From Halomonas sp. ML-15 (GTDB lineage: Bacteria > Pseudomonadota > Gammaproteobacteria > Pseudomonadales > Halomonadaceae): a stretch of 64,000 bases of DNA. Within the stretch, counting starts at the first letter, position 1. Each line of letters opens with the position of its first letter. Shown one piece after another: positions 1 to 64,000 of the stretch. The notes beneath the pieces are model-generated. The model was not told the DNA's origin. It did not search any database and worked only from the letters and a program-made list of their open reading frames with translations. The stretch spans positions 62,001-126,000 of the forward strand of contig NZ_JACXZT010000002.1 of the NCBI RefSeq assembly GCF_014779595.1, written 5' to 3'. A program made the position numbers and the translations under genes.

Positions 1-1949
<1,949 letters not shown>

Positions 1950-1995
1950 GAGGGTGTCTACAAATTACTGCGCTCGGCCTTTTGTAGACACCCTC
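1950..1995. repeat. Perfect 15-bp inverted repeat after yheU
   Basis: GAGGGTGTCTACAAA at 1950-1964 is exactly reverse-complementary to 1981-1995, with a 16-base spacer. It starts one base after the yheU stop, so it can form a hairpin at the end of the ligA-yheU transcript. There is no T tract after it. It could be a terminator, an mRNA-stabilising hairpin or a dispersed intergenic repeat. Confidence 0.7.
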
Positions 1996-2007
1996 TGAGC
2001 GGCCAGC

Positions 2008-2041
2008 AAAAAAACAGGCCCTGCCGTTACGACAGGGCCTG
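2008..2041 (-). terminator. Intrinsic terminator of the 2HCT transporter gene
   Basis: CAGGCCCTG at 2015-2023 pairs perfectly with 2033-2041 around a 9-base loop. On the minus strand the stem is followed by seven U residues (2008-2014). It lies just past the stop of the minus-strand transporter gene, so it is a classical Rho-independent terminator for that gene. Confidence 0.85.
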
Positions 2042-2068
2042 AAGCAGGCGGGGGTGTTCGAACCGCGC

Positions 2069-3373
2069 CTAGTTGAACAGCAGCGGCAGGCCCAATCCCG
2101 AGATCAGCAGAATCAGTGCGCCACCCAGGCGCGATGAGATCTGGGCGAAGGGCATCAGGCGCATGCGCCGCGCCGCGGAGAGCACCGCCACGTCGCCGGT
2201 GCCGCCCATATTGGCCATGCACAGCCCGGCGGTGATCGCCGACTCGATGGGGTAGAAGCCGACCAGCTTGCCCAGCAGGCCGGCGCCCAGGGCCGCCCCG
2301 GCCACCACCGCGAAGACGATCAGCACATAGGCGGGGGTCAGCGCCTCGATCACGGTGCCCAGGTCGGTATAGGCAACGCCGATGCCGAACAGCAGCGCAA
2401 AGGTCCAGTTGCGTGCCACGAAGCCGTACCACTGGGTGGCAGCATCGGCCAGCGACTGGGGCACCAGGCCAAGGATCTTGAACAGTGCCACGGCGACGAT
2501 CATCAACGCATAGGGGTGCAGCGGGATCAGATCGGCGAGCACCTGGCCGCCGATATAGAAGCCCAGTGCCACCATCACGCCGGTGCCCATGCTGGCCAGG
2601 TCGAGGGTCTGTTGACGCTCTTCGATCTTGACTCCCGGCATGATCTGGCCATCGCCGGACAGCGACGGATAGCGCTCACCGAGCTTGGCCAGCAGGCTGG
2701 CGAAGACGATGGCGAAGACGTTGCCCAGCGCCAACGCCGGCACCAGCAGCGAGATGTAGTAGCTGGCCGGCTGGCCGAGCATCTGCTCGTAGATCTGGCT
2801 CATGGGTACCGCGCCGGCGCCCATGCCGCCGCCCAGGATCGGTAGGGTAATCACCAGTACCGCATCGGCGATGGTGAAACCGACCAGACTGCCGATCAGG
2901 CCCGCTAGCAGCGCCGCGCCCAGCACGGCCCCGATGATCGGCACGAAATAGCGGGTGCCGATCTTGACCAGCGAGCCGGCATCCATGCCCAGGATGCTGC
3001 CGGTGATCAGCGCGGCAATATAGAAATTGAGGAAGTCGCCGCCCTGCATGAAGGTGGTGATGGTCTCGCCCACGGCGTCCGGCAGCACCGGGAAATACAT
3101 CAAGGCGGCGGCGCCGAAGATCGCCAGAATGGCGCCGCCGCCGAGATAGCTGCGCACGATGGGCAGGCGGTCACCGATAAAACCGAGCAGCTCGCCGAAC
3201 ACCATCATCACCAGCAGGCCGCCAATCATCCCGGCGGGCAGGTTGTCGGTGTAGATCGCGGTCACCAGCACGGCGGTCAACAGGCCGAAGGCCGTCAGCG
3301 GCATGCCGGCGATGCGCGGCAGGCTATGCCGGGGATTGACGAACTCGGTCGTCGCGTCGTTGGCGTGGCTCAT
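2069..3373 (-). CDS. 2-hydroxycarboxylate transporter (CitS/CimH/MleP family)
   Basis: A polytopic inner-membrane protein of about 434 residues matching the 2-hydroxycarboxylate transporter family, which moves citrate, malate or lactate with Na+ or H+. The two family re-entrant-loop signatures are visible: GGGMGAGAVPMSQIYE in the first half and MANMGGTGDVAVLSAA in the second. The start at 3373 is chosen because a strong AGGAGGAG ribosome site lies just upstream; a longer frame adds 43 unlikely residues. It is divergent from a CitA/CitB-like two-component system, the usual arrangement for inducible carboxylate uptake. The exact substrate cannot be told from sequence. Confidence 0.92.
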   Translation of the reverse strand: MSHANDATTEFVNPRHSLPRIAGMPLTAFGLLTAVLVTAIYTDNLPAGMIGGLLVMMVFGELLGFIGDRLPIVRSYLGGGAILAIFGAAALMYFPVLPDAVGETITTFMQGGDFLNFYIAALITGSILGMDAGSLVKIGTRYFVPIIGAVLGAALLAGLIGSLVGFTIADAVLVITLPILGGGMGAGAVPMSQIYEQMLGQPASYYISLLVPALALGNVFAIVFASLLAKLGERYPSLSGDGQIMPGVKIEERQQTLDLASMGTGVMVALGFYIGGQVLADLIPLHPYALMIVAVALFKILGLVPQSLADAATQWYGFVARNWTFALLFGIGVAYTDLGTVIEALTPAYVLIVFAVVAGAALGAGLLGKLVGFYPIESAITAGLCMANMGGTGDVAVLSAARRMRLMPFAQISSRLGGALILLISGLGLPLLFN

Positions 3374-3444
3374 GCGTCTCCTCCTGCTCGGGGTAACGGG
3401 TCGATGGTGAGCGAGCATAAGCCGGCTGTCCCGGCAGCCAAGTT

Positions 3445-3471
3445 TTGCAAAGTTAACAAAGCGTTTTGACA
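3445..3471. promoter_or_regulatory. Candidate operator/promoter between transporter and two-component genes
   Basis: The divergent intergenic region holds an AT-rich stretch in otherwise GC-rich DNA, with the overlapping palindromes TTGCAA (3445-3450) and GTTAAC (3452-3457) and a TTGACA at 3466-3471. CitB/DcuR-type regulators bind AT-rich sites upstream of transporter genes, so this is the natural place for such a site. No matching -10 was found with confidence. Confidence 0.3.
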
Positions 3472-3560
3472 CTATTGAAAGTAAGCGAGGGGTCGACGGC
3501 ACAGCCCCCCGCGGCTGAAAATTCCACCAAGGTCGAACACCACAGGAGCGATACCCCCCA

Positions 3561-5171
3561 GTGTTGAATCACCCAACGTCGCCTCGCCGGCTGCCGCTCT
3601 ACCTGTTGATCTCGCTACTCGCGGTGGCGATGGTCGCGGTGACCCTGGGGTTGGCGCTGTGGCTGTTCATGGCCCAGCAGCGCAGCGCGCTGGAGCAGGC
3701 CCATGCCACCCGGGTCATGGACCTGGCCGAGGTGGTGGCCGCCAAGGCCAGTGTGGGCGATGCGCTGCGGCAACCAGGGCGCCTTGACGCGACGCTCCAG
3801 GAGGAGATCGACGGCCTGCGGCGTTCGCTGGGGGTGGACTTTATCGTGGTCATGGACCGCCAGTCGCGGCGTCTGACTCACCCAGAACCGGCGCGGATCG
3901 ACGAGCCCTTTCAGGGCGACGACGAAGGCCCGGCGCTGGCCGGTGAGCGCTACGCCTCCCGCGCCGAGGGCACGCTGGGGACCAGCATTCGCGGCTTCGC
4001 GCCGGTGCGCGGCGCCGATCAGGAGGTGGTCGGCGCCGTGGCCGTGGGCGTTACCCTGGCGGCACTCCTGCCAACCCTGGAGGAGCATCGGCGGCGGATT
4101 CTGATGTCGGTGCTGGCGCTGGTGGTGGCGGCCGGCGTGGCGGCGGGAGGCCTGGCGCGCTACCTCAAGCGCACGCTGCTGGGCCTCGAGCCGCACCAGA
4201 TCGCGCGGCTGGTCGAAGAGCGTCAGGCGCTGCTGTCATCGGTGCATGAGGGGATCCTGGCGGTGGATCAGCACGCCCGCATTACCCTGGCCAACGCCGC
4301 GGCGCAGCGGCTGCTCGAGCGGGCTGGGCTGCCGGCGCCGCAGCCGGGCACCGCCCTGGACGACTATCTGCCGTCCGGTGCTCTGCTCGAGGTGCTGGCC
4401 ACTGGCCAGCCGGCGCTGGATCAGGAGGTCACCCTTCACGGCCAACCGCTGATCGTCAATCGACTCCCGGTCTATCATCGCCAGCGCCTGATCGGCGCCG
4501 TGGCGACCTTCCGAGACAAGGGCGAGGTGGACCGCCTTGCCGAGCAACTGACCGGGGTGCGCCGCTACGCCGAGGCGCTGCGCGCCTCGACTCACGAGGT
4601 CAAGAACACCCTGCACGTGATCACCGGGCTGACTCAGCTAGGCGATCTCGAGGCGCTGCGCCGCTATCTGCGCGAGCTCGCCTCCGGTCCCCTGGTGGCG
4701 CCGCTGCCCGATGAGCGGCTGCGCGATCCGGTGCTGGCGGGCTTCCTGCTCGGCAAGCGCAGCGAGGCCCAGGAGCGCGGCATTAGCTTGCGCGTCGAGG
4801 CGGGCAGCGATATCCCGGTGTTTGCCGACTCAGCCTTGAGTCACACCCTGGTCACGGTGATCGGCAATCTGCTCGAGAACGCCTTCGAGGCGCTGGTCGA
4901 TGCAGAGAGGCGCGACGTTTCGCTGCTGCTGGCGGTGGACGAGGAGGTGCTGACCATCGAAGTGCAGGATAGCGGGCCGGGTATCGCGCCGGCGCTGCTC
5001 TCTCGAGTATGTATTCGCGGGGTCTCGACCAAGGGCGAGGCGCGCGGCCTCGGCCTGGCACTGGCCAAGGCGCGACTCGAGGCCCACGGCGGCACGCTGT
5101 CGCTGTATAGCCACCCTGGCCAGGGCACCCTGGCCGAAGCCAGCCTACCGCTGCAGGAGATACCGGCATGA
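3561..5171 (+). CDS. CitA/DcuS-like sensor histidine kinase
   Basis: A 536-residue membrane kinase. Two transmembrane segments (about 13-36 and 178-199) flank a periplasmic Cache-type sensor domain, followed by a PAS domain (about 220-315), a phosphoacceptor segment STHEVKN with His345, and an ATPase domain with N box NLLENAFEA (436-444), G1 DSGPGI and G2 GLGLAL. This matches the CitA/DcuS/DpiB class that senses citrate or C4-dicarboxylates. It starts with GTG after an AGGAG site. It overlaps the regulator gene in an ATGA junction and is divergent from a 2-hydroxycarboxylate transporter, its probable target. Confidence 0.92.
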   Translation: MLNHPTSPRRLPLYLLISLLAVAMVAVTLGLALWLFMAQQRSALEQAHATRVMDLAEVVAAKASVGDALRQPGRLDATLQEEIDGLRRSLGVDFIVVMDRQSRRLTHPEPARIDEPFQGDDEGPALAGERYASRAEGTLGTSIRGFAPVRGADQEVVGAVAVGVTLAALLPTLEEHRRRILMSVLALVVAAGVAAGGLARYLKRTLLGLEPHQIARLVEERQALLSSVHEGILAVDQHARITLANAAAQRLLERAGLPAPQPGTALDDYLPSGALLEVLATGQPALDQEVTLHGQPLIVNRLPVYHRQRLIGAVATFRDKGEVDRLAEQLTGVRRYAEALRASTHEVKNTLHVITGLTQLGDLEALRRYLRELASGPLVAPLPDERLRDPVLAGFLLGKRSEAQERGISLRVEAGSDIPVFADSALSHTLVTVIGNLLENAFEALVDAERRDVSLLLAVDEEVLTIEVQDSGPGIAPALLSRVCIRGVSTKGEARGLGLALAKARLEAHGGTLSLYSHPGQGTLAEASLPLQEIPA

Positions 5172-5893
5172 GTGAACCAATCCGGGTGCTGATCGTCGAG
5201 GACGACCCGATGGTCATGCGCCTCAATCTCGAGTACCTCAACCGCCTGGACGACGTCACCCTGGCGGCGCAGTGTCTCGACGTGCCCACCGCCCTGGAGG
5301 TGCTCGAGCAGCAGCCGGTGGATCTGCTGCTGCTGGATGTCTATCTGCGCGAGCGCAGCGGACTGGAGATCGTTCGCCAGCTGCAGCGCCAGGGCCGCGA
5401 TATCGACGTGATTCTGATCACCGCCGCGTCGGAGCTCGAGACCGTGCGCAGCGCGCGTCAGCTCGGCGTGCGCGACTTTCTGATCAAGCCCTTCGAGTTT
5501 GAGCGCTTTCGCGATGCGGTGGTGACCTGCATCGCTAATCGCCGTTCGCTGCAGCAGCTCCCGGCGCAGGTCGAGCAGCGCGATCTCGACCGCCTGTTTC
5601 AGCCCTCACCGCCCCCGGTGCCGCGCCGTCCGGATGGCTTGCCCAAGGGCCTGACTGCGCCGACCCTGGCGCAGGTCGCCCAGGCCATCCTGAACCTCGG
5701 CGACGCCGCCTTCGCCACCGAGGAACTGGCCCCGATGACCGGCATGTCGCGGGTATCGCTGCGCAAATACCTCAAGCACCTGACCGAACGGGAGGTGCTC
5801 GAGGAGTCGTTCCATTACGGCCAGGTGGGGCGCCCGGCGTTCAGCTACCGCTGCCTCGATCCGCAGGCGCTGCGGGCACTCAGTGGCGAGTAA
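5168..5893 (+). CDS. CitB/DcuR-like response regulator
   Basis: A 241-residue regulator. The N-terminal receiver domain has the acidic pair ED at 11-12, phospho-acceptor Asp57 in LLLLDVYL, and the lysine of FLIKPF. A linker leads to a C-terminal helix-turn-helix (EELAPMTGMSRVSLRKYLKHL), as in CitB/DpiA/DcuR proteins. It is coupled to the upstream kinase by a 4-bp overlap and probably activates the divergent carboxylate transporter. Its 3' end overlaps the convergent mnmC gene by 14 bp. Confidence 0.92.
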   Translation: MSEPIRVLIVEDDPMVMRLNLEYLNRLDDVTLAAQCLDVPTALEVLEQQPVDLLLLDVYLRERSGLEIVRQLQRQGRDIDVILITAASELETVRSARQLGVRDFLIKPFEFERFRDAVVTCIANRRSLQQLPAQVEQRDLDRLFQPSPPPVPRRPDGLPKGLTAPTLAQVAQAILNLGDAAFATEELAPMTGMSRVSLRKYLKHLTEREVLEESFHYGQVGRPAFSYRCLDPQALRALSGE

Positions 5894-7913
5894 GGCGGAT
5901 CAGTTCGCGGATCAACCGCCGCCCCGGATGCAACTGGTCGACCAGGGCCACGGGCAGCGGTAGCGGCTCATCGCAGATCCTCGAGGCGATCAGCTCAGCG
6001 CACAGCGGTGCGCTGGCCAGCCCCCGCGAGCCGTGGGCGGTGCTGATCCACAGGCCGGCATGATGCGCACCGGGGATCGCCGCGATGCGCTTGGCGTCCT
6101 TGGATAAGGCGGCGTAGTCGTGGCGCCAGGCCGTAGCATCGGGAGCCGGGCCGGCGTAGGGGCTCTTGTCGGGGCTTGCCGCGCGTACCGCGGCGCGCCC
6201 GACCATCCGCGCCGGATCGAGCTCGGCCCCGGCGGCGCGCAGCGCCTCGACGTAGCCGGGCAGGGTGCGCGCCAGCTCGGACAGGTTGGCGGCGTGGTCC
6301 GCCTCCCGCGTTTCGTCGCTCTCGTCATGGGGCGCGAAGGTGGCGCCGAAGGTCAGTACTCCATCCGCGGGCGGCGGCACATAGCCCCCGGCGCAGATCA
6401 CCCGAGTGGGCGCCGGCACCCCCTCGGGCAGGCGGACCTGGCTGACCTGACCGCGGATCGGCTGCAGCGGCAGGTCGGCGGTCTGCGCGAAGCGATTGGA
6501 CAGCTGGGCGGTGGCGACCACCACCTGGTCAGCGTCGAGGGTGCCGCCATCGGCCAGTGCCAGCCGCCAGCCATCTCGGGCTGGCGTCAACGTCTCCACC
6601 TCGCCGTGCTGAAAGCGCACCCCGGAGCTGGCGGCGAGGCGTTGGCAGAGCGCCTGGGGCCGCACCCAGCCCGCCGTCGGATAGTCGAGGGCATGCTCGG
6701 CAGTGAACGCCTGGGGTGGCAGGCCGCTGCGGCTGGCCAGGGTGGCGGCGTCGATGCCCTCTACCACGCTGCCGGGCAGCGCATAGTGCGTCAGGAAGCG
6801 CGCCTGGCGCTCGGCCTCGTCGGGGGTGTTGGCCAGCTGCAGCACGCCGCTCTGCTGCCACAGCGCACCCTCGGGATCGACGACGTCTAGCCAGCGGCGG
6901 CTGTGCAGCAGCCCGGCCAGGTAGAGCCGGCTATGGGCATTGGGCGCGACCGCCAGCTTGATATACAGCGCCCCCTGGGCGTTGCCCGACGCGCCAGCGC
7001 CGGGCGCCTCGCGGTCGAGCAGGGTGACCGTTACGCCGCGCCGGGCCAGGGCATGGGCCACGCTGGCGCCGGCCAGCCCGGCGCCGATTACCGCGACGTG
7101 CTGCGCGGGGCGCGGCGCCGGCGCCGGCGGGGTAAACCAGGGCGTGGCGTGGCGCGCGCTATCCTCGGCAGGCGTTTCGATTTCGCCGGACAGCATCTCG
7201 CGCTTGCGGCCGAAGCCCGGCACCTTGCGCCACTGGAAGCCGACGGCCTTGAGCCCGCGCTTGACCACCCCGGCGCAGGTGAAGGTGGCGAAGGTGGCCC
7301 CGGGTCGGCTATGGCAGGCGATGGCCTCGAACAGCGCCGGCTGCCACATCTGCGGGTTCTTCGACGGTGCGAAGCCGTCGAGGAACCAGGCATCGACGCG
7401 GCCGTCGAGGGCCGCCAGGCACTCGGCGCTGTCGCCGAAGTGCAGATCCAGGGTGACCTTCTGGTCGAGCCACAGGCGGTGCACCCCGGCCACCGGCTCG
7501 GGCCACTGGGCCGCCAGGCGGGCGGCGGCGTCGGCGAGCTCGGGCCAGGCGGCCAGCGCGCGGGTCAGATCGTCGCGGGTCAGTGGGTACTTCTCGGTGG
7601 AAACCAGATGCAGACGCGCCTCGGGGGTCGCATGGCGGCGAAAGCAGGCCCAGGCGCAGAGCAGGTTGAGGCCGGTGCCGAACCCGGTCTCGCCAATCAC
7701 GAAGGGGCGCGCCTCGCGCCACTCGCGAAAGCGCCGCGGCAGATCGTTGCCATCGATAAACACATGCTCGGTTTCGGCGCGGCCGTCCTGGCGCGAAAAA
7801 TAGACGTCACCGAAAGTCAGTGAGTGGGGCGTCTCCAGGTCACCATCATCGCGCTGCCAGTCGAGGCGGGCGGTTTCCAGGGGCGCGAGGCCGTCGCGGA
7901 GGCGGTCGGTCAC
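5880..7913 (-). CDS. mnmC: Bifunctional tRNA U34 modification enzyme MnmC
   Basis: A 677-residue two-domain enzyme completing mnm5(s2)U at the tRNA wobble position. The N-terminal third is a SAM methyltransferase (GETGFGTGLNLL). The C-terminal two thirds are an FAD-dependent oxidoreductase of the DAO fold (AVIGAGLAGASVAHALARRG near 275-295) that removes the carboxymethyl group. Length and domain order match E. coli MnmC. It converges on and slightly overlaps the response regulator gene. Confidence 0.97.
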   Translation of the reverse strand: MTDRLRDGLAPLETARLDWQRDDGDLETPHSLTFGDVYFSRQDGRAETEHVFIDGNDLPRRFREWREARPFVIGETGFGTGLNLLCAWACFRRHATPEARLHLVSTEKYPLTRDDLTRALAAWPELADAAARLAAQWPEPVAGVHRLWLDQKVTLDLHFGDSAECLAALDGRVDAWFLDGFAPSKNPQMWQPALFEAIACHSRPGATFATFTCAGVVKRGLKAVGFQWRKVPGFGRKREMLSGEIETPAEDSARHATPWFTPPAPAPRPAQHVAVIGAGLAGASVAHALARRGVTVTLLDREAPGAGASGNAQGALYIKLAVAPNAHSRLYLAGLLHSRRWLDVVDPEGALWQQSGVLQLANTPDEAERQARFLTHYALPGSVVEGIDAATLASRSGLPPQAFTAEHALDYPTAGWVRPQALCQRLAASSGVRFQHGEVETLTPARDGWRLALADGGTLDADQVVVATAQLSNRFAQTADLPLQPIRGQVSQVRLPEGVPAPTRVICAGGYVPPPADGVLTFGATFAPHDESDETREADHAANLSELARTLPGYVEALRAAGAELDPARMVGRAAVRAASPDKSPYAGPAPDATAWRHDYAALSKDAKRIAAIPGAHHAGLWISTAHGSRGLASAPLCAELIASRICDEPLPLPVALVDQLHPGRRLIRELIRLTRH

Positions 7914-8014
7914 TGACAGACTCCCAAAAGAGTGAGCTGGTTAAAAATTGATCAACTTGCCCCGAGCGGCGTCTCATGGCGCTTGCCCAAAGGCGTCCGC
8001 GTGCTACTAACAGA

Positions 8015-8054
8015 GTTTTCCACAGCCACTGTGCATATAACGGCTGTGGAAAAC
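8015..8054. repeat. Perfect 13-bp inverted repeat between yciI and mnmC
   Basis: GTTTTCCACAGCC at 8015-8027 is exactly reverse-complementary to 8042-8054, separated by 14 bases. It lies just downstream of the minus-strand YciI gene and upstream of mnmC, so it may be a terminator-like hairpin. No T tract follows. Each arm contains TTTTCCACA, which fits the degenerate DnaA-box pattern TTWTNCACA. Confidence 0.65.
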
Positions 8055-8065
8055 CTAAGGTTGCG

Positions 8066-8365
8066 TTAAGGCAGGACTTTCTTGAACGGCTTGACCGTGA
8101 CCTTGGCGTAGACCCCGGCAATCACATAGGGGTCGGCGTCGGCCCACGACTGGGCGGCGGCCTGATCGTCGAACTCGGCTACCACCAGGCTACCGCTGAA
8201 ACCGGCGTCGCCGGGGGTCTCGCTGTCCACCGCCGGGTGCGGGCCGGCGAGGATCAGGCGGCCCTCGTCGCGCAGCTTCTCGAGGCGGGCCAGATGGTCG
8301 GGGCGAGCCGCCATGCGCCGCTCGAGGCTGTTCTTCACGTCTTCACTGATGATCGCATAGAGCAT
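8066..8365 (-). CDS. YciI family protein
   Basis: A 99-residue protein of the YciI-like dimeric alpha+beta barrel (ferredoxin-like) family: [10 protein letters not shown] start, R-x-x-H-L-A-R-L-x-x-L-R-D-E-G-R-L-x-x-A-G-P segment and the late [21 protein letters not shown] block. Family members are small cytosolic proteins with a conserved His-Asp pair and poorly known chemistry. It is divergent from rnm-yciO; in E. coli yciI also lies in the same general chromosomal neighbourhood. Confidence 0.9.
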
Positions 8366-8454
8366 CTCAGGGCTTCCTTGAGTAGTGATTGACCCTCTGG
8401 CGCGCGGCGCGCACCATTGTCACTCCTATTCTGACAAAGACGCCTCTCGGCGTC

Positions 8455-9354
8455 ATGCCGATGACTCTACTCACTCCTCTGCCGGCTGCCCTGGAAGACG
8501 CTGGTGGCATCGATCTGCATATGCACTCTACCGCCTCGGACGGCGCCTTGCCGCCTGGCGAGCTGGTGGCGCTGTGCCAGCAGCGCGGCCTGAGCCGCCT
8601 GGCCCTCACCGACCACGACACCGTGGCCGGCGTGGCCGAGGCCGAGCAGGCGGCCAAGGCGCTAGGGCTGCGCGTGCTGCCGGCCACCGAGCTCTCGACC
8701 CAGTGGCGTGGCATGAATATCCACATCGTGGCGCTGCTGCCCCAGGGCGTGTGCGGTAGCCTCGAGGCGGGACTGGTGGCCCAGGCGGCGGCCCGCGAGT
8801 CGCGTGCCGAGGAGATCGCCCGCCGCCTCGAGAAGCTGGGCCTCGACGATGCCCTGGCCCGCGCCCGCGAGCAGGCCGGTAGCCCTCGCCCACTGGGCCG
8901 TCCTGACTTCGCCCGGGCGCTGGTGGCCGCCGGCATTACGCCGGATATCAAGACCGCCTTCAAGAAGCATCTGGGCAGCGGCAAGCCCGGCGACGTCAAG
9001 GCCCACTGGCCGTTTATCTCCACCGCGGTGGAGTGGATTCGCGATGCCGGCGGGGTGGCGGTGCTGGCCCATCCGCTACGCTATGGCACCACGCGGCGTA
9101 AGCGCGGTCTGCTACTCGACGATTTTACTGCCGCCGGCGGTGAAGCCGCCGAGCTGATCAGCGGCTACCAGAACGCGGATGCCACCCGCGACCTGGCGCG
9201 TCAGCTCGATGAGCGTGGCCTTTACGCGTCGCTGGGCAGCGACTTTCACTTCCCCGGCGGGGCGCTGGCCCCGGGCACCATGAGCCCGGCGCCGCGCAGC
9301 GCGGTCAGGCCGGTGTGGGCGCACCCGGCGCTGGCCGCCTTTGCGGCGGCCTGA
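8455..9354 (+). CDS. rnm: PHP-domain 5'-3' exoribonuclease (RNase AM, YciV/TrpH)
   Basis: A PHP-domain phosphoesterase of about 299 residues. Metal ligands are visible in DLHMHSTASDG, LTDHDTVAG, the conserved HPLRYG and the C-terminal GSDFHFPG. E. coli Rnm matures 5' ends of rRNA and degrades short RNA/3',5'-pAp-type substrates. The start is uncertain: ATG at 8455 or 8461 is preferred over an upstream TTG at 8389, because the residues before MTLL are not family-like. It lies just upstream of yciO, as in enterobacteria. Confidence 0.9.
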   Translation: MPMTLLTPLPAALEDAGGIDLHMHSTASDGALPPGELVALCQQRGLSRLALTDHDTVAGVAEAEQAAKALGLRVLPATELSTQWRGMNIHIVALLPQGVCGSLEAGLVAQAAARESRAEEIARRLEKLGLDDALARAREQAGSPRPLGRPDFARALVAAGITPDIKTAFKKHLGSGKPGDVKAHWPFISTAVEWIRDAGGVAVLAHPLRYGTTRRKRGLLLDDFTAAGGEAAELISGYQNADATRDLARQLDERGLYASLGSDFHFPGGALAPGTMSPAPRSAVRPVWAHPALAAFAAA

Positions 9355-9405
9355 GTTTGCCGGCCGGCCTGTTACGCTGAAATAAATGCGACAAGGAGTC
9401 ATGCC

Positions 9406-10029
9406 ATGACCCAGTTTTTCCAACTCCACCCGGACAATCCCCAGAAGCGCCTGATCGATCAGGCGGTGACCCTCATTCGCCAGGGCGGGGTGGCCGCCTA
9501 TCCCACCGACTCCGGCTATGCGCTGGGTTGCCATCTCGGTGACAAGAAGGCGATCGAGAAGATCAAGTGGCTGCGCTCGCTGGACGACAAGCACAACTTC
9601 ACCCTGGTGTGCTCGGACCTGTCGGAGATCGGTACCTACGCCAAGGTTGACAACGCGGTGTTCCGCCTGCTCAAGACCCATACGCCGGGCCCATACACCT
9701 TCATCCTCAACGCCACCTCGGAAGTACCTCGGCTGCTGCTGCACCCCAAGCGGCGTTCGATCGGCGTGCGGGTACCGGATCATCGCATTACCCACGCGCT
9801 GCTCGCGGCCCTCGGTGAGCCGCTGATGAGCGTGACCCTGATTCCGGTCGGCGAGGATCTGCCGATGACCGACCCCGAGGAGATTCGCGAGCGCTTCGGT
9901 GCCCACCTCGACCTGATCATCGACGGCGGCGCCTGCCACCTGGAGCCGACCACCGTGGTCGACCTGCGCGACCTGCCGCCGGTGATCGTGCGCGAAGGGC
10001 GCGGCGACCCGGCCCCCTTCCAGAGCTAG
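9406..10029 (+). CDS. yciO: YciO, TsaC/Sua5-family protein
   Basis: A 207-residue YrdC-like domain protein. Visible features are QGGVAAYPTDSGYALGC (nucleotide/threonine-site loop), KRRSIGVRVPDH and the C-terminal TVVDLRDLPPVIVREGRGD. It is the YciO branch, related to but distinct from TsaC/Sua5, which make threonylcarbamoyl-AMP for tRNA t6A. A GGAG site precedes the ATG. It is 51 bp downstream of rnm and probably in the same operon. Confidence 0.95.
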   Translation: MTQFFQLHPDNPQKRLIDQAVTLIRQGGVAAYPTDSGYALGCHLGDKKAIEKIKWLRSLDDKHNFTLVCSDLSEIGTYAKVDNAVFRLLKTHTPGPYTFILNATSEVPRLLLHPKRRSIGVRVPDHRITHALLAALGEPLMSVTLIPVGEDLPMTDPEEIRERFGAHLDLIIDGGACHLEPTTVVDLRDLPPVIVREGRGDPAPFQS

Positions 10030-10049
10030 ACGCCCTTGAGCGGTTATCT

Positions 10050-10080
10050 GCGCCCGGCCAGCGATTCGCTGGCCGGGCGC
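10050..10080 (+). terminator. Hairpin terminator after yciO
   Basis: GCGCCCGGCCAGC (10050-10062) pairs perfectly with 10068-10080 around a GATTC loop. The 13-bp GC stem is followed by only a weak T-rich tail, so it is a probable but not textbook terminator. Confidence 0.65.
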
Positions 10081-10122
10081 TGTCGTTAGGCGCTTATGCT
10101 AAATGCTATGGTTTTTATTAAT

Positions 10123-10151
10123 TTGAATGATCAATAAAAATAAAATAGGCT
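10123..10151 (+). promoter_or_regulatory. AT-rich promoter candidate for the acid phosphatase gene
   Basis: A very AT-rich island (about 10095-10150) precedes the phosphatase gene. TTGAAT at 10123-10128 and TAGGCT at 10146-10151 are 17 bp apart and resemble weak sigma-70 boxes, with an A/T tract upstream that could act as an UP element. Confidence 0.3.
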
Positions 10152-10219
10152 ACTCGCTCCACGGTTGGATAATTTTTTGTAATGGATCCGCCTCGGCGGA
10201 CGCCACACAGGAGTGAGAC

Positions 10220-11002
10220 ATGACCTCAAACAACAAGCCGCTTGTTGCCTTGCTGGCCGCACTGGCCGCTACCGCCTATACCGCCAATGTCAGCGCCGAC
10301 GGCGACGCCGATGAGGCGACGCTGTGCGCCCAGGAAGCCTACAAGATGGGGCTGCGCTATCAGCAGCAGTCGGCCGAAATTGCCGCCCTACAGCGCCAGG
10401 GGTTCGCCTTGGCCACGCTGCGTCTCGAGCAGCAGATCGCCGACCACGGTGACGGTGCCAACCTGGCGATCATCACCGATCTCGACGAGACGGTGATCGA
10501 CAATACCGAGCTGCTGGTGCGCGACATGAACCTGTGTCACGACTACACCGTCTGGGATACCTGGCTGCACTGGGAGCGCGAAGGTACGCCGCGCTTGATC
10601 CCTGGCGCCATGGACTTCCTCGAGTTTGCCGATGAGCAGGGCGTGGCCATCTACTATGTCTCGGACCGCTACGAGGAGAACAAGCAGGACTCCCTAGCCA
10701 CCCTCGAATCGCTTGGACTGCCGCAGGTCGCCGACGATACCCTGCTGCTGCTGGGGCCGCCCAAGCAGGAGCGCCGCGAGTTCGTCGAGGACAACTACAC
10801 CTTGGTCATGCAGCTGGGCGATACCCTGCACGACTTCTCCGAAGACTTCGTCAGCGATGTGCCCCTCGAGGAGCAGCATGAGCGGGTCGAGGAGCACGCC
10901 GAGCGCTTCGGCTTTGATTGGATCGTGTTCCCCAACGCTACCTACGGCACCTGGGAAGATGCCGAACTCGACGAGTGGGATGCTCCCTTCGAAACCGAGT
11001 AA
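10220..11002 (+). CDS. Periplasmic HAD acid phosphatase, 5'-nucleotidase lipoprotein e(P4) family
   Basis: A 260-residue HAD superfamily class IIIB phosphatase. An N-terminal signal peptide ends near VSA-DG; no lipobox cysteine is present, so this member looks soluble rather than a lipoprotein. The nucleophile motif is DLDETVIDN (about 88-96), followed by YYVSDR (motif 2) and GDTLHDFSEDF (motif 4). The e(P4) family dephosphorylates nucleotides and other phosphomonoesters outside the cytoplasm. The protein is very acidic, as expected for a halophile. GGAG precedes the ATG. Confidence 0.92.
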   Translation: MTSNNKPLVALLAALAATAYTANVSADGDADEATLCAQEAYKMGLRYQQQSAEIAALQRQGFALATLRLEQQIADHGDGANLAIITDLDETVIDNTELLVRDMNLCHDYTVWDTWLHWEREGTPRLIPGAMDFLEFADEQGVAIYYVSDRYEENKQDSLATLESLGLPQVADDTLLLLGPPKQERREFVEDNYTLVMQLGDTLHDFSEDFVSDVPLEEQHERVEEHAERFGFDWIVFPNATYGTWEDAELDEWDAPFETE

Positions 11003-11010
11003 GCCCCGCC

Positions 11011-11033
11011 GCCTGCCGCGCTGAGCGGCAGGC
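11011..11033. terminator. Hairpin between convergent phosphatase and channel genes
   Basis: GCCTGCCGC (11011-11019) pairs perfectly with 11025-11033 around a 5-base loop, directly after the phosphatase stop. No strong T tract follows on the plus strand. Confidence 0.5.
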
Positions 11034-11045
11034 ATAAGGCAGGCC

Positions 11046-11085
11046 ACGACGCCCCCTCACGCCGGATCGGTGGAGGGGGCGTCGT
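11046..11085. terminator. Second hairpin overlapping the end of the channel gene
   Basis: ACGACGCCCCCTC (11046-11058) pairs perfectly with 11073-11085. The 13-bp GC-rich stem includes the last codons of the minus-strand channel gene and could stop transcription from either side. Confidence 0.5.
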
Positions 11086-11953
11086 CGTTGTCAGCCTTCG
11101 GCGCGTTGGGGTCGGGGGTCTCTTCGTCGAGCCAGGTGCCGCAGCGCAGGCAGTAGCGGGCGCGCTGCTCATGGCGGTCGTGGCCACAGCCCGGGCAGGC
11201 CTGGTCGGAGTAGCGGTCGGCGCGGATCGAGCGAATCACCTCGGCGGAGAACACCCCGGTGGGAATGGCGATAATCGAGTAGCCGAGCAGCATCACCAGG
11301 GTCGAGATGATCTGGCCGAGCGGTGTCACCGGCACGATGTCGCCGTAGCCCACCGTGGTCAGGGTGACGATGCCCCAGTAGATCGCGGTAGGGATACTGG
11401 TAAAACCGGCCTCCCGGGGTTCGATGGCGTACATCAGCGCCGAGAACAGCGTCACCAGCATCAGCACCCCGAACAGGAACAGCATGATCTGGTGCCAGCT
11501 GTTCTTGAGCGCCTCGACCAATAGTCGGCCCTCGCCGACGAACTGCATCAGCCGCAGCACGCGGAAGATCCGCAGCACCCGCAGCAGGCGGATCATCACC
11601 AGCGACTGGGCGCCGGGCACCACCAGCAGCAGCCAGGTGGGCAGGATCGCCAGCAGGTCGACCACGCCATAGAAACTCTTGAGGTACTGCTGCGGCCGCT
11701 CCAGGCAGTAGATGCGCAGCAGCATCTCGAGGGTGAAGGCCAGCGTGAAGCCCCACTCCAGCCAGTAGAACAGGCCGCCATAGGCGGCGTTCAGGTGTTC
11801 GATGCTGTCGAGCATCAAGACTGTCACGCTGGCCAGGATGGCGGTGATCAGCGCGATATCGAAGCCCTTGGCCAGCGGCGTATCCGACTCGAAGATAATC
11901 TGGAATAGCCGGGTGCGCAGGCCTTCGCCACCAGGCTTGAGAGCAGGGTTCAT
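11057..11953 (-). CDS. Voltage-gated-type potassium channel with C-terminal zinc ribbon
   Basis: A 298-residue six-transmembrane ion channel. The S4-like segment carries regularly spaced arginines (RLLRVLRIFRVLRLMQF), and the selectivity filter is TTVGYGD before the last helix, the potassium-channel signature. The cytoplasmic tail is unusual: it ends in CPGC...CLRCG, a four-cysteine zinc-ribbon-like motif. The start overlaps the upstream CYTH gene by 4 bp, so the two are translationally coupled. Gating stimulus and physiological role are unknown. Confidence 0.9.
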   Translation of the reverse strand: MNPALKPGGEGLRTRLFQIIFESDTPLAKGFDIALITAILASVTVLMLDSIEHLNAAYGGLFYWLEWGFTLAFTLEMLLRIYCLERPQQYLKSFYGVVDLLAILPTWLLLVVPGAQSLVMIRLLRVLRIFRVLRLMQFVGEGRLLVEALKNSWHQIMLFLFGVLMLVTLFSALMYAIEPREAGFTSIPTAIYWGIVTLTTVGYGDIVPVTPLGQIISTLVMLLGYSIIAIPTGVFSAEVIRSIRADRYSDQACPGCGHDRHEQRARYCLRCGTWLDEETPDPNAPKADNDDAPSTDPA

Positions 11954-12831
11954 GGGATCCTCCTGATCCGCCAGTCGGCCAGTCGCTGAGCGAGGGCCAG
12001 CGCGGCCTGGCCGCCGGCAAGGTCGAGCCGACCGTGGGCATCGAGGCCCTGGACGGTGCGCCGGGCCAAGTCTTGAGTGTCCCGATCATCGGCACTGACG
12101 GCAAGCCTGGCCAGCGACGCGTGAGCGGCCTCGATAAAACTGGCCTGGCGACTGTCGCGGTAGGCGTCGAGGGCGGCCATGGCACGGTCGAAGCAGGCGC
12201 GTGGCGAGTCCTCCTCCTCGGGAAGCGCCCACTGGTTGGCACCCAGCGCCGCGCCGCGCGCCGCCTTGCTGGCCTGGGCCGGGCGCAGCGCGACCTGCTC
12301 CGCCAGGCTCTCGGCCAGCTGCCACAGGGCGGCGACCGTGCCGTCCTTGAGCTCCAGTTCCAGCTCGCAAATCTCGGCGCGCCTCCCCGCGGCGACGATC
12401 TCCCCCTCGTCCACGGCCAGCTCGATATGGCTGTCGGGGTGCCTGAGCTGCCAGGTGCGGCGCTGGAAGTCGGTGCGAAAGCGCGGCGTCAGAGCGCCGA
12501 GGGTGGCGGCATCCAGGTCGCGCATCGGCAGCAGGGCGGCGAGTCCGTCCAGATCCAGCTCGGGACCGTCGATGGGCCACTCCCATTCGCCGCGCTGGGA
12601 GAGTCCGCCGCTGCCGGCGCCGCTGGTTTTCAGGGTCTGCAGGCAGCGGCCATCGACCCGGCGGATGCGCAGCGCGACTCGCGCTCGCTCCAGGTCACCG
12701 TCGGGAGTGTCGAAGTAGGTATTGGTCAGGCTGCGCGGAGACTCGGCCCCGGCGGCCAGCAGCGCAAGCCGGGGCAGGGCGGTGAGGCCAGCGTGGTCGA
12801 CGGCGAGCTTGAGCTCGATTTCCTGGCTCAT
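11950..12831 (-). CDS. CYTH-domain inorganic triphosphatase (YgiF-like)
   Basis: A 293-residue CYTH-domain protein. The N-terminal EIELK is the ExExK signature, followed by NTYFDTPDGDLERARVALRIRR and KTSG, the basic and acidic tunnel strands of triphosphate tunnel enzymes. E. coli YgiF hydrolyses tripolyphosphate. This protein is shorter than YgiF (433 residues) and keeps only a partial C-terminal CHAD-like helical part. It is coupled to a potassium channel gene and divergent from the DUF47-Pit phosphate pair, which suggests a link to phosphate metabolism. Confidence 0.88.
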   Translation of the reverse strand: MSQEIELKLAVDHAGLTALPRLALLAAGAESPRSLTNTYFDTPDGDLERARVALRIRRVDGRCLQTLKTSGAGSGGLSQRGEWEWPIDGPELDLDGLAALLPMRDLDAATLGALTPRFRTDFQRRTWQLRHPDSHIELAVDEGEIVAAGRRAEICELELELKDGTVAALWQLAESLAEQVALRPAQASKAARGAALGANQWALPEEEDSPRACFDRAMAALDAYRDSRQASFIEAAHASLARLAVSADDRDTQDLARRTVQGLDAHGRLDLAGGQAALALAQRLADWRIRRIP

Positions 12832-12934
12832 GGACGATGTCCCCTGGATGATGACAGCAAGATGAATTTTTCATGACGCTGGCAATGGCAGTCTCTATAC
12901 TGTCGCCGCCATTCCCAACTGCGCAAACCGCTCT

Positions 12935-13615
12935 ATGGTAACCACGAATCCGTTTTCGGCGATGTTTGGTCGTTCGCCATTCCAGCCGCTGCTGGCGCAT
13001 ATCGTCAAGGTCAATGAGTGTGCCGACCAGCTGCTGCCATTCTACGATGCGGCACTCGCCGGTGACTGGGATGGCGCCGCCCGCCATCGCGAAGCGATCA
13101 CCGACCTCGAGCACCAGGCCGACGAGCTCAAGACCGAGCTGCGGCTCAACCTGCCCAGCACTCTGTTCCTGCCGGTGTCGCGCTCCGACCTGCTCGACCT
13201 GATCGCCGTCCAGGACAAGATCGCCAATAAGGCGCGGGATATCACCGGCATCATGCTGGGGCGCTGCATGCGCATGCCGCAGCCCTTGGCGCAGCCGATG
13301 CGTGACTATCTGGTGACCTCCATCGCCTCGGTGGCCCAGGCGCGCAAGGCGCTGGAGGAGCTCAAGGAGCTGCTCGAGTCGGGCTTCGGGCGCAACGTCA
13401 ACGAGGTGATGCAGAGCCTGATCCGCGACCTCCACGATCTGGAGCACCAGACCGACGACCAGCAGGTAGCGATTCGCCGCCTGCTGTTCGAACTCGAGAG
13501 CGAGTTGCCGCCGGTAGACGTGATCTTCCTCTACAAGATCATCGACTGGATCGGTGAGCTCTCCGACCGCGCCGAGCGCGTCGGCAGTCGCCTGCAGATT
13601 CTCACCGCTCGCTGA
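12935..13615 (+). CDS. DUF47/TIGR00153 PhoU-like Pit accessory protein
   Basis: A 226-residue all-helical PhoU-like protein (DUF47, TIGR00153), usually encoded directly before a Pit phosphate transporter and thought to modulate it. Conserved stretches are GDW..A..H...I..LEHQADELKTELR and DLHDLEHQTDDQQ. The start shown is at 12935; an ATG at 12962 (MFGRSP) is also plausible. TATACT at 12896-12901 is a candidate -10. It sits 61 bp upstream of the pit gene, presumably as one operon. Confidence 0.92.
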   Translation: MVTTNPFSAMFGRSPFQPLLAHIVKVNECADQLLPFYDAALAGDWDGAARHREAITDLEHQADELKTELRLNLPSTLFLPVSRSDLLDLIAVQDKIANKARDITGIMLGRCMRMPQPLAQPMRDYLVTSIASVAQARKALEELKELLESGFGRNVNEVMQSLIRDLHDLEHQTDDQQVAIRRLLFELESELPPVDVIFLYKIIDWIGELSDRAERVGSRLQILTAR

Positions 13616-13676
13616 GGCCTGGCTCCCTACGCTAGCCGCCTAGACCTTACCTAACACCCACATAGGACCCGACCCT

Positions 13677-14945
13677 ATGTTGATCATCGCGCAACACGGT
13701 GAAATCTTTATCATCCTGGCGTGTGCCTTCGGCTTCTTCATGGCCTGGGGCGTAGGGGCCAATGATGTCGCCAATGCCATGGGCACCTCGGTGGGCTCCA
13801 AGGCGATCACCATCAAGCAGGCGATCATCATTGCCGTGATCTTCGAATTCCTCGGCGCCTGGTTGGCCGGCGGCGAGGTCACCTCCACCATCCGTGGCGG
13901 GATGATCGATCCCGACCTGCTCGACGGCAACCCCGAGCTGCTGGTGTATGGCATGCTCTCGGCGCTGCTGGCCGCGGCGATCTGGCTGATGATCGCCTCG
14001 GCGCGGGGCTGGCCGGTGTCGACCACCCACTCCATCGTTGGCGCCATCGTCGGTTTCGGTGCCGTGGGGCTGGGGGTGGAGGCGGTGGCCTGGGGCCAGG
14101 TGGGCACCATCGCCTCGAGCTGGGTGGTGTCGCCGCTGCTGGCCGGCAGCATCGCTTTCATGTTGTTCAAGACCGTCCAGTACCTGATCTTCGAGGCCAA
14201 GGACCCGTTCGCGGCGGCCAAGCGCTACGTGCCGATGTACATCTTCCTGGTCGGTTTCGTGGTCGCCATGGTGACCCTGACCAAGGGGCTGACCCACGTC
14301 GGCCTCGACCTCAGCTTCGGCCAGAGTCTGCTGTATGCGACCCTGTTCGGCCTGTTTCTTGGGTTACTCGGCCTCCTGCTCGAACGGCGCGTCAATCCCT
14401 CTCAGCCCTCCGCCGACGACCATTTCGGCTATGCCGGCGTGGAGCGGGTGTTCGGCGTACTGATGATCTTCACCGCCTGCGCCATGGCCTTCGCCCACGG
14501 CTCCAACGACGTGGCCAATGCGGTCGGCCCGCTGGCCGCCGTCATCAGCGTGGTGCAGAGCGACGGGGTGATCGACAGCGCGGCCCTGGTGCCGTGGTGG
14601 GTGCTGATCCTGGGCGGCGGCGGTATCGTCTTCGGCCTGGTCACCTATGGCCACAAGGTGATCGCCACCGTGGGCACCGGGATTACCGAGCTGACCCCCA
14701 GCCGTGGCTTTGCCGCGACCCTGGCGGCTGCCACCACCGTGGTGCTGGCCTCGGGCACCGGGCTGCCGATCTCCACCACCCACACCCTGGTGGGCGCGGT
14801 GCTCGGCGTGGGCCTGGCACGCGGCATCGCCGCGCTCAACCTGCGGGTGATCGGCACCATCGTGATGTCGTGGCTGATCACCCTGCCGGCCGGTGCCGGC
14901 CTGGCGATCATGTTCTTCTTCATGTTCAAGGGCATCTTTGGCTAG
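13677..14945 (+). CDS. pit: Low-affinity inorganic phosphate transporter, Pit family
   Basis: A 422-residue inner-membrane transporter of the PiT family. The duplicated family signatures are clear: GANDVANAMGTSVGSKAI in the first repeat and HGSNDVANAVGPLAAV in the second, each followed by a (S/P)STTHSIVGA-like or STTHTLVGAVLG segment. PiT proteins take up phosphate, generally as metal-phosphate with protons or with Na+. It follows the DUF47 accessory gene. Confidence 0.95.
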   Translation: MLIIAQHGEIFIILACAFGFFMAWGVGANDVANAMGTSVGSKAITIKQAIIIAVIFEFLGAWLAGGEVTSTIRGGMIDPDLLDGNPELLVYGMLSALLAAAIWLMIASARGWPVSTTHSIVGAIVGFGAVGLGVEAVAWGQVGTIASSWVVSPLLAGSIAFMLFKTVQYLIFEAKDPFAAAKRYVPMYIFLVGFVVAMVTLTKGLTHVGLDLSFGQSLLYATLFGLFLGLLGLLLERRVNPSQPSADDHFGYAGVERVFGVLMIFTACAMAFAHGSNDVANAVGPLAAVISVVQSDGVIDSAALVPWWVLILGGGGIVFGLVTYGHKVIATVGTGITELTPSRGFAATLAAATTVVLASGTGLPISTTHTLVGAVLGVGLARGIAALNLRVIGTIVMSWLITLPAGAGLAIMFFFMFKGIFG

Positions 14946-14975
14946 GCGCCCAGCGCCCAGGACCTAGCGCCCAGT

Positions 14976-15003
14976 GACGGCCCGCCCCTTGGTGCGGGCC
15001 GTC
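14976..15003 (+). terminator. Terminator hairpin after pit
   Basis: GACGGCCCGC (14976-14985) pairs perfectly with 14994-15003 around an 8-base loop, 30 bp after the pit stop. The tail is only weakly T-rich. Confidence 0.65.
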
Positions 15004-15093
15004 TTGCGTCGAGTGGTGGTGCCGCGCTTTTCGCTGCTCTGCTATCATCGAGCCTCAACCCGATTCCATTCCTCTGCTGCCGGAGCGCGGCCC

Positions 15094-16407
15094 TTGAACA
15101 CTCGTTTCCCCTTCGTCGACTGGTTCCGCAATTCATCGCCCTATATCAATGCGCACCGCGGCCGAACCTTCGTGATTCTGATCGAGGGCGAGGCCATGGC
15201 GCAGGGGCGAGGCGAGCAGCTGATTCAGGACCTGGCGCTGCTGCACACCCTGGGGGTGCGGCTGGTGGTGGTGTTCGGCATTCGCCCACAGGTGAATGTT
15301 GCGCTGGAGGCGGCGGGGGTTACTCCGGTGCGCTACGACGGACGCTGGGTCGCCAACGACGCCATCATGGCCTGCGTCGAGCGGGTGGCCGCCGAACAGC
15401 GGCTATGGCTGGAGGCGCGGCTCTCCCTGGGGCTGCCCAACACCCCTCTGCACGGTGTCGAGCTGACGGCGGTTTCCGGCAACCTGGTGATGGCCAAGCC
15501 GCTGGGGGTGCGCGAGGGCGTCGACTTCGACCATAGCGGTGAGGTGCGTCGGGTGCGCGCCTCGGCGATACAGGCGCTGCTCGAGCAGGGCTCGCTGGTG
15601 CTGCTGCCGCCGCTGGGCTTCTCCAGCACCGGCGAGGTCTTCGATCTGGATGCCTCGGAGGTCGCCCAGCAGGCGGCGGTGGCGCTCAAGGCCGACAAGC
15701 TGATCCTGCTTGGCGAGGCCGATGGTCTGCACGACGAGAGCGGCGCACTGCAGCGCCAGCTGACGCCGTCCGAAGCCGAGCCGCTGCGCCATCACTGGCA
15801 GCCGGGTAGCGAACTCGATCGTCATCTGGCGGCGGCCTGTCGCGCCGCGCGCTACGGCGTGGCGCGCACTCACCTGCTGTCGTGGCACGACCACGACGCC
15901 CTGCTCGGTGAGCTGTTCACCCGCGATGGCATCGGCACCATGATCACTCAGCATCGCTACGAGCAGCTGCGTGCAGCGCAACTGGGCGATATCGCCGGCC
16001 TGCTCGAGCTGCTCGAGCCCCTCGAGCGGCGCGGCATGTTGGTGGCGCGCTCCCGAGAGCGCCTCGAACATGAGATCGACGACTACCTGGTGATCGACCG
16101 CGATGGCATGATCATCGGCTGCGCGGCGCTGCACGCCTTTGCCGAGGCGCAGATGGGCGAGCTGGCCTGCGTGGCGGTGCACGCTGACTACCGAGGCGGC
16201 GCGCGGGGCGAACTGTTGCTGGCCGAGACCGAGCGTCGCGCTCGACGTCTGGGGCTGACCTCGCTGTTCGCGTTGACCACCCACACCACCCACTGGTTCT
16301 TCGAGCACGGCTTTCGTCTGGCCGAGCTTAGCGAGCTACCGACCCTCAAGCGCGACGCCTACAACCATGCGCGTAAATCCAAGATCCTGCTCAAGCCACT
16401 TGGCTAA
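15094..16407 (+). CDS. argA: N-acetylglutamate synthase (amino-acid N-acetyltransferase) ArgA
   Basis: First step of arginine biosynthesis: acetyl-CoA plus glutamate to N-acetylglutamate. The N-terminal amino-acid-kinase-like domain (YINAHRGRTFVILIEGEAM) binds the arginine effector, and the C-terminal GNAT domain (CVAVHADYRGGARGELLLAETERRAR) is catalytic. TTG at 15094 is chosen because GGAG lies about 8 bp upstream and the protein then begins LNTRFPFVDWFR, aligning with E. coli ArgA and giving 437 residues against 443. A GTG at 14974 would add a 40-residue arginine-rich extension not seen in the family. Confidence 0.93.
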   Translation: MNTRFPFVDWFRNSSPYINAHRGRTFVILIEGEAMAQGRGEQLIQDLALLHTLGVRLVVVFGIRPQVNVALEAAGVTPVRYDGRWVANDAIMACVERVAAEQRLWLEARLSLGLPNTPLHGVELTAVSGNLVMAKPLGVREGVDFDHSGEVRRVRASAIQALLEQGSLVLLPPLGFSSTGEVFDLDASEVAQQAAVALKADKLILLGEADGLHDESGALQRQLTPSEAEPLRHHWQPGSELDRHLAAACRAARYGVARTHLLSWHDHDALLGELFTRDGIGTMITQHRYEQLRAAQLGDIAGLLELLEPLERRGMLVARSRERLEHEIDDYLVIDRDGMIIGCAALHAFAEAQMGELACVAVHADYRGGARGELLLAETERRARRLGLTSLFALTTHTTHWFFEHGFRLAELSELPTLKRDAYNHARKSKILLKPLG

Positions 16408-16422
16408 GAGCTGCTCGCCCCA

Positions 16423-16441
16423 TGGGGAGGCCTGCTCCCCA
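16423..16441 (+). terminator. Short hairpin after argA
   Basis: TGGGGAG (16423-16429) pairs with CTCCCCA (16435-16441) around a 5-base loop, 15 bp past the argA stop. No T tract follows; a weak or Rho-assisted end is possible. Confidence 0.45.
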
Positions 16442-16453
16442 GTCTGTCCGGCC

Positions 16454-16471
16454 TGTCGCAGAAATGCGGCA
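16454..16471 (+). promoter_or_regulatory. GlrR-like binding dyad
   Basis: TGTCGCAGAAATGCGGCA fits TGTC-N10-GACA, the GlrR site known from enterobacterial glmY promoters, with one mismatch (GGCA). It lies about 210 bp upstream of the predicted sigma-54 promoter, at normal enhancer distance. The glrR gene lies downstream in the same locus. Confidence 0.45.
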
Positions 16472-16505
16472 AGTCGGCGTTGAGCGTCGCTAAAAAGCAA
16501 CTATT

Positions 16506-16518
16506 TAACTCATTGATT
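16506..16518 (-). promoter_or_regulatory. IHF consensus site
   Basis: On the minus strand AATCAATGAGTTA matches the IHF consensus WATCAANNNNTTR at every position and sits in an AT-rich patch. It lies between the GlrR-like dyad and the sigma-54 promoter, where an IHF bend would be expected. Confidence 0.55.
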
Positions 16519-16675
16519 CTTATGAATAAAGCTTTTCCTGGTTTTATTGTGTTGCCTAACGGCGACGGAATGGTCTGCGATCTGCCCCGCGTTTGGCGGT
16601 TTTCCGCACGTGCTAGCGAGTTGGCACTTTTATGTCGCCTTTAACATGCTGATTTTAAAGGTGGTGAGCGTTTTC

Positions 16676-16691
16676 TGGCACGGCTGTCGCA
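16676..16691 (+). promoter_or_regulatory. Sigma-54 (-24/-12) promoter candidate
   Basis: TGGCACGGCTGTCGCA matches TGGCACG-N4-TTGCA with a single change (TCGCA). The invariant GG (16677-16678) and GC (16689-16690) are at the required 12-bp distance. The predicted start is near 16702. No protein-coding gene with family support begins soon after, so it appears to drive the structured RNA described next. Confidence 0.65.
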
Positions 16692-16701
16692 ACTAGGTAG
16701 G

Positions 16702-17160
16702 GCGAGCAAGGGAATCGGATCATTACGGCTCGATCCGCTTCCCAGGCCAGACCGACAGGGCAAGCATCACCACCCTGTGCCACTTGCTCGACAGGTCTGG
16801 TCAGCGTCTGCTCCACGCGATGTGTGACTTAGGTTGCGATGAGACGGGGTGCCGCCGGTTAGGCAAGGAATGGCACCGTAAGGGCAAGGACGCCCCGGCA
16901 TGGATGCCTCATCCCCCTTCGGGGGGATCGAATTCAGGATAGCGCTGCCGAAGGCAGCGATATCGAGAACGAAGCCGAGTGGCACGCCACTCGCAGTGCG
17001 ACAGCGGCACCCTGGCATGAGGATGCTGGCGCGCGGCTTCAGAGCCTTTGGGCTCATAGAGAGTGATGATGGATTGTCCGGCCAGGCGGCTAATGCATCT
17101 CAATCTCTACCCCTTCAGTTCCCTGCGTACTTGGGCCGGCTCTGCCGGCCCTCTTTTTTT
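16702..17160 (+). ncRNA. Predicted structured non-coding RNA, sigma-54 driven, upstream of glrK
   Basis: No convincing protein frame fills this stretch, but it is dense in perfect hairpins: 16710-16721 with 16732-16743 (11 of 12 pairs); 16747-16753 with 16794-16800 enclosing further pairs; 16848-16853 with 16872-16877 plus an inner GCC/GGC; 16882-16885 with 16892-16895; 16911-16917 with 16922-16928 closed by a TTCG tetraloop; 16943-16949 with 16953-16959; 16977-16983 with 16986-16992; and 17042-17046 with 17051-17055. It ends at a strong terminator. The setting resembles glmY, which lies upstream of glrK in enterobacteria, but the length of about 460 nt and the sequence do not let me call it GlmY. 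A structured leader of glrK is the main alternative. Confidence 0.6.
17133..17160 (+). terminator. Strong intrinsic terminator before glrK
   Basis: GGGCCGGC (17133-17140) pairs perfectly with 17144-17151 across a 3-base loop, followed by a run of T residues to 17160. There is no coding gene with family support between argA and this point, so it marks the end of a separate non-coding transcript. Confidence 0.9.
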
Positions 17161-17246
17161 GCTCGACGGTAAAAACAGACAATTCTGTTATCCTGTGTGG
17201 AACAGCCATGACACCACCTCTTTTCCTTTTACATAGAACTTTGGTC

Positions 17247-18755
17247 ATGACCACCCAGGTTTCGCGCCGCTGGCGCCCCCGCTCTCTGCTGCAGCTGGTG
17301 CTGCTTGCTTTCATCGTGGTGATGCTGCCACTCGGCGTGCTGATGTTCCATGCCGGCCAGGCGCTCTCCGAGCTCACCCGCCTGGCCGACGTCAGCGCCC
17401 GTCAGGCGGTGGAGGAGACGCGCCGTGCCCGCGAGCTCTCCAGCCTGGCGCTGGAGATGGAGCGCAGCGCGCGACAGTACGCGGTGATCGAACAAGACGG
17501 CCTGATGGAGATCTATCTCGAACGCGTCGATGAGTTCGGTGAGTTGCTCGACCAACACCGCCGACTGCTGCCCGACGACCCGCATATGCTGGCGCTACTC
17601 GACCAGCTGTCGATGCTGCGCAGCATGCCCGAGCTACCCATCGAAGACTTCCGCGAAGAGCTGTTTGCGTTCGTGCCCTTTGCCGCCAACACCGAGGCGG
17701 TGCGGCGTGCCACCAATCGCCATATCGACACCCGTATCGACACCATTCGCGAGCAGGCCAGCAGCGTGCAGACCCGGCTGTGGCTGCAGACCGCCGCGCT
17801 GGTCTCGGCCAGCCTGATGCTGATGCTGCTGTTCACCTGGTTGATCATTCGCCCGATCCGCCAGCTCGAGCGGCGCATCCTTGGGCTCGGAGACAGCGGC
17901 AAGGCGGCGGCGCCCAAGACGATCCAGGGGCCAGCCGAACTGGTCAGCCTCGGCGACCGCCTCGACTGGCTGTCGTCGCGGCTCCGCGAACTCGAAGCGC
18001 AGAAGCAGCAGTTCCTGCGCCATATGTCCCACGAGCTCAAGACCCCGCTGGCCAGTGTGCGTGAGGGTACCGCGCTGCTCAGCGACGGTGTGGCCGGTGA
18101 GATCACGCCGCGTCAACTGGAGATCCTCGAGCTGATCGACAGCAGCGGTAAGGAGCTGCAGACCCTGATCGAACAGCTGCTCGACTATAATCTGCTGCAG
18201 CATGACAAGGGCACCAACGTGTCGCGCTTCGACGTTGCCACCGTGGTCAAGGAGCTACTCGCCAAGCATCAGTTGGCCCTTGAGCACAAGGAGATGCACG
18301 TCGAGTGGTTCGACAAGCCCCTCGACTGGCAGGCCGATCGTATTGCCACCGGGCGCATTATCGACAATCTGCTGTCTAATGCGATTGCCTACGGTGAAGA
18401 TGGCGGGGTGCTGGCCATCCGAGCCTGGACCCGTGGCGAACGGCTGTTTGTCGAAGTGGCCAACAGCGGTGAGCCGATTGCTGAAGAGGACCGGCCGCGG
18501 CTGTTCGAGGCTTTCTATCAGGGCCGTGCCCGGCGCAAGGGTCCGCTCAAAGGGTCGGGGATTGGCCTCTCCGTGGCCGCCGACTGTGCCCGCGCCCAGC
18601 ACGGAGAGCTGACGCTGGTGGACGAGAGTCAACTGCCGGTCTGTTTCCGACTGGTACTACCCTGGGCAGATGCTGAGGCAGAAGGGACGGCCGCAAGCAA
18701 GGTGCCTTTGATGCTGCCCTCAGAGGCGGCGAGTCATCACGCAAGGAACGAATGA
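17247..18755 (+). CDS. glrK: Sensor histidine kinase GlrK (QseE)
   Basis: A membrane histidine kinase aligning with E. coli GlrK along its length: a first membrane helix (LLQLVLLAFIVVMLPLGVL), a periplasmic helical sensor, a second helix (LVSASLMLMLLFTWLII), a HAMP linker, H-box RHMSHELKTPLASVREGT, LIEQLLDYN, then N, G1 and G2 ATP-binding boxes (KGSGIGLSVAADCARAQHGELTLVDES). The start is put at ATG 17247, which matches the E. coli N-terminus; an in-frame ATG at 17208 adds 13 residues. It is the first gene of glrK-qseG-glrR and phosphorylates GlrR. Confidence 0.93.
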   Translation: MTTQVSRRWRPRSLLQLVLLAFIVVMLPLGVLMFHAGQALSELTRLADVSARQAVEETRRARELSSLALEMERSARQYAVIEQDGLMEIYLERVDEFGELLDQHRRLLPDDPHMLALLDQLSMLRSMPELPIEDFREELFAFVPFAANTEAVRRATNRHIDTRIDTIREQASSVQTRLWLQTAALVSASLMLMLLFTWLIIRPIRQLERRILGLGDSGKAAAPKTIQGPAELVSLGDRLDWLSSRLRELEAQKQQFLRHMSHELKTPLASVREGTALLSDGVAGEITPRQLEILELIDSSGKELQTLIEQLLDYNLLQHDKGTNVSRFDVATVVKELLAKHQLALEHKEMHVEWFDKPLDWQADRIATGRIIDNLLSNAIAYGEDGGVLAIRAWTRGERLFVEVANSGEPIAEEDRPRLFEAFYQGRARRKGPLKGSGIGLSVAADCARAQHGELTLVDESQLPVCFRLVLPWADAEAEGTAASKVPLMLPSEAASHHARNE

Positions 18756-18758
18756 ACC

Positions 18759-19295
18759 ATGAACTATCGAACACTGTTGCCACTGGCGGCGATAGCGCTG
18801 CTGGTGGGATGTGAGTCGTTACCCGGTATGCAGCAGGACGAGGCAGAGCCTGAGGCGGAACTGCCCCGCCAGTGCAACGAGCCGATCCCGACCCTGGTCG
18901 AGAGCACATGCCTGGTCGACGCCTGGGTGGCCTACGGTTTGGCCTCCCAGCGCGGTGACAGTGAGTGGCGCGAGGAACAGCTCGAACAGCTGCAGGGCAG
19001 CACCCCCGAGCAGCACCTGCAGCGTGCAGTGGTGCTGGCCTGGGGCAGCGAGCGTCAATGGAACCAGGCGGCCGAGCTGCTGGAAGGTGACCTGCATGCT
19101 GCGCCCAGTGACCTGCAGCCGCTGCTGCGCTACTGGCTCAATGAAGTAGAGGGGCGACGGTCGCTGGCTAACCGGCTCGAGCGCAGCGAAAGCGAGCGCC
19201 GCAGCCTGGCCGAGGAAAACGAGTCGCTGGCCGAGAAGCTCGAGGCGCTGACCGATATCGAGCAGAGCATCAATCTGCGCCAATACTCGCCCTGA
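18759..19295 (+). CDS. qseG: Outer-membrane-type lipoprotein QseG
   Basis: A 178-residue predicted lipoprotein: the signal sequence ends in the lipobox LLVGC with Cys20, and the C-terminal third is a charged coiled coil (about 130-172). Position between the kinase and regulator genes, plus this layout, identify it as QseG, which in enterobacteria interacts with the GlrK sensor domain. It starts 3 bp after the glrK stop. Sequence conservation is low, so the name rests mostly on context. Confidence 0.8.
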   Translation: MNYRTLLPLAAIALLVGCESLPGMQQDEAEPEAELPRQCNEPIPTLVESTCLVDAWVAYGLASQRGDSEWREEQLEQLQGSTPEQHLQRAVVLAWGSERQWNQAAELLEGDLHAAPSDLQPLLRYWLNEVEGRRSLANRLERSESERRSLAEENESLAEKLEALTDIEQSINLRQYSP

Positions 19296-19329
19296 GACCT
19301 GCAACACCGACGAGACGAGGGAGTGAATC

Positions 19330-20712
<1,383 letters not shown>

Positions 20713-20713
20713 C

Positions 20714-22069
20714 TCAGCCCTTCAAGCGTCGCTTGACCTCGACCTCGAGCCGCCCCTCGCCGAGCCGGGTAGTTAACGCCTGGCCGGGGTGGGCGTCGGC
20801 GGCACGGCGCACCACCTGCCCCTGTTCGTCCTCCACGATGGCATAGCCGCGGCCCAGCACCGCCAGCGGGCTGACCGCCTGCAGCTCGCGAGCTAGTGCC
20901 TGGAGGCGGCTGCGCTGACGCTCCAGCTCCCGCGGCATGGCGGCGTAGAGCCGCTCGCTGGCCTGGCGGTGGCGCAGCTCGGCCTGGCGCAGCAGGCTGG
21001 CCGGGTCGATGCCGTTGAGCCGTGCCTGAAGATGCTGCTGGCGCTGGCGGGCGTGGTCGAGGCGGGCGCCCATGGCGCGCTGCAGGCGCGCCTCCAACTG
21101 GGCCAGATGCTGGCGCTGCTGGGCCAGGCGCTCGCCGGGGTGGCGCAGCCGCGCGCGCAGGTGGTCGAGGCGCTGGGCGTCGCGCTGCAGGCGGGTCTGC
21201 TGGGCCTGTGCCAGGCGCTGGCCGGCCAGGCTCAGCCGTCGGCGCAGGTCGGCCTGGTCCGGGACCAGCATCTCCGCGGCGGCGGAGGGGGTCGGGGCGC
21301 GGGCGTCGGCGGCGTAGTCGCTGAGGCCGGTGTCGACCTCGTGGCCCACCGCCGACATCACCGCCAGCCGCGAGTGGAAGATCGCCCGCGCCAGATGTTC
21401 GTCGTTGAAGGCCCACAGGTCCTCCAGACTGCCGCCGCCGCGGGTGATCAGCAGCGCATCCTGCGCGGGGTCGAAGCGCCCGCCTGGCTGGCTCTGCTGA
21501 TTGATCAGCGCCAGGGCGCGGATCATCGCCGGGGCCGCCTCGCGGCCCTGCACCGGCACGGGCACTACGCTAACCTCCACCAGCGGCCAGCGCGCCGCCA
21601 GCACCGCCAGCACGTCGCGGATCGCCGCGCCGCTGGGCGAGGTCATCACCAGCAGCCGGCGCGGTGGGAAGGGCAGGGCGCGGGCGTTGGCGAACACCCC
21701 CTCGGCGGCCAGCTTGTGCTTGAGGCGCTCCAGGGCGGCGAGCAGGTCGCCGGCGCCGGCCGCCTGCACGGCATCGACGATCATCTGAAAATCGCCGCGC
21801 GGCTCGAACAGCGACACCTTGCCGCGCAGCTTGACCCGGTCGCCGTTGTTGAGCGGCGCGGCGACGAAGCGTGCGCGGTTGCGAAACAGCGCGCAGCGCA
21901 GCTGGGCGCGGTCGTCCTTGAGGGTGAAATAGACGTGGCCCGAGGCCGGCCGCGACACCCCGGACAGCTCGCCCTCCACCCAGCAGTCGCCGAAGTCCCC
22001 CTCCAGCAGCAGGCGGGCGCGGCGGTTGAGGTCGCTTACGGAGAGCACGGTATCGGGAGCGGCAGACAT
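20714..22069 (-). CDS. xseA: Exodeoxyribonuclease VII large subunit XseA
   Basis: A 451-residue protein: an N-terminal OB-fold (VSDLNRRARLLLEGDFGDCWVEGELSGVSRPASGH... region), the catalytic core with TSPSGAAIRDVL and LLITRGGGSLEDLWAFNDE, and a long C-terminal coiled coil rich in Gln, Arg and Leu. With XseB it degrades single-stranded DNA from both ends. The start at 22069 gives MSAAPDT and a length close to E. coli XseA (456); a longer frame to 22207 has no family support and would run across the guaB promoter. Divergent from guaB, as in E. coli. Confidence 0.95.
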   Translation of the reverse strand: MSAAPDTVLSVSDLNRRARLLLEGDFGDCWVEGELSGVSRPASGHVYFTLKDDRAQLRCALFRNRARFVAAPLNNGDRVKLRGKVSLFEPRGDFQMIVDAVQAAGAGDLLAALERLKHKLAAEGVFANARALPFPPRRLLVMTSPSGAAIRDVLAVLAARWPLVEVSVVPVPVQGREAAPAMIRALALINQQSQPGGRFDPAQDALLITRGGGSLEDLWAFNDEHLARAIFHSRLAVMSAVGHEVDTGLSDYAADARAPTPSAAAEMLVPDQADLRRRLSLAGQRLAQAQQTRLQRDAQRLDHLRARLRHPGERLAQQRQHLAQLEARLQRAMGARLDHARQRQQHLQARLNGIDPASLLRQAELRHRQASERLYAAMPRELERQRSRLQALARELQAVSPLAVLGRGYAIVEDEQGQVVRRAADAHPGQALTTRLGEGRLEVEVKRRLKG

Positions 22070-22137
22070 GGCGGAAGCTACTTTACGCGGTGAAAACCGC
22101 AGCTTAGCACGCCAGTGGCGGCGAGCCACGACGCGCA

Positions 22138-22167
22138 TTGCTGCACCCGCATCCGACCAGCTATAAT
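22138..22167 (+). promoter_or_regulatory. Sigma-70 promoter of guaB
   Basis: A perfect -10 TATAAT (22162-22167) lies 18 bp after TTGCTG (22138-22143), about 55 bp before the guaB start and between the divergent xseA and guaB genes. Confidence 0.65.
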
Positions 22168-22223
22168 ACGCGATTAACTTTTCCCGCCCCACTTCCCATC
22201 TGCTCAAAATGGGTGTTGCCGCT

Positions 22224-23693
22224 ATGCTACGTATGGCCCAAGAAGCGCTTACGTTCGATGACGTATTACTTGTCCCCGGCTACTCAGAGGTCCTGCCCAA
22301 GGACGTCAGCCTCAAGTCCCGCCTGACCCGCAACCTCGAACTCAATATTCCCCTCGTCTCGTCCGCCATGGATACCGTCACCGAAGCGCGCCTGGCGATC
22401 GCCATGGCCCAGGAAGGCGGCATTGGCATCATCCACAAGAACATGACCATCGCCGGCCAGGCCACCGAGGTACGCAAGGTCAAGAAGCACGAGAGCGTGA
22501 TCGTCAAGGATCCCGTTACCGTGGGCCCCAAGGCCAAGCTGGAGGACCTGCTGTCGATGGCCGACGAGTACGGCTACTCCGGCTTCCCGGTGGTCGAGGG
22601 CGATACCCTGGTGGGTATCGTCACCGGCCGCGACATGCGCTTCCAGCCCGACCACAGCGACAGCGTCGAGGCGATCATGACCCCGCGCGACAAGCTGGTC
22701 ACGGTGCCGGTGGGCACGCCGCTCTCCGAGATCAAGATCAAGTTGCAGGAAAACCGCATCGAGAAGATCCTGATCGTCGATGACGACTTCCACCTGCATG
22801 GCCTGGTCACGGTGCGCGATATCGAGAAGGCACGCACCTACCCGTTCGCCGCCAAGGACGCCGACGGCCGCCTGCTGGTCGGCGCCGCGGTGGGCACCGG
22901 CCCCGAGACCCCCGACCGCATCGCCGCGCTGGCCGAGGCCGGCGTCGATGTGATCGTCGTCGACACCGCCCACGGCCACTCCAAGGGCGTGATCGACCGC
23001 GTGCGCTGGGTCAAGGAGCACTTCCCCGGTGTGCAGGTGATCGGCGGCAATATCGCCACCGCCGCCGCCGCCGTGGCCCTGGCCGAGGCCGGCGCCGATG
23101 CGGTCAAGGTCGGCATCGGCCCCGGCTCGATCTGCACCACCCGCGTGGTGGCCGGCGTCGGCCTGCCGCAGATCACCGCGGTCTCCAACGTGGCCGAGGC
23201 GCTCAAGCCCTACGATATCCCGCTGATCGCCGACGGTGGCATCCGCTACTCCGGCGACCTGGCCAAGGCCATCGCCGCCGGCGCCAGCACGGTGATGATC
23301 GGCGGCCTGCTGGCCGGTACCGAAGAGGCGCCGGGCGAGGTCGAGCTCTACCAGGGGCGCACCTACAAGGCCTACCGCGGCATGGGCTCGATGGGCGCCA
23401 TGTCCCAGAACCAGGGCTCCAGCGACCGCTACTTCCAGGACAAGGACGCCGGCGCCGACAAGCTGGTGCCGGAAGGCGTCGAAGGCCGCGTGCCCTACAA
23501 GGGCATGATGAGCGCCATCGTCCACCAGCTGATGGGCGGCCTGCGCGCCTCCATGGGCTACACCGGCTGCACCAGCATCCTCGAGATGCGCACCAAGCCG
23601 GAGTTCGTGCAGATCACCGGGGCCGGCTTCGCCGAATCCCACGTGCATGACGTGCAGATCACCAAAGAGGCCCCGAACTATCGTTCCAGCTAA
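22224..23693 (+). CDS. guaB: Inosine-5'-monophosphate dehydrogenase GuaB
   Basis: A 489-residue enzyme of GMP synthesis, oxidising IMP to XMP with NAD+. The TIM barrel carries the catalytic cysteine loop [11 protein letters not shown] and the mobile flap region with [10 protein letters not shown]. Two CBS domains are inserted after about residue 90 ([40 protein letters not shown]). ATG at 22224 gives [21 protein letters not shown], aligning with E. coli; an ATG five codons earlier lacks support. guaA follows about 100 bp downstream in the same direction. Confidence 0.97.
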
Positions 23694-23793
23694 TCTCACA
23701 GCATGACCAAGAGCGGCGGGGCCTGTTAAACGACCCCGCCGCACGCTTTTGTATTTGGCCCGCCGCCCTTCGCTGCCAGTAAGAGACGCCCAG

Positions 23794-25368
23794 ATGACCG
23801 ACATTCACGCCCACAAGATCCTGATCCTCGACTTCGGCTCCCAGTACACCCAGCTGATTGCCCGCCGCGTGCGCGAGATCGGCGTCTACTCCGAGGTTCG
23901 CGCCTTCGATATCAGCGAAGAGGAGATCCGCGAGTACCAGCCCAACGGCATCATCCTCTCCGGCGGGCCGGAGTCCACCGTGGCCGAGGGCTCGCCGCGG
24001 GCGCCGCAGTGCGTGTTCGAACTGGGCCTGCCGGTGCTGGGCATCTGCTACGGCATGCAGACCATGGCCGAGCAGCTCGGCGGCGCCGTGGAGGGCTCCA
24101 ACAAGCATGAGTTCGGCTACGCTCAGGTCACCATCGACAGCAGCGACGACATGTTCCGCGACATCAAGGACCATGTGGACCACGACGGCAAGGCGCTGCT
24201 CGACGTGTGGATGAGCCACGGCGACAAGGTTGCCCGGGCGCCGGACACTTTCACCGTGACCGCCTCCACCCCGAGCTGCCCCATCGCCGCCATGAGCTGG
24301 GCCGAGAAGCACTTCTACGGCGTGCAGTTCCACCCCGAGGTGACCCACACCCTGCAGGGCCAGCGCATTCTCGAGCACTTCGTGGTCGGCATCTGCGGCG
24401 CCGAGAAGCTCTGGACCCCGGCCAAGATCATCGAAGACCAGGTTGCACGGGTACGCGACCAGGTCGGCGACCGCCACGTGCTGCTGGGCCTCTCCGGCGG
24501 CGTCGACTCCTCGGTGGTGGCGGCGCTCCTGCACCGCGCCATCGGCGACCAGCTGACCTGCGTGTTCGTCGACAACGGCCTGCTGCGCAAGAACGAAGGC
24601 CAGCAGGTGATGGAGACCTTCGCCAAGCATATGGGCGTCAAGGTGATCCGCGTCGACGCCGAGGAATTGTTCCTCGGCAAGCTCAAGGGCGAAGCCGACC
24701 CCGAAGCCAAGCGCAAGATCATCGGCAACACCTTTATCGAGGTGTTCGACGAGGAGGCCAGCAAGATCGAGGGCGTCGACTTCCTGGCCCAGGGCACCAT
24801 CTACCCCGACGTGATCGAATCCGCCGCCAGCAAGACCGGCAAGGCCCACGTGATCAAGTCGCACCACAACGTCGGCGGCCTGCCCGAGACCATGAAGCTC
24901 AAGCTGGTCGAACCGCTGCGCGAGCTGTTCAAGGACGAAGTGCGCAAGCTCGGCGTCGAGCTCGGCCTGCCCTACGACATGGTCTACCGCCACCCCTTCC
25001 CGGGGCCGGGCCTGGGCGTGCGCATCCTCGGCGAGGTCAAGAAGGAGTACGCCGACATCCTGCGCGAAGCCGACGCCATCTTTATCGAGGAACTGCACAA
25101 GGCCGACTGGTACCACAAGACCAGCCAAGCCTTCGCCGTCTTCCTGCCGGTCAAATCAGTAGGCGTAGTCGGCGACGGGCGCCGCTACGAATGGGTCATC
25201 GCCCTGCGCGCCGTGGAGACCATCGACTTCATGACCGCACGCTGGGCACACCTCCCATACGACTTGCTGGAAACCGTCTCCAACCGCATCATCAACGAGA
25301 TCAGCGGCGTATCACGCGTCACCTACGACGTCAGCAGCAAGCCGCCGGCGACGATCGAGTGGGAGTGA
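23794..25368 (+). CDS. guaA: GMP synthase (glutamine-hydrolysing) GuaA
   Basis: A 524-residue enzyme converting XMP to GMP. The class I glutamine amidotransferase domain has GICYGMQ (nucleophile Cys) and FHPEV (His, Glu); the ATP-pyrophosphatase domain has [10 protein letters not shown]. The start at 23794 ([20 protein letters not shown]) fits E. coli GuaA; an in-frame upstream extension is not family-like. The last 90 bp are duplicated in diverged form at 27103-27195, which marks this gene as the target of an insertion at its 3' end. Confidence 0.97.
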
Positions 25369-25414
25369 GGCACGCCTAGGCGAAAAGCCTGACATGGCTA
25401 AGCTGACTGAGATG

Positions 25415-25446
25415 AAGGGTCTACCAAAAGGTAGGCCCTTTTTTTG
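25415..25446 (+). terminator. Intrinsic terminator of guaA
   Basis: AAGGGTCTACC (25415-25425) pairs with GGTAGGCCCTT (25430-25440), allowing one G-U pair, with an AAAA loop and a T tract at 25441-25445. It starts 46 bp past the guaA stop. Confidence 0.88.
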
Positions 25447-25727
25447 CAATTTGTTACAGAGTTTTGTTTACTCAGGGATAGGCCACTGGAGATGACCGAC
25501 GATAGCAAGTGGCAATAACTAAGAACTATTGAAGGGGTGATGGCATGCATAGCCATCCCACTACGTCAGGCATGGAATAGCATGCTCGGGTGAAGAAGGT
25601 GGCTCATGTATGAGTGTTGCCGCCTTGCATGGCAGCTGGTACTGAAGGCGATGCCCATGTCGTCAGGTATGCGGGCTGCATGTAGCTATGCCTATCAAAA
25701 TAAAGACAATACGCAAGGAGAGTGATC

Positions 25728-27104
25728 ATGGAGCGTCCCGATTTCGTCAAAGGCGGCGATGAGGCCAGACTGATCCCCGTCGTTGCCGATACCAACCGCG
25801 AGCAACGTGCGGCCTCTGTACTGCTGGCAGCTCTGCGCGGCGTCCATGAGTTCCGACAGCAGATGCTGCTGTCCCTCGGTGTGCGCGTTGGGAGCCGGGC
25901 AGTGCTGGGAGCCTGGACGGAGATCGTACTGGAAGCCGATCCGGGTGCGACCAAGAGTGATCGCCCAGATGGGCTCATCGTACTGCAGACGGGGCGCAAG
26001 ACATGGAGTGCCTTGGTCGAGGCCAAGATTGGCAATGCTGCAATCGGCGAGGAGCAGCTCAAGCAGTATCTTCAGCAGGCCAAGAAGCACAAGGTGGATG
26101 CGGTCATTACCATTACCAATCAGTTCGTTGCCATACCCTCACATCACCCGGTGAAAGTGCCAAAAACGTTGCTCAAGGGCGTAGAACTCTATCACTGGTC
26201 CTGGATGTATGCGGTGACCCAGGCGACGCTGTTGCTGGACTCCGGCGAAATTAAATCGCCAGATCAACGTTTTCTCTTGGAAGAAGTGCTCCGTTATCTT
26301 GGCCACGAGTCCAGCGGTATTTCCCGGTTCGACAGCATGAATCGGGAGTGGAAGGAGGTCGTGGGCAAGGTCAAGAGTGGCGCTGTGCTAGGCAAGAGCA
26401 CTGAGGAAGTGGAAAACACGGTCTCCAGCTGGCATCAGGAGCAGCGCGACCTCTGCCTGGTGATGAGCCGCAAGCTGGGACGACCCGTCAAGCTGAAGCT
26501 GGCTCGTGCCCACCGCACGGATCCGTTGCAGCGACTCAAGGACGACTGCGAGGTACTGGCCAAGGAGAAGGTGCTCAATTGCTGCCTGGAAATACCCGAT
26601 GCTGCTGCAGACCTAGATGTTACGGCCGACCTGACCCTGCGAACCATTGTTTGCTCCATGCGGCTCTCCGCACCGCAGGACAAGAAGCGCAGCACAGCTA
26701 GGGTGAATTGGCTGACCAAGCAGCTGGCGAAGGCCGAAACCGAGAACATGTTCGTAAAGGCGGTTCGACCAGGCCGTGCCGAAGAGACCCAGAAGCCACT
26801 CGCCCAGGTGATCGAAGACGCGGCTGTTTTGGAGTCTCCAGCAACCAACGTGGTGCCGAGTGCCTTCGAGGTGTTCTATATGGCCGATCTCGGCCAGCGT
26901 TTCGCCGGGAACAAGATATTTATCGAAGAGCTGGAAAAGGCGGTGCCGCACTTTTACCAGCAGGCCGGGCAAAGACTCAGGGCTTGGGTAGCGCCTCCGC
27001 CGAAGCTGCATAGGCGAGACCCTGCCGAGGGGAAAAGCGATGCTGATGAGGGTGACGTGGCGGCAAGAGAAGTTGCTACGGAAGGATGGCATGCGGCTGA
27101 GTAG
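25728..27104 (+). CDS. PD-(D/E)XK nuclease-like protein, function unknown
   Basis: A 458-residue protein starting at ATG 25728 behind AAGGAG. The N-terminal part has the order expected of a PD-(D/E)XK nuclease core: Glu65 in a helix, Asp81 in RPDG, Glu98 and Lys100 in VEAK, then a Gln-rich helix (EEQLKQYLQQA, 108-118). The rest, about 300 residues, matches no family I recognise and is charged, ending in a low-complexity acidic tail. It is the only gene of the guaA-associated insertion, and its stop abuts the guaA 3' duplicate. A role as a restriction-like or defence effector is only inference from fold and location. Confidence 0.7.
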   Translation: MERPDFVKGGDEARLIPVVADTNREQRAASVLLAALRGVHEFRQQMLLSLGVRVGSRAVLGAWTEIVLEADPGATKSDRPDGLIVLQTGRKTWSALVEAKIGNAAIGEEQLKQYLQQAKKHKVDAVITITNQFVAIPSHHPVKVPKTLLKGVELYHWSWMYAVTQATLLLDSGEIKSPDQRFLLEEVLRYLGHESSGISRFDSMNREWKEVVGKVKSGAVLGKSTEEVENTVSSWHQEQRDLCLVMSRKLGRPVKLKLARAHRTDPLQRLKDDCEVLAKEKVLNCCLEIPDAAADLDVTADLTLRTIVCSMRLSAPQDKKRSTARVNWLTKQLAKAETENMFVKAVRPGRAEETQKPLAQVIEDAAVLESPATNVVPSAFEVFYMADLGQRFAGNKIFIEELEKAVPHFYQQAGQRLRAWVAPPPKLHRRDPAEGKSDADEGDVAAREVATEGWHAAE

Positions 27105-27195
27105 CTCCAACTGGATCATCAACCAGATCAGCGGTGCCTCACGCGTGATCTACGACGTGAGCAGCAAGCCTCTCTCGAATACTGAGTGTGAGTGA
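27103..27195 (+). pseudogene. guaA: Displaced guaA 3'-end fragment
   Basis: Codons from 27103 read SSNWIINQISGASRVIYDV and then SSKPLSNTECE-stop, matching the GuaA C-terminus ([30 protein letters not shown]). The first 60 bases are about 83% identical; the final codons have diverged. It has no start of its own. The best reading is the original guaA end displaced when an island replaced it at the att site. Confidence 0.85.
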
Positions 27196-27331
27196 CGATA
27201 ACTTGAAGTTGGTGCTTTCAAGTTTTAGACTAGTGTAGCCAGCGCGTAGCAGAGTTTTTTGTTAATTGACAAGCAAGAAAATTTGCCGAGCTATGAGTAT
27301 GAAGTTCATTATTATGTGCTAAGGTGTTAAT

Positions 27332-27844
27332 GTGCCGGATCAAAGAACAATACTAAGTTTTCCTAGAAATGCTAGGCAAATGATCTCTGTGCTAACAGAT
27401 GTTGTTTCAAATGAGTCGGTTGACCTTCTAGAAAAAGAGTTGGAACGGCATGTGATTGCGCTATGTGAGCTAGCAAATGATCACATTTTGCTAGCAAGTT
27501 CTGTTTCTGCTGCCCGGTGGAGGCAAAAGGTTTCTCGATCCTATTATTGTGCTTATAACACTAGAAGAGCTGTTGAACTTTACGTCAGTGGTGTTTATAA
27601 CATCGACTCTTCGGATCACAAAAATGTTCATAAACTTCCGGATGATTTCCCTGAGAAAGAAACACGAGTGGCGCGCTTGAGAGACTTGCGCGAAGATCGT
27701 AACTCTGCTGATTACGACCATACTGTCGTGGAAGGTTCATTGCTTATATCATCTTCGGAATCGGTTTCTTTTGCTAAAGATTTCCTCGATGATGCAAAAG
27801 TTTATCTTGAGGCTAGAGGCGTTTTTTTTGAGGGGGAAGGATGA
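27332..27844 (+). CDS. HEPN-domain-like protein, first gene of a two-gene module
   Basis: A 170-residue helical protein with HEPN hallmarks: a SRSYYCAYNTRRAVELY helix (about 68-84) like the SYYAxFHAARALL helix of HEPN proteins, and RNSADYDH (123-130), an R-x6-H motif in the R..ADYd context of the UPF0332-type branch. HEPN proteins are commonly RNases in toxin-antitoxin and phage-defence systems. It starts with GTG behind an AAGG site and overlaps the ATPase gene by 4 bp. The G+C is much lower than in the surrounding chromosome, pointing to recent acquisition. Activity is inferred, not shown. Confidence 0.65.
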   Translation: MPDQRTILSFPRNARQMISVLTDVVSNESVDLLEKELERHVIALCELANDHILLASSVSAARWRQKVSRSYYCAYNTRRAVELYVSGVYNIDSSDHKNVHKLPDDFPEKETRVARLRDLREDRNSADYDHTVVEGSLLISSSESVSFAKDFLDDAKVYLEARGVFFEGEG

Positions 27845-29379
27845 AAAATTATGAGTCGAGCATTTGTGCAGAAGAGCTAATTTCGAAATTCAAAGAGCTC
27901 ACCGGGTTTTATAAGGTAGATTATGAGATCTTAGATAGGCATGATGGCGGCTATCTGATTGTTTTTCTTTCATGTCCAACTGAAAAATATTTCCGTTTTC
28001 TGAATGCGGCATTAGAAAGCTTACCTGAAGAAAATATTTTCAAGGTTAGAGCAACCCTAAAAAAGAGAGGGAGTATAAAAAATAGATTAGAGCTTCCTGA
28101 GGTAACTTTGCTAAGGAAGTTTATATCAGAAAGTTTGACAGCTTCTAGGAATAGCGTTACTAATGGTGACTTTTCTGAGCGCTATATAGCTACAGTAGAT
28201 GGCTTGGAGCACCAGATTGTATCTAAAAGTAATCATGCTATATTTGGCAGAAGGGGTGCTGGGAAATCAAGTTTGATGTTGTATAGTGTTAACTTGCTAG
28301 AAAAGAAAGGAGAGGCATATTCTTGGCTTCCGATGCAGACTTATTCCGCCATGAAGGGTATGCAGCTTAAAGCCTCGGTGGTTTCGGGTGTTTTGTCAAG
28401 TATGACTAATTGCGAGAAATACGAATCAGAAATAATTCAGCAAGCTGATATGCTGGACGAAATTTCTGTTTTGACAGATGAAAAAGTTTTTGAAGTGCAT
28501 TTTAATTCGATTGTGGCAAAGGTTAGAAGACTTTTATCTAAGGTGTCGAAGGAACAGGGCGGGTTGTTCTTATTCCTTGATGATTTCCATGTTATCGATG
28601 AATCCATGCAGCCAGAAGTGTTGTCCAGTATTTACTCCTTTGCGAGAGATAATGGTATTTTTATAAAATTTTCTGGTGTGGAGAGTTTTTCTAGGATTTA
28701 TGATTCCGATAGTAAGAAAGGGCTTGAAGCTCCGCATGATGTCCAAATTGTAAATTTAGATAGAAATTTAACTATGCCGCATAAGTCATACGAGCATATT
28801 AAGAAAATACTTGATTCGTATGCATCATATTGTGCCTTACCGAATATCAGTTATATTTGCGGAGATGGTGTTCTAGAGAGACTGGTTTGGGTTGCTGCTG
28901 GCGTGCCTAGGGATGCACTAAATTTGTTCTCTGAGGCCGCCTCTAAGTCCATGATAAAAGAACAGAAAAGAGTTTCCGTTACAAGTGTCAATGCTGCAGC
29001 ATCTGAAATGGCGGATGCGAAGATAAAGGATATTGAGAAAGATTTAACTGGAGGCTTGGGGGATATTAGAGGGCAGCTTGATAAGCTGAAAATATTCTGT
29101 GTCAATGAAAGAAAGAAAAATGCTTTTCTGGTTGAGCGGCGTCCTGATCTTGAAGAGTATAAATTGATAGAAAGTTTAATTGGTCTTCGTTTCTTACATG
29201 TTCTTCATGAAGGTATTACTCCTTCAGAGGCCGGGCGTAGATATAAAGCATTAATGTTGGATTACGGATTTTATGTTGGTGTGCGAGCGGCGAGGAGTGT
29301 AGACCTGTTTCAGAAAGTGCCGGATGCACTGACAGTTAAGGAGCTAAGAAGTCTTCCTGTATATGAGCTAGGAGAGTAG
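27841..29379 (+). CDS. P-loop ATPase (AAA/STAND-like), second gene of the module
   Basis: A 512-residue ATPase. Walker A is GRRGAGKSS (136-144); Walker B is FLFLDDFH (243-250). The region after it (sensor-like segment, helical lid) resembles ORC/Cdc6-type or STAND NTPases, and the C-terminal 100 residues look like a winged-helix region. The first 90 residues form a separate small N-terminal domain. Codon use is AT-rich. It is coupled by ATGA overlap to the HEPN-like gene. ATPase plus HEPN pairs are known in abortive-infection systems, so a sensor/switch role controlling the HEPN partner is proposed. Confidence 0.65.
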   Translation: MKNYESSICAEELISKFKELTGFYKVDYEILDRHDGGYLIVFLSCPTEKYFRFLNAALESLPEENIFKVRATLKKRGSIKNRLELPEVTLLRKFISESLTASRNSVTNGDFSERYIATVDGLEHQIVSKSNHAIFGRRGAGKSSLMLYSVNLLEKKGEAYSWLPMQTYSAMKGMQLKASVVSGVLSSMTNCEKYESEIIQQADMLDEISVLTDEKVFEVHFNSIVAKVRRLLSKVSKEQGGLFLFLDDFHVIDESMQPEVLSSIYSFARDNGIFIKFSGVESFSRIYDSDSKKGLEAPHDVQIVNLDRNLTMPHKSYEHIKKILDSYASYCALPNISYICGDGVLERLVWVAAGVPRDALNLFSEAASKSMIKEQKRVSVTSVNAAASEMADAKIKDIEKDLTGGLGDIRGQLDKLKIFCVNERKKNAFLVERRPDLEEYKLIESLIGLRFLHVLHEGITPSEAGRRYKALMLDYGFYVGVRAARSVDLFQKVPDALTVKELRSLPVYELGE

Positions 29380-29470
29380 GGCCCCGTGTGGGGCATGTGT
29401 CAGGCGATTACTGTCTCGGTACAGGGTATACAGTGATGGTATTCTCCTGACACATATCCCCGTGGGGCCT
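29378..29470 (+). other. Long imperfect hairpin following the HEPN-ATPase module
   Basis: ATGTGTCAGG (29395-29404) pairs perfectly with 29446-29455; outward, GGGG (29390-29393) pairs with CCCC (29458-29461) and GGCCCC (29380-29385) with GGGGCC (29464-29469). The loop holds an inner stem CTGT/ACAG (29411-29414 with 29421-29424). The structure starts at the ATPase stop codon. No T tract follows, so it is not a simple terminator; it could be an end-protecting structure or a functional RNA of the module. From 29471 to 29630 I see nothing else. Confidence 0.55.
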
Positions 29471-29630
29471 CTATAGTTAAGCAGTGTTTTCTGCCGTTTC
29501 TGGGTTCCTTCGTCTTTGTCTTGTGTAGCCGTCCTGTCCTTCATACTGCTGCTCTATTAGGGCTACTTTCCCGACTTTAGTGTTTCCCTATTATCCCTGT
29601 GTTGCGTTCACCCAGTACGTGAATTCACAT

Positions 29631-29659
29631 AAAGCGGGCGCCTTGAGGGCGCCCGCTTT
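29631..29659. terminator. Bidirectional terminator at the end of dadA
   Basis: AAAGCGGGCGCC (29631-29642) pairs perfectly with 29648-29659 around a 5-base loop, giving A and T tracts on both sides. It lies 24 bp beyond the stop of minus-strand dadA and serves it and possibly the opposing transcription. Confidence 0.8.
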
Positions 29660-29683
29660 CGTATCGAAGAAATTTCCTAACTT

Positions 29684-30925
29684 TCAGAACCGGTCGACCC
29701 GGAACGGCGCCATATCCACCGCGGGCTCTTCGCCATCCATCATCTGGGCGAGCAGTTCGCCGGTGGCGGGGCCGAGGGTAAAGCCCTGATGGCCGTGGCC
29801 GAAGGCGAGCCATAGCCCATCCTTGCCGGGGGCCGGGCCGATCACCGGCTTCATGTCGGGCATGCAGGGGCGTGCGCCTTTCCAGGGCTGGCTGTCACGA
29901 CGCTTGCCCAGCGGGAACAGTTTGCGTGCCACTTTCTCGGCGGCTGCCAGTTGCCTGTACTGGGGCGGTGAGTCCAGGTCGGCAAGCTCGGCGCCGGTGG
30001 TCAGGCGAATCCCGGCGCGCATCGGTTCGAGCAGGAAGCCCTTCTCGGCGTCCATTACCCAGTGGTTGAGCTTGGCGCCCTCTTCGGCGGAGTAGTGCAT
30101 ATGGTAGCCGCGCTTCACGAACAGCGGCACCTTCATGCCTTGCCTCGCCAGCAGTTCGCCGGTCCAGGGCCCCAGGGCCACCACCACCTCGTCGGCCTCC
30201 ATTGGCCCCTCGCTGGTCTTGACCTGCCAGCCGCCCTCGACCTGGAGCACGTCCTCGACGCTGGCCTGCATCACTTGGCCACCCTGTTCCTCAAAGCTGC
30301 GGGCGTAGGCCTGCACCAGGCCGCCCGGGTCCGAGACCATCCACGGCTGCGTCCAGTGGATCGCGCCGATCAGCCCCTTGCCCAGATGCGGCTCCTTGGC
30401 CTGGAGCGCCTCGGCATCCAGCACCTCATACTCGACCCCGAAGCGCTCGAGGTTCTCTTTGGCCTTTTTCTGGCACTCTTCGAACGCCTCACGGGTGCGG
30501 TAAAGCTCCAGCCAGCCGCCCTGGCGTACCAGCGCTTCGGCGCCGGCGGCCTCGATCATCGGGGCGTGGGCATCCTGGCAGCGCATGATCAGCGACGCCC
30601 ACTCGTTGACGATGCGCTCGTAGCGCTTGCCGCTCGAGTTCAGCCAGTAGTTCAGCAGCGGGCCCGCGGCGTTCATCATGCCGGTGGGGCGGTAGCGGAT
30701 ATCCACCTTGCGGTTGGGCAGCACTCGCAGCAGGGTGCCGATATCGCGGGGGAAGGCGTAGGGGCGCACCGCCTCGCGCTGGATGATGCCGGCATTGCCG
30801 AAGGAGGTCTCGAGCCCCGGTTCGCGGCGGTCCACCAGCGTGACGTCATGACCGCGACGCACCAGATGCCAGGCCACCGATACGCCGACCATGCCGGCAC
30901 CAAGAACGATGATATTGCGGGCCAT
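29684..30925 (-). CDS. dadA: D-amino-acid dehydrogenase small subunit-like FAD oxidoreductase
   Basis: A 413-residue FAD-dependent DAO-fold oxidoreductase. The N-terminal dinucleotide motif is VLGAGMVGVSVAWHLVRRGHDVTLVDRR, and the conserved C-terminal end PVIGPAPGKDGLWLAFGHGHQGFTLGPATGELLA is DadA-like. DadA oxidises D-amino acids to 2-oxo acids and feeds electrons to the membrane quinone pool. The gene is alone, without alr/dadX, so another substrate such as D-hydroxyproline or a glycine derivative is possible. Base composition is again that of the core chromosome. Confidence 0.85.
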   Translation of the reverse strand: MARNIIVLGAGMVGVSVAWHLVRRGHDVTLVDRREPGLETSFGNAGIIQREAVRPYAFPRDIGTLLRVLPNRKVDIRYRPTGMMNAAGPLLNYWLNSSGKRYERIVNEWASLIMRCQDAHAPMIEAAGAEALVRQGGWLELYRTREAFEECQKKAKENLERFGVEYEVLDAEALQAKEPHLGKGLIGAIHWTQPWMVSDPGGLVQAYARSFEEQGGQVMQASVEDVLQVEGGWQVKTSEGPMEADEVVVALGPWTGELLARQGMKVPLFVKRGYHMHYSAEEGAKLNHWVMDAEKGFLLEPMRAGIRLTTGAELADLDSPPQYRQLAAAEKVARKLFPLGKRRDSQPWKGARPCMPDMKPVIGPAPGKDGLWLAFGHGHQGFTLGPATGELLAQMMDGEEPAVDMAPFRVDRF

Positions 30926-31183
30926 GAAGGTCTCCCTGCCGATGGATATAGTAGCGCTCCGCTACGGGGCGGAGCCTGTCATGGCCGGAGTTTAGCAGCG
31001 CTTGGCATAAAATCGGTGACCTGCCGATAATTAAGATAAAGACACTAATTTTCCATTCATAGGCAGAATATTTACCCGATATGATGGCGATAAATAGCGC
31101 TTATGTTCTTTGTCGGCTCCTGGGCCTGCTCGCACCCTTACGCGATCAGTGTAGGTGCTGCCTTGATGGTTGCCGTGGCCTGC

Positions 31184-32449
31184 TCAACTGCCTCCGACTG
31201 TCCACCGCTCTGGCAGCTTGCGGCAGTTGCTCAATAGCCGCTGTTGCAGCCTCTCCAGTAGCGTTTGCTCGGTGCCTTGGTGCGCCTCGGGGCCGAGGGT
31301 GTCGAGTGTTCTGTCGATGGCGGCGGGCATACGCTCGGCGAGGTCGACGCCTTGCTTGATGAAGTAGCGCGGCTGGAATCGCATTGAGCGTGCGAGGGCT
31401 TCCAGGTGCGAACGCTCGATGCTGCCGGGGCGATCTTCCCCATTGATGCGAAACGCGAAGCGGCGTGCGAGGCCGCTATAAAGCTTGGTGCTCATTAGGT
31501 CGTAGAACGGTGCCAGGCGGGGTCCTTCGTCGGTGTAGAGGATGGCGAGGTTCTTGGCATGGCTATCGTTGTTGCCGCTCAGCAGGTTGAAGAAGAACCA
31601 GCCGATCAGGCGCTGCAAGTCCTTGGCCGGCGTTCCCATCTGCTGCATGAGTTCACGACAGCGTGCCAGGCCGGGGCCGCCGTCACTTTCGTACTTGATC
31701 AAGGAGGGAGTCCCGGCGAGCTGACAGAAGTCGAGCTGGTGCAGTCGCCGCAGCCCTCCCTGTGCGTCGGGCACGCGGTCGTAGCGGCGCACAAGGCAGG
31801 CATGAGTCTCGCGCTGGTAGCTGGCTTCGGCGACCTCGAGTCCAAGCTCGGCGGCCAGCTGCATGCAGAAGGTTTCATTGATGGCAGAGGCCCATACACC
31901 TCTCAGCCCTTGAATATCCGGCTTGAGGATATGGCTGGAAGGGGCCGATCCTTCCGGGATGGCGGGGCGCCCGTCGTCCAACAGCATCAGCAGGAGCTTG
32001 TCCTGGGCGCCGGCCAGTGAGATCCGTGCCTCTTCGCCCTGCTGCGAGAGCAGGGGTCCCCGCTCCCTGTGCAGCAGGTGTTCCGCCAACGCTTGCCAGC
32101 TGATGGGCCGATAGTGCGGCGGAGCGGGTGTCTCTTCTGGCGGGAGCAGGGTGAAGCCGCTGGCTGTATCTCCGCCGATGGCCTTCAGCAGTCCGAATAC
32201 GCTAGTGGTGTGGTGGCGAAGCTCAAGGTGATGACGCAGGTCGCCTTCCGGCAGCAGATTCTCGAAGTAGGCCAGCACCGCATCGCCTGCGTGCACCTGC
32301 TGCGAGAGGGGCAGGGAGGGGGAGAGACTCACCGCCTCAGAGTGCCCCAGCCAAGCGGGGGCGTACTCGAAGCGCAGCGGTTGAGCGTCATGCAGCCGCC
32401 CGACATGCCTGTGGCCGTGGTAAAGCTCCAGGGCATCGTTACTCGCCAT
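31184..32449 (-). CDS. hipA: HipA-family serine/threonine kinase toxin
   Basis: A kinase toxin of about 421 residues. Key HipA features are all present: SLAGAQDK with the autophosphorylation serine loop, HILKPD (ATP-binding lysine), VRRYDR, KYESDGGPG, the catalytic GNNDSHAKN (Asp and Asn) and metal-binding PFYDLMST. E. coli HipA phosphorylates GltX and triggers the stringent response and persistence. The start is ATG 32449, overlapping the hipB end by 11 bp; a GTG at 32461 is possible. Codon positions look intact, so the toxin is probably active. Confidence 0.93.
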   Translation of the reverse strand: MASNDALELYHGHRHVGRLHDAQPLRFEYAPAWLGHSEAVSLSPSLPLSQQVHAGDAVLAYFENLLPEGDLRHHLELRHHTTSVFGLLKAIGGDTASGFTLLPPEETPAPPHYRPISWQALAEHLLHRERGPLLSQQGEEARISLAGAQDKLLLMLLDDGRPAIPEGSAPSSHILKPDIQGLRGVWASAINETFCMQLAAELGLEVAEASYQRETHACLVRRYDRVPDAQGGLRRLHQLDFCQLAGTPSLIKYESDGGPGLARCRELMQQMGTPAKDLQRLIGWFFFNLLSGNNDSHAKNLAILYTDEGPRLAPFYDLMSTKLYSGLARRFAFRINGEDRPGSIERSHLEALARSMRFQPRYFIKQGVDLAERMPAAIDRTLDTLGPEAHQGTEQTLLERLQQRLLSNCRKLPERWTVGGS

Positions 32450-32708
32450 GGCGGTTGTCACCCTTGCGCCGCACCACGACCTCGAGCCCCATCAGGTCGA
32501 GTACATCCAGCACCTTCTGCAATTGCAGTGTCGGCTTGCCGCGCTCCAGGTCAACGATGAAACGATTGCCGGTGCCGGCCAGCCCGGCCAGGTCGATCTG
32601 CAACAGCCCCTGCTCGGCGCGCAATTGGCGCACCAGCTTGCCGAGGTCTTCGCTGTGGCGAATAGGAACGGTCAAGGAGGGCGAAGCAGTGAATTCGTCA
32701 GTTGACAT
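32439..32708 (-). CDS. hipB: HipB-family XRE antitoxin/repressor
   Basis: An 89-residue Cro/C1-type helix-turn-helix protein (LGKLVRQLRAEQGLLQIDLAGLAGTGNRFIVDLERGKPTLQLQKVLDVLDLMGL). HipB neutralises HipA and represses its own operon by binding palindromic operators; three matching palindromes lie directly upstream. The first operator overlaps the probable -10 region, so the mRNA leader would be very short, and no clear ribosome-binding site is seen. A decayed relative of this gene lies at 37.9-38.0 kb. Confidence 0.92.
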   Translation of the reverse strand: MSTDEFTASPSLTVPIRHSEDLGKLVRQLRAEQGLLQIDLAGLAGTGNRFIVDLERGKPTLQLQKVLDVLDLMGLEVVVRRKGDNRHGE

Positions 32709-32723
32709 GGCAAATCCGCATAT

Positions 32724-32741
32724 AATTACCGTTCGGTAATT
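32724..32741. promoter_or_regulatory. HipB operator 1
   Basis: AATTACCGTTCGGTAATT, palindromic except for the central TT, 15 bp upstream of the hipB start and next to TATATG, the likely -10 on the minus strand. It is the nearest of three copies of the same palindrome. Confidence 0.85.
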
Positions 32742-32774
32742 CTAGGCATGGATTTGCTTATTCGCAATGAGGAG

Positions 32775-32790
32775 ATTACCGTTCGGTAAT
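32775..32790. promoter_or_regulatory. HipB operator 2
   Basis: ATTACCGTTCGGTAAT, same core as operator 1; its centre is exactly 50 bp from that of operator 1. Confidence 0.85.
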
Positions 32791-32823
32791 TTTCAAGGCG
32801 ATCAAGGCTCGAGCCGAAGGAAA

Positions 32824-32841
32824 AATTACCGATCGGTAATT
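32824..32841. promoter_or_regulatory. HipB operator 3
   Basis: AATTACCGATCGGTAATT, a perfect 18-bp palindrome, centred exactly 50 bp beyond operator 2. It lies about 50 bp from the 3' end of the HD hydrolase gene. Confidence 0.85.
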
Positions 32842-32893
32842 TCTCGCGGTCGATCTTTCACGGTAACGATGGGGCTAGGGTGGCTACCGCTGG

Positions 32894-33532
32894 TTATCGC
32901 GCAGCGCCATGAGTGTTCGCCTCGCCTTCCTGCAGCACGCGCCATGCCTTGCGCTTCAGCGCCTGGTCACCCGCTGTCATCACTTCGAGGAGCAGGCGCT
33001 TCTCGGCCAGGTAGACACGGGCGAAGCCAGGATCCCGAGCGACGATACTGGTGGTGTTGTCGATCAGGTCGGCGTACTTGATGGTCTGGGCCTGTGGGGA
33101 GACGTGAGCCAGCCTGTTGCGCTCCAGCGCCTTGCGGTGAGCGCGGTTGCCGATGTCCGGATCAATGAATTGATCCGTCAATTCCTGAACCAGGACGGCG
33201 ACGCGCTGGCCGAAGCACTCCTCGATGTCCAGCGCCGTCACGGCGGTATCCTCGAGAACGTCGTGAAGGTGGGCGGCGGCGATCATCTCCGCTGTCGCTG
33301 TCTCTACGGCCGACACCATCTTTGCCACGGTCGCCGGATGCCGCCAGTAGGGCTCACCGGTGTACTTGCGTTGCTGGCCAACGGCTTGGTGGGCGGCCCT
33401 GCTGAACAGCGCAGCCCGTTCGATCATATCGTCCACTTCGGTAACGCCCTGCACTGAACAATCCCCATCATAATGCCAGATATCCATCAGCCTTGGCTTC
33501 TCAGGCAGCGGCAGCATTGATAAGTGCTGCAC
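32894..33532 (-). CDS. HD-domain phosphohydrolase related to the RelA/SpoT hydrolase domain
   Basis: A 212-residue HD protein. It shows the layout of the (p)ppGpp hydrolase domain of SpoT and small alarmone hydrolases: RKYTGEPYWRHPATVAKMV (first His), AAAHLHDVLEDTAV (HD-x-x-ED) and IKYADLIDNTTSI, the equivalent of K-x-A-D-R-x-x-N. No synthetase or regulatory domain is present. The start is uncertain; ATG 33532 is shown, MDIWHYDGD at 33487 is an alternative. It lies upstream of hipBA in the same direction. Hydrolysis of (p)ppGpp is inferred from the fold and would oppose HipA-induced stringent signalling. Confidence 0.75.
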   Translation of the reverse strand: MQHLSMLPLPEKPRLMDIWHYDGDCSVQGVTEVDDMIERAALFSRAAHQAVGQQRKYTGEPYWRHPATVAKMVSAVETATAEMIAAAHLHDVLEDTAVTALDIEECFGQRVAVLVQELTDQFIDPDIGNRAHRKALERNRLAHVSPQAQTIKYADLIDNTTSIVARDPGFARVYLAEKRLLLEVMTAGDQALKRKAWRVLQEGEANTHGAAR

Positions 33533-33571
33533 TAACGCGCTCCAGGTAATGCGTCGCTGTGGTGACGCTGG

Positions 33572-34780
33572 TCAACTTTCCGTTGATCTTCGCTTTGAGC
33601 TTGTCGTGCTGGCTTGAAATAGCCATATTAGTAACCCCACGCATAGGATGAAAGCACCCCAGGCCATGTAGAGGCCGGAGACAGAGGTGATCGAGAAAAT
33701 GGAGGGGATAAGGTATATCACCATGCCGATTGAGTTGGTTAGCATGGACGTGGTTGCTCGAACCCTACCCATCATACCTTCAGGGCAGAATGTTAGGATC
33801 TTTCCATCGAGCCTCGCTCGAGTGATCGAAAAGAGCCCACCCATAACGGCATAGAGCAGTATCAGTGCGGGGATGAAACGAAGGAAGGAGAATAATATCA
33901 TGCTTATGCCAAGCAAGCACAGCAGCAGTGCTTCAACCTGGTTGCAAGGGGAGGTGTGGCGTTTAAAAGCAGCAATAAGCAGTATGGTGCCCCCGCCAAT
34001 CGCCCACGCCATTTCTAATAAGCCGTACACGTCACTGCCCGCGGCAAGCTCGTTCTGTACAAAGCCTGGGATAAGCACATTTGTCATTTGTGCAACTGAA
34101 AAAGTTAAGGCCACACCACATATGGCAAGGTAAATGTTCTTGTCGCTAGCAGCATATGTAAACCCCTCTTTCCAAAGCTGCATTGGATTGGAAGAGGCAC
34201 TCTGTTTTATCTTTTTTAGACTGCTAAGAAAGACCTCGCTGATGACGAAACGTGAAATAGACACCACAAGCAACAGTGATATGCAAAAAATGGCGCTGGT
34301 TTGGTCTAAAAGAATCCCGCCGCCTCCCATGCCAATCGCGAGCCCCAATTGGCGTACAATAGAAACTCGCACAGACATGGCGATTCGCCTTTCTTTGCTG
34401 ACAATAGCTTGGAAAACGCTGTCTATCGCCCCAGCTTTGACTGCCATCCCGGCAGTGTTCAGAACGCTGAAGAGATAAAGAAAGGGTGGCAGGCCGTGCC
34501 CCACTAGTATGGCATAGAGTAGAATTACCAAGGCGATCATCTGGGCTATTATACCAAGCCTGATAACCATCTTTCTGTTCCAGCTGTCTGTTAGCACACC
34601 TCCTAGCATCGAAATAGCGATGCCTGTGAGGCTCGACAGAAGAAATATCCTACCTACTAGCGCTATAGAGCTGTCTTCGACAGCGATCCAGGCCACCGTG
34701 ACAAGGCTGCTGCCGATAAAGAGGAAGGTTAAGAATAAGAACGCCACATAGCAGTACAGGTCTAGCTTCCTAGATGGCAT
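33572..34780 (-). CDS. MFS transporter, exporter-like
   Basis: A 12-helix major facilitator protein of about 402 residues. The loop 2-3 motif GGVLTDSWNRKMVIRLG resembles the MFS motif A of drug and siderophore exporters. The start is taken at ATG 34780 because GGGA lies at good spacing; ATG 34789 is possible. G+C is visibly lower than in core genes, suggesting transfer. No substrate can be assigned; the neighbours give no clue. Confidence 0.8.
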   Translation of the reverse strand: MPSRKLDLYCYVAFLFLTFLFIGSSLVTVAWIAVEDSSIALVGRIFLLSSLTGIAISMLGGVLTDSWNRKMVIRLGIIAQMIALVILLYAILVGHGLPPFLYLFSVLNTAGMAVKAGAIDSVFQAIVSKERRIAMSVRVSIVRQLGLAIGMGGGGILLDQTSAIFCISLLLVVSISRFVISEVFLSSLKKIKQSASSNPMQLWKEGFTYAASDKNIYLAICGVALTFSVAQMTNVLIPGFVQNELAAGSDVYGLLEMAWAIGGGTILLIAAFKRHTSPCNQVEALLLCLLGISMILFSFLRFIPALILLYAVMGGLFSITRARLDGKILTFCPEGMMGRVRATTSMLTNSIGMVIYLIPSIFSITSVSGLYMAWGAFILCVGLLIWLFQASTTSSKRRSTES

Positions 34781-34789
34781 TTGGATCAT

Positions 34790-35193
34790 TCCCGCTGTCG
34801 GCGTAATGCTGGCACAGGGGAAACGGCGGGACGCGGCCCACCTTTGCAGGAGCAGACCTCCTTATCGCCAAGCGTTGCCAGATACATGGATTGCTGCCTT
34901 CGATTGCATGCGATTATGGTACTTATCGAATATCACTTATGCTGGTGCCTTGGCTACCGGCGGGTGGCGATTTAAGAGATGGCTTACGGAAATGCCAGCA
35001 ATATCTTACATCGCTGATATTGTATCCTCTCTAGTCCGCCTAGTGTTGCCAAAAACCACACGCATGCTGACATGGTGAGTTACGGGCATGTTGACTATCG
35101 TTAACTGAGGAATGGAGGCCGTCATTTAGGTCGCAGACCATGCTCGCGGGGTTGCCTTGGAGAAGGGCAGCCGCCGGGTGATGAGGGCACACC
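34790..35193. other. Intergenic stretch without recognised gene
   Basis: About 400 bp between the divergent MFS and membrane-protein genes. Short frames here have no family-like features, and I see no strong hairpin. It presumably holds the promoters of both flanking genes. Confidence 0.4.
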
Positions 35194-35745
35194 ATGCAGC
35201 GCATCCGGCATATCCATTCCATCACCAAGCGCCTGATCGTGATGACGTCCATCGCGGTTGCCGTGCTAGGCAGCATCTTTGCGTTAACCTTTTTCTTCGA
35301 TCAGCGGTTTATGGTGACCTGGGCGGTGCCCCTGTGCGGCATTATCGGCGGTTTTGTCAGTATTCAGCAGCGTTTGAACAACGTCACCGATGAAGAGCTT
35401 GAACTGTTGGATGCCTCAGTGTTTCAGATCCTGCTGGTACCGATCTTCGGCGGCGTCTTCGCGCTGGTGCTCTACCTGGTGTTCCTCTCCGGCATCGTCT
35501 CCGGTGATCTCTTTCCGGATTTCTCCTTCCCGGAAGAGCGCTCTTGGCAGACGGGTAACCAGTACATGATGAGGATCTTCCAGGAAACCTACCCCAGCTC
35601 CGGGCCGGACCTGGCCAAGCTGCTGTTCTGGTCCTTCGTGGCGGGCTTCTCGGAGCGTTTCGTGCCGCAGCTGATCAACAACGTCACGACGCGGGTCTCA
35701 TCGGCCTCCGACAGAAACGACCGGGATGACGCTGGAGATCGCTGA
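35194..35745 (+). CDS. Uncharacterised membrane protein
   Basis: A 183-residue protein with hydrophobic helices at about 14-36, 41-60 and 76-102 and a fourth, re-entrant-like segment LLFWSFVAGFSERFVPQLI (143-161) near the C-terminus. The last segment resembles motifs in small uncharacterised membrane proteins of proteobacteria. The C-terminal tail is short, charged and cytoplasmic-looking. I do not recognise a function. It stands alone between the MFS gene and a HAD hydrolase gene. Confidence 0.65.
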   Translation: MQRIRHIHSITKRLIVMTSIAVAVLGSIFALTFFFDQRFMVTWAVPLCGIIGGFVSIQQRLNNVTDEELELLDASVFQILLVPIFGGVFALVLYLVFLSGIVSGDLFPDFSFPEERSWQTGNQYMMRIFQETYPSSGPDLAKLLFWSFVAGFSERFVPQLINNVTTRVSSASDRNDRDDAGDR

Positions 35746-35855
35746 GTGATCGCTGCCGGCTGATAAGCCGTAAGCCGCCGGGCCCGGTTTGACAGCACTG
35801 CATGCTCGGGCATCAATAGAGTCAATCCTGCGGAGTCGATAAGGGAGTGACGGTG

Positions 35856-36611
35856 ATGCTCAAGGCGGTATTGCTCGATATCAGTGGTGTGCTGACCGAG
35901 GACGGCGAGGCCCTGCCCGGCGCCGTGGAGGCGGTGGCGCGGCTGCAGTCAAGCGGGCTGGCGCTGCGCTTTCTGACCAACACCTCGCGCAAGACCTCGG
36001 CGGCGATGCGTGATGAGCTGCAGCGGCTGGGGTTTGCCCCGGCGCCTGAGCAGGTATTCACCGCGCCGGGGGCGATCCGTCGCTATCTCGAGCGCAGCGG
36101 GCTGCGCCCCTACCTGTTGATTCATGAGCGGCTCGAGCCCGAGTTTGCCGACCTGCCCCGGGAGAACCCCAATGCGGTGGTGCTTGGCGATGCCGAGCAG
36201 CGCCTGGACTATGCCCACCTCGACGAGGCCTTCCAGCTGCTGCAGGAGGGCGCGCCGCTGCTCGCTGTGGGCAGCAATCGCTACTTTCGCCAGGCGGGCG
36301 GCCTGCACCTGGACGCAGGGCCCTTCGTGCGCGCCCTGGAGTACGCCGCCGGCATTGAGGCCAAGGTGCTGGGCAAACCCTCCAGCGACTTCTTTCATGC
36401 CGTGCTCGATGAGATCGGCGTGTCGCCCGAAGAGGCGCTGATGGTGGGCGATGATGTGGAGTGCGACGTGGTCGCTGCCCTGGAGCTCGGCCTGCAGGCC
36501 TGCCTGATTCGCTCAGGCAAGTATCGAGAGGGGGACGAGGCACGGGTGCCCCAGGCGCGCTGTGAGGCGAGCCTGGCCGAGCTGGTCGATGCGCTGCTGG
36601 AGGCGCGCTAG
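35856..36611 (+). CDS. HAD-IIA hydrolase, LHPP/NagD-like phosphatase
   Basis: A 251-residue HAD hydrolase of the IIA subfamily. Motif I is LLDISGVLTEDG (the second acidic residue of DxD is replaced by Ser, as in LHPP-type proteins), motif II FLTNTSRKT, then LGKPSSDFF and motif IV MVGDDVECDV. Relatives dephosphorylate phospholysine/phosphohistidine or pyrophosphate. ATG 35856 is preferred over GTG 35847 because AAGGGAG lies at proper spacing only for the ATG. No operon partner. Confidence 0.85.
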   Translation: MLKAVLLDISGVLTEDGEALPGAVEAVARLQSSGLALRFLTNTSRKTSAAMRDELQRLGFAPAPEQVFTAPGAIRRYLERSGLRPYLLIHERLEPEFADLPRENPNAVVLGDAEQRLDYAHLDEAFQLLQEGAPLLAVGSNRYFRQAGGLHLDAGPFVRALEYAAGIEAKVLGKPSSDFFHAVLDEIGVSPEEALMVGDDVECDVVAALELGLQACLIRSGKYREGDEARVPQARCEASLAELVDALLEAR

Positions 36612-36772
36612 CACGCGGAAGTGGTGGAGCGTCGGGCGCTGCAACTATGACTTCTGTGCCAGGATGGCGGGTGATATTTAAGAAATATCTTACGTCACCT
36701 GTGGTGATAGTCTTATGTTTCTTGATTTAAATATGTGTAATTATCCATTCTCTTTTTTTGGAGGGTGGGTCG

Positions 36773-37771
36773 TTGGAAAATCTAAAAAGTCTATTTAAAT
36801 CTGTGCGTGATATTGCATGGTGGGTTGTCGTAGGGGCGCTCCTTATGGTTGGGGGCGGTGTGTTTTTGTTTTACTATGCTAAAATTGGCTATATACCCCA
36901 GTTAGAGCTGGAATCAGCTCTGCTCATTTTTGTAGGGCTGTCAATTAGCTTTGTGTTCGTTCTAATGACGCTTGTTTTTTGTATGGTGTTGCCTGGAATT
37001 GCTTGGGGGGAGGATTGGTTTATTAATAGAGGGGTGAAGGAAATAGTAAGTCGTGGTAGTAAGTCTCATTTATGGGCAATGTTCTATTTTTCATTCCCAC
37101 TGATTGCTGCACTGTCAACGCTGCTTTTATACTATGAGTATGGGGTTTACGCTTTCTTGCCTTTTTTCGTGATCATGGCAGTTGTTACTTTTTTCTTTTT
37201 TCGTCAATGTGAGGGGTCAGTTCGTAATTCGTTATTTTCTTATTTTGGCTATCTAGGCTCTTCCATCATTGTCATGATGTTAATGGTAATTCCAGTTCTT
37301 CTTGTTCTTAGGCTTATGGTTGCACAAGAAAATTCAGGCTCTTGGTTTGCTATCTTGGCTGGCTTTGTTTCTCTGTTCATGCTGATATTTCTTAACTCAA
37401 TTGCTGCGGCCAACCCTGGAAAAGTGAATACTTTTTTGTTGTGGATTGTTCTCGGGGCATTTTCACTGTTCTTTATTTTCCTATCATTGTCTGGTTTTTC
37501 TCGAATCCCCTTGGGTGTTCTAGACATGTATAAGCTGGCAGATACAAAGGTGGACGTGGTCTTGAAGGAAGATGCCTGCATGGCACTTGTGGCTCTTGAT
37601 GTGATTACAGATGTTGATAATTCTAATGTTTGTGTTCTGGAAGGCTCTTATATGCTGTCAAGGCTAGGTAGGGAATATTACTTTCGTCATGTTGTAGAGG
37701 GCGGCAGCCTCGAGTTCTCTATACCGTCGGAAGAAGTGGTTGTTTGGAGTTTTTTTAATGAGGTTAAATAA
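36773..37771 (+). CDS. Uncharacterised polytopic membrane protein, AT-rich
   Basis: A 332-residue protein starting at TTG 36773 behind a perfect GGAGGG site. About seven membrane helices (roughly 20-37, 48-78, 100-120, 125-145, 165-190, 200-216 and 225-245) are followed by an extracytoplasmic domain of about 80 residues with two cysteines (DACMALV and NVCVLEG). The G+C is near 40%, far below the neighbours, and the upstream 150 bp are AT-rich, pointing to horizontal transfer. I do not recognise the family. Confidence 0.6.
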   Translation: MENLKSLFKSVRDIAWWVVVGALLMVGGGVFLFYYAKIGYIPQLELESALLIFVGLSISFVFVLMTLVFCMVLPGIAWGEDWFINRGVKEIVSRGSKSHLWAMFYFSFPLIAALSTLLLYYEYGVYAFLPFFVIMAVVTFFFFRQCEGSVRNSLFSYFGYLGSSIIVMMLMVIPVLLVLRLMVAQENSGSWFAILAGFVSLFMLIFLNSIAAANPGKVNTFLLWIVLGAFSLFFIFLSLSGFSRIPLGVLDMYKLADTKVDVVLKEDACMALVALDVITDVDNSNVCVLEGSYMLSRLGREYYFRHVVEGGSLEFSIPSEEVVVWSFFNEVK

Positions 37772-37854
37772 GGGTAGTGGTGTTGTTATAGGCGAACTTC
37801 AGAATCTAAAAGTAATGTTCTGACACTCCGAATAAACGGCGCCGAGTTTGCTTC

Positions 37855-38036
37855 TAAACTTTAGATGCGTTCTTGTGGCGCCGCTCGGGCACCCTGCAAC
37901 GTAGTTGTCGCGGTGGTAAACCTACTGGGCGTCGTCACTCGTGACGCCCACTTCCCTTGCGCCGCACGACCACTTCAAGCCCCATCAGGTCGAGCACATC
38001 CAGTACTTTTTGCAGCTGCAGTGTCGGCTTGCCTCG
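37855..38036 (-). pseudogene. Decayed second hipBA locus (hipB C-terminus plus hipA N-terminus)
   Basis: On the minus strand, 38036-37935 encodes GKPTLQLQKVLDVLDLMGLE and then VVVRRKG, identical to the end of the intact HipB nearby, then stops. Overlapping it, as in the intact locus, is a hipA-like start reading VTSDDAQ-stop-VYHRDNYV against MASNDALELYHGHRHV of intact HipA, and then fragments resembling its LRF strand. The in-frame stop and loss of the rest mark it as dead. It lies between the AT-rich membrane gene and the AraC gene. Confidence 0.8.
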
Positions 38037-38046
38037 CACCTCTGAC

Positions 38047-38979
38047 TCAAGCGCCTGCTCGTTGCGACACGGCGGTGTCTCTTCCTACGCTCTTGGCAGG
38101 TTTCAGGATGCGCAGCGCGTCGCGTTTCGGCGGACTTTGGAACAGGCGCCTATATTCACGGTTGAACTGCGATACGCTTTCGTAACCCACCTCGAAGGCG
38201 GCATTACTCGCCGAAGAGCCCTCGTCGAGCATCAGGCGGCGCGCTTCGATCAAGCGGAGTCGCTGCTGGTATTGACCCGGCGTCAGCGAGGTCATGTGCT
38301 TGAAATGCTTGTGAAACGAGCTGAGGCTCATGCCGGCCTCCGCCGCAAGTCGCTCGACGGGCACGCGGGAACGGTACTCTGCTCTGATGATCGCAATGGC
38401 GGTGGCGAGGCGGCTCGCGTGACTGTCTGGCGCCGCCAGCGAGCGCAAGGCGTTGCCGTGGGGCCCGGACAGTAGCCAGAAGTGCAGCTCCCGCATGATG
38501 CCGGGGCGCAGCAGCGGTATGGCATCGGGTTGATCCAGTAGCCGCATCAACCGCAGTGCGCAATCGATCAGCGCGGCTTCGGTATCTTCGACAAAGAGTG
38601 TCTCCATCGCAGACGAGCGCTGCGAAGAGGTGCTATCGATGTGGGCAGTGAGTTCTCGCAAGTTCGCCATCTCCAGTTCGATGGAGACGGCCAGATAGGG
38701 CTCGCGCTGGCTCGCTTGCACGATTCGCCCGATGACCGGCATATCAGCACTCACAATGACCGACTGGCCAGCCGAGAAGAGTCGCTCTTTATTGCCGATC
38801 ATCGAGCGTTTCGCCCCCTGCAGTATCAGGCAAATCAGCGGCCGATATACCGAATGAAGGTCGCCGCCTGGGGCGTTGAGACACATCGTGCGTAGCCCCG
38901 GTACCGGGGTTGGCGCCAGGCCGTCGCTATTGGCGTGGCGGCTGGCATAGGTCCAGACCGCGTGTTTGAGCGAGTGCAT
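38047..38979 (-). CDS. AraC-family transcriptional regulator (YqhC-like)
   Basis: A 310-residue regulator. The N-terminal cupin-like domain is of the AraC_N type (LICLILQGAKRSMIGNKERLFSAGQSVIVSADMPVIG). The C-terminal pair of helix-turn-helices is classical (VERLAAEAGMSLSSFHKHFKHMTSLTPGQYQQRLRLIEARRLM and AAFEVGYESVSQFNREYRRLFQSPPKRD). Relatives include YqhC, which controls aldehyde-stress reductases. The gene for a Tat-exported MBL-fold protein starts 34 bp away upstream on the same strand; aldo-keto reductase genes occur further along. Its target is not determined. Confidence 0.92.
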   Translation of the reverse strand: MHSLKHAVWTYASRHANSDGLAPTPVPGLRTMCLNAPGGDLHSVYRPLICLILQGAKRSMIGNKERLFSAGQSVIVSADMPVIGRIVQASQREPYLAVSIELEMANLRELTAHIDSTSSQRSSAMETLFVEDTEAALIDCALRLMRLLDQPDAIPLLRPGIMRELHFWLLSGPHGNALRSLAAPDSHASRLATAIAIIRAEYRSRVPVERLAAEAGMSLSSFHKHFKHMTSLTPGQYQQRLRLIEARRLMLDEGSSASNAAFEVGYESVSQFNREYRRLFQSPPKRDALRILKPAKSVGRDTAVSQRAGA

Positions 38980-39012
38980 AGGATTTCCTCACGGATGTCG
39001 GGTTCGCTCACC

Positions 39013-40023
39013 TCAAAACTGCCAGTTGGCCGGGACCCAGGCGTAGCCGGTGTCGGTCTTGAGCATTCGGCCAAGGCCCGGGAAAGGAAAGTGGAAGCCG
39101 AGCACGGGGAGCCGGTCTGCCGCTGCCATATCGAAGATGCGGCGGCGGGAGGCCAGGGCGGTCTCCTTGTCCCGATCCGGCCCGGGCAGCCAGGCGTGAT
39201 CAATATTGACGATGGGGTGATAGGCAAGATCGGCGGTCAGCAGTAGCTGATCATTCCCGGAATGGACAAGGAAGTTGGCCATGCCGGGGGTGTGGCCCAA
39301 TGCCGGCAGCGTGGTTAGGCCGGGCACGATTTCAGTGCCGGCTTCGTACAATTCGATCTCGTCGGTGACCGGCTCGAGGCTCTGGCGGATGGCGGCGGCG
39401 AAGTTGCGCTGAAAATCCTCGGGCACCGGCATGTAGGAGAGATCCGGCTCGCTACGGATAAAGAAGTCCCAGTCGGCACGCGGCGCAAAGACGGTGGCCC
39501 GCGGAAATGCCTTGCCGCCGTCGGCCGTTCGCAGGTTGCCGACATGATCCGGGTGTGTGTGTGAGATCACCACGATGTCGATATCATCGGGCCGTAAACC
39601 GATGTCGGCCAGGTTATCGAAGATGCGACCGCCTAGAGGCCCCATGGTCTGCCCGGCACCGGCTTCGAGAAGGATGCGTCGGCCCTGCGTTTCGATCAGC
39701 AGGGTGTTGAGATTGAGCGTCATGTGGTCGGTGGGCAGGAAGGCTTGCCTTAGCACCTCCTCCAGCTCTGCCTCCGGCGCGTCGCTGGCGTAGATCTGCG
39801 GAGGGCCGCCGATCAGCCCGTCGCTCAGCACGGTGGCCGAGATGTCGCCGACGCGAAAGCGGTAATGGCCGACATTGCCCGTCGCACTGACCCCCTGGGC
39901 CGTGGATGACGCTGTGGAAGCAGCCTGCGCCAAGGCGATGCCGCCGGTCGGTAAGACGACTCCCGCCGCTACCGAGGCTGCCGTCAGTATCACCTTCCTA
40001 CGATTCATGGTTATGCCGCTCAT
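39013..40023 (-). CDS. Tat-exported MBL-fold metallo-hydrolase
   Basis: A 336-residue metallo-beta-lactamase-fold hydrolase with the zinc motif SHTHPDHVG, a later GHTPGM histidine and TADLAYH. The N-terminus MNRRKVILTAASVAAGVVLP with an AQA site suggests a Tat signal peptide. Start ATG 40023 is set by GGAGGGGG at good spacing. Relatives act on lactones, quorum signals or organic peroxides; the substrate here is unknown. It is divergent from a LysR gene and followed by an AraC gene. Confidence 0.88.
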   Translation of the reverse strand: MSGITMNRRKVILTAASVAAGVVLPTGGIALAQAASTASSTAQGVSATGNVGHYRFRVGDISATVLSDGLIGGPPQIYASDAPEAELEEVLRQAFLPTDHMTLNLNTLLIETQGRRILLEAGAGQTMGPLGGRIFDNLADIGLRPDDIDIVVISHTHPDHVGNLRTADGGKAFPRATVFAPRADWDFFIRSEPDLSYMPVPEDFQRNFAAAIRQSLEPVTDEIELYEAGTEIVPGLTTLPALGHTPGMANFLVHSGNDQLLLTADLAYHPIVNIDHAWLPGPDRDKETALASRRRIFDMAAADRLPVLGFHFPFPGLGRMLKTDTGYAWVPANWQF

Positions 40024-40195
40024 CGTGTCCACCCCCTCCGAGTCTCTATTGTTGGAGCCGTATCTGTTGTCAGCGTTGACCAAGACCGCGGTTATCCAGC
40101 ACCGACGCCTTGCAACACGTTTTTAAAGGATGACGCAGATCAGGCGTGTGGATAAGCTAATGAAAACGGATCAGCTTATTAAGCAGGGCTTTGCA

Positions 40196-41086
40196 ATGCG
40201 GCCGCTACGCCTGGATAGCTTGGAGATCTTCGAGGACGTCGTGCGCTGCGGTGGCTTTCGAGCCGCCGCGCTTGTCAGGGGCGTATCGTCGTCAGCCATC
40301 AGTCAATCGATCAGCGCGCTCGAGGAGGCGCTGGGCATCCGGCTGTTGAACCGAACCACACGCAGCGTCGCGCCTACTGAAGCAGGCGAACAGCTTCTCG
40401 AGCGACTGGGCCCCGCCCTTCACGACATTAGAACGGCGATCGACGATCTCAATCAGCTTCGCGAACGCCCCTCTGGCAGCGTGCGGATCAATGCCCCGGC
40501 GCCGGCCGCCGACCATGTGCTCTGCCCGCTGGCCTTTGAATTCATGAAGAAGTATCCCGACGTCGACATCGAGATCGTCAGTGATGCGGCGATCATCGAT
40601 ATTGTCGAGCAGGGCTTCGATGCGGGTGTGCGCTTCGGCAATCAGCTCGCCCAGGACATGATCGCCATGCCCCTGGGTCCCGCCTTGCGATATGCCATCG
40701 TGGCCTCGCCCGACTATCTTCAAAAGCGCGGTCGGCCCGGCTCACCCCAGGATCTGCTGCAGCATGACTGTATTCGCCGCCGCTTCCCCGGCGGCACCAT
40801 GGAGACGTGGACCTTCGAGAAGGGGGGCGACGAAGTGGAGATCACGCCGCAGGGGCGGTTGACGCTGAGTTCGGCCCATCACGAACTCCAGGCCGCGATA
40901 GCGGGGTCGGGCCTCGCCCATCTGTTCGAGGATTATGTCCGCGACGATCTCGAACAGGGCAGGGTGGTGGAAGTACTCACCGACTGGAAGAAGCAGCTGC
41001 CGAGCTGGTATCTCTACTATCCGAGCCGGCGCCATACCAGCGCGGCCATGCGGGCCTTTCTCGAGTTTATCCGCCACCGCCAGTAA
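40196..41086 (+). CDS. LysR-family transcriptional regulator
   Basis: A 296-residue LysR protein starting MRPLRLDSLEIFEDVV, with helix-turn-helix residues AAALVRGVSSSAISQSISALEEALGIRLLNRTTRSVAPTEAG and a type 2 periplasmic-binding-like effector domain ending in YLYYPSRRH. ATG 40196 gives the usual family length; upstream ATGs at 40130 and 40160 are in frame. It is divergent from the MBL-fold gene and upstream of the IorAB operon, so either could be its target. Confidence 0.9.
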   Translation: MRPLRLDSLEIFEDVVRCGGFRAAALVRGVSSSAISQSISALEEALGIRLLNRTTRSVAPTEAGEQLLERLGPALHDIRTAIDDLNQLRERPSGSVRINAPAPAADHVLCPLAFEFMKKYPDVDIEIVSDAAIIDIVEQGFDAGVRFGNQLAQDMIAMPLGPALRYAIVASPDYLQKRGRPGSPQDLLQHDCIRRRFPGGTMETWTFEKGGDEVEITPQGRLTLSSAHHELQAAIAGSGLAHLFEDYVRDDLEQGRVVEVLTDWKKQLPSWYLYYPSRRHTSAAMRAFLEFIRHRQ

Positions 41087-41304
41087 CCTCCTGTCAGCAA
41101 CTGATACGCAATCTCTAGCCTCATCACCCGCCTGCAGGATCAGGCCAGTTTTACGTAGATGATGGCAAGCCTTCTCCCCGCCTGGTGATTAACACTCAAT
41201 GCCAACGCAGTCGTCAGCGTAGCGCTTTCTACGGTGACGGCGGCTGAACGGCGCCGGCATTCCGGACGCGTTTCCCACCATGGCCAGGCCGAGGAGAAGC
41301 CTTT

Positions 41305-41754
41305 ATGACAGCCTTCACGATCAACGGGCGCACCGTCGACGTCACCGCCGCGCCCAATACCCCCCTGCTCTGGGTGATCCGGGATGAGTTGAAGCTCACC
41401 GGGACCAAGTTTGGCTGCGGCGTCGCGCAGTGCGGTGCCTGCACGCTGCATGTCGATGGCGAGCCAGTGCGCTCCTGTGTCTTCCCGCTAGCTGGCGCCG
41501 AAGGCAGGTCTGTTACCACCATCGAGGGGCTCTCCGAGGATGGCTCGCATCCTGTCCAGCAGGCCTGGGTGGCGCTGGACGTGCCGCAGTGTGGCTACTG
41601 CCAGTCGGGGCAGATCATGAGCGCATCCGCGCTTCTGGCGCGCAACCCGAGCCCCAGCGATACGGAGATCGATGAGGCGATGAGCGGCAACCTATGCCGC
41701 TGCGGCACCTACTTGCGTATCCGGGCGGCCATTCACCGTGCCTCTGAGGCGTGA
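41305..41754 (+). CDS. (2Fe-2S) subunit of molybdenum hydroxylase, IorA-like
   Basis: A 149-residue iron-sulfur subunit. The plant-type cluster is CGVAQCGAC...C near residues 38-59, and the second cluster uses [10 protein letters not shown] and NLCRCGTY. It matches the small subunit of isoquinoline 1-oxidoreductase and of aldehyde dehydrogenases of this class, passing electrons from the molybdenum site. The large subunit follows about 60 bp later and XdhC after that, so the three form an operon. Confidence 0.93.
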
Positions 41755-41812
41755 CGAGATCCGCTGCCCATCGATCCATTTCCCTCATGCTTATCCAGGC
41801 ACAGGTAGAACA

Positions 41813-43978
41813 ATGACTCCACAACGTTTCTCTATGACGCGTCGCGCCTTCCTGGCCGGCGCTGTCGCCACTGGCGCGGCGCTCGTCGTGCCGCTGCGGC
41901 TGTCAGCGGCATGGGCGCAGCAGGCCGAGAATGCGGGCATATCGCAAGCCTTTATCCGCATCGACACGAGTGGGCAGGTGACCTTCGTGTTGCCCACCAG
42001 CGAAATGGGCCAGGGGGCCCACACGGGACAGGCCCAGATTCTCGCCGAGGAGCTGGGCGCCGACTGGTCGAGCATTGCTGTCGAGATGCCGACTCAGCCG
42101 GCGCCGGCCTACCGTATTCCGTCTGGCCAGATGCGCTCCGTGGGCTCGTTCGGCATCCGCTTATGGCATGACCCCTTGCGCCGCGCGGCGGCCCAGACGC
42201 GGGAGATGCTGACCCAGGCCGCCGCCGCGCGACTCGGCGTGGAGCCCGCGACCTTGCAGGCCGAGAACGGATACATCGTTCATGCCGACAGTGGCGAGAC
42301 GCTTCCCTTCGGCGATTTGGTCGAAGACGCCATGGCACTGCCGGTACCGGCAGAACCGACCCTGCGCCCCGACGGCGAACGGACCTTGACCGGACGCACG
42401 GTGGCGCGCCTCGATGCGCCGCTCAAGGTGACGGGAGAGGCCTTGTTTGGGGTGGACGTCGAGCGTGAAGGCATGCTGTATGGCGCCGTCCGACTCGCGC
42501 CGGTCTTCTCCGCCGACGTCGAGACGTTCGACGCGAGCAGTGTCGCCGAGATGCCGGGGGTGGTGGCGGTGGTCCGCGTGCCGAGCGGGGCGGTGGTGGT
42601 GGCCGACTCCTGGTGGCAGGCCAAGCGGGCTGCCGACGCCCTGGAGATCACCTTTACCCAGACCCCGGCGGATACGCTTTCCACTGACGACATTAATGCG
42701 CTGCTCCGCGAAGGACTGGATCGAACCGATGTGCCGATCACCACGCTGCGCGGCGACGCCGAGGCGACGCTGGCGGCCGACGGCCAAGTGGTCGAGGCGG
42801 AATACTCGGTGCCGTTTCTCACCCATATGTGCATGGAGCCGATCAACTGCACCGCCGAGTCCAGCGAGGAGCGCACCGAGCTGTGGATCGGCACCCAGGG
42901 CCAGGACGTCATCCGCATGACGCTCGAGCGCGCTATGCAGGTGCCGGCTGAACGGCTCTTTATCAACACCACCTTTCTGGGCGGCGGTTTCGGTCGCAAG
43001 ACCCATGGCGAGATCGCCGTTCAGGCGGCGCTTGCCAGCCGCGGGGTCGGCGGTCGGCCGGTGAAGGTGTTGTGGGCCCGTGAGGATGATGTTCGCCAGG
43101 GGCAGTACCGCCAAACGATGATGTGCCGCTTGCGCGCGGTGCTGGACGATGGCGGCAATATCACCGCCATGCACATCCGGCTCTCCGGGCCGCAGATGGG
43201 TCTCGAGTACGGCTTCGATCCGGAGGAGCGGGCGCAGGCGACGGGCAACCTCGCCAACTTCGACCCGTTCTCTCTTGGCGGGCTATCGGACATGCGCTAT
43301 GAGATTCCGAATTTTGTCGTGGAGCACGCGGTGGTCGATCTACCGATCCCGCTCTGCCCCTGGCGGGCGATCTCCCATACTTACAACGGCTTCTTCTTCG
43401 AGAGCTTCATGGACGAATGCGCCGCGGCAGCGGGCCGCGATCCGCTGGAGTTTCGCAGCAGCCACTGCCCTGGGCAGACGAGAATGCTTGCCGTGCTCGA
43501 GCGGGTCGCCGAGATGTCGCACTGGAGCGAGCCGGCGCCAGAGGGCGTCTCACGCGGCCTGGCCGTGGTCGAGAGCTACGGCTCCTACGTCGCCCAAGTG
43601 GTCGAGGCACGCGCCGACGATGGGGATTTCCATGTGGATCGGGTTTATGTGGCCATCGACTGTGGACGCGCCATCAACCCGGGCCAGGTGGAGGCGCAAA
43701 TGGAGGGCTCTGTGGTCGATGCGCTCGGCGCCGCACTGAGCCAGAAGGTGACGATCCGTGACGGCCGCGCCGAACAGTCGAACTTCCACGACTATGCGCT
43801 GCTGCGCATTGGCGAGGCGCCTGCGGTGTCGGTGGACATCGTCGAGATCGGGTCTCCGCTGGGCGGGGTCGGTGAGCCGGGCATCCCCCCGCTCGCGCCG
43901 GCGCTGGCCAACGCACTGTTCGCCGCCACGCAGCAACGGGTCCGCCACCTGCCGTTGTCCGATCATGTCCAGGGTTAG
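41813..43978 (+). CDS. Molybdopterin-binding large subunit, IorB-like, Tat-exported
   Basis: A 721-residue protein of the xanthine dehydrogenase superfamily. The N-terminus MTRRAFLAGAVATGAALVV with an AWAQQ end is a twin-arginine signal, so the complex is periplasmic. Cofactor regions include GGGFGRK, the ARAD-type middle and the catalytic glutamate loop GGVGEPGIPPLAPAL. ATG 41813 follows AGG and gives the Tat signal directly. IorAB-type enzymes hydroxylate N-heterocycles or aldehydes; the real substrate is unknown. It overlaps xdhC by 14 bp. Confidence 0.93.
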   Translation: MTPQRFSMTRRAFLAGAVATGAALVVPLRLSAAWAQQAENAGISQAFIRIDTSGQVTFVLPTSEMGQGAHTGQAQILAEELGADWSSIAVEMPTQPAPAYRIPSGQMRSVGSFGIRLWHDPLRRAAAQTREMLTQAAAARLGVEPATLQAENGYIVHADSGETLPFGDLVEDAMALPVPAEPTLRPDGERTLTGRTVARLDAPLKVTGEALFGVDVEREGMLYGAVRLAPVFSADVETFDASSVAEMPGVVAVVRVPSGAVVVADSWWQAKRAADALEITFTQTPADTLSTDDINALLREGLDRTDVPITTLRGDAEATLAADGQVVEAEYSVPFLTHMCMEPINCTAESSEERTELWIGTQGQDVIRMTLERAMQVPAERLFINTTFLGGGFGRKTHGEIAVQAALASRGVGGRPVKVLWAREDDVRQGQYRQTMMCRLRAVLDDGGNITAMHIRLSGPQMGLEYGFDPEERAQATGNLANFDPFSLGGLSDMRYEIPNFVVEHAVVDLPIPLCPWRAISHTYNGFFFESFMDECAAAAGRDPLEFRSSHCPGQTRMLAVLERVAEMSHWSEPAPEGVSRGLAVVESYGSYVAQVVEARADDGDFHVDRVYVAIDCGRAINPGQVEAQMEGSVVDALGAALSQKVTIRDGRAEQSNFHDYALLRIGEAPAVSVDIVEIGSPLGGVGEPGIPPLAPALANALFAATQQRVRHLPLSDHVQG

Positions 43979-44927
43979 CGCCGTCGCCGTCGGCTCGATG
44001 AGGCCCACGCTGTATCTGGAACATGCACAGGATGTGCTTGGGCAGTGGCTCTTGTGGCGCAATACGAGTGAGGCGGCACTCGTCATCGTGACCGCGACGG
44101 AAGGCGGCGCCGTGCGTATGCCGGGCGCGCTGATGGCCGTATCCGAAACTGGCGAACGCTGCGGCTATATCTCGGGCGGCTGCATCGACGCGGATGTGGC
44201 AACGCATGCTCGGCAAGCGCTTCGCTCGGGGCGGATTGAACGCCTGAGATACGGCAAGGGCTCGCCTTTCATCGATATGCCACTACCCTGCGGAGGGGCG
44301 ATCGAGGCCTGGGTGCTTCCCGATGCACAGGCCAGTGTCCTGTGCGCCTGCCATGACCGGCTCGCCTCGCGCCGGGCAGTGATGCTGAATATATCGGCGT
44401 CCGGGGATCTCTGGCTGGGACATCCGGACGTGGTAAGCGCGCGCTCTTTCGAGTACACGCCCAAGCTGCGCCTGCGCATCGCCGGCCGCGGGGCCGACAG
44501 CATGGCGCTGGCCCGACTAGCGCAGGCCAGCGCTATTCACACCGAGCTGCAGCTCCGCAATGACGTCGAATTCCAGGACGCCCAGCGCCTGGGCATCGAC
44601 CAGATCACGACGCTGACGACCCCCTCCACGCTTCCGGCACTGGACGACGATCCTTGGACGGCCTTTCTCCTGGCGTTCCATGATGTCGATTGGGAGGCGG
44701 CGCTTCTGGCCCAGGCCCTCAAAGGTCCGGCCTTCTATATCGGTGCTGTAGGCAGCAAGGCGACTCACGCCAGACGCTGCGAGGGGCTGCGTGCGGCGGG
44801 GTTCTCCGAGGGGCAGATCAGACGAATCCACGGCCCCGTCGGCCTGCTGCCCTCCATGCGCGAGGCCTCGACGCTGGCCGTGTCGGTCCTCGCGGAGATC
44901 GTCGGTGCATATCAGCGTGAAGCGTGA
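43965..44927 (+). CDS. XdhC-family molybdenum-enzyme maturation factor
   Basis: A 320-residue XdhC/CoxI protein. The N-terminal half has RMPGALMAVSETGERCGYISGGCID, the conserved cofactor-binding region with its Cys, and the C-terminal half has the Rossmann segment LRLRIAGRGADSMALARLA and IGAVGSKATHARRCEGLRAAGF. XdhC binds and sulfurates the molybdenum cofactor for its partner enzyme, here the IorAB pair. ATG 43965 overlaps the iorB end; ATG 43998 is an alternative. Confidence 0.9.
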   Translation: MSRVSAVAVGSMRPTLYLEHAQDVLGQWLLWRNTSEAALVIVTATEGGAVRMPGALMAVSETGERCGYISGGCIDADVATHARQALRSGRIERLRYGKGSPFIDMPLPCGGAIEAWVLPDAQASVLCACHDRLASRRAVMLNISASGDLWLGHPDVVSARSFEYTPKLRLRIAGRGADSMALARLAQASAIHTELQLRNDVEFQDAQRLGIDQITTLTTPSTLPALDDDPWTAFLLAFHDVDWEAALLAQALKGPAFYIGAVGSKATHARRCEGLRAAGFSEGQIRRIHGPVGLLPSMREASTLAVSVLAEIVGAYQREA

Positions 44928-44947
44928 TCCCCCTTCAACACGTAAAC

Positions 44948-44969
44948 GGACCATTCGCATGAATGGCCC
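44948..44969 (+). terminator. Weak hairpin after the iorAB-xdhC operon
   Basis: GGACCATTC (44948-44956) pairs with GAATGGCCC (44961-44969) with one mismatch and a GCAT loop, 20 bp past the xdhC stop. Confidence 0.45.
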
Positions 44970-45119
44970 GTCGTACTATCTATAACTTTTGAGTTCTATA
45001 ACTTTTTGATTGTTGCACCAGTCGATATTTCTGCGCCAAGGTTAACCGCGAGTGCGGTCTTCTTTGTCGGGTTGTTCTACCTGACAGGCCATCTAGGCTC
45101 GGACTAGCATTTGACTTGA

Positions 45120-46349
45120 TTATCGTATCGCCTCCCCTTTTGCAAGGAGCAGACTCAAGAATGCGCCGGCAGCGACAAGAGCCACAATTAGTGAGAAACC
45201 GACACCAGCAACGGCCAACCCGTAGGAATCCGCCACAATACCAACGCCCATAACTGGCAGCGCTTGCGCGATGTAAAGCACGAGGAAAAAGGTAGAGATG
45301 ATTTCGCCACGGCTGTGCTCCGGGCTTCGCTGAGCCAATGTGCCGAGGGAGGCCCGGAAACTCATGCCCTGACCGATCCCTGCTATGGCCGCTCCGGCGA
45401 GAAGAACCGGCAATGACGATACTAAGATGCTTATGCCCGTCAGCATAATCCCAGCTGACAACGCTGCTGTTCCCATCAGCATTGCCTGCCGATCGGGTAT
45501 TCTCGTGCTGGTGATCTGTCCAATGGCCGAGAAGCCGAGTTGAGCAAAGACGATTAGCCCCCACACAAGATGATTGGTGACGCCGAGGACTTGTGCAAGC
45601 AGGGCTGGCGCGACAGAGGCGAAGAGGCCGAGTACGGAGAAACCTGCGAAGCCCGCAGTGGCGGCACGTATGAAAGTACCTCGGACCTGCGAGGGCAGAC
45701 TCACACGTTGTAATTCCCACCTGAAGGGTGCCATTTTCCGATCTAGCGGTTCCGCAATCATGGCGATACCGATCATGGCGATAAGCCCGAGCATGACGTG
45801 CAATATATATGGCAGCGTAAGCGGAGCGGAAGTGAACTCTGCAAGAGCACCCGAAACGACGGGACCTAGTCCAAGACCAAGCATGTTCACCAGGGCCGCA
45901 ATGAGGCTATACCGTCGCTGGGTACTTGACGTAGCCAGATCGGCCAGGGCCGCCGTGGCAGTTCCGGTAAAGAGACCAACGGAGAGCCCTGAGAGAATCC
46001 GACCCACAAACAGGGCTACAATGCTGTCAGGGACCAGGAACACCGCGCTGCTTATGCTGGCAAGAGCGAGACCAGGCAATAACAAAGCTCGCCGTCCCAA
46101 CTGGTCTGACAGCCGCCCGAAGAGCACCAGTGCAAGAGCAACGCCGACAGCGTAAGTGGCAAAGATCAGTGTCACCATCAGCCCACCAAAGCCGAGGTGC
46201 TGCTCGTATATCGGGTATAGCGGCGTCGGGAGGGTTGGGCCGAGCATCGTGATGAAGAACGCCGCTGCAATCACAACCGCCGCTCGGGGGCCGCGCAAGC
46301 CGCGCGCCCCCTCTGGACTTGTCCTCGGCAGGTTTAGCCGTCGCAACAT
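45120..46349 (-). CDS. MFS transporter, efflux type
   Basis: A 409-residue, 12-helix MFS protein. Motif A appears as LFGRLSDQLGRRALLLPGL, and VGRILSGLSVGLFTGTATAALADL is typical of drug/metabolite exporters or sugar-efflux-like carriers. It begins 1 bp after the amidohydrolase stop, so the two form a tight operon and the carrier may handle that enzyme's substrate or product. Substrate unknown. Confidence 0.9.
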   Translation of the reverse strand: MLRRLNLPRTSPEGARGLRGPRAAVVIAAAFFITMLGPTLPTPLYPIYEQHLGFGGLMVTLIFATYAVGVALALVLFGRLSDQLGRRALLLPGLALASISSAVFLVPDSIVALFVGRILSGLSVGLFTGTATAALADLATSSTQRRYSLIAALVNMLGLGLGPVVSGALAEFTSAPLTLPYILHVMLGLIAMIGIAMIAEPLDRKMAPFRWELQRVSLPSQVRGTFIRAATAGFAGFSVLGLFASVAPALLAQVLGVTNHLVWGLIVFAQLGFSAIGQITSTRIPDRQAMLMGTAALSAGIMLTGISILVSSLPVLLAGAAIAGIGQGMSFRASLGTLAQRSPEHSRGEIISTFFLVLYIAQALPVMGVGIVADSYGLAVAGVGFSLIVALVAAGAFLSLLLAKGEAIR

Positions 46350-46350
46350 C

Positions 46351-47757
46351 TCAGTAACGAGCCTCTGGAGAAGAAATCATTCGCCGATGTTGTACACCCG
46401 GCATAGCAATCCCTGCTCTGCTATAGATCCGATCTCGCGACTGTGACGCTAGCTCTGCTATCGAATGACTGCCACGGAGAATGCCGTCGGACTTCACCAC
46501 GTTGCCAGCGACCATGACATAGGTTACGTTGCCGGAATGTGCGGCAGTAACGATAGTAGCGGCAATGTCTGTGGCTGGCAGCAAATTGGAATCAGTGAGC
46601 CGTAGCATGATGAGATCCGCGTCTTTTCCGGGAGTGATACTGCCAGTCCGATCGTCAATACCGCATGCTCTGGCACCGTTAATTGTGGCAAAGGCAAGCA
46701 GATCGCGAGCGTCAAATGTCGGCAGCATTTCCAGGTTTCTTTCCATGAGACCAGTCGCTCCGGCACGAACCAACTGCTGGTAGACCAATGCTGCGCGCAT
46801 CGCGCCAAACAAGTCGCCGGCGGCGGAAGTTTCTACGTCCAGGCTCAGACTCGGGTGCAGCCCTGCTGCGATCATGCGGTTGGTGGCAGGCTGTCCAAGA
46901 CCCGGCATGAACGCTTCGATCGATGAGGCCACCGAAACCTGTGCACCGACATTGGCGATCATCCGCAACTCTTCGTCGGTGGAGGTACAAGCGTGAATAA
47001 AAAGCATGTCGGGACCCAACAGACCGGCATCGTGGAGTTTACGAACCGCCGCCTGTTTGATGCCCCACTCACCCAGTCCAACGTGCATACTTATCTGCAA
47101 TCCTAGGTCGCGGGCGAGCTTGATATCCTGCGTAGCGATCTCCATGGTGGATAGCTCTGGTCCGCGCAGCATGGCGGCGAGAGTGACACGCGCTGAGTCA
47201 TCTGAAAGAACGGTTTCTCGGACTCGACGAATATCGGAGGGGTGTGCCCGCACGCTACCGAACTGCCAGGATTCGGCCTCTGTGGAAGGCCATCCGTAGG
47301 CGAACACAGAGCGGATTCCTGATTCCCAATGTGCTGCTATTGCGGCATCGGCATGCGCTGGACTGTTCATAATGTGCGATTCGTCGCGAACCGTAGTTAC
47401 GCCTGCGTCCAGCGACATCAAATCAGCTGCGAGGTTGCCGACGCGCACGTCTTCTGGTTCCAGATGGGGGCCAAGCCCTATCTGGACATGATCGCGATAC
47501 TCGGCGTAGGTCCACGAGGGATCCAGCCCCCTCAACGCCCCTTGCCATGCATGCCGGTGAGTATCAATGAACCCAGGCAGGAGCGCGTGGCCTGTGCCGT
47601 CTACTGTAGTGGCATCATCGTCCTTCAGATCGAACCCAACGTCAGCAATTTTCCCGCCGACGACCAACACATCTCCCACGAATTCGCCGCGCTCATCATC
47701 CTGCGATAGGACGTAGGCACCTTTAATGAGAATACGTTCATTTGGAGGGTTGTTCAT
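46351..47757 (-). CDS. Amidohydrolase / deaminase (AtzB-SsnA-like)
   Basis: A 468-residue amidohydrolase-superfamily enzyme. Metal ligands are GFIDTHRH (HxH), ISMHVGLGE, FIHACTST and SLDVETS (Asp), the single-metal deaminase arrangement seen in cytosine deaminase-, SsnA- and triazine hydrolase-like proteins. The start at ATG 47757 has AGGAG 10 bp upstream; a longer frame adds 43 residues without support. It is the first gene of a two-gene operon with an MFS carrier, suggesting uptake and breakdown of an N-heterocycle or amide. Confidence 0.9.
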   Translation of the reverse strand: MNNPPNERILIKGAYVLSQDDERGEFVGDVLVVGGKIADVGFDLKDDDATTVDGTGHALLPGFIDTHRHAWQGALRGLDPSWTYAEYRDHVQIGLGPHLEPEDVRVGNLAADLMSLDAGVTTVRDESHIMNSPAHADAAIAAHWESGIRSVFAYGWPSTEAESWQFGSVRAHPSDIRRVRETVLSDDSARVTLAAMLRGPELSTMEIATQDIKLARDLGLQISMHVGLGEWGIKQAAVRKLHDAGLLGPDMLFIHACTSTDEELRMIANVGAQVSVASSIEAFMPGLGQPATNRMIAAGLHPSLSLDVETSAAGDLFGAMRAALVYQQLVRAGATGLMERNLEMLPTFDARDLLAFATINGARACGIDDRTGSITPGKDADLIMLRLTDSNLLPATDIAATIVTAAHSGNVTYVMVAGNVVKSDGILRGSHSIAELASQSRDRIYSRAGIAMPGVQHRRMISSPEARY

Positions 47758-47886
47758 TACACTATTTCTCCTATACATTCTTCGACAGTTTTGCGCCGAA
47801 CGACTACATCTAAGGCTAATGAGATCGCCGGTTTTGTTTAGAACCGGACAACGCAATCGGAAGGGTTGCCATCCGAAACTACTCAC

Positions 47887-48312
47887 ATGCAGGCTATATG
47901 TTGGTGCATGGTTTGTTAATATCGATTTTTGGAAAACATAGTTCCTAGATAATAAACAGTGCGCGTGCCTATTTGCTTTTTCGGAAAATATTCTTATGGG
48001 AAATGGAATTAAAAATAATCACATGGTCGACTATCCTGTTTCTAACATTCTTATTGCAGAGTTGCTCCATGCTGTGAGCCTCAAGGAAGGCTTGGCTGGT
48101 GAACTGGCACCCTGATGCGTATTAAATATCTCGGGCGGTCCATGGCGTGCGAACTTGCAGGTTATATGTTGGTATGTTTGTTGTTAATGACTGTTTTCGG
48201 AGAATGTAATTCTAAAAAATAAAATTAAAGATTATCTAGCTTCGTTTATTGGCATTTTTCGAAATGACTTTTGCTTTTGATGAAATTAAAAACAGGTGGC
48301 TGGTCGGCTATG
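47887..48312. repeat. Two imperfect copies of a ~150-bp AT-rich block
   Basis: The 588-bp gap between the divergent amidohydrolase and aldo-keto reductase genes holds two related blocks, 47887-48035 and 48155-48312. Shared landmarks in the same order are TGCAGGYTATATGTTGGT, a TTTGTTAAT-like segment, TTTTYGGA, GAAATTAAAAA-like and TGGTCGRCTAT. Copies are clearly diverged. The rest of the gap has no gene. It is probably a duplicated regulatory region. Confidence 0.6.
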
Positions 48313-48345
48313 ATGGAAATAGTGTTTTATTCGTGGAGTTAACTT

Positions 48346-49200
48346 ATGTCAATGACTTACCTTCCAGCAGTTCATGCCGACGTAAAAATCCCTGCCTTGG
48401 GCTATGGTCTGTGGCAGGTGCCGCCGGGAAAGAGTGCCGAATTGGTGAGTCGCGCCTTGCAGACCGGCTACCGCCTGCTAGACACAGCAGAGGCTTATTA
48501 TAACGAACAGGGTGTTGGCGAAGGGATTCGTGATAGTGGGATAGCGCGTGAAGAGATATTCGTGTCCACCAAGGTGTGGAATACACACCACGGCTACGCT
48601 AAAACCCTACAAGCCTTCGATGCCAGCCAGAGTCGACTGGGCCTTGATCGAATCGACTTGTATCTGATGCACTGGCCTTCACGCATTCGTGATGCCTACG
48701 TGGAAACATGGCAGGCAATGATCCGTCTACGTGACGAAGGCCGAGTCGGTGCCATCGGCGTCTGTAACTTCTCCATTGGACAGCTGCAGCGCTTGATTGA
48801 GGAAACAGGAGTGACGCCGGTGGTTAACCAGGTCGAGCTACACCCTTACTTTCAGCAGAAAAAGCTGAGAGAGTTTCACCACGAGCAGGGCATTATAACC
48901 CAGTCTTGGAGCCCGTTAGGTTTGTGGTGGCAGAACCCGGACCCGAGCTCGTCGGCACTGCAGGCCCCAGAGATTCTTGAACTTTCCGAGCGGTATGGAA
49001 AGACCCCTGCTCAGATCGTCCTACGCTGGCATCTCGACAGTGGCCTTGCCACCATCTCAAAGTCCGTACGGCCAGAACGTATTGTAGAGAACTTTCAGCT
49101 ATTCGACTTTGCACTTACACCGAGTGAGATAAAGGGTCTGGCCGGGCTGGATCGTCTGAATGGCCGTCTGGGGCCAGATCCGGAGACGGCCGATTTTTGA
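48346..49200 (+). CDS. Aldo-keto reductase, 2,5-diketo-D-gluconate reductase (Dkg)-like
   Basis: A 284-residue NADPH-dependent aldo-keto reductase with the full catalytic tetrad: Asp46 and Tyr51 (LLDTAEAYYNE), Lys76 (VSTKVWN) and His109 (LMHWP). The C-terminal ISKSVRPERIVENFQLF binds the NADP phosphate. Dkg-like enzymes reduce methylglyoxal, diketogluconate and other aldehydes. GGAG precedes the start. The LysR gene downstream in the same direction is a likely regulator. Confidence 0.92.
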   Translation: MSMTYLPAVHADVKIPALGYGLWQVPPGKSAELVSRALQTGYRLLDTAEAYYNEQGVGEGIRDSGIAREEIFVSTKVWNTHHGYAKTLQAFDASQSRLGLDRIDLYLMHWPSRIRDAYVETWQAMIRLRDEGRVGAIGVCNFSIGQLQRLIEETGVTPVVNQVELHPYFQQKKLREFHHEQGIITQSWSPLGLWWQNPDPSSSALQAPEILELSERYGKTPAQIVLRWHLDSGLATISKSVRPERIVENFQLFDFALTPSEIKGLAGLDRLNGRLGPDPETADF

Positions 49201-49306
49201 CAAGAGGGAAATCGACCAGCTGTGATTCTCGTCAGACGTTAAGAAAGCGCTGCAGTATCATGATAGAGATAAAATTGACCAGTATTTTCATCGGGGGGAG
49301 CAAGAC

Positions 49307-50245
49307 ATGGATCGCCTGCAAGCCATGCAGATATTTACCCGCGTGGTTGAGATGCACGGCTTTAGCAAAGCCGCAGAGAACCTGTCCGTCCCCGCATCCA
49401 CTGTCACTCGTGCCATTAAGGAGCTAGAGGCCTTCCTCGGGGTGAAGCTGCTACAGCGTACTACGCGCCACTTGAACCTGACCCCCGACGGCAGCCTCTA
49501 TTATGAGCACTGTCGACGTTTTCTGGCAGAATTAGAAGCAGTTGAGACCAGTTTTCCAGGTCAGGCTGGGCAGGCCAAAGGCAAGCTGCGAGTCGGTATG
49601 ACGGCCTCGTTTGCCCGTCTGTTCGTGGTGCCGGCCATCAAGACATTCCAGGTTCGCTATCCTAATGTGGAGTTGAACCTGACGTTGAGCGACCGAACGG
49701 TGGAGCTGGTTCCGGAAGGTGTCGATTGTGTCATTCGCGCTGGGGTTCCTCATGATTCGCCTACGCTGGTAGCACGTCGTATTGCCAGCTTCGAATGGGT
49801 GACATGTGCATCACCTGGGTATCTGGAGGAGTACGGTGAGCCGCATTCATTGGATGAATTACCGCACCATCATGCTGTCGGTTTTCTATCCGGGGACCAG
49901 GGGCGACCAATGCATTGGCGCTTCGTGATCAATGACGAAGAGCAAGTCGTGCGGATGCCTCAGAAGCTGGTCGTCAACGACACCGAAACGTATATCGCCT
50001 GTGGTTTGGAGGGGTTAGGCCTGATACGAGCGGCAAGTTATATGGTGCTGCCGCACCTACGGAGTGGAAAATTACAGCAGGTTCTGAGTAGTACACCAGC
50101 ACCACTAGTGCCTATATCGGTTATGTATCCCCAGAACCGCCACTTATCACCGACCGTACGGGCATTTGTAGACTGGGTCAGTAACCTCGTACAAAGTGCC
50201 GAGGCGCGCGCGTCGCTGACCCAGGGGCGCGAAACTCTACCGTGA
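49307..50245 (+). CDS. LysR-family transcriptional regulator
   Basis: A 312-residue LysR protein of the common MDRLQAMQIFTRVVEMHGFSKAAENLSVPASTVTRAIKELE type, with the wing motif KLLQRTTRHLNLTPDG and the full effector domain. A GGGGGAG site precedes the ATG. It follows the aldo-keto reductase gene by about 100 bp and converges with the quinone oxidoreductase gene. Its inducer is unknown. Confidence 0.93.
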   Translation: MDRLQAMQIFTRVVEMHGFSKAAENLSVPASTVTRAIKELEAFLGVKLLQRTTRHLNLTPDGSLYYEHCRRFLAELEAVETSFPGQAGQAKGKLRVGMTASFARLFVVPAIKTFQVRYPNVELNLTLSDRTVELVPEGVDCVIRAGVPHDSPTLVARRIASFEWVTCASPGYLEEYGEPHSLDELPHHHAVGFLSGDQGRPMHWRFVINDEEQVVRMPQKLVVNDTETYIACGLEGLGLIRAASYMVLPHLRSGKLQQVLSSTPAPLVPISVMYPQNRHLSPTVRAFVDWVSNLVQSAEARASLTQGRETLP

Positions 50246-50279
50246 TGCGATGGCTTTGTTTATCACCAGGCGCTCCCGC

Positions 50280-51203
50280 TCAACCGAATGTGATGATGAT
50301 TTTGCCCCGTGCATGACCCGAGGCCTGATGCTGAAATGCTTGGGCGAACTCGGTAATCGGCGCCGTTTGGTCCACAAGGACCTGCAGATCGTATTGGTCG
50401 ATAGCATGCGATAAGCGCGCCAAGCGCTGACCGTCGGAAGCATGGAATACGAAGCCGGCCGTGACGTGATGGGCTGCGGCCAGCGTTTCATCAGGCGGCA
50501 TGGCGGTAGACAGCAAATGACCACCCGCCCGCAGCACTGCATAAGAGCGTTGCTGGGTTTCGCCACCTATCGTATCGAGTACGACGTCAACGCCGGATAG
50601 CTGCCGGGTGAAGTCCTCGCGACGATAATCGATGCTCCTGTCGGCACCGAGCAGGCGAACGATCTCCAGGCCACCGCCCGAGGCCGTTGCGATGACACTT
50701 GCCCCGACGCGATGAGCGAACTGGATGGCAAAGCTCCCGACTCCACCCGTACCGGCGTGGATCAATACCGTCTGATTTTCGGCAAGATTGGTGGACTCGA
50801 AGAGGGCTTGCCAAGCCGTTCCGGCCGCTGTCGGAATGCCTGCCGCCTCCTTGAGCGGTACGCTGGTAGGCGCCTTCGCAAGAAGCGCCACCGGTACCAG
50901 GGCGTACTCAGCGAAAGCCCCACCGACGGTTGGATCGGTTCTGGCGACGATCCGGTCGCCGACAGCCCACCCTTCGACATCCGGCCCCAGTTGCTCGATG
51001 TCACCGGCGAGATCGGTGCCTGGCGTATAGGGAAAGGTCAGGGGGAAGAATTGTTCCATGTCTCCGCGCTGCAGCTTGACGTCGAGGGGATTGAGACCGG
51101 CAGCGCGGACCCGGACCAATACCTGGCCACTAGTCGGTACCGGTTTGGTGATGTCTTCAAGGATCGGCTCGGCCTCATAGCCTATGATGCGGATGGCTTT
51201 CAT
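50280..51203 (-). CDS. Zinc-independent MDR oxidoreductase, quinone oxidoreductase-like
   Basis: A 307-residue medium-chain dehydrogenase/reductase. The N-terminal GroES-like domain (AAGLNPLDVKLQRGD, PYTPGTDLAG) and the NADP-binding AGTGGVGSFAIQFAHRVGASVIAT are visible; structural zinc cysteines are missing, as in quinone oxidoreductases. Start ATG 51203 follows GGAGG; a longer frame is rejected. It overlaps the SnoaL-like gene by 4 bp, so the two are an operon, divergent from a LysR gene. Confidence 0.92.
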   Translation of the reverse strand: MKAIRIIGYEAEPILEDITKPVPTSGQVLVRVRAAGLNPLDVKLQRGDMEQFFPLTFPYTPGTDLAGDIEQLGPDVEGWAVGDRIVARTDPTVGGAFAEYALVPVALLAKAPTSVPLKEAAGIPTAAGTAWQALFESTNLAENQTVLIHAGTGGVGSFAIQFAHRVGASVIATASGGGLEIVRLLGADRSIDYRREDFTRQLSGVDVVLDTIGGETQQRSYAVLRAGGHLLSTAMPPDETLAAAHHVTAGFVFHASDGQRLARLSHAIDQYDLQVLVDQTAPITEFAQAFQHQASGHARGKIIITFG

Positions 51204-51670
51204 CGTGTGCCCTCCTGCTGAGTTGCGGGCCAGGCGCCGACCTGATTGAGCCACCCGAACCAGTCTTCGAGGTGCCAGGTGTGGGTCAGTCTGCCGTTAG
51301 CGATATGGTGGAATTCGTGGATTGCCAGCTGGAATGTCATGCCCGTCGGCGCTATGCCGAACCACTCGCCTGCATGTGTGCCTGAGATCGCGGCTCGTAC
51401 CGCTGCACGGCCCGGCGCGCTGATGATCTCGTGGATCGTTACCTTGGCATCGGGAAACGCAACCGCAAAACCGGCGATGAGAGGCTTCATTCCATCCCGG
51501 CCGGCTGCCTGCCCGGGGGCGAGCGGTATGTCTTGCCAATCGGGCGCGGCAGCCTCGTCGAGCAGTTCCGGCCTGCCTTCGAAGGCGCGATAGAACGTCT
51601 CGATGGCATTGCGCTCTTCCGGCGTTGAGTTAGCTAGCTCCGCCTTGGGTGTAATAGTTAAGTCGGTCAT
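51200..51670 (-). CDS. SnoaL-like ester cyclase family protein
   Basis: A 156-residue NTF2-fold protein of the SnoaL polyketide-cyclase-like family: FYRAFEGRPELLDEAAAPDWQDIP, then FAVAFPDAKVTIHEIISAPGRAAVRAAISGTHAGEWFGIAPTG and a His-containing HEFHHIANGRLTHTWHLEDW. The family is broad and enzymatic roles are mostly unknown. It is first in an operon with the quinone oxidoreductase and divergent from the LysR gene at 51760. Confidence 0.88.
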   Translation of the reverse strand: MTDLTITPKAELANSTPEERNAIETFYRAFEGRPELLDEAAAPDWQDIPLAPGQAAGRDGMKPLIAGFAVAFPDAKVTIHEIISAPGRAAVRAAISGTHAGEWFGIAPTGMTFQLAIHEFHHIANGRLTHTWHLEDWFGWLNQVGAWPATQQEGTR

Positions 51671-51737
51671 GGGAGAGGCTCGTTGAGAGAGTTTTCATAG
51701 CGTAGGGAGGCGATAGGCATAATTGAAATCGATTATT

Positions 51738-51750
51738 GTTATGCGATAAC
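51738..51750. promoter_or_regulatory. Dyad operator candidate for the divergent LysR gene
   Basis: GTTATGCGATAAC, a 5-bp palindrome arm pair around GCG, lies in the 89-bp gap between the divergent SnoaL-like and LysR genes in a local AT-rich patch. It fits the T-N11-A pattern of LysR sites. Confidence 0.4.
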
Positions 51751-51759
51751 ATCCATGCC

Positions 51760-52686
51760 ATGAATCTACACGGCATAGATCTCAATCTGCTTGTCGCCTT
51801 CGATGCACTTATGGTGGAGCGAAGCGTCACGCGTGCAGGAGTACGGATTGGACGCACCCAGCCGGCAATGAGCGCTGCTCTCTCGAGGCTTCGTGTTCTG
51901 CTCCGGGATGAGTTGTTCGTACGCGGACCCAACGGGCTACAGCCGACGCCACGGGCACTCGACTTGGCCGAACCGATTGGACATGCGCTGGCGGAAATCC
52001 AGCGCACGCTGGATTTCACTCAGGAGTTCGATCCTTCTGCCTCCACCGCCGCGCTATCTATCGGCCTGTCCGATCACCCGGCCTTCATGTATTTGCCGCG
52101 GCTGGTGGCGACGCTGCGCGAGGCAGCACCGGGAATCACCCTTGCTGTTCGCAATTTCACTGGCCGGGATGATGCCGTATCGATGCTCGATGCCGGGGAA
52201 GTGGATATGACCATCGGCGTCCCGCCCACACCCACTGGCCGGATACTGAGCGTGCCTCTGTTTGAAGAGCGCTTTGTCTGTATCCTGCGCAAAGAGCACC
52301 CGGCCGTTCGCCAGGACCTGGATCTCGACACCTTCCTGTCCCTGACGCATCTCCTCGTCTCTCCCGAGAATGATCGTTTCGGCGTCGTGGACGCGGCCTT
52401 GGCAAAGCAGGGGGTGAAGCGCCAACTCGCTTTGACCCTTCCGCAGCTTTACGCCGCTCCTGCGATTGTCGCCTCGTCAGATATGATCGCGACGATTCTG
52501 GAAGGAGTGGTGGAAGCTTCCGGCCAAGCGGAACGACTCCACGTGGCAAGTCCACCGCTCGAACTCGACCCGGTTTCTTTCACGCTGTCCTGGCATCGGC
52601 GCAACGATACACACCCTGCACAGCGCTGGTTCCGTGACTGTATCTCTGGCTTATTCGCGCAAGATCCAGCGCGGAAGAGCGGTTAA
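51760..52686 (+). CDS. LysR-family transcriptional regulator (NodD/LinR-like)
   Basis: A 308-residue LysR protein of the group beginning MNLHGIDLNLLVAFDALMVERSVTRAGVRIGRTQPAMSAALSRLR with LFVRGPNGLQPTPRA, typical of NodD/LeuO/LinR-like regulators. ATG 51760 gives the family start; a frame from 51736 adds 8 residues. It is divergent from the SnoaL-like/quinone oxidoreductase operon, the probable target. Confidence 0.92.
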   Translation: MNLHGIDLNLLVAFDALMVERSVTRAGVRIGRTQPAMSAALSRLRVLLRDELFVRGPNGLQPTPRALDLAEPIGHALAEIQRTLDFTQEFDPSASTAALSIGLSDHPAFMYLPRLVATLREAAPGITLAVRNFTGRDDAVSMLDAGEVDMTIGVPPTPTGRILSVPLFEERFVCILRKEHPAVRQDLDLDTFLSLTHLLVSPENDRFGVVDAALAKQGVKRQLALTLPQLYAAPAIVASSDMIATILEGVVEASGQAERLHVASPPLELDPVSFTLSWHRRNDTHPAQRWFRDCISGLFAQDPARKSG

Positions 52687-52689
52687 CGG

Positions 52690-53075
52690 TGATTCATTTT
52701 CCGAATCTGCAGCCCTTTGCCGCAGGAATTCGACCACCGCGCGGGTGTGGCGGATCTCAAGCCATATGGCGATCCCTATCCCCTCCATCGCCGCTCGTAC
52801 GGCTGCGCTGAGGTTGTTGAAGATAATCGGCCCCTGCACGGTAATCGACAGAGGCTCGTCGTCCTCTTTGGACTCTCAAGCATATGGCAGTTCCGCGAGA
52901 CAGGGCGCGATGACATCGTCGTAGCCTCGTGCGATATCACGATGCGCACTTGTGCCTAAGGGGTCTCCCGACGTTCCAGGAGATCCAGGGTAGCAGCGTC
53001 GATCTCGTCGAAGGCGCCCTGGGGTCTGCACTGAAGCGCCCGGCCATTTATGGGTTTACTGGCCGAACGCCTGCC
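52690..53075 (-). pseudogene. Decayed LysR-family gene
   Basis: On the minus strand there are pieces of a LysR regulator in order: GAFDEIDAATLDLLERRETP (end of the linker helix) at about 53010-52950, then a stop and degenerate codons, VRIVISHEAT-like, then EPLSITVQGPIIFNNLSAAV and RAAMEGIGIAI (effector domain) at about 52865-52765, then HTRAVVEFLRQRAAD (C-terminus). In-frame stops and large deletions separate them. The helix-turn-helix is missing. No other gene fills this 415-bp gap. Confidence 0.6.
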
Positions 53076-53102
53076 GAGGGCGTATTTACAAGGATGGTAT
53101 TA

Positions 53103-54203
53103 TCAAACGGCCTTCCACGCAGTGACTGATGGCACGCCACGGATGAAGTCCGGCGGTAGTTGGAAGATAAAATAAGGGTTAATCTGCTCCAGCTCACTAG
53201 CCTGATTAAGGCGGCCCTGCTGTTCTGGCGTGAGCATGATATCGAGAGCGGCAATATTCTGGGATAGCTGGGCAACGCGGCTGGCACCGACCAGTACGCT
53301 GGAAACGCCAGGCCGGTTGACGACCCAGGCCAGCGCCACCTCAGCCATTGAGCGGCCTATCTCCTGAGCAACGTCACGCACCACGTCGACGACATCGAAG
53401 TTGCGCTCGGTAAACAGCATTCCACCGAAGGGGTTGTCGCCGTTAAGACGGCCATCGCTCTCTTCCTGCGTCACACCCGCCTTGTTCGGCAGCCCCCCTT
53501 CACGGCTCGACTCGGCAAGCATGTCACGACCATATTTCCCGCTGAGCAGGCCACCGCCCAATGGGCTCCAGGGCACCATGCCAAGCCCAAACTCGTTGCC
53601 GGCAGGCAGGATATCGAGTTCGATGCCCCGTGCGATAAGCGAGTATTGATACTGAAGACCCACCGGTGCGGGAAGTCCGTGCGCCTGGGCTAACGTGGCG
53701 ATTTTGGCGATATACCAACCAGGCGCATTAGAGAAGCCGTAATGGAGAATTTTTCCACTCCGCTTGGCATCGACCAGCGTTTGCAGCACCTCTTCTGCGG
53801 GCGTGAACCGATCCCATACATGCACCCAGAACATATCGATATAGTCGGTGCGCAGGCGCCTGAGAGAACCCTCCAACCCAAGACGGATGTTCTTCGCGCC
53901 ACTCCCTCCGGCATTGGGCGCCCCCTGGGGGCGGGAAAAGCCGGACTTTGTCGCAATCACCAAGGTGTCTCGCAGGCCGCTTTCGGCAATGAAATTGCCT
54001 AGCATCTCTTCGCTCTGGCCAGCCGAATAGACATCTGCTGTATCAACAAAGTTACCGCCAGCTTCAACGTAGGTATTGAACACGTCACGGGAGGCTTTTT
54101 CGCCTGTACCCCAGCGACCAGCGCCAAATGTCATGGTGCCCAGTGCCAACGGGCTCACTGCAAGCCCTGAATTTCCTAACGTACGGTAATGGGTTAAATC
54201 CAT
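53103..54203 (-). CDS. Aldo-keto reductase (YajO/Tas-like)
   Basis: A 366-residue aldo-keto reductase with tetrad Asp54 and Tyr59 (FVDTADVYS), Lys86 (IATKSGF) and His128 (WVHVWD). The longer loop and C-terminal VLVGASRVAQLSQNIAALDIMLTPEQ place it with the AKR11/YajO-like group rather than the Dkg type. It is divergent from a LysR gene (54308), the usual layout for regulator and target. Substrate unknown. Confidence 0.92.
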   Translation of the reverse strand: MDLTHYRTLGNSGLAVSPLALGTMTFGAGRWGTGEKASRDVFNTYVEAGGNFVDTADVYSAGQSEEMLGNFIAESGLRDTLVIATKSGFSRPQGAPNAGGSGAKNIRLGLEGSLRRLRTDYIDMFWVHVWDRFTPAEEVLQTLVDAKRSGKILHYGFSNAPGWYIAKIATLAQAHGLPAPVGLQYQYSLIARGIELDILPAGNEFGLGMVPWSPLGGGLLSGKYGRDMLAESSREGGLPNKAGVTQEESDGRLNGDNPFGGMLFTERNFDVVDVVRDVAQEIGRSMAEVALAWVVNRPGVSSVLVGASRVAQLSQNIAALDIMLTPEQQGRLNQASELEQINPYFIFQLPPDFIRGVPSVTAWKAV

Positions 54204-54307
54204 GCTCTTTCTCCTATAGCGATTAATGTCTCTTAAGCACTATAGGCTTATCGTCGTGTGACGATTAGACCTGGATAAAGACATGAACTTGTGAATAAAA
54301 TGCAGCA

Positions 54308-55198
54308 ATGCAGCGACGCGAACTCAATGATCTTCTGGCTTTTGCGACCGTGGCACGCGAGAGAAGCTTCACCCGTGCCGCTGCCCTTCTGGCCATGTCC
54401 CCCTCCGCCCTCAGCCATGCCATGCGCGGGCTTGAGGAGCGTCTGGGTATTCGTTTATTAGCGCGCACCACGCGCAGTGTTGCCCCAACCGAAGCTGGCG
54501 AACGCCTGCTACGCTCACTCGGCCCTGCGCTGGCAGAAATAGAGGATGGCCTGGCCGCACTGGCTCAGTGGCGCGAATCGCCTTCGGGCACCATCCGCAT
54601 TACCACCTTTGCTCATGCTGCGCAGATGATTCTGGAGCCAGCGCTCCCCGCCTTTCTACTTGCCAATCCGGATGTTGAGGTGGAGGTGAGCATAGAGAAC
54701 GGGTTGACCGATATTGTGGCCGCAGGGTTTGATGCAGGCATCCGCTTTCACGAGACGGTCGAGAAGGACATGGTTGCCGTGCGCGTTGGGCCGCAGATGC
54801 GCGCGGTAGTGGTGGGCACACCGGACTACTTCGAACGATACCCCAAGCCCCGGACACCGGCGGATCTTAAACGCCATCGCTGCATTGGCTTTCGGCTCAC
54901 GACATCCGGCGGGCTATTACCCTGGGAGTTTGAGCACAATGGACGGGAGATCAAGATACACACCGGCGGCCCGCTGATTGTCAATGAAGCACCACTCGCA
55001 ATAGCGGCGGTAAGAGCCGGCGCAGGCCTCGGCTATCTGCTAGAGCATGATGTGGCCGACGACATCGCTTGTGGGCGATTGATCCAAGTACTCGCTGAGT
55101 GGTGCCCCACCTTTCCTGGCTACTATCTCTACTACCCAAGCCGTCGCCACATACCCGTTGCGCTACGTGCCTTGATTGACGCTTTAAAGTCTCATTGA
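54308..55198 (+). CDS. LysR-family transcriptional regulator
   Basis: A 296-residue LysR protein: MQRRELNDLLAFATVARERSFTRAAALLAMSPSALSHAMRGLEERLGIRLLARTTRSVAPTEAG, effector domain with FDAGIRFHETVEKDMVAVRVG and the YLYYPSRRH end. It closely resembles the LysR protein encoded at 40196, suggesting they are paralogues. Divergent from the aldo-keto reductase gene. No strong ribosome site. Confidence 0.93.
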   Translation: MQRRELNDLLAFATVARERSFTRAAALLAMSPSALSHAMRGLEERLGIRLLARTTRSVAPTEAGERLLRSLGPALAEIEDGLAALAQWRESPSGTIRITTFAHAAQMILEPALPAFLLANPDVEVEVSIENGLTDIVAAGFDAGIRFHETVEKDMVAVRVGPQMRAVVVGTPDYFERYPKPRTPADLKRHRCIGFRLTTSGGLLPWEFEHNGREIKIHTGGPLIVNEAPLAIAAVRAGAGLGYLLEHDVADDIACGRLIQVLAEWCPTFPGYYLYYPSRRHIPVALRALIDALKSH

Positions 55199-55307
55199 AA
55201 TAGGCACGTATCTGCCTCTCTCGTTTCAATCTTAAGCGCTTCAAGCCGCTCATCGTCGATTTTAATACCCAGCCCCGGGGCGCTGGGTAGAGAGCTCCGC
55301 CGCAACA
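55192..55307 (-). pseudogene. C-terminal remnant of an enolase-superfamily dehydratase
   Basis: On the minus strand the 115 bp read SSLPSAPGLGIKIDDERLEA and then LKIETREADTCLFQ-stop. PGLGIKIDDERLEAL is the usual C-terminal end of mandelate racemase/galactonate dehydratase-type enzymes. The rest of the gene is absent; the VOC gene begins directly at the break, so this is a relic left by a deletion or recombination. Confidence 0.55.
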
Positions 55308-55724
55308 TCAATGTGGCTGGGACAGGATCTCATTGAACTCCAGCACATTCCGGTCGGGGTCGCGGATAAAGCAGACGCTGCGGCGTCCGTGGCCCATCAT
55401 GACCGGCCCTTCGGTGATCTCGATCCCTTCGCGGTTCAGCCAGGCCACCAGGTCGTCCATGCTCTCGACGATAAAGGCGGCGTGGGTGTAGCCGGGCCGT
55501 TTGATCGCTGCATCTAACAGTACGTTGCCCTCATCGGCGGGCTCGCCGTTGTAGATCAGGTGGATGCGTATACCGCTGGGGTGCACGAGCCCACAGGCTT
55601 TGGCCTCAGGGGCGAACTCCTCGGGATCGCGCCGGAAGCCGAACTTGGCGTAGAAGGCTTCCGCGGTGGCGAGATCGGTGACGCGGATGCCGATATGGTC
55701 AAGGTGGAGGTTGTCGAAGCGCAT
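55308..55724 (-). CDS. VOC-family (glyoxalase fold) protein
   Basis: A 138-residue vicinal-oxygen-chelate protein with paired beta-alpha-beta-beta-beta modules: LDHIGIRVTDLATAEAFYAKFGF, metal-type residues in HAAFIV, and the terminal CFIRDPDRNVLEFNE. ATG 55724 is chosen since AAGGAG lies 8 bp upstream; ATG 55730 would be too close. Members act as glyoxalases, dioxygenases or resistance proteins. Neighbouring GST gene suggests detoxification. Confidence 0.9.
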   Translation of the reverse strand: MRFDNLHLDHIGIRVTDLATAEAFYAKFGFRRDPEEFAPEAKACGLVHPSGIRIHLIYNGEPADEGNVLLDAAIKRPGYTHAAFIVESMDDLVAWLNREGIEITEGPVMMGHGRRSVCFIRDPDRNVLEFNEILSQPH

Positions 55725-55769
55725 GGTCATGACTCCTTGAGTGAGTGACGGATTGAGGTAGTGGCGGGT

Positions 55770-56384
55770 TTAGGCCTCGAGCCCGGCCCGGGTGCGCTGG
55801 AAGGGGATAAAGCCGGGCAGGCCTTCAATGCGGCGCAGCCAAGCCTGGATATACGGATAGCCGGAGAGGTCGACGTTGCCCTCGGGGGAGCGCTCGACGT
55901 AGCTATAGAGCGCGATGTCGGCAATGCTGGGCTGCTGCGTGGCTGCGATCCAGCGCTGTTCTGCCAGCGTCTGCTCCATGACATGCAGGGTGGCATGGGC
56001 GCGCCCGATTACCTCGTCGGCGTCGAAGGGCGCCCCGAAGACGGTGATCAGCCGCGCGGCGCAGGCGCCATAGGCGATCTTGCCCGCCGCGACCGAGAGC
56101 CAGCGCTGTACCTGCGCCTCCTCGACCGGGTCGCTGGGCAGCCAGTGGGACGGACCGACCTTCCTCGCCACATAGACGAGGATCGCCAGCGAGTCGGCGA
56201 TGATGCTGCCGTTGTCGTCGAGCACCGGCACTTCACCGAAGGCGTTGAGTGCCAGGAACTCCGGCTGGCGGTGAGCGCCGGCCGCCAGATCGACGTCGAT
56301 CAGTTCATGCTCGACCCCGGCGAGGGAGAGAAACAGGGCGGCTCGATGGGCGTGCCCCGAGAGGGCGAAATGGTAGAGCTTCAT
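55770..56384 (-). CDS. Glutathione S-transferase
   Basis: A 204-residue cytosolic GST. The N-terminal thioredoxin fold has [21 protein letters not shown] and the [24 protein letters not shown] glutathione-binding block; the C-terminal domain is all-helical with [22 protein letters not shown]. It lies upstream of the VOC gene on the same strand and is divergent from a LysR gene. Confidence 0.93.
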
Positions 56385-56508
56385 GGTGTATGTCCTCTTG
56401 CAGATGATGAGGACATTCTGTCTCTAGTCGCAATATGGGAGAATCCATCAAAATCGCACTTCACTATTGCGGTTTATGATAATAACGATCGACCGCTGTG
56501 GAGGAGAG

Positions 56509-57360
56509 ATGGATAGGCTGCGAACGCTGAGGACCTTTATCTGCGTTGCCGAGCAGGCGAGTTTCGCCGAGGCGGGGCGGCGTCTGGGCATGTCGCCGAC
56601 CACCGTGACGCGGACCATCGCGGGGCTGGAGGCGAGCCTAGGGGTTCAGCTGTTGAGGCGCACCACGCGTAGCGTGCGGCTAACCGAGGAGGGGGCGCTG
56701 TTTCTGACGCGATGTCGGGCGGGGCTCGCCGAGATCGACGGGGCCTTCGATATCGTTCAGGGCCGCCGCTCAACGCCGCGGGGCACGCTGACGATAACGG
56801 CTCCGGTGATGTTTGGCCGTCTGCACGTCCAGCCGGTGGTGGTCGAGCTGCTGCGGCAGTATCCCGACCTTCAGGTCAGGCTGCTGCTGCTGGATCGGGT
56901 GGTGAGCCTGGTCGAGGAGGGGGTGGATGTCGCCGTGCGTATCGCCGAGCTGCCGGATAGCTCGCTGCATATGCTCAGGGTTGGCCAGGTGCGGCGAGTG
57001 ATGAGTGCGAGCCCGGCCTATCTGGCGGCGCGGGGACGGCCGACGACACTCGCCGAGTTACGCGACCATGACGTGATCCGGGTCGAGGACGAGGTGGGGC
57101 GCTCCGCTGGCCCTGCCAGATTAACGGTCAACCAGATGGAGGCGGCGATTGCCGCGGCGGTCGCGGGGCTTGGCATGGTGTCGTCGCTCTCCTACCAGGT
57201 CGCCGACGATGTCGCGGCGGGGCGGCTCGAGCAGGTTCTGACCGACGATGCCCCAGCGCTGCCGATCTCCTTGCTGTTCCAAAGCGGTCGTCGAGACCAC
57301 CCGAATGTTCGCGCCTTCATCGATGCCGCCAAGCACCGCTTGCAGGGAGTCTCGCTGTAA
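56509..57360 (+). CDS. LysR-family transcriptional regulator
   Basis: A 283-residue LysR protein (MDRLRTLRTFICVAEQASFAEAGRRLGMSPTTVTRTIAGLEASLGVQLLRRTTRSVRLTEEG). ATG 56509 follows GGAGGAG; an in-frame upstream ATG at 56467 is rejected. It is divergent from the GST-VOC pair and is their likely regulator. Confidence 0.93.
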   Translation: MDRLRTLRTFICVAEQASFAEAGRRLGMSPTTVTRTIAGLEASLGVQLLRRTTRSVRLTEEGALFLTRCRAGLAEIDGAFDIVQGRRSTPRGTLTITAPVMFGRLHVQPVVVELLRQYPDLQVRLLLLDRVVSLVEEGVDVAVRIAELPDSSLHMLRVGQVRRVMSASPAYLAARGRPTTLAELRDHDVIRVEDEVGRSAGPARLTVNQMEAAIAAAVAGLGMVSSLSYQVADDVAAGRLEQVLTDDAPALPISLLFQSGRRDHPNVRAFIDAAKHRLQGVSL

Positions 57361-57512
57361 GCATCGATCAGTCGGTGCGACCTTTCGTGGATGATGATGG
57401 GTAAAGAGCCGTTGCGAGTCGTACCGATTGCGGCGTATGTCGCAATGAAGACAGTCACTTAGGCACTGGCGCTTACCATGGCGGAAAATTTCAACAACAG
57501 GTGGAATCCGCC

Positions 57513-59255
57513 ATGGTTTATACCGTTGCCATCGTGCTTAGCCTCGTTGGCTACTTTATCATCGGTAATCTTGCCGGCCGCCGGGTCAAGCATCTTGATG
57601 ACTATCTTGTCGCTGGACGCAACGCTCCCACGCTAATGATTCTCGGCACCCTGGTCGCCAGCTATCTGAGCACCAGCGCCTTTCTGGGCGAGACCGGTTT
57701 CGCCTACCAGGGTTATCCCTTCGTGATGCTGATCTTCGCCGCCATCAGCACCGCCGGCTGCCTGCTCGGCGCGCTGGTGTTCGGCCGCTACCTGCGCCGC
57801 AGCGAGGCGTTGACGGTGCCCGAGTTCTTCGGCAAGCGATTCGCCTCGAAGCGGGTACAGATGATTGCCGGGCTGACCACCGTATTCGGCCTGGGCGCCT
57901 ATCTGCTGGGCGTGATGCAGGGGGCCGGCATCATGTTCGAGGAGCTCACGGGGCTACCCTACTGGGCCGGGCTGATGCTGGTGTGGTTCACCTACACCAG
58001 TTTTATTCTCTACTCCGGCTCGCAGGGCGTGGTGCTCACCGACACTATCATGTTCGTGATTTTCTCCATCGCTGCGGTGGGTGGCTCGCTCTATATCATC
58101 AGCGATCTCGGCGGCTGGTCGGGCGTTATAGAAGGTCTGCTGATACAGACCGACAAGCCCGGTATCGCCCTGTGGCATGGGGTGACCGAGGGTGAGGGGG
58201 CGGCTTTCTCCTCGCCCGGCGAGGCGCTCATCTGGGGGCTGACGCTGGGGTTGGTATGGGCCACGGTGCTGGCGGCCAGTCCCTGGCAGTCGAGCCGCTA
58301 TCTGATGGCGCGTAACGAGCACGTGGTGATGCGTTCGGCGATGCTCACCGCGGTGGTGCTGGCGATCTTCTATGCGCTGATGATGATGACCGGGGCGGCG
58401 ATCAATCTCTATGACCCGACACTCGACGGTGAGCGCGCCATGGTGTGGGCGGCGCTCAATGTGCTACCGGCCTGGCTCGGGGTGATCATCCTCACCGGGG
58501 TATTTGCCGCCGGGCTCTCCTCCTGCTCCACCTTTCTGTCGATCATCGGCTTCAGCCTCGCCCAGGACATCCTACCCGCCAAGCGCGGCGAGCGTGGTGC
58601 CATGCGGGCGAGCCGTATCGGCGTGCTGGCGGCTGGGCTGGTGGCGTTGCTGCTGGCGCTCTTTCAGCCGCCGGCGGTGATGGCGGTGGTGTGGTTCGCC
58701 GCCACGCTGTTTGCCTCCTCCTGGGGGCCGGTGGCGCTGATGAGCATCTGGAGCCGCAGGATTACCGCGGCCGGCGCGGCCTGGGGGCTGGGCGTCGGGT
58801 TCGTGGGCAACCTGCTCCTGTCGCTGATGGTGCAGGCCGAGTGGATCGCGCTGCCGGTCTATCTCCACCCGGTGGTGCTGAGCACTATAGCGGCGCTGGC
58901 AGCGATCGTGATCGCCTCGACGTTTAGCCGCGTCAGCAAGGCGGAGCGCGACTACCTCGCCTTGCTACACCGTAGTCCCGTGGAGAACGAGCGCAGCTGG
59001 GCGGCGGTGACTCGGCGGGTGGCAGTGGCGACCATGGTCACCGGCGTTGCGGTGGGAGCCTTCCTGTGGTGGCAGTATGCCGGCTCGCTCGCGGCGCTGG
59101 CCGGGCGCTTCGGCGTTGCCGAAGATGCGGTCACCGGTGCCTATCTGTTGGCAGCAGGTTGCGGTGCCATGCTGGTGATCGCCGGTGCGGTGGGCTTCTG
59201 GCTGGTGCGGGAGCGCCGTGCGGATGCCGGCAGCTCTCCGCTGGCGAAGTTCTGA
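57513..59255 (+). CDS. Sodium:solute symporter family protein
   Basis: A 580-residue SSS-family transporter with about 13 membrane helices. Family features are GRRVKHLDDYLVAGRNAPTLMILGTLVASYLSTSAFLGETGFAYQGY at the start and GVFAAGLSSCSTFLSIIGFSLAQDIL in the core. These carriers use Na+ to import solutes such as proline, pantothenate, acetate or choline-type compounds. ATG 57513 is preferred, with AGGTGG upstream, over GTG 57501. The substrate is not evident; a compatible-solute or carboxylate role is possible. Confidence 0.92.
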   Translation: MVYTVAIVLSLVGYFIIGNLAGRRVKHLDDYLVAGRNAPTLMILGTLVASYLSTSAFLGETGFAYQGYPFVMLIFAAISTAGCLLGALVFGRYLRRSEALTVPEFFGKRFASKRVQMIAGLTTVFGLGAYLLGVMQGAGIMFEELTGLPYWAGLMLVWFTYTSFILYSGSQGVVLTDTIMFVIFSIAAVGGSLYIISDLGGWSGVIEGLLIQTDKPGIALWHGVTEGEGAAFSSPGEALIWGLTLGLVWATVLAASPWQSSRYLMARNEHVVMRSAMLTAVVLAIFYALMMMTGAAINLYDPTLDGERAMVWAALNVLPAWLGVIILTGVFAAGLSSCSTFLSIIGFSLAQDILPAKRGERGAMRASRIGVLAAGLVALLLALFQPPAVMAVVWFAATLFASSWGPVALMSIWSRRITAAGAAWGLGVGFVGNLLLSLMVQAEWIALPVYLHPVVLSTIAALAAIVIASTFSRVSKAERDYLALLHRSPVENERSWAAVTRRVAVATMVTGVAVGAFLWWQYAGSLAALAGRFGVAEDAVTGAYLLAAGCGAMLVIAGAVGFWLVRERRADAGSSPLAKF

Positions 59256-59280
59256 GCGGCGCGCTTCTGCAACGACCGTA

Positions 59281-59457
59281 TTAAGAGGGCGTGAGCTTCT
59301 TCAAACGCTGATCAGCACGCTTCACCGTTTGCATCTTCTGCGGCCGCTTCATCGATTTCCATTCGCGGATCTCGTCCATGGTGCGGCCGCAACCGGTGCA
59401 CAGGTTTCCCTTGAGCTGGCAAATCGATACACAGGGGCTTTCGATCTTGTTGGCCAT
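59281..59457 (-). CDS. DUF1289 small cysteine-rich protein
   Basis: A 58-residue frame: MANKIESPCVSICQLKGNLC, then TGCGRTMDEIREWKSMKRPQ and a short basic tail. The C-x3-C ... C-x2-C spacing, GCGRTxDEIxEW and the SPC start are the DUF1289 signature, a small probably metal-binding domain of unknown role. It begins directly after the stop of the gene at 59458 and probably belongs to the WD40/GTPase transcription unit. Confidence 0.88.
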   Translation of the reverse strand: MANKIESPCVSICQLKGNLCTGCGRTMDEIREWKSMKRPQKMQTVKRADQRLKKLTPS

Positions 59458-59838
59458 TCAGTGCCTCGTTGGCTTGGTGCGCAGCCGCTGTTGCCAGTCG
59501 CCGCCGTGCTGGCGCTGGCAGGCCTCTTCGCTGTCGAAGTCGAGGTGCTTCGAGGCGTCAGTGACATCAAGGCCGGCCTCGGCGAGTGCCTCGCCGGTCA
59601 ACTCGACGATGCAGTGGCGGGCCTCGCCTCTGAGCGCATTGGCCAGGTTGGGGTGGGTATCGAATACCCAGGTCACCACCAGGCTCTCGGGAAAGCGCTG
59701 GTAGTCGACGTCGTGGGTCAACCAGCAGAAGCCGGGCAGCTGCGGCTTGGCCTGCTCGCAGGCGTCTGTCAGCGCAGCGCTCAGTCGCCGCTCCATCTTG
59801 CCGCGTTCTCGCTTGGCTATCATCTCATCTCCAAACAT
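59458..59838 (-). CDS. Conserved protein of unknown function
   Basis: A protein of about 121-126 residues with a pattern seen in conserved but uncharacterised gammaproteobacterial proteins: RRLSAALTDACEQAKPQLPGFCWLTHDVDYQRFPESLVVTWVFDT and FDSEEACQRQHGGDWQQRL. ATG 59838 or 59823 could be the start. No membrane segment or known catalytic motif. It follows the WD40 gene without a gap and adjoins the DUF1289 gene. Confidence 0.75.
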   Translation of the reverse strand: MFGDEMIAKRERGKMERRLSAALTDACEQAKPQLPGFCWLTHDVDYQRFPESLVVTWVFDTHPNLANALRGEARHCIVELTGEALAEAGLDVTDASKHLDFDSEEACQRQHGGDWQQRLRTKPTRH

Positions 59839-60855
59839 TTAACCCGCTACGGGAAACAGTCCCGCAAAGCCCTTCTCGGTGCCAAAGGCCAGCCACGCAC
59901 AATCGGGGGACCAGGCCATGGTGGTCACCGCCCCGTGGCCTGGCGGTTTGATCACGGCTTCCTGGTCCTTGTCGATATCGGCCACGGTGACCTGGCCGTC
60001 ATCGTAACCGATCCCCAGGATGGGGTGGTCTGGATCTCCCGCAACTGCCGTAACCAAGGCGCTCGTGGTGTCGCCAGGCGTCTTCGGGGCGAGTCCCCGG
60101 GGGCCCTTGCGACCCTTGAACGGCCAGCAGGGGGCGCAGTTCGAGCCGCTGGTAGCCAGGTGGCGTCCGCCATTGAACCACGACCAGGATTTCACCTTGG
60201 TGGCGTAGCCGCTCATGTAAAGGTCGTCATTATCTTCCAGGCGCCAGCCACGAATGCAATCCTCCTGCATCGCCGAGAGCACGAAGCGCGCGTTGGGGCT
60301 CCAGGTCACCGCGAGATGCGAGCCGGGGCACGTCAGCGGCACCGGCGTTGAATCGGCGGAGCGGGTGGAGCAGAGGGTGACGCCGCCGTAGTGGGACACC
60401 GCAATCCTGTGGCCGTCCGGGGAGAAGCAGAGGCCGCCCACCGTGCTGGGAAACTCGCGAACGATCTCATCGCGGCCCTCCGCGTAGAGATGCAGGCGTT
60501 TGCCCTCTGAGCAGGCGACGACTCCGTTGGCGTGGCTAGCGACATGATCGACCCAGCGCCCGGGGAAGGAGGCGAGCTCCTGCACGCTGCCATCCACGGC
60601 GACCCGTACCAAGCGCCCATCGTCACCGCCGCTGAGAAATCCCCCGCCCGGGGCGCCGGCCAGGCTCAGCGCTATGCCCTCGTGCACCTCGACACGCTGT
60701 GGCGCTGATGGGTTGCCGGCGGGTAGCAGCTGCAGGCTGCCATCGCCAAGGGCGAAGGCGAGGTGGTTCGAGGCGTCGAAGCGTGCCGCAAGGACATAGG
60801 CCGGCCACTGCCACTGCTGTCCAAACTGTTCGAGGAGCGTGTCGGGTTGGCTCAT
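59839..60855 (-). CDS. WD40-repeat beta-propeller protein linked to a COG0523 GTPase
   Basis: A 338-residue protein with repeated propeller blades ([54 protein letters not shown]). No signal peptide. It overlaps the COG0523 GTPase gene by 4 bp. WD40 genes next to such GTPases occur in zinc-limitation loci of several proteobacteria, so a role as a partner or scaffold in metal delivery is inferred. Confidence 0.82.
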
Positions 60856-61838
60856 GCTGGCTCCCGGGGGGTATGGGCGTCAATCACACAGGCATCGAAG
60901 CCGCTCCGCAGCTTGTCGGCATCGAGATCGCGACCGATGAAGACGAGACGGCTGTGGCGCGCTTCGTCGGGCTGCCAGGGTTGGGTCGGGGTGCCGTTGG
61001 CCAGCATGTGAACGCTCTGAAACACATAGCGCTGCTCCATGCCCAGCAGATCGAGGATGCCCTTGCAGCGCAGAATATCGACGCCGTCATTGCGCAGTAC
61101 CTCGGCAATCCAGGTCTCGAAGCGCTCGGGCTGCAGTGGGCGCGTGGCCGTCAGCGAGATGCTCTTCACCTGTTCGTCATGCTCGTGGGCGTGATCCTCG
61201 GAGAGGAACTCCGGTTCCAGGGTCATGATCCGCTCCAGGTCGAAGGCGCCCAAGCCGATCACCTTGTCCAGATCGACGTCGCAGTGGTTGGCGGCGACGA
61301 TGCGGGTATAGGGATTGATCGCCAGGATGCGCCGCTCGAGGGCCTGGCGCTCGCTGTCGTCGACGAGGTCGATCTTGTTGAGCACCACGACATCGGCAAA
61401 GGCGACCTGCTCGGCGGCCTCCGGGCTGTCATCCAGTCGGGCCGGCAGGTGCTTGGCATCGACCACGGTTACTACCGCGTCCAGCTCGGTCTTGCTGCGC
61501 ACGTCGTCATCGACGAAGAAGGTCTGGGCCACCGGGGCAGGGTCGGCGAGTCCGGTGGTTTCGATGATCACGGCGTCGAAACGGTCGATGCGCTTCATCA
61601 GGCCGGAAATGATGCGTATCAGGTCACCGCGAACGGTGCAGCAGATACAGCCGTTGTTCATCTCGAAGACTTCTTCGTCCGCCCCTACCACCAGGTCGTT
61701 GTCGATGCCCAGCTCGCCGAATTCATTGACGATCACCGCATAGCGCTTACCGTGATCCTCAGAAAGGATGCGATTTAGCAGCGTTGTCTTGCCTGCCCCT
61801 AGATAGCCTGTGAGTACGGTAACCGGGACTTTAGCCAT
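60852..61838 (-). CDS. COG0523-family GTPase metallochaperone (ZigA/YjiA-like)
   Basis: A 328-residue G3E GTPase. Walker A is GYLGAGKTT near residues 11-19, the metal motif is CICC (65-68), Walker B is [10 protein letters not shown] and the guanine motif NKID. An HAHEHDE histidine-rich stretch near residue 214 could bind zinc. ZigA-type members deliver zinc or adapt cells to low zinc. It is first in an operon with the WD40 gene, and a Zur-like half palindrome lies in front of it. Confidence 0.92.
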
Positions 61839-61875
61839 GGTAGAACTCCAGAAACGTGGCCGAATGAACCTCGTT

Positions 61876-61892
61876 GATTACGTTATAACATA
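61876..61892. promoter_or_regulatory. Possible Zur box before the COG0523 GTPase gene
   Basis: The minus strand reads CTATGTTATAACGTAATC, in which ATGTTATA matches the left arm of the gammaproteobacterial Zur consensus; the right arm is degenerate. It sits 40 bp upstream of the GTPase start, a typical position. Confidence 0.4.
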
Positions 61893-61929
61893 GCACTTTG
61901 GGCTGGGCGGGTCAGGAGGGGGCTGGAGA

Positions 61930-63543
61930 TTACCAGTTGGCCGTGACGCGGTTTCTGCCCGCATGCTTGGCCTGGTAGAGGGCGGCGTCGGCGCGCCGGG
62001 TAAGCGTCTCGAGGCTGGTGTCGGTGGCCTTGAAGCAGGTGACCCCAATGCTCACCGTGAAGTAGAAGGGCAGCTCCTTGGCGTCGATGCTGGCCTCGGC
62101 GATCTGCCTGAGCAGGCGCCAGGCGAGCGGCAGGGCCTCTTCAGCGGACATGTCGGGCAGGATGACCATGAACTCTTCGCCGCCGATGCGGCACGGCAGA
62201 TCGCTGTCGCGCAGGCCACGCCGCAGGGTGTCCGCCAGCAGCTTCAGGCCCTTGTCGCCCTCGGCATGCCCCAGGGTGTCGTTGATGGCCTTGAAGCGAT
62301 CGATATCGATCATCAGCAGGGCCGCCTGCAGCCCCTCGCGCTTGACCGATCTGACAACACGCTTGGCGGATTCGTCGAAGGAGCGCCGGTTGGCCAGGCC
62401 GGTCAAGGCGTCGGTGCTGGCCTGGTGGGCCCAGTCGGCCTCCTGGTGCCTCTGCCGGGTGATGTCGCGATATACCCAGAGGTGACCATGGTGATGGTCG
62501 CCAACGAAGACGGGGGTATAGCTACGCTCGAGGAAGCGGCCATCTGCCATGGCCAGCATGTCATGGGCCTGCTGGCACTTGCCCTCGATGAGCTCTTCGA
62601 TACGCGCCAGGAAGGCATCTGGTTCAGCGAACAGTGTCTTGGTGGACTGCGCGGCTTCACGGCAATCCAGCCCCACCAGGGCCTCGGGAGCGGCCCCGCC
62701 GGCGAAGAGGTTGCTGAAGGCGTGATTGGCCACCTTGACCCGACGGTTCTCATCCTCGAGCAGCAGTCCCACATGGAGACTCTCGATGACCAGCTCCAGC
62801 TGGCGCTTGGAGACGAGCTGGGCGATCTCCAGTGTCCTGCGCGGCGTGATGTCGAACTCGCCCATCACGATCATCGGCAGGCTCGTCTTGGGGTCGGTGG
62901 CGCGGCACAGGTCCACATGATGCCAGCGCTCGCCCTCGCTGATCCGCATGGGCGTCTCCAGGGTGCACTTTGGCTCGTGCGCCATCCGCTGGAGGATCTG
63001 CTCGGCGGCGTGGTGGTCTGTGAAGGAATCTTCCAAGGTGGTCAGGTCGCGGCGAGCTTCCAGGGCAGCTGGATTGCGCATCAGCAGTTTCCCCTTGCCG
63101 TCGAATACCGAGATCATCATGGGCGTATGCCGCATGGCCTCCAGGGCACGCAGGCTGGAAACATCCAGGGGGATATCGCTCTCCATCCCCTCCACCAGCA
63201 TCCCGGTGCGGCCATCCTCCATCATGCAGCGACTGCAGCGGCAGTGTAGCGAGATGCCTTGGCCGCCGGGATAGAAGCTCCAGTGTTCGTCTATGACCTC
63301 GCCCCGCGATAGGCGTGGAAGGTAGTCGGCCAGGCGCAGGCGCGTCGCCTCACTCATCGTCGAGGCAAAATCACGGGCGTAGAGTGCCTGAGGCGTATCG
63401 GCACTCCAGAGCTTTACTGCGGCAGCATTGGCGTAATGCATCCGCTCCTGCTCGATATCGAAGATCCACACCGGCGTCTGCAGCCGATCGAGAAGGTCGT
63501 GGCCGAGGCTGGTTGTCTGGGAGGCGTCATGGAGGTTGGTCAT
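61930..63543 (-). CDS. PAS-sensor diguanylate cyclase (GGDEF)
   Basis: A 537-residue cytosolic protein with PAS-like regions at about 15-130, 135-235 and 240-365 and a C-terminal GGDEF domain. The active site is GGEEF (454-458), a functional variant, and an RDSD inhibitory-site motif (RxxD) stands five residues before it, so product inhibition is likely. It should make c-di-GMP in response to a cytosolic signal, possibly through a bound ligand. No EAL domain is present. Confidence 0.93.
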   Translation of the reverse strand: MTNLHDASQTTSLGHDLLDRLQTPVWIFDIEQERMHYANAAAVKLWSADTPQALYARDFASTMSEATRLRLADYLPRLSRGEVIDEHWSFYPGGQGISLHCRCSRCMMEDGRTGMLVEGMESDIPLDVSSLRALEAMRHTPMMISVFDGKGKLLMRNPAALEARRDLTTLEDSFTDHHAAEQILQRMAHEPKCTLETPMRISEGERWHHVDLCRATDPKTSLPMIVMGEFDITPRRTLEIAQLVSKRQLELVIESLHVGLLLEDENRRVKVANHAFSNLFAGGAAPEALVGLDCREAAQSTKTLFAEPDAFLARIEELIEGKCQQAHDMLAMADGRFLERSYTPVFVGDHHHGHLWVYRDITRQRHQEADWAHQASTDALTGLANRRSFDESAKRVVRSVKREGLQAALLMIDIDRFKAINDTLGHAEGDKGLKLLADTLRRGLRDSDLPCRIGGEEFMVILPDMSAEEALPLAWRLLRQIAEASIDAKELPFYFTVSIGVTCFKATDTSLETLTRRADAALYQAKHAGRNRVTANW

Positions 63544-63680
63544 GAGGGTGAGCGGGTCTTGAGGCTCCTCGTGGGGATGGCGTCTTGTAACCCTATCACC
63601 GAATGCCTGCTACAGCAGTTACCGTCTACGATGACATCTGTAGCCCGGGATCCATCGCCATGACCGCTGGCCGGTCATTA

Positions 63681-63896
63681 TCAGCGCCAGCCCATCAGCC
63701 AGGTGTCGTCGTCCTTGAGGTCCTGCCAGGGTAGGGTCCTCTCACGGTGGGTATAGATCGCCTCGAGGACCACCGCGACCACGCTCTCCTCCTCGTCGCG
63801 CTCCAGCGCCGTCACCAGAAAGTGCTTCTCCTTGTGGCTAGGTTTGGCCGCGGTCCATTTGCTGTGATGCAGCTTCTCGGGATTGATGGTGTTCAT
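63681..63896 (-). CDS. Tryptophan-rich small protein (TIGR02450 family)
   Basis: A 71-residue protein with the pattern of the TIGR02450/DUF2389 family: INPEKLHHSKWTAAKPSHKEKHFLV, EAIYTHRERTLPW and the terminal DTWLMGWR. Function unknown. From here to the window end (63897-64000) I see only its upstream region. Confidence 0.88.
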   Translation of the reverse strand: MNTINPEKLHHSKWTAAKPSHKEKHFLVTALERDEEESVVAVVLEAIYTHRERTLPWQDLKDDDTWLMGWR

Positions 63897-64000
63897 GGTG
63901 CGCTTCCTTCACCTGATGTGAGTCCGCCAGCTTAGGACAGTAGACGGCGCGCAGACCAATCTAGCTGACAGCTGACCGTATTGCTCTTTCCGTCTTCTGG

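Follow-up and report, generated by a model that had tools for sequence, protein, structure and literature searches.

One of the nearest described counterparts of the locus reported here is glmY of Enterobacteria. GlmY (RF00128) is encoded in the same gene order, with the RNA followed by glrK (qseE), qseG and glrR (qseF), and its gene has a sigma-54 promoter, GlrR-type boxes and IHF-like sites; three putative QseF sites and two IHF sites have been described for the Proteus glmY promoter (PMC8745638). The Csr/Rsm RNAs (CsrB/CsrC, RsmX/Y/Z) present GGA in hairpin loops of the form seen by SELEX and NMR and are intergenic, with their own promoter and terminator; in many Gammaproteobacteria, Csr RNAs are activated by BarA-UvrY orthologues (PMC7652899). 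CsrB and CsrC of E. coli contain 22 and 14 GGA, respectively, and Pf1-Pf3 of Pseudoalteromonas, which are likewise intergenic, confined to one lineage and furnished with promoter and terminator, contain 9 to 25 GGA motifs, with no mention of sigma-54/GlrR control in the portion of that report cited here (PMC11882849). A third kind of comparable RNA is represented by McaS and GadY; these sRNAs act by base-pairing, bind CsrA as well and combine at least two GGA sites with a candidate pairing segment (PMC7652899). The argA-glrK gap of Halomonas sp. ML-15, which lies in the window (the whole 64-kb stretch of DNA analysed), has features of each of these systems. From its anatomy, the RNA predicted there would be expected to act as a Csr antagonist or as a dual RNA of the McaS type. 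It is much longer than McaS and GadY.

In the window, an 800-nt gap separates argA (14974-16407) from glrK (17208-18755, + strand), a QseE-type sensor kinase gene with HisKA and HATPase_c domains; the name is taken from gene order, as NCBIfam gave only sub-cut-off matches to general histidine kinases. Next come an ORF named qseG from its place (18759-19295, +), for which Pfam and NCBIfam searches gave no match, and glrR (19330-20712, +), encoding a sigma-54 activator that matches NF011695 with 810 bits against a cut-off of 763. The order is argA, predicted RNA gene, glrK, qseG-position ORF, glrR. Elsewhere the genome encodes a RapZ-family protein and a single CsrA of 65 amino acids. This CsrA resembles members of the CsrA family whose structures have been solved, including the RsmE-RNA complexes 2jpp and 2mf0-2mfh. 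CsrA of Halomonas hydrothermalis is 86% identical to that of E. coli (PMC12889724).

The preliminary description of this gap had reported a -24/-12 promoter, an upstream dyad and an IHF site, all of which were found where it placed them. The sigma-54 promoter, TGGCACGGCTGTCGCA, lies at 16676-16691 (+). With one mismatch allowed, two such elements occur in the window against 2.58 expected, so the match is not significant by itself and the evidence for the promoter is its conservation: the form TGGCA[C/T]-N5-[T/G][C/G]GC-N is present upstream of the RNA in all 25 orthologous gaps. The dyad, GlrR-like box 1 (16454-16471; TGTC-N10-GGCA), is one base away from the published QseF/GlrR consensus TGTCN10GACA (PMC8745638). 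A better box, the best in the gap, is box 3 (TGTTGCCTAACGGCGACG, 16550-16567), while box 2 (16485-16502) is degenerate here and good in several relatives, about -190 from the -24 element. A relaxed form of the consensus, TGTYN10RACR, was found 28 times in the 25 upstream regions, compared with a shuffle mean of 0.8 (maximum 4 in 200 shuffles); 19 regions had at least one such box and six had none, with most boxes near -190 and -126 relative to the -24 element. IHF-like sites were identified by matching to the IHF consensus. The first, TAACTCATTGATT (16506-16518, - strand), is a sequence match, and the second (16641-16655, -) is degenerate here but occupies a position (-33/-34) at which nine of the 25 regions match the consensus; 14 of the 25 contain an IHF-like match, a count made without a shuffle control. 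A scan of the argA-glrK gap with the GacA box consensus TGTAAGNNATNNCTTACA gave no match within three mismatches. Elsewhere in the window, three GacA-box matches with two mismatches were seen at 34971-35010 and 36677-36694 (0.55 expected), and inspection of the sequence revealed no evident GGA-rich RNA alongside them.

Taking the start from the promoter and the end from the terminator, we predict a non-coding RNA of about 459 nt (16702-17160, +). The intrinsic terminator (17133-17160, +) is strong, with eight G-C pairs and T7, and ends 47 nt upstream of the glrK start. A C-rich/G-rich UUCG-type hairpin lies at 16913-16926 (+), and the RNA as a whole folds with -216.1 kcal/mol, compared with -184.6 +/- 6.6 kcal/mol for 100 shuffles (z -4.8). 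Comparison with eight relatives detected no coding signal in seven ORFs of the gap: substitutions were spread alike over the three codon positions, frames shifted and stops appeared in many comparisons, and a protein gene in the gap was rejected. The hairpin, the terminator, the structured RNA and the absence of a convincing protein gene had all been proposed beforehand and stand. A near-invariant block of 42 nt, GCGTCTGCTCC...GCGATGAGAC, occupies 16804-16845 (+); the pattern for it was present in 89 of 131 RNAs, a set collected, like the set of 65 used below, mostly through the 3' motif, in which related sequences are not independent, promoter choice was heuristic and some RNA starts are probably wrong.

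A seven-helix structure was tested on a core alignment of 34 sequences (A1). In this structure 92.7% of alignment cells were paired, falling to 31-44% when the partner was slid, and structure prediction from the alignment alone returned nearly the same helices. Compensatory changes, suggested earlier as a check, bore out part of the structure: double-sided changes were seen in 27 cells against 8.6 in shuffles (none of 500 as high), but were confined to helices 3, 4 and 5 (the site A stem, its inner hairpin and site B, described below), with none in helices 1, 2, 6 and 7 of the 34-sequence alignment. Further pair types stayed at the shuffle level (18 versus 17.6; 247 of 500 shuffles).

A DNA search with the gap found matches in 25 of 58 genomes, all of them Halomonadaceae: its own genome and 24 of 36 others of the genus and family, with none in 21 genomes representing other families of the order. 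The matched DNA is flanked by argA and glrK in every one of the 25, three of which (G016, G018 and G025) were matched through the 3' end only. The family is sizeable, with the 3' motif TNAGTTCCCTGCGTA in 152 of 250 family genomes, and the gap has no Rfam 15 match at the gathering cut-off. In the open-access literature on Halomonas/Halomonadaceae sRNA, CsrA and GlrR/QseF, the scope of our search, the RNA is undescribed in the titles and abstract openings among the matches listed. A GlrR orthologue (NF011695, E<=1e-150) is encoded in 158 of the 250 genomes. Motif and GlrR occurred together in 151 genomes, GlrR alone in seven (G016, G058, G071, G076, G081, G091, G223), the motif alone in one (G067) and neither in 91, in a table that combines two result sets and derives 72 GlrR-negative genomes from totals. 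In G016 and G058 the RNA is nevertheless present, its motif altered by a base change. In six motif-less genomes (three of g11, two of g5, one of g24) and in G067, a GlrK search found at best remote kinases (1e-21 to 1e-24). A further six (G006, G019, G020, G021, G060, G076) have a GlrK-like kinase gene no more than about 150 nt downstream of argA, which leaves no room for the RNA; five of these lack GlrR at the threshold and G076 has a weak one (1.6e-156). Model R1 matched five of 194 order genomes, three of them Halomonadaceae, and missed G018 and G059, though both carry the 3' motif. Its two matches outside the family (E 0.001 and 0.009) were rejected, as they lie in long open frames without the promoter-plus-boxes arrangement, one of them with single stray pattern matches. 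The four non-Halomonadaceae matches listed in an 18-nt pattern scan (a Chloroflexi MAG, a Bacteroidota MAG, Prevotella and Lachnospiraceae) were taken as chance.

Shorter relatives were found at other loci. The loci examined contain 150 distinct motif sites, including at least four chance matches in unrelated organisms. A regular-expression test placed 110 of the sites ahead of a histidine kinase gene and 14 ahead of a GGDEF (diguanylate cyclase) gene; the GGDEF assignment was confirmed for all four of the 14 proteins that were checked. The GGDEF-linked RNAs (L031, L035, L074-L076, L087, L090, L091, L127, L159, L164, L195, L203, L206) are about 120-210 nt long, have the same 3' end and lie directly upstream of the GGDEF gene, 13 of the 14 behind a sigma-54-type promoter. 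In two genomes, G012 (L037) and G035 (L036), a second RNA of about 210 nt lies in tandem between argA and glrK, and the long and the short RNA each have their own -24/-12 element and terminator. Three other loci (L032, L081, L082) have the 3' motif and a terminator beside small ORFs, and no recognisable sigma-54 promoter.

The SELEX consensus of CsrA is RUACARGGAUGU, with loops mostly of six nucleotides (PMC7652899), and for RsmE the hexaloop recognised in hcnA is ACGGAU (PMC4005645). Two adjacent hairpins of the predicted RNA carry CsrA-type hexaloops: site B (16882-16895, +; helix 5, with a covarying stem) presents AAGGAC between GGGC and GCCC, and site C (16897-16908, +; helix 6, whose stem has no compensatory change) presents ATGGAT between GGC and GCC. 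Upstream of these, site A (16848-16877, +; helices 3 and 4) places AAGGA in the internal loop of a covarying stem that encloses an inner hairpin. A possible further GGA site, in a hairpin at 17012-17029 (+) with TGAGGA between CTGGCA and TGCTGG, is not conserved in distant relatives. The preliminary description had missed these hairpins, as well as the invariant 3' end and the paralogues.

Simply counting GGA in loops gives weak evidence for this RNA (4 versus 1.7, reached by 45 of 500 shuffles); motif and hexaloop tests with controls were run next. The motif CANGGANG occurred 129 times in 65 dereplicated RNAs and 9.4 times in shuffles (maximum 19 in 100 shuffles), while its reverse (7 versus 6.9), complement (1 versus 6.7) and reverse complement (3 versus 9.6) were not enriched. 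ANGGAN was found in a hexaloop closed by three Watson-Crick pairs in 98 of 233 occurrences, compared with 675 of 24464 for all hexamers (2.8%); the closing stems of these 98 were of nine kinds, with GGC/GCC in 84. At least one such hexaloop was present in 55 of the 65 RNAs, at least two in 42 and none in 10, and among the RNAs with the 42-nt block 34 of 34 had at least one and 33 at least two. Over both strands of the 64-kb window, nine of 281 ANGGAN lie in hexaloops, and the only pair within 40 nt is sites B and C. CsrA binding is not the function common to the RNA family, because 10 of the 65 RNAs lack a hexaloop and, among the 13 GGDEF-linked copies that have a promoter, only four present one and nine do not.

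Compared with CsrB/CsrC and RsmX/Y/Z, this RNA likewise has several conserved ANGGAN loop motifs, but fewer than classical members (two hexaloops and one internal loop, with nine GGA in total), and its promoter is of the sigma-54/GlrR type without a GacA box in the gap. The Rfam Csr/Rsm models (RsmY RF00195, RsmZ RF00166, CsrB) gave neither a gathering nor a weak match in the gap. A canonical Rsm RNA elsewhere in the genome (G000) was rejected, since the RsmY and RsmZ models had no match there. Sub-cut-off RsmY-like matches in three of 19 relatives and RsmZ-like matches in one of 19, each time accompanied by two of 14 control genomes, may be chance. Against a CsrA-binding role stand the weak result of the plain loop count, the low total of GGA, the members without hexaloops, the restriction of compensatory changes to helices 3-5 and the absence of an Rfam Csr/Rsm match in the gap.

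On balance, we consider it probable that the gap encodes a GlrR/sigma-54-activated RNA that binds, and probably titrates, CsrA, and whose invariant 3' segment has a second role. In this model, a small RNA of about 459 nt, from a family specific to Halomonadaceae, would be made when phosphorylated GlrR, aided by IHF, activates sigma-54 RNA polymerase at 16676-16691. The transcript would fold into several hairpins and end at the terminator (17133-17160), and the adjacent hexaloops AAGGAC and AUGGAU, aided by the internal-loop AAGGA, would bind a CsrA dimer. Activity of the envelope-sensing GlrK/QseG/GlrR system would then lower free CsrA and so reach the CsrA regulon. If this is true, Halomonadaceae, which are used in biotechnology (ectoine, PHA), have a GacA-independent route to CsrA, and the output of a two-component/sigma-54 circuit is exchangeable, from RapZ decoy to CsrA decoy, with input and promoter logic kept. 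A wider proposal, which we hold tentatively and regard as somewhat doubtful, is that Halomonadaceae rewired the GlrK/GlrR envelope-stress circuit by replacing the RapZ decoy GlmY with a family of sigma-54 RNAs that share an invariant 3' end and have exchangeable upstream modules. The glrK copy would catch CsrA and the diguanylate-cyclase copies would tie the 3' end to c-di-GMP signalling, giving a GacA-free Csr antagonist on a base-pairing chassis.

The 3' segment, CCCTTCAGTTCCCTGCGTA (17111-17129, +), is largely unpaired in the consensus fold. It is kept in the 34 block-bearing RNAs with a single C/T exception, in a set collected mostly through the 3' motif. All 25 orthologues contain the core of the segment, GTTCCCTGCGTA, and 22 of them had been matched in the DNA search through other parts. 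The exact motif has its sole copy in the genome in the argA-glrK gap. The segment is common to paralogues that mostly lack CsrA-type loops and probably has a second function, such as base-pairing with mRNAs. The same data can be read differently: the RNA would be a base-pairing sRNA first, with the 3' segment as its working part and CsrA acting on the RNA (as stabiliser, matchmaker or in cleavage control) instead of being titrated by it. CsrA binding to such sRNAs is known (PMC7652899), and the conservation of GTTCCCTGCGTA and its presence in GGDEF-linked copies, which mostly lack CsrA-type loops, speak for this reading. Most paralogues were, on the other hand, collected via the 3' motif, so that they contain it by construction, and no 13-nt complement of the segment with at most one mismatch was found in the genome outside the RNA, compared with seven for the reversed control, a result by which a long antisense target was rejected. 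We regard this alternative as unlikely, while giving it real weight. In ten genomes, matches to the reversed control seem to outnumber complements of the 3' segment, and either avoidance or composition may be the cause.

A long glrK leader, controlling read-through into glrK-qseG-glrR without any trans function, would account for a terminator ending only 47 nt before glrK and for the GGDEF-linked paralogues likewise preceding a gene, and glmY-qseEGF of Proteus is one operon (PMC8745638). The terminator is strong, though, and promoter type and 3' segment are kept in copies at other loci, making a mere leader improbable.

A diverged GlmY, acting as a RapZ decoy that controls glmS, is less probable still. 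GlmY itself binds RapZ and protects GlmZ from decay. The position before glrK, the GlrR/IHF/sigma-54 layout and the RapZ-family protein of the genome would suit a diverged copy. However, at E<=0.1 the GlmY model RF00128 had no match in 38 relatives; in E. coli, the control, it scored above the cut-off. At E<=10 the gap has six Rfam matches, none of them GlmY. The GlmZ model RF00083 matched nothing in the genome and reached only about 21 bits in two of 19 relatives, against a cut-off of 60; membership of either family was rejected. Unlike GlmY, the Halomonadaceae RNA is some 2.8 times the length of the 163-position model, has CsrA-type hairpins as its conserved features and a different 3' end, and presumably acts on CsrA, not RapZ. 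The preliminary description had been unable to align it with GlmY and suggested a distinct RNA of this lineage under the GlrR/IHF/sigma-54 circuit, a view that gains support, at the level of sequence comparison, from the conserved promoter architecture, covariation, GlrR co-occurrence, lack of a GlmY match and lack of coding signal. That the gap is an untranscribed relic or a chance assembly, which a promoter match not significant alone might suggest, is scarcely credible given the conservation, covariation and GlrR co-occurrence.

Outside the family, about 400 nt before glrK in G041 (L218, another family of the order), a -24/-12 promoter drives a small ORF in place of an RNA, and a terminator separates this ORF from glrK. 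By eye, the ORF contains an EF-hand-like motif and GlrR-type boxes lie upstream of the promoter; it is another output plugged into the GlrR circuit.
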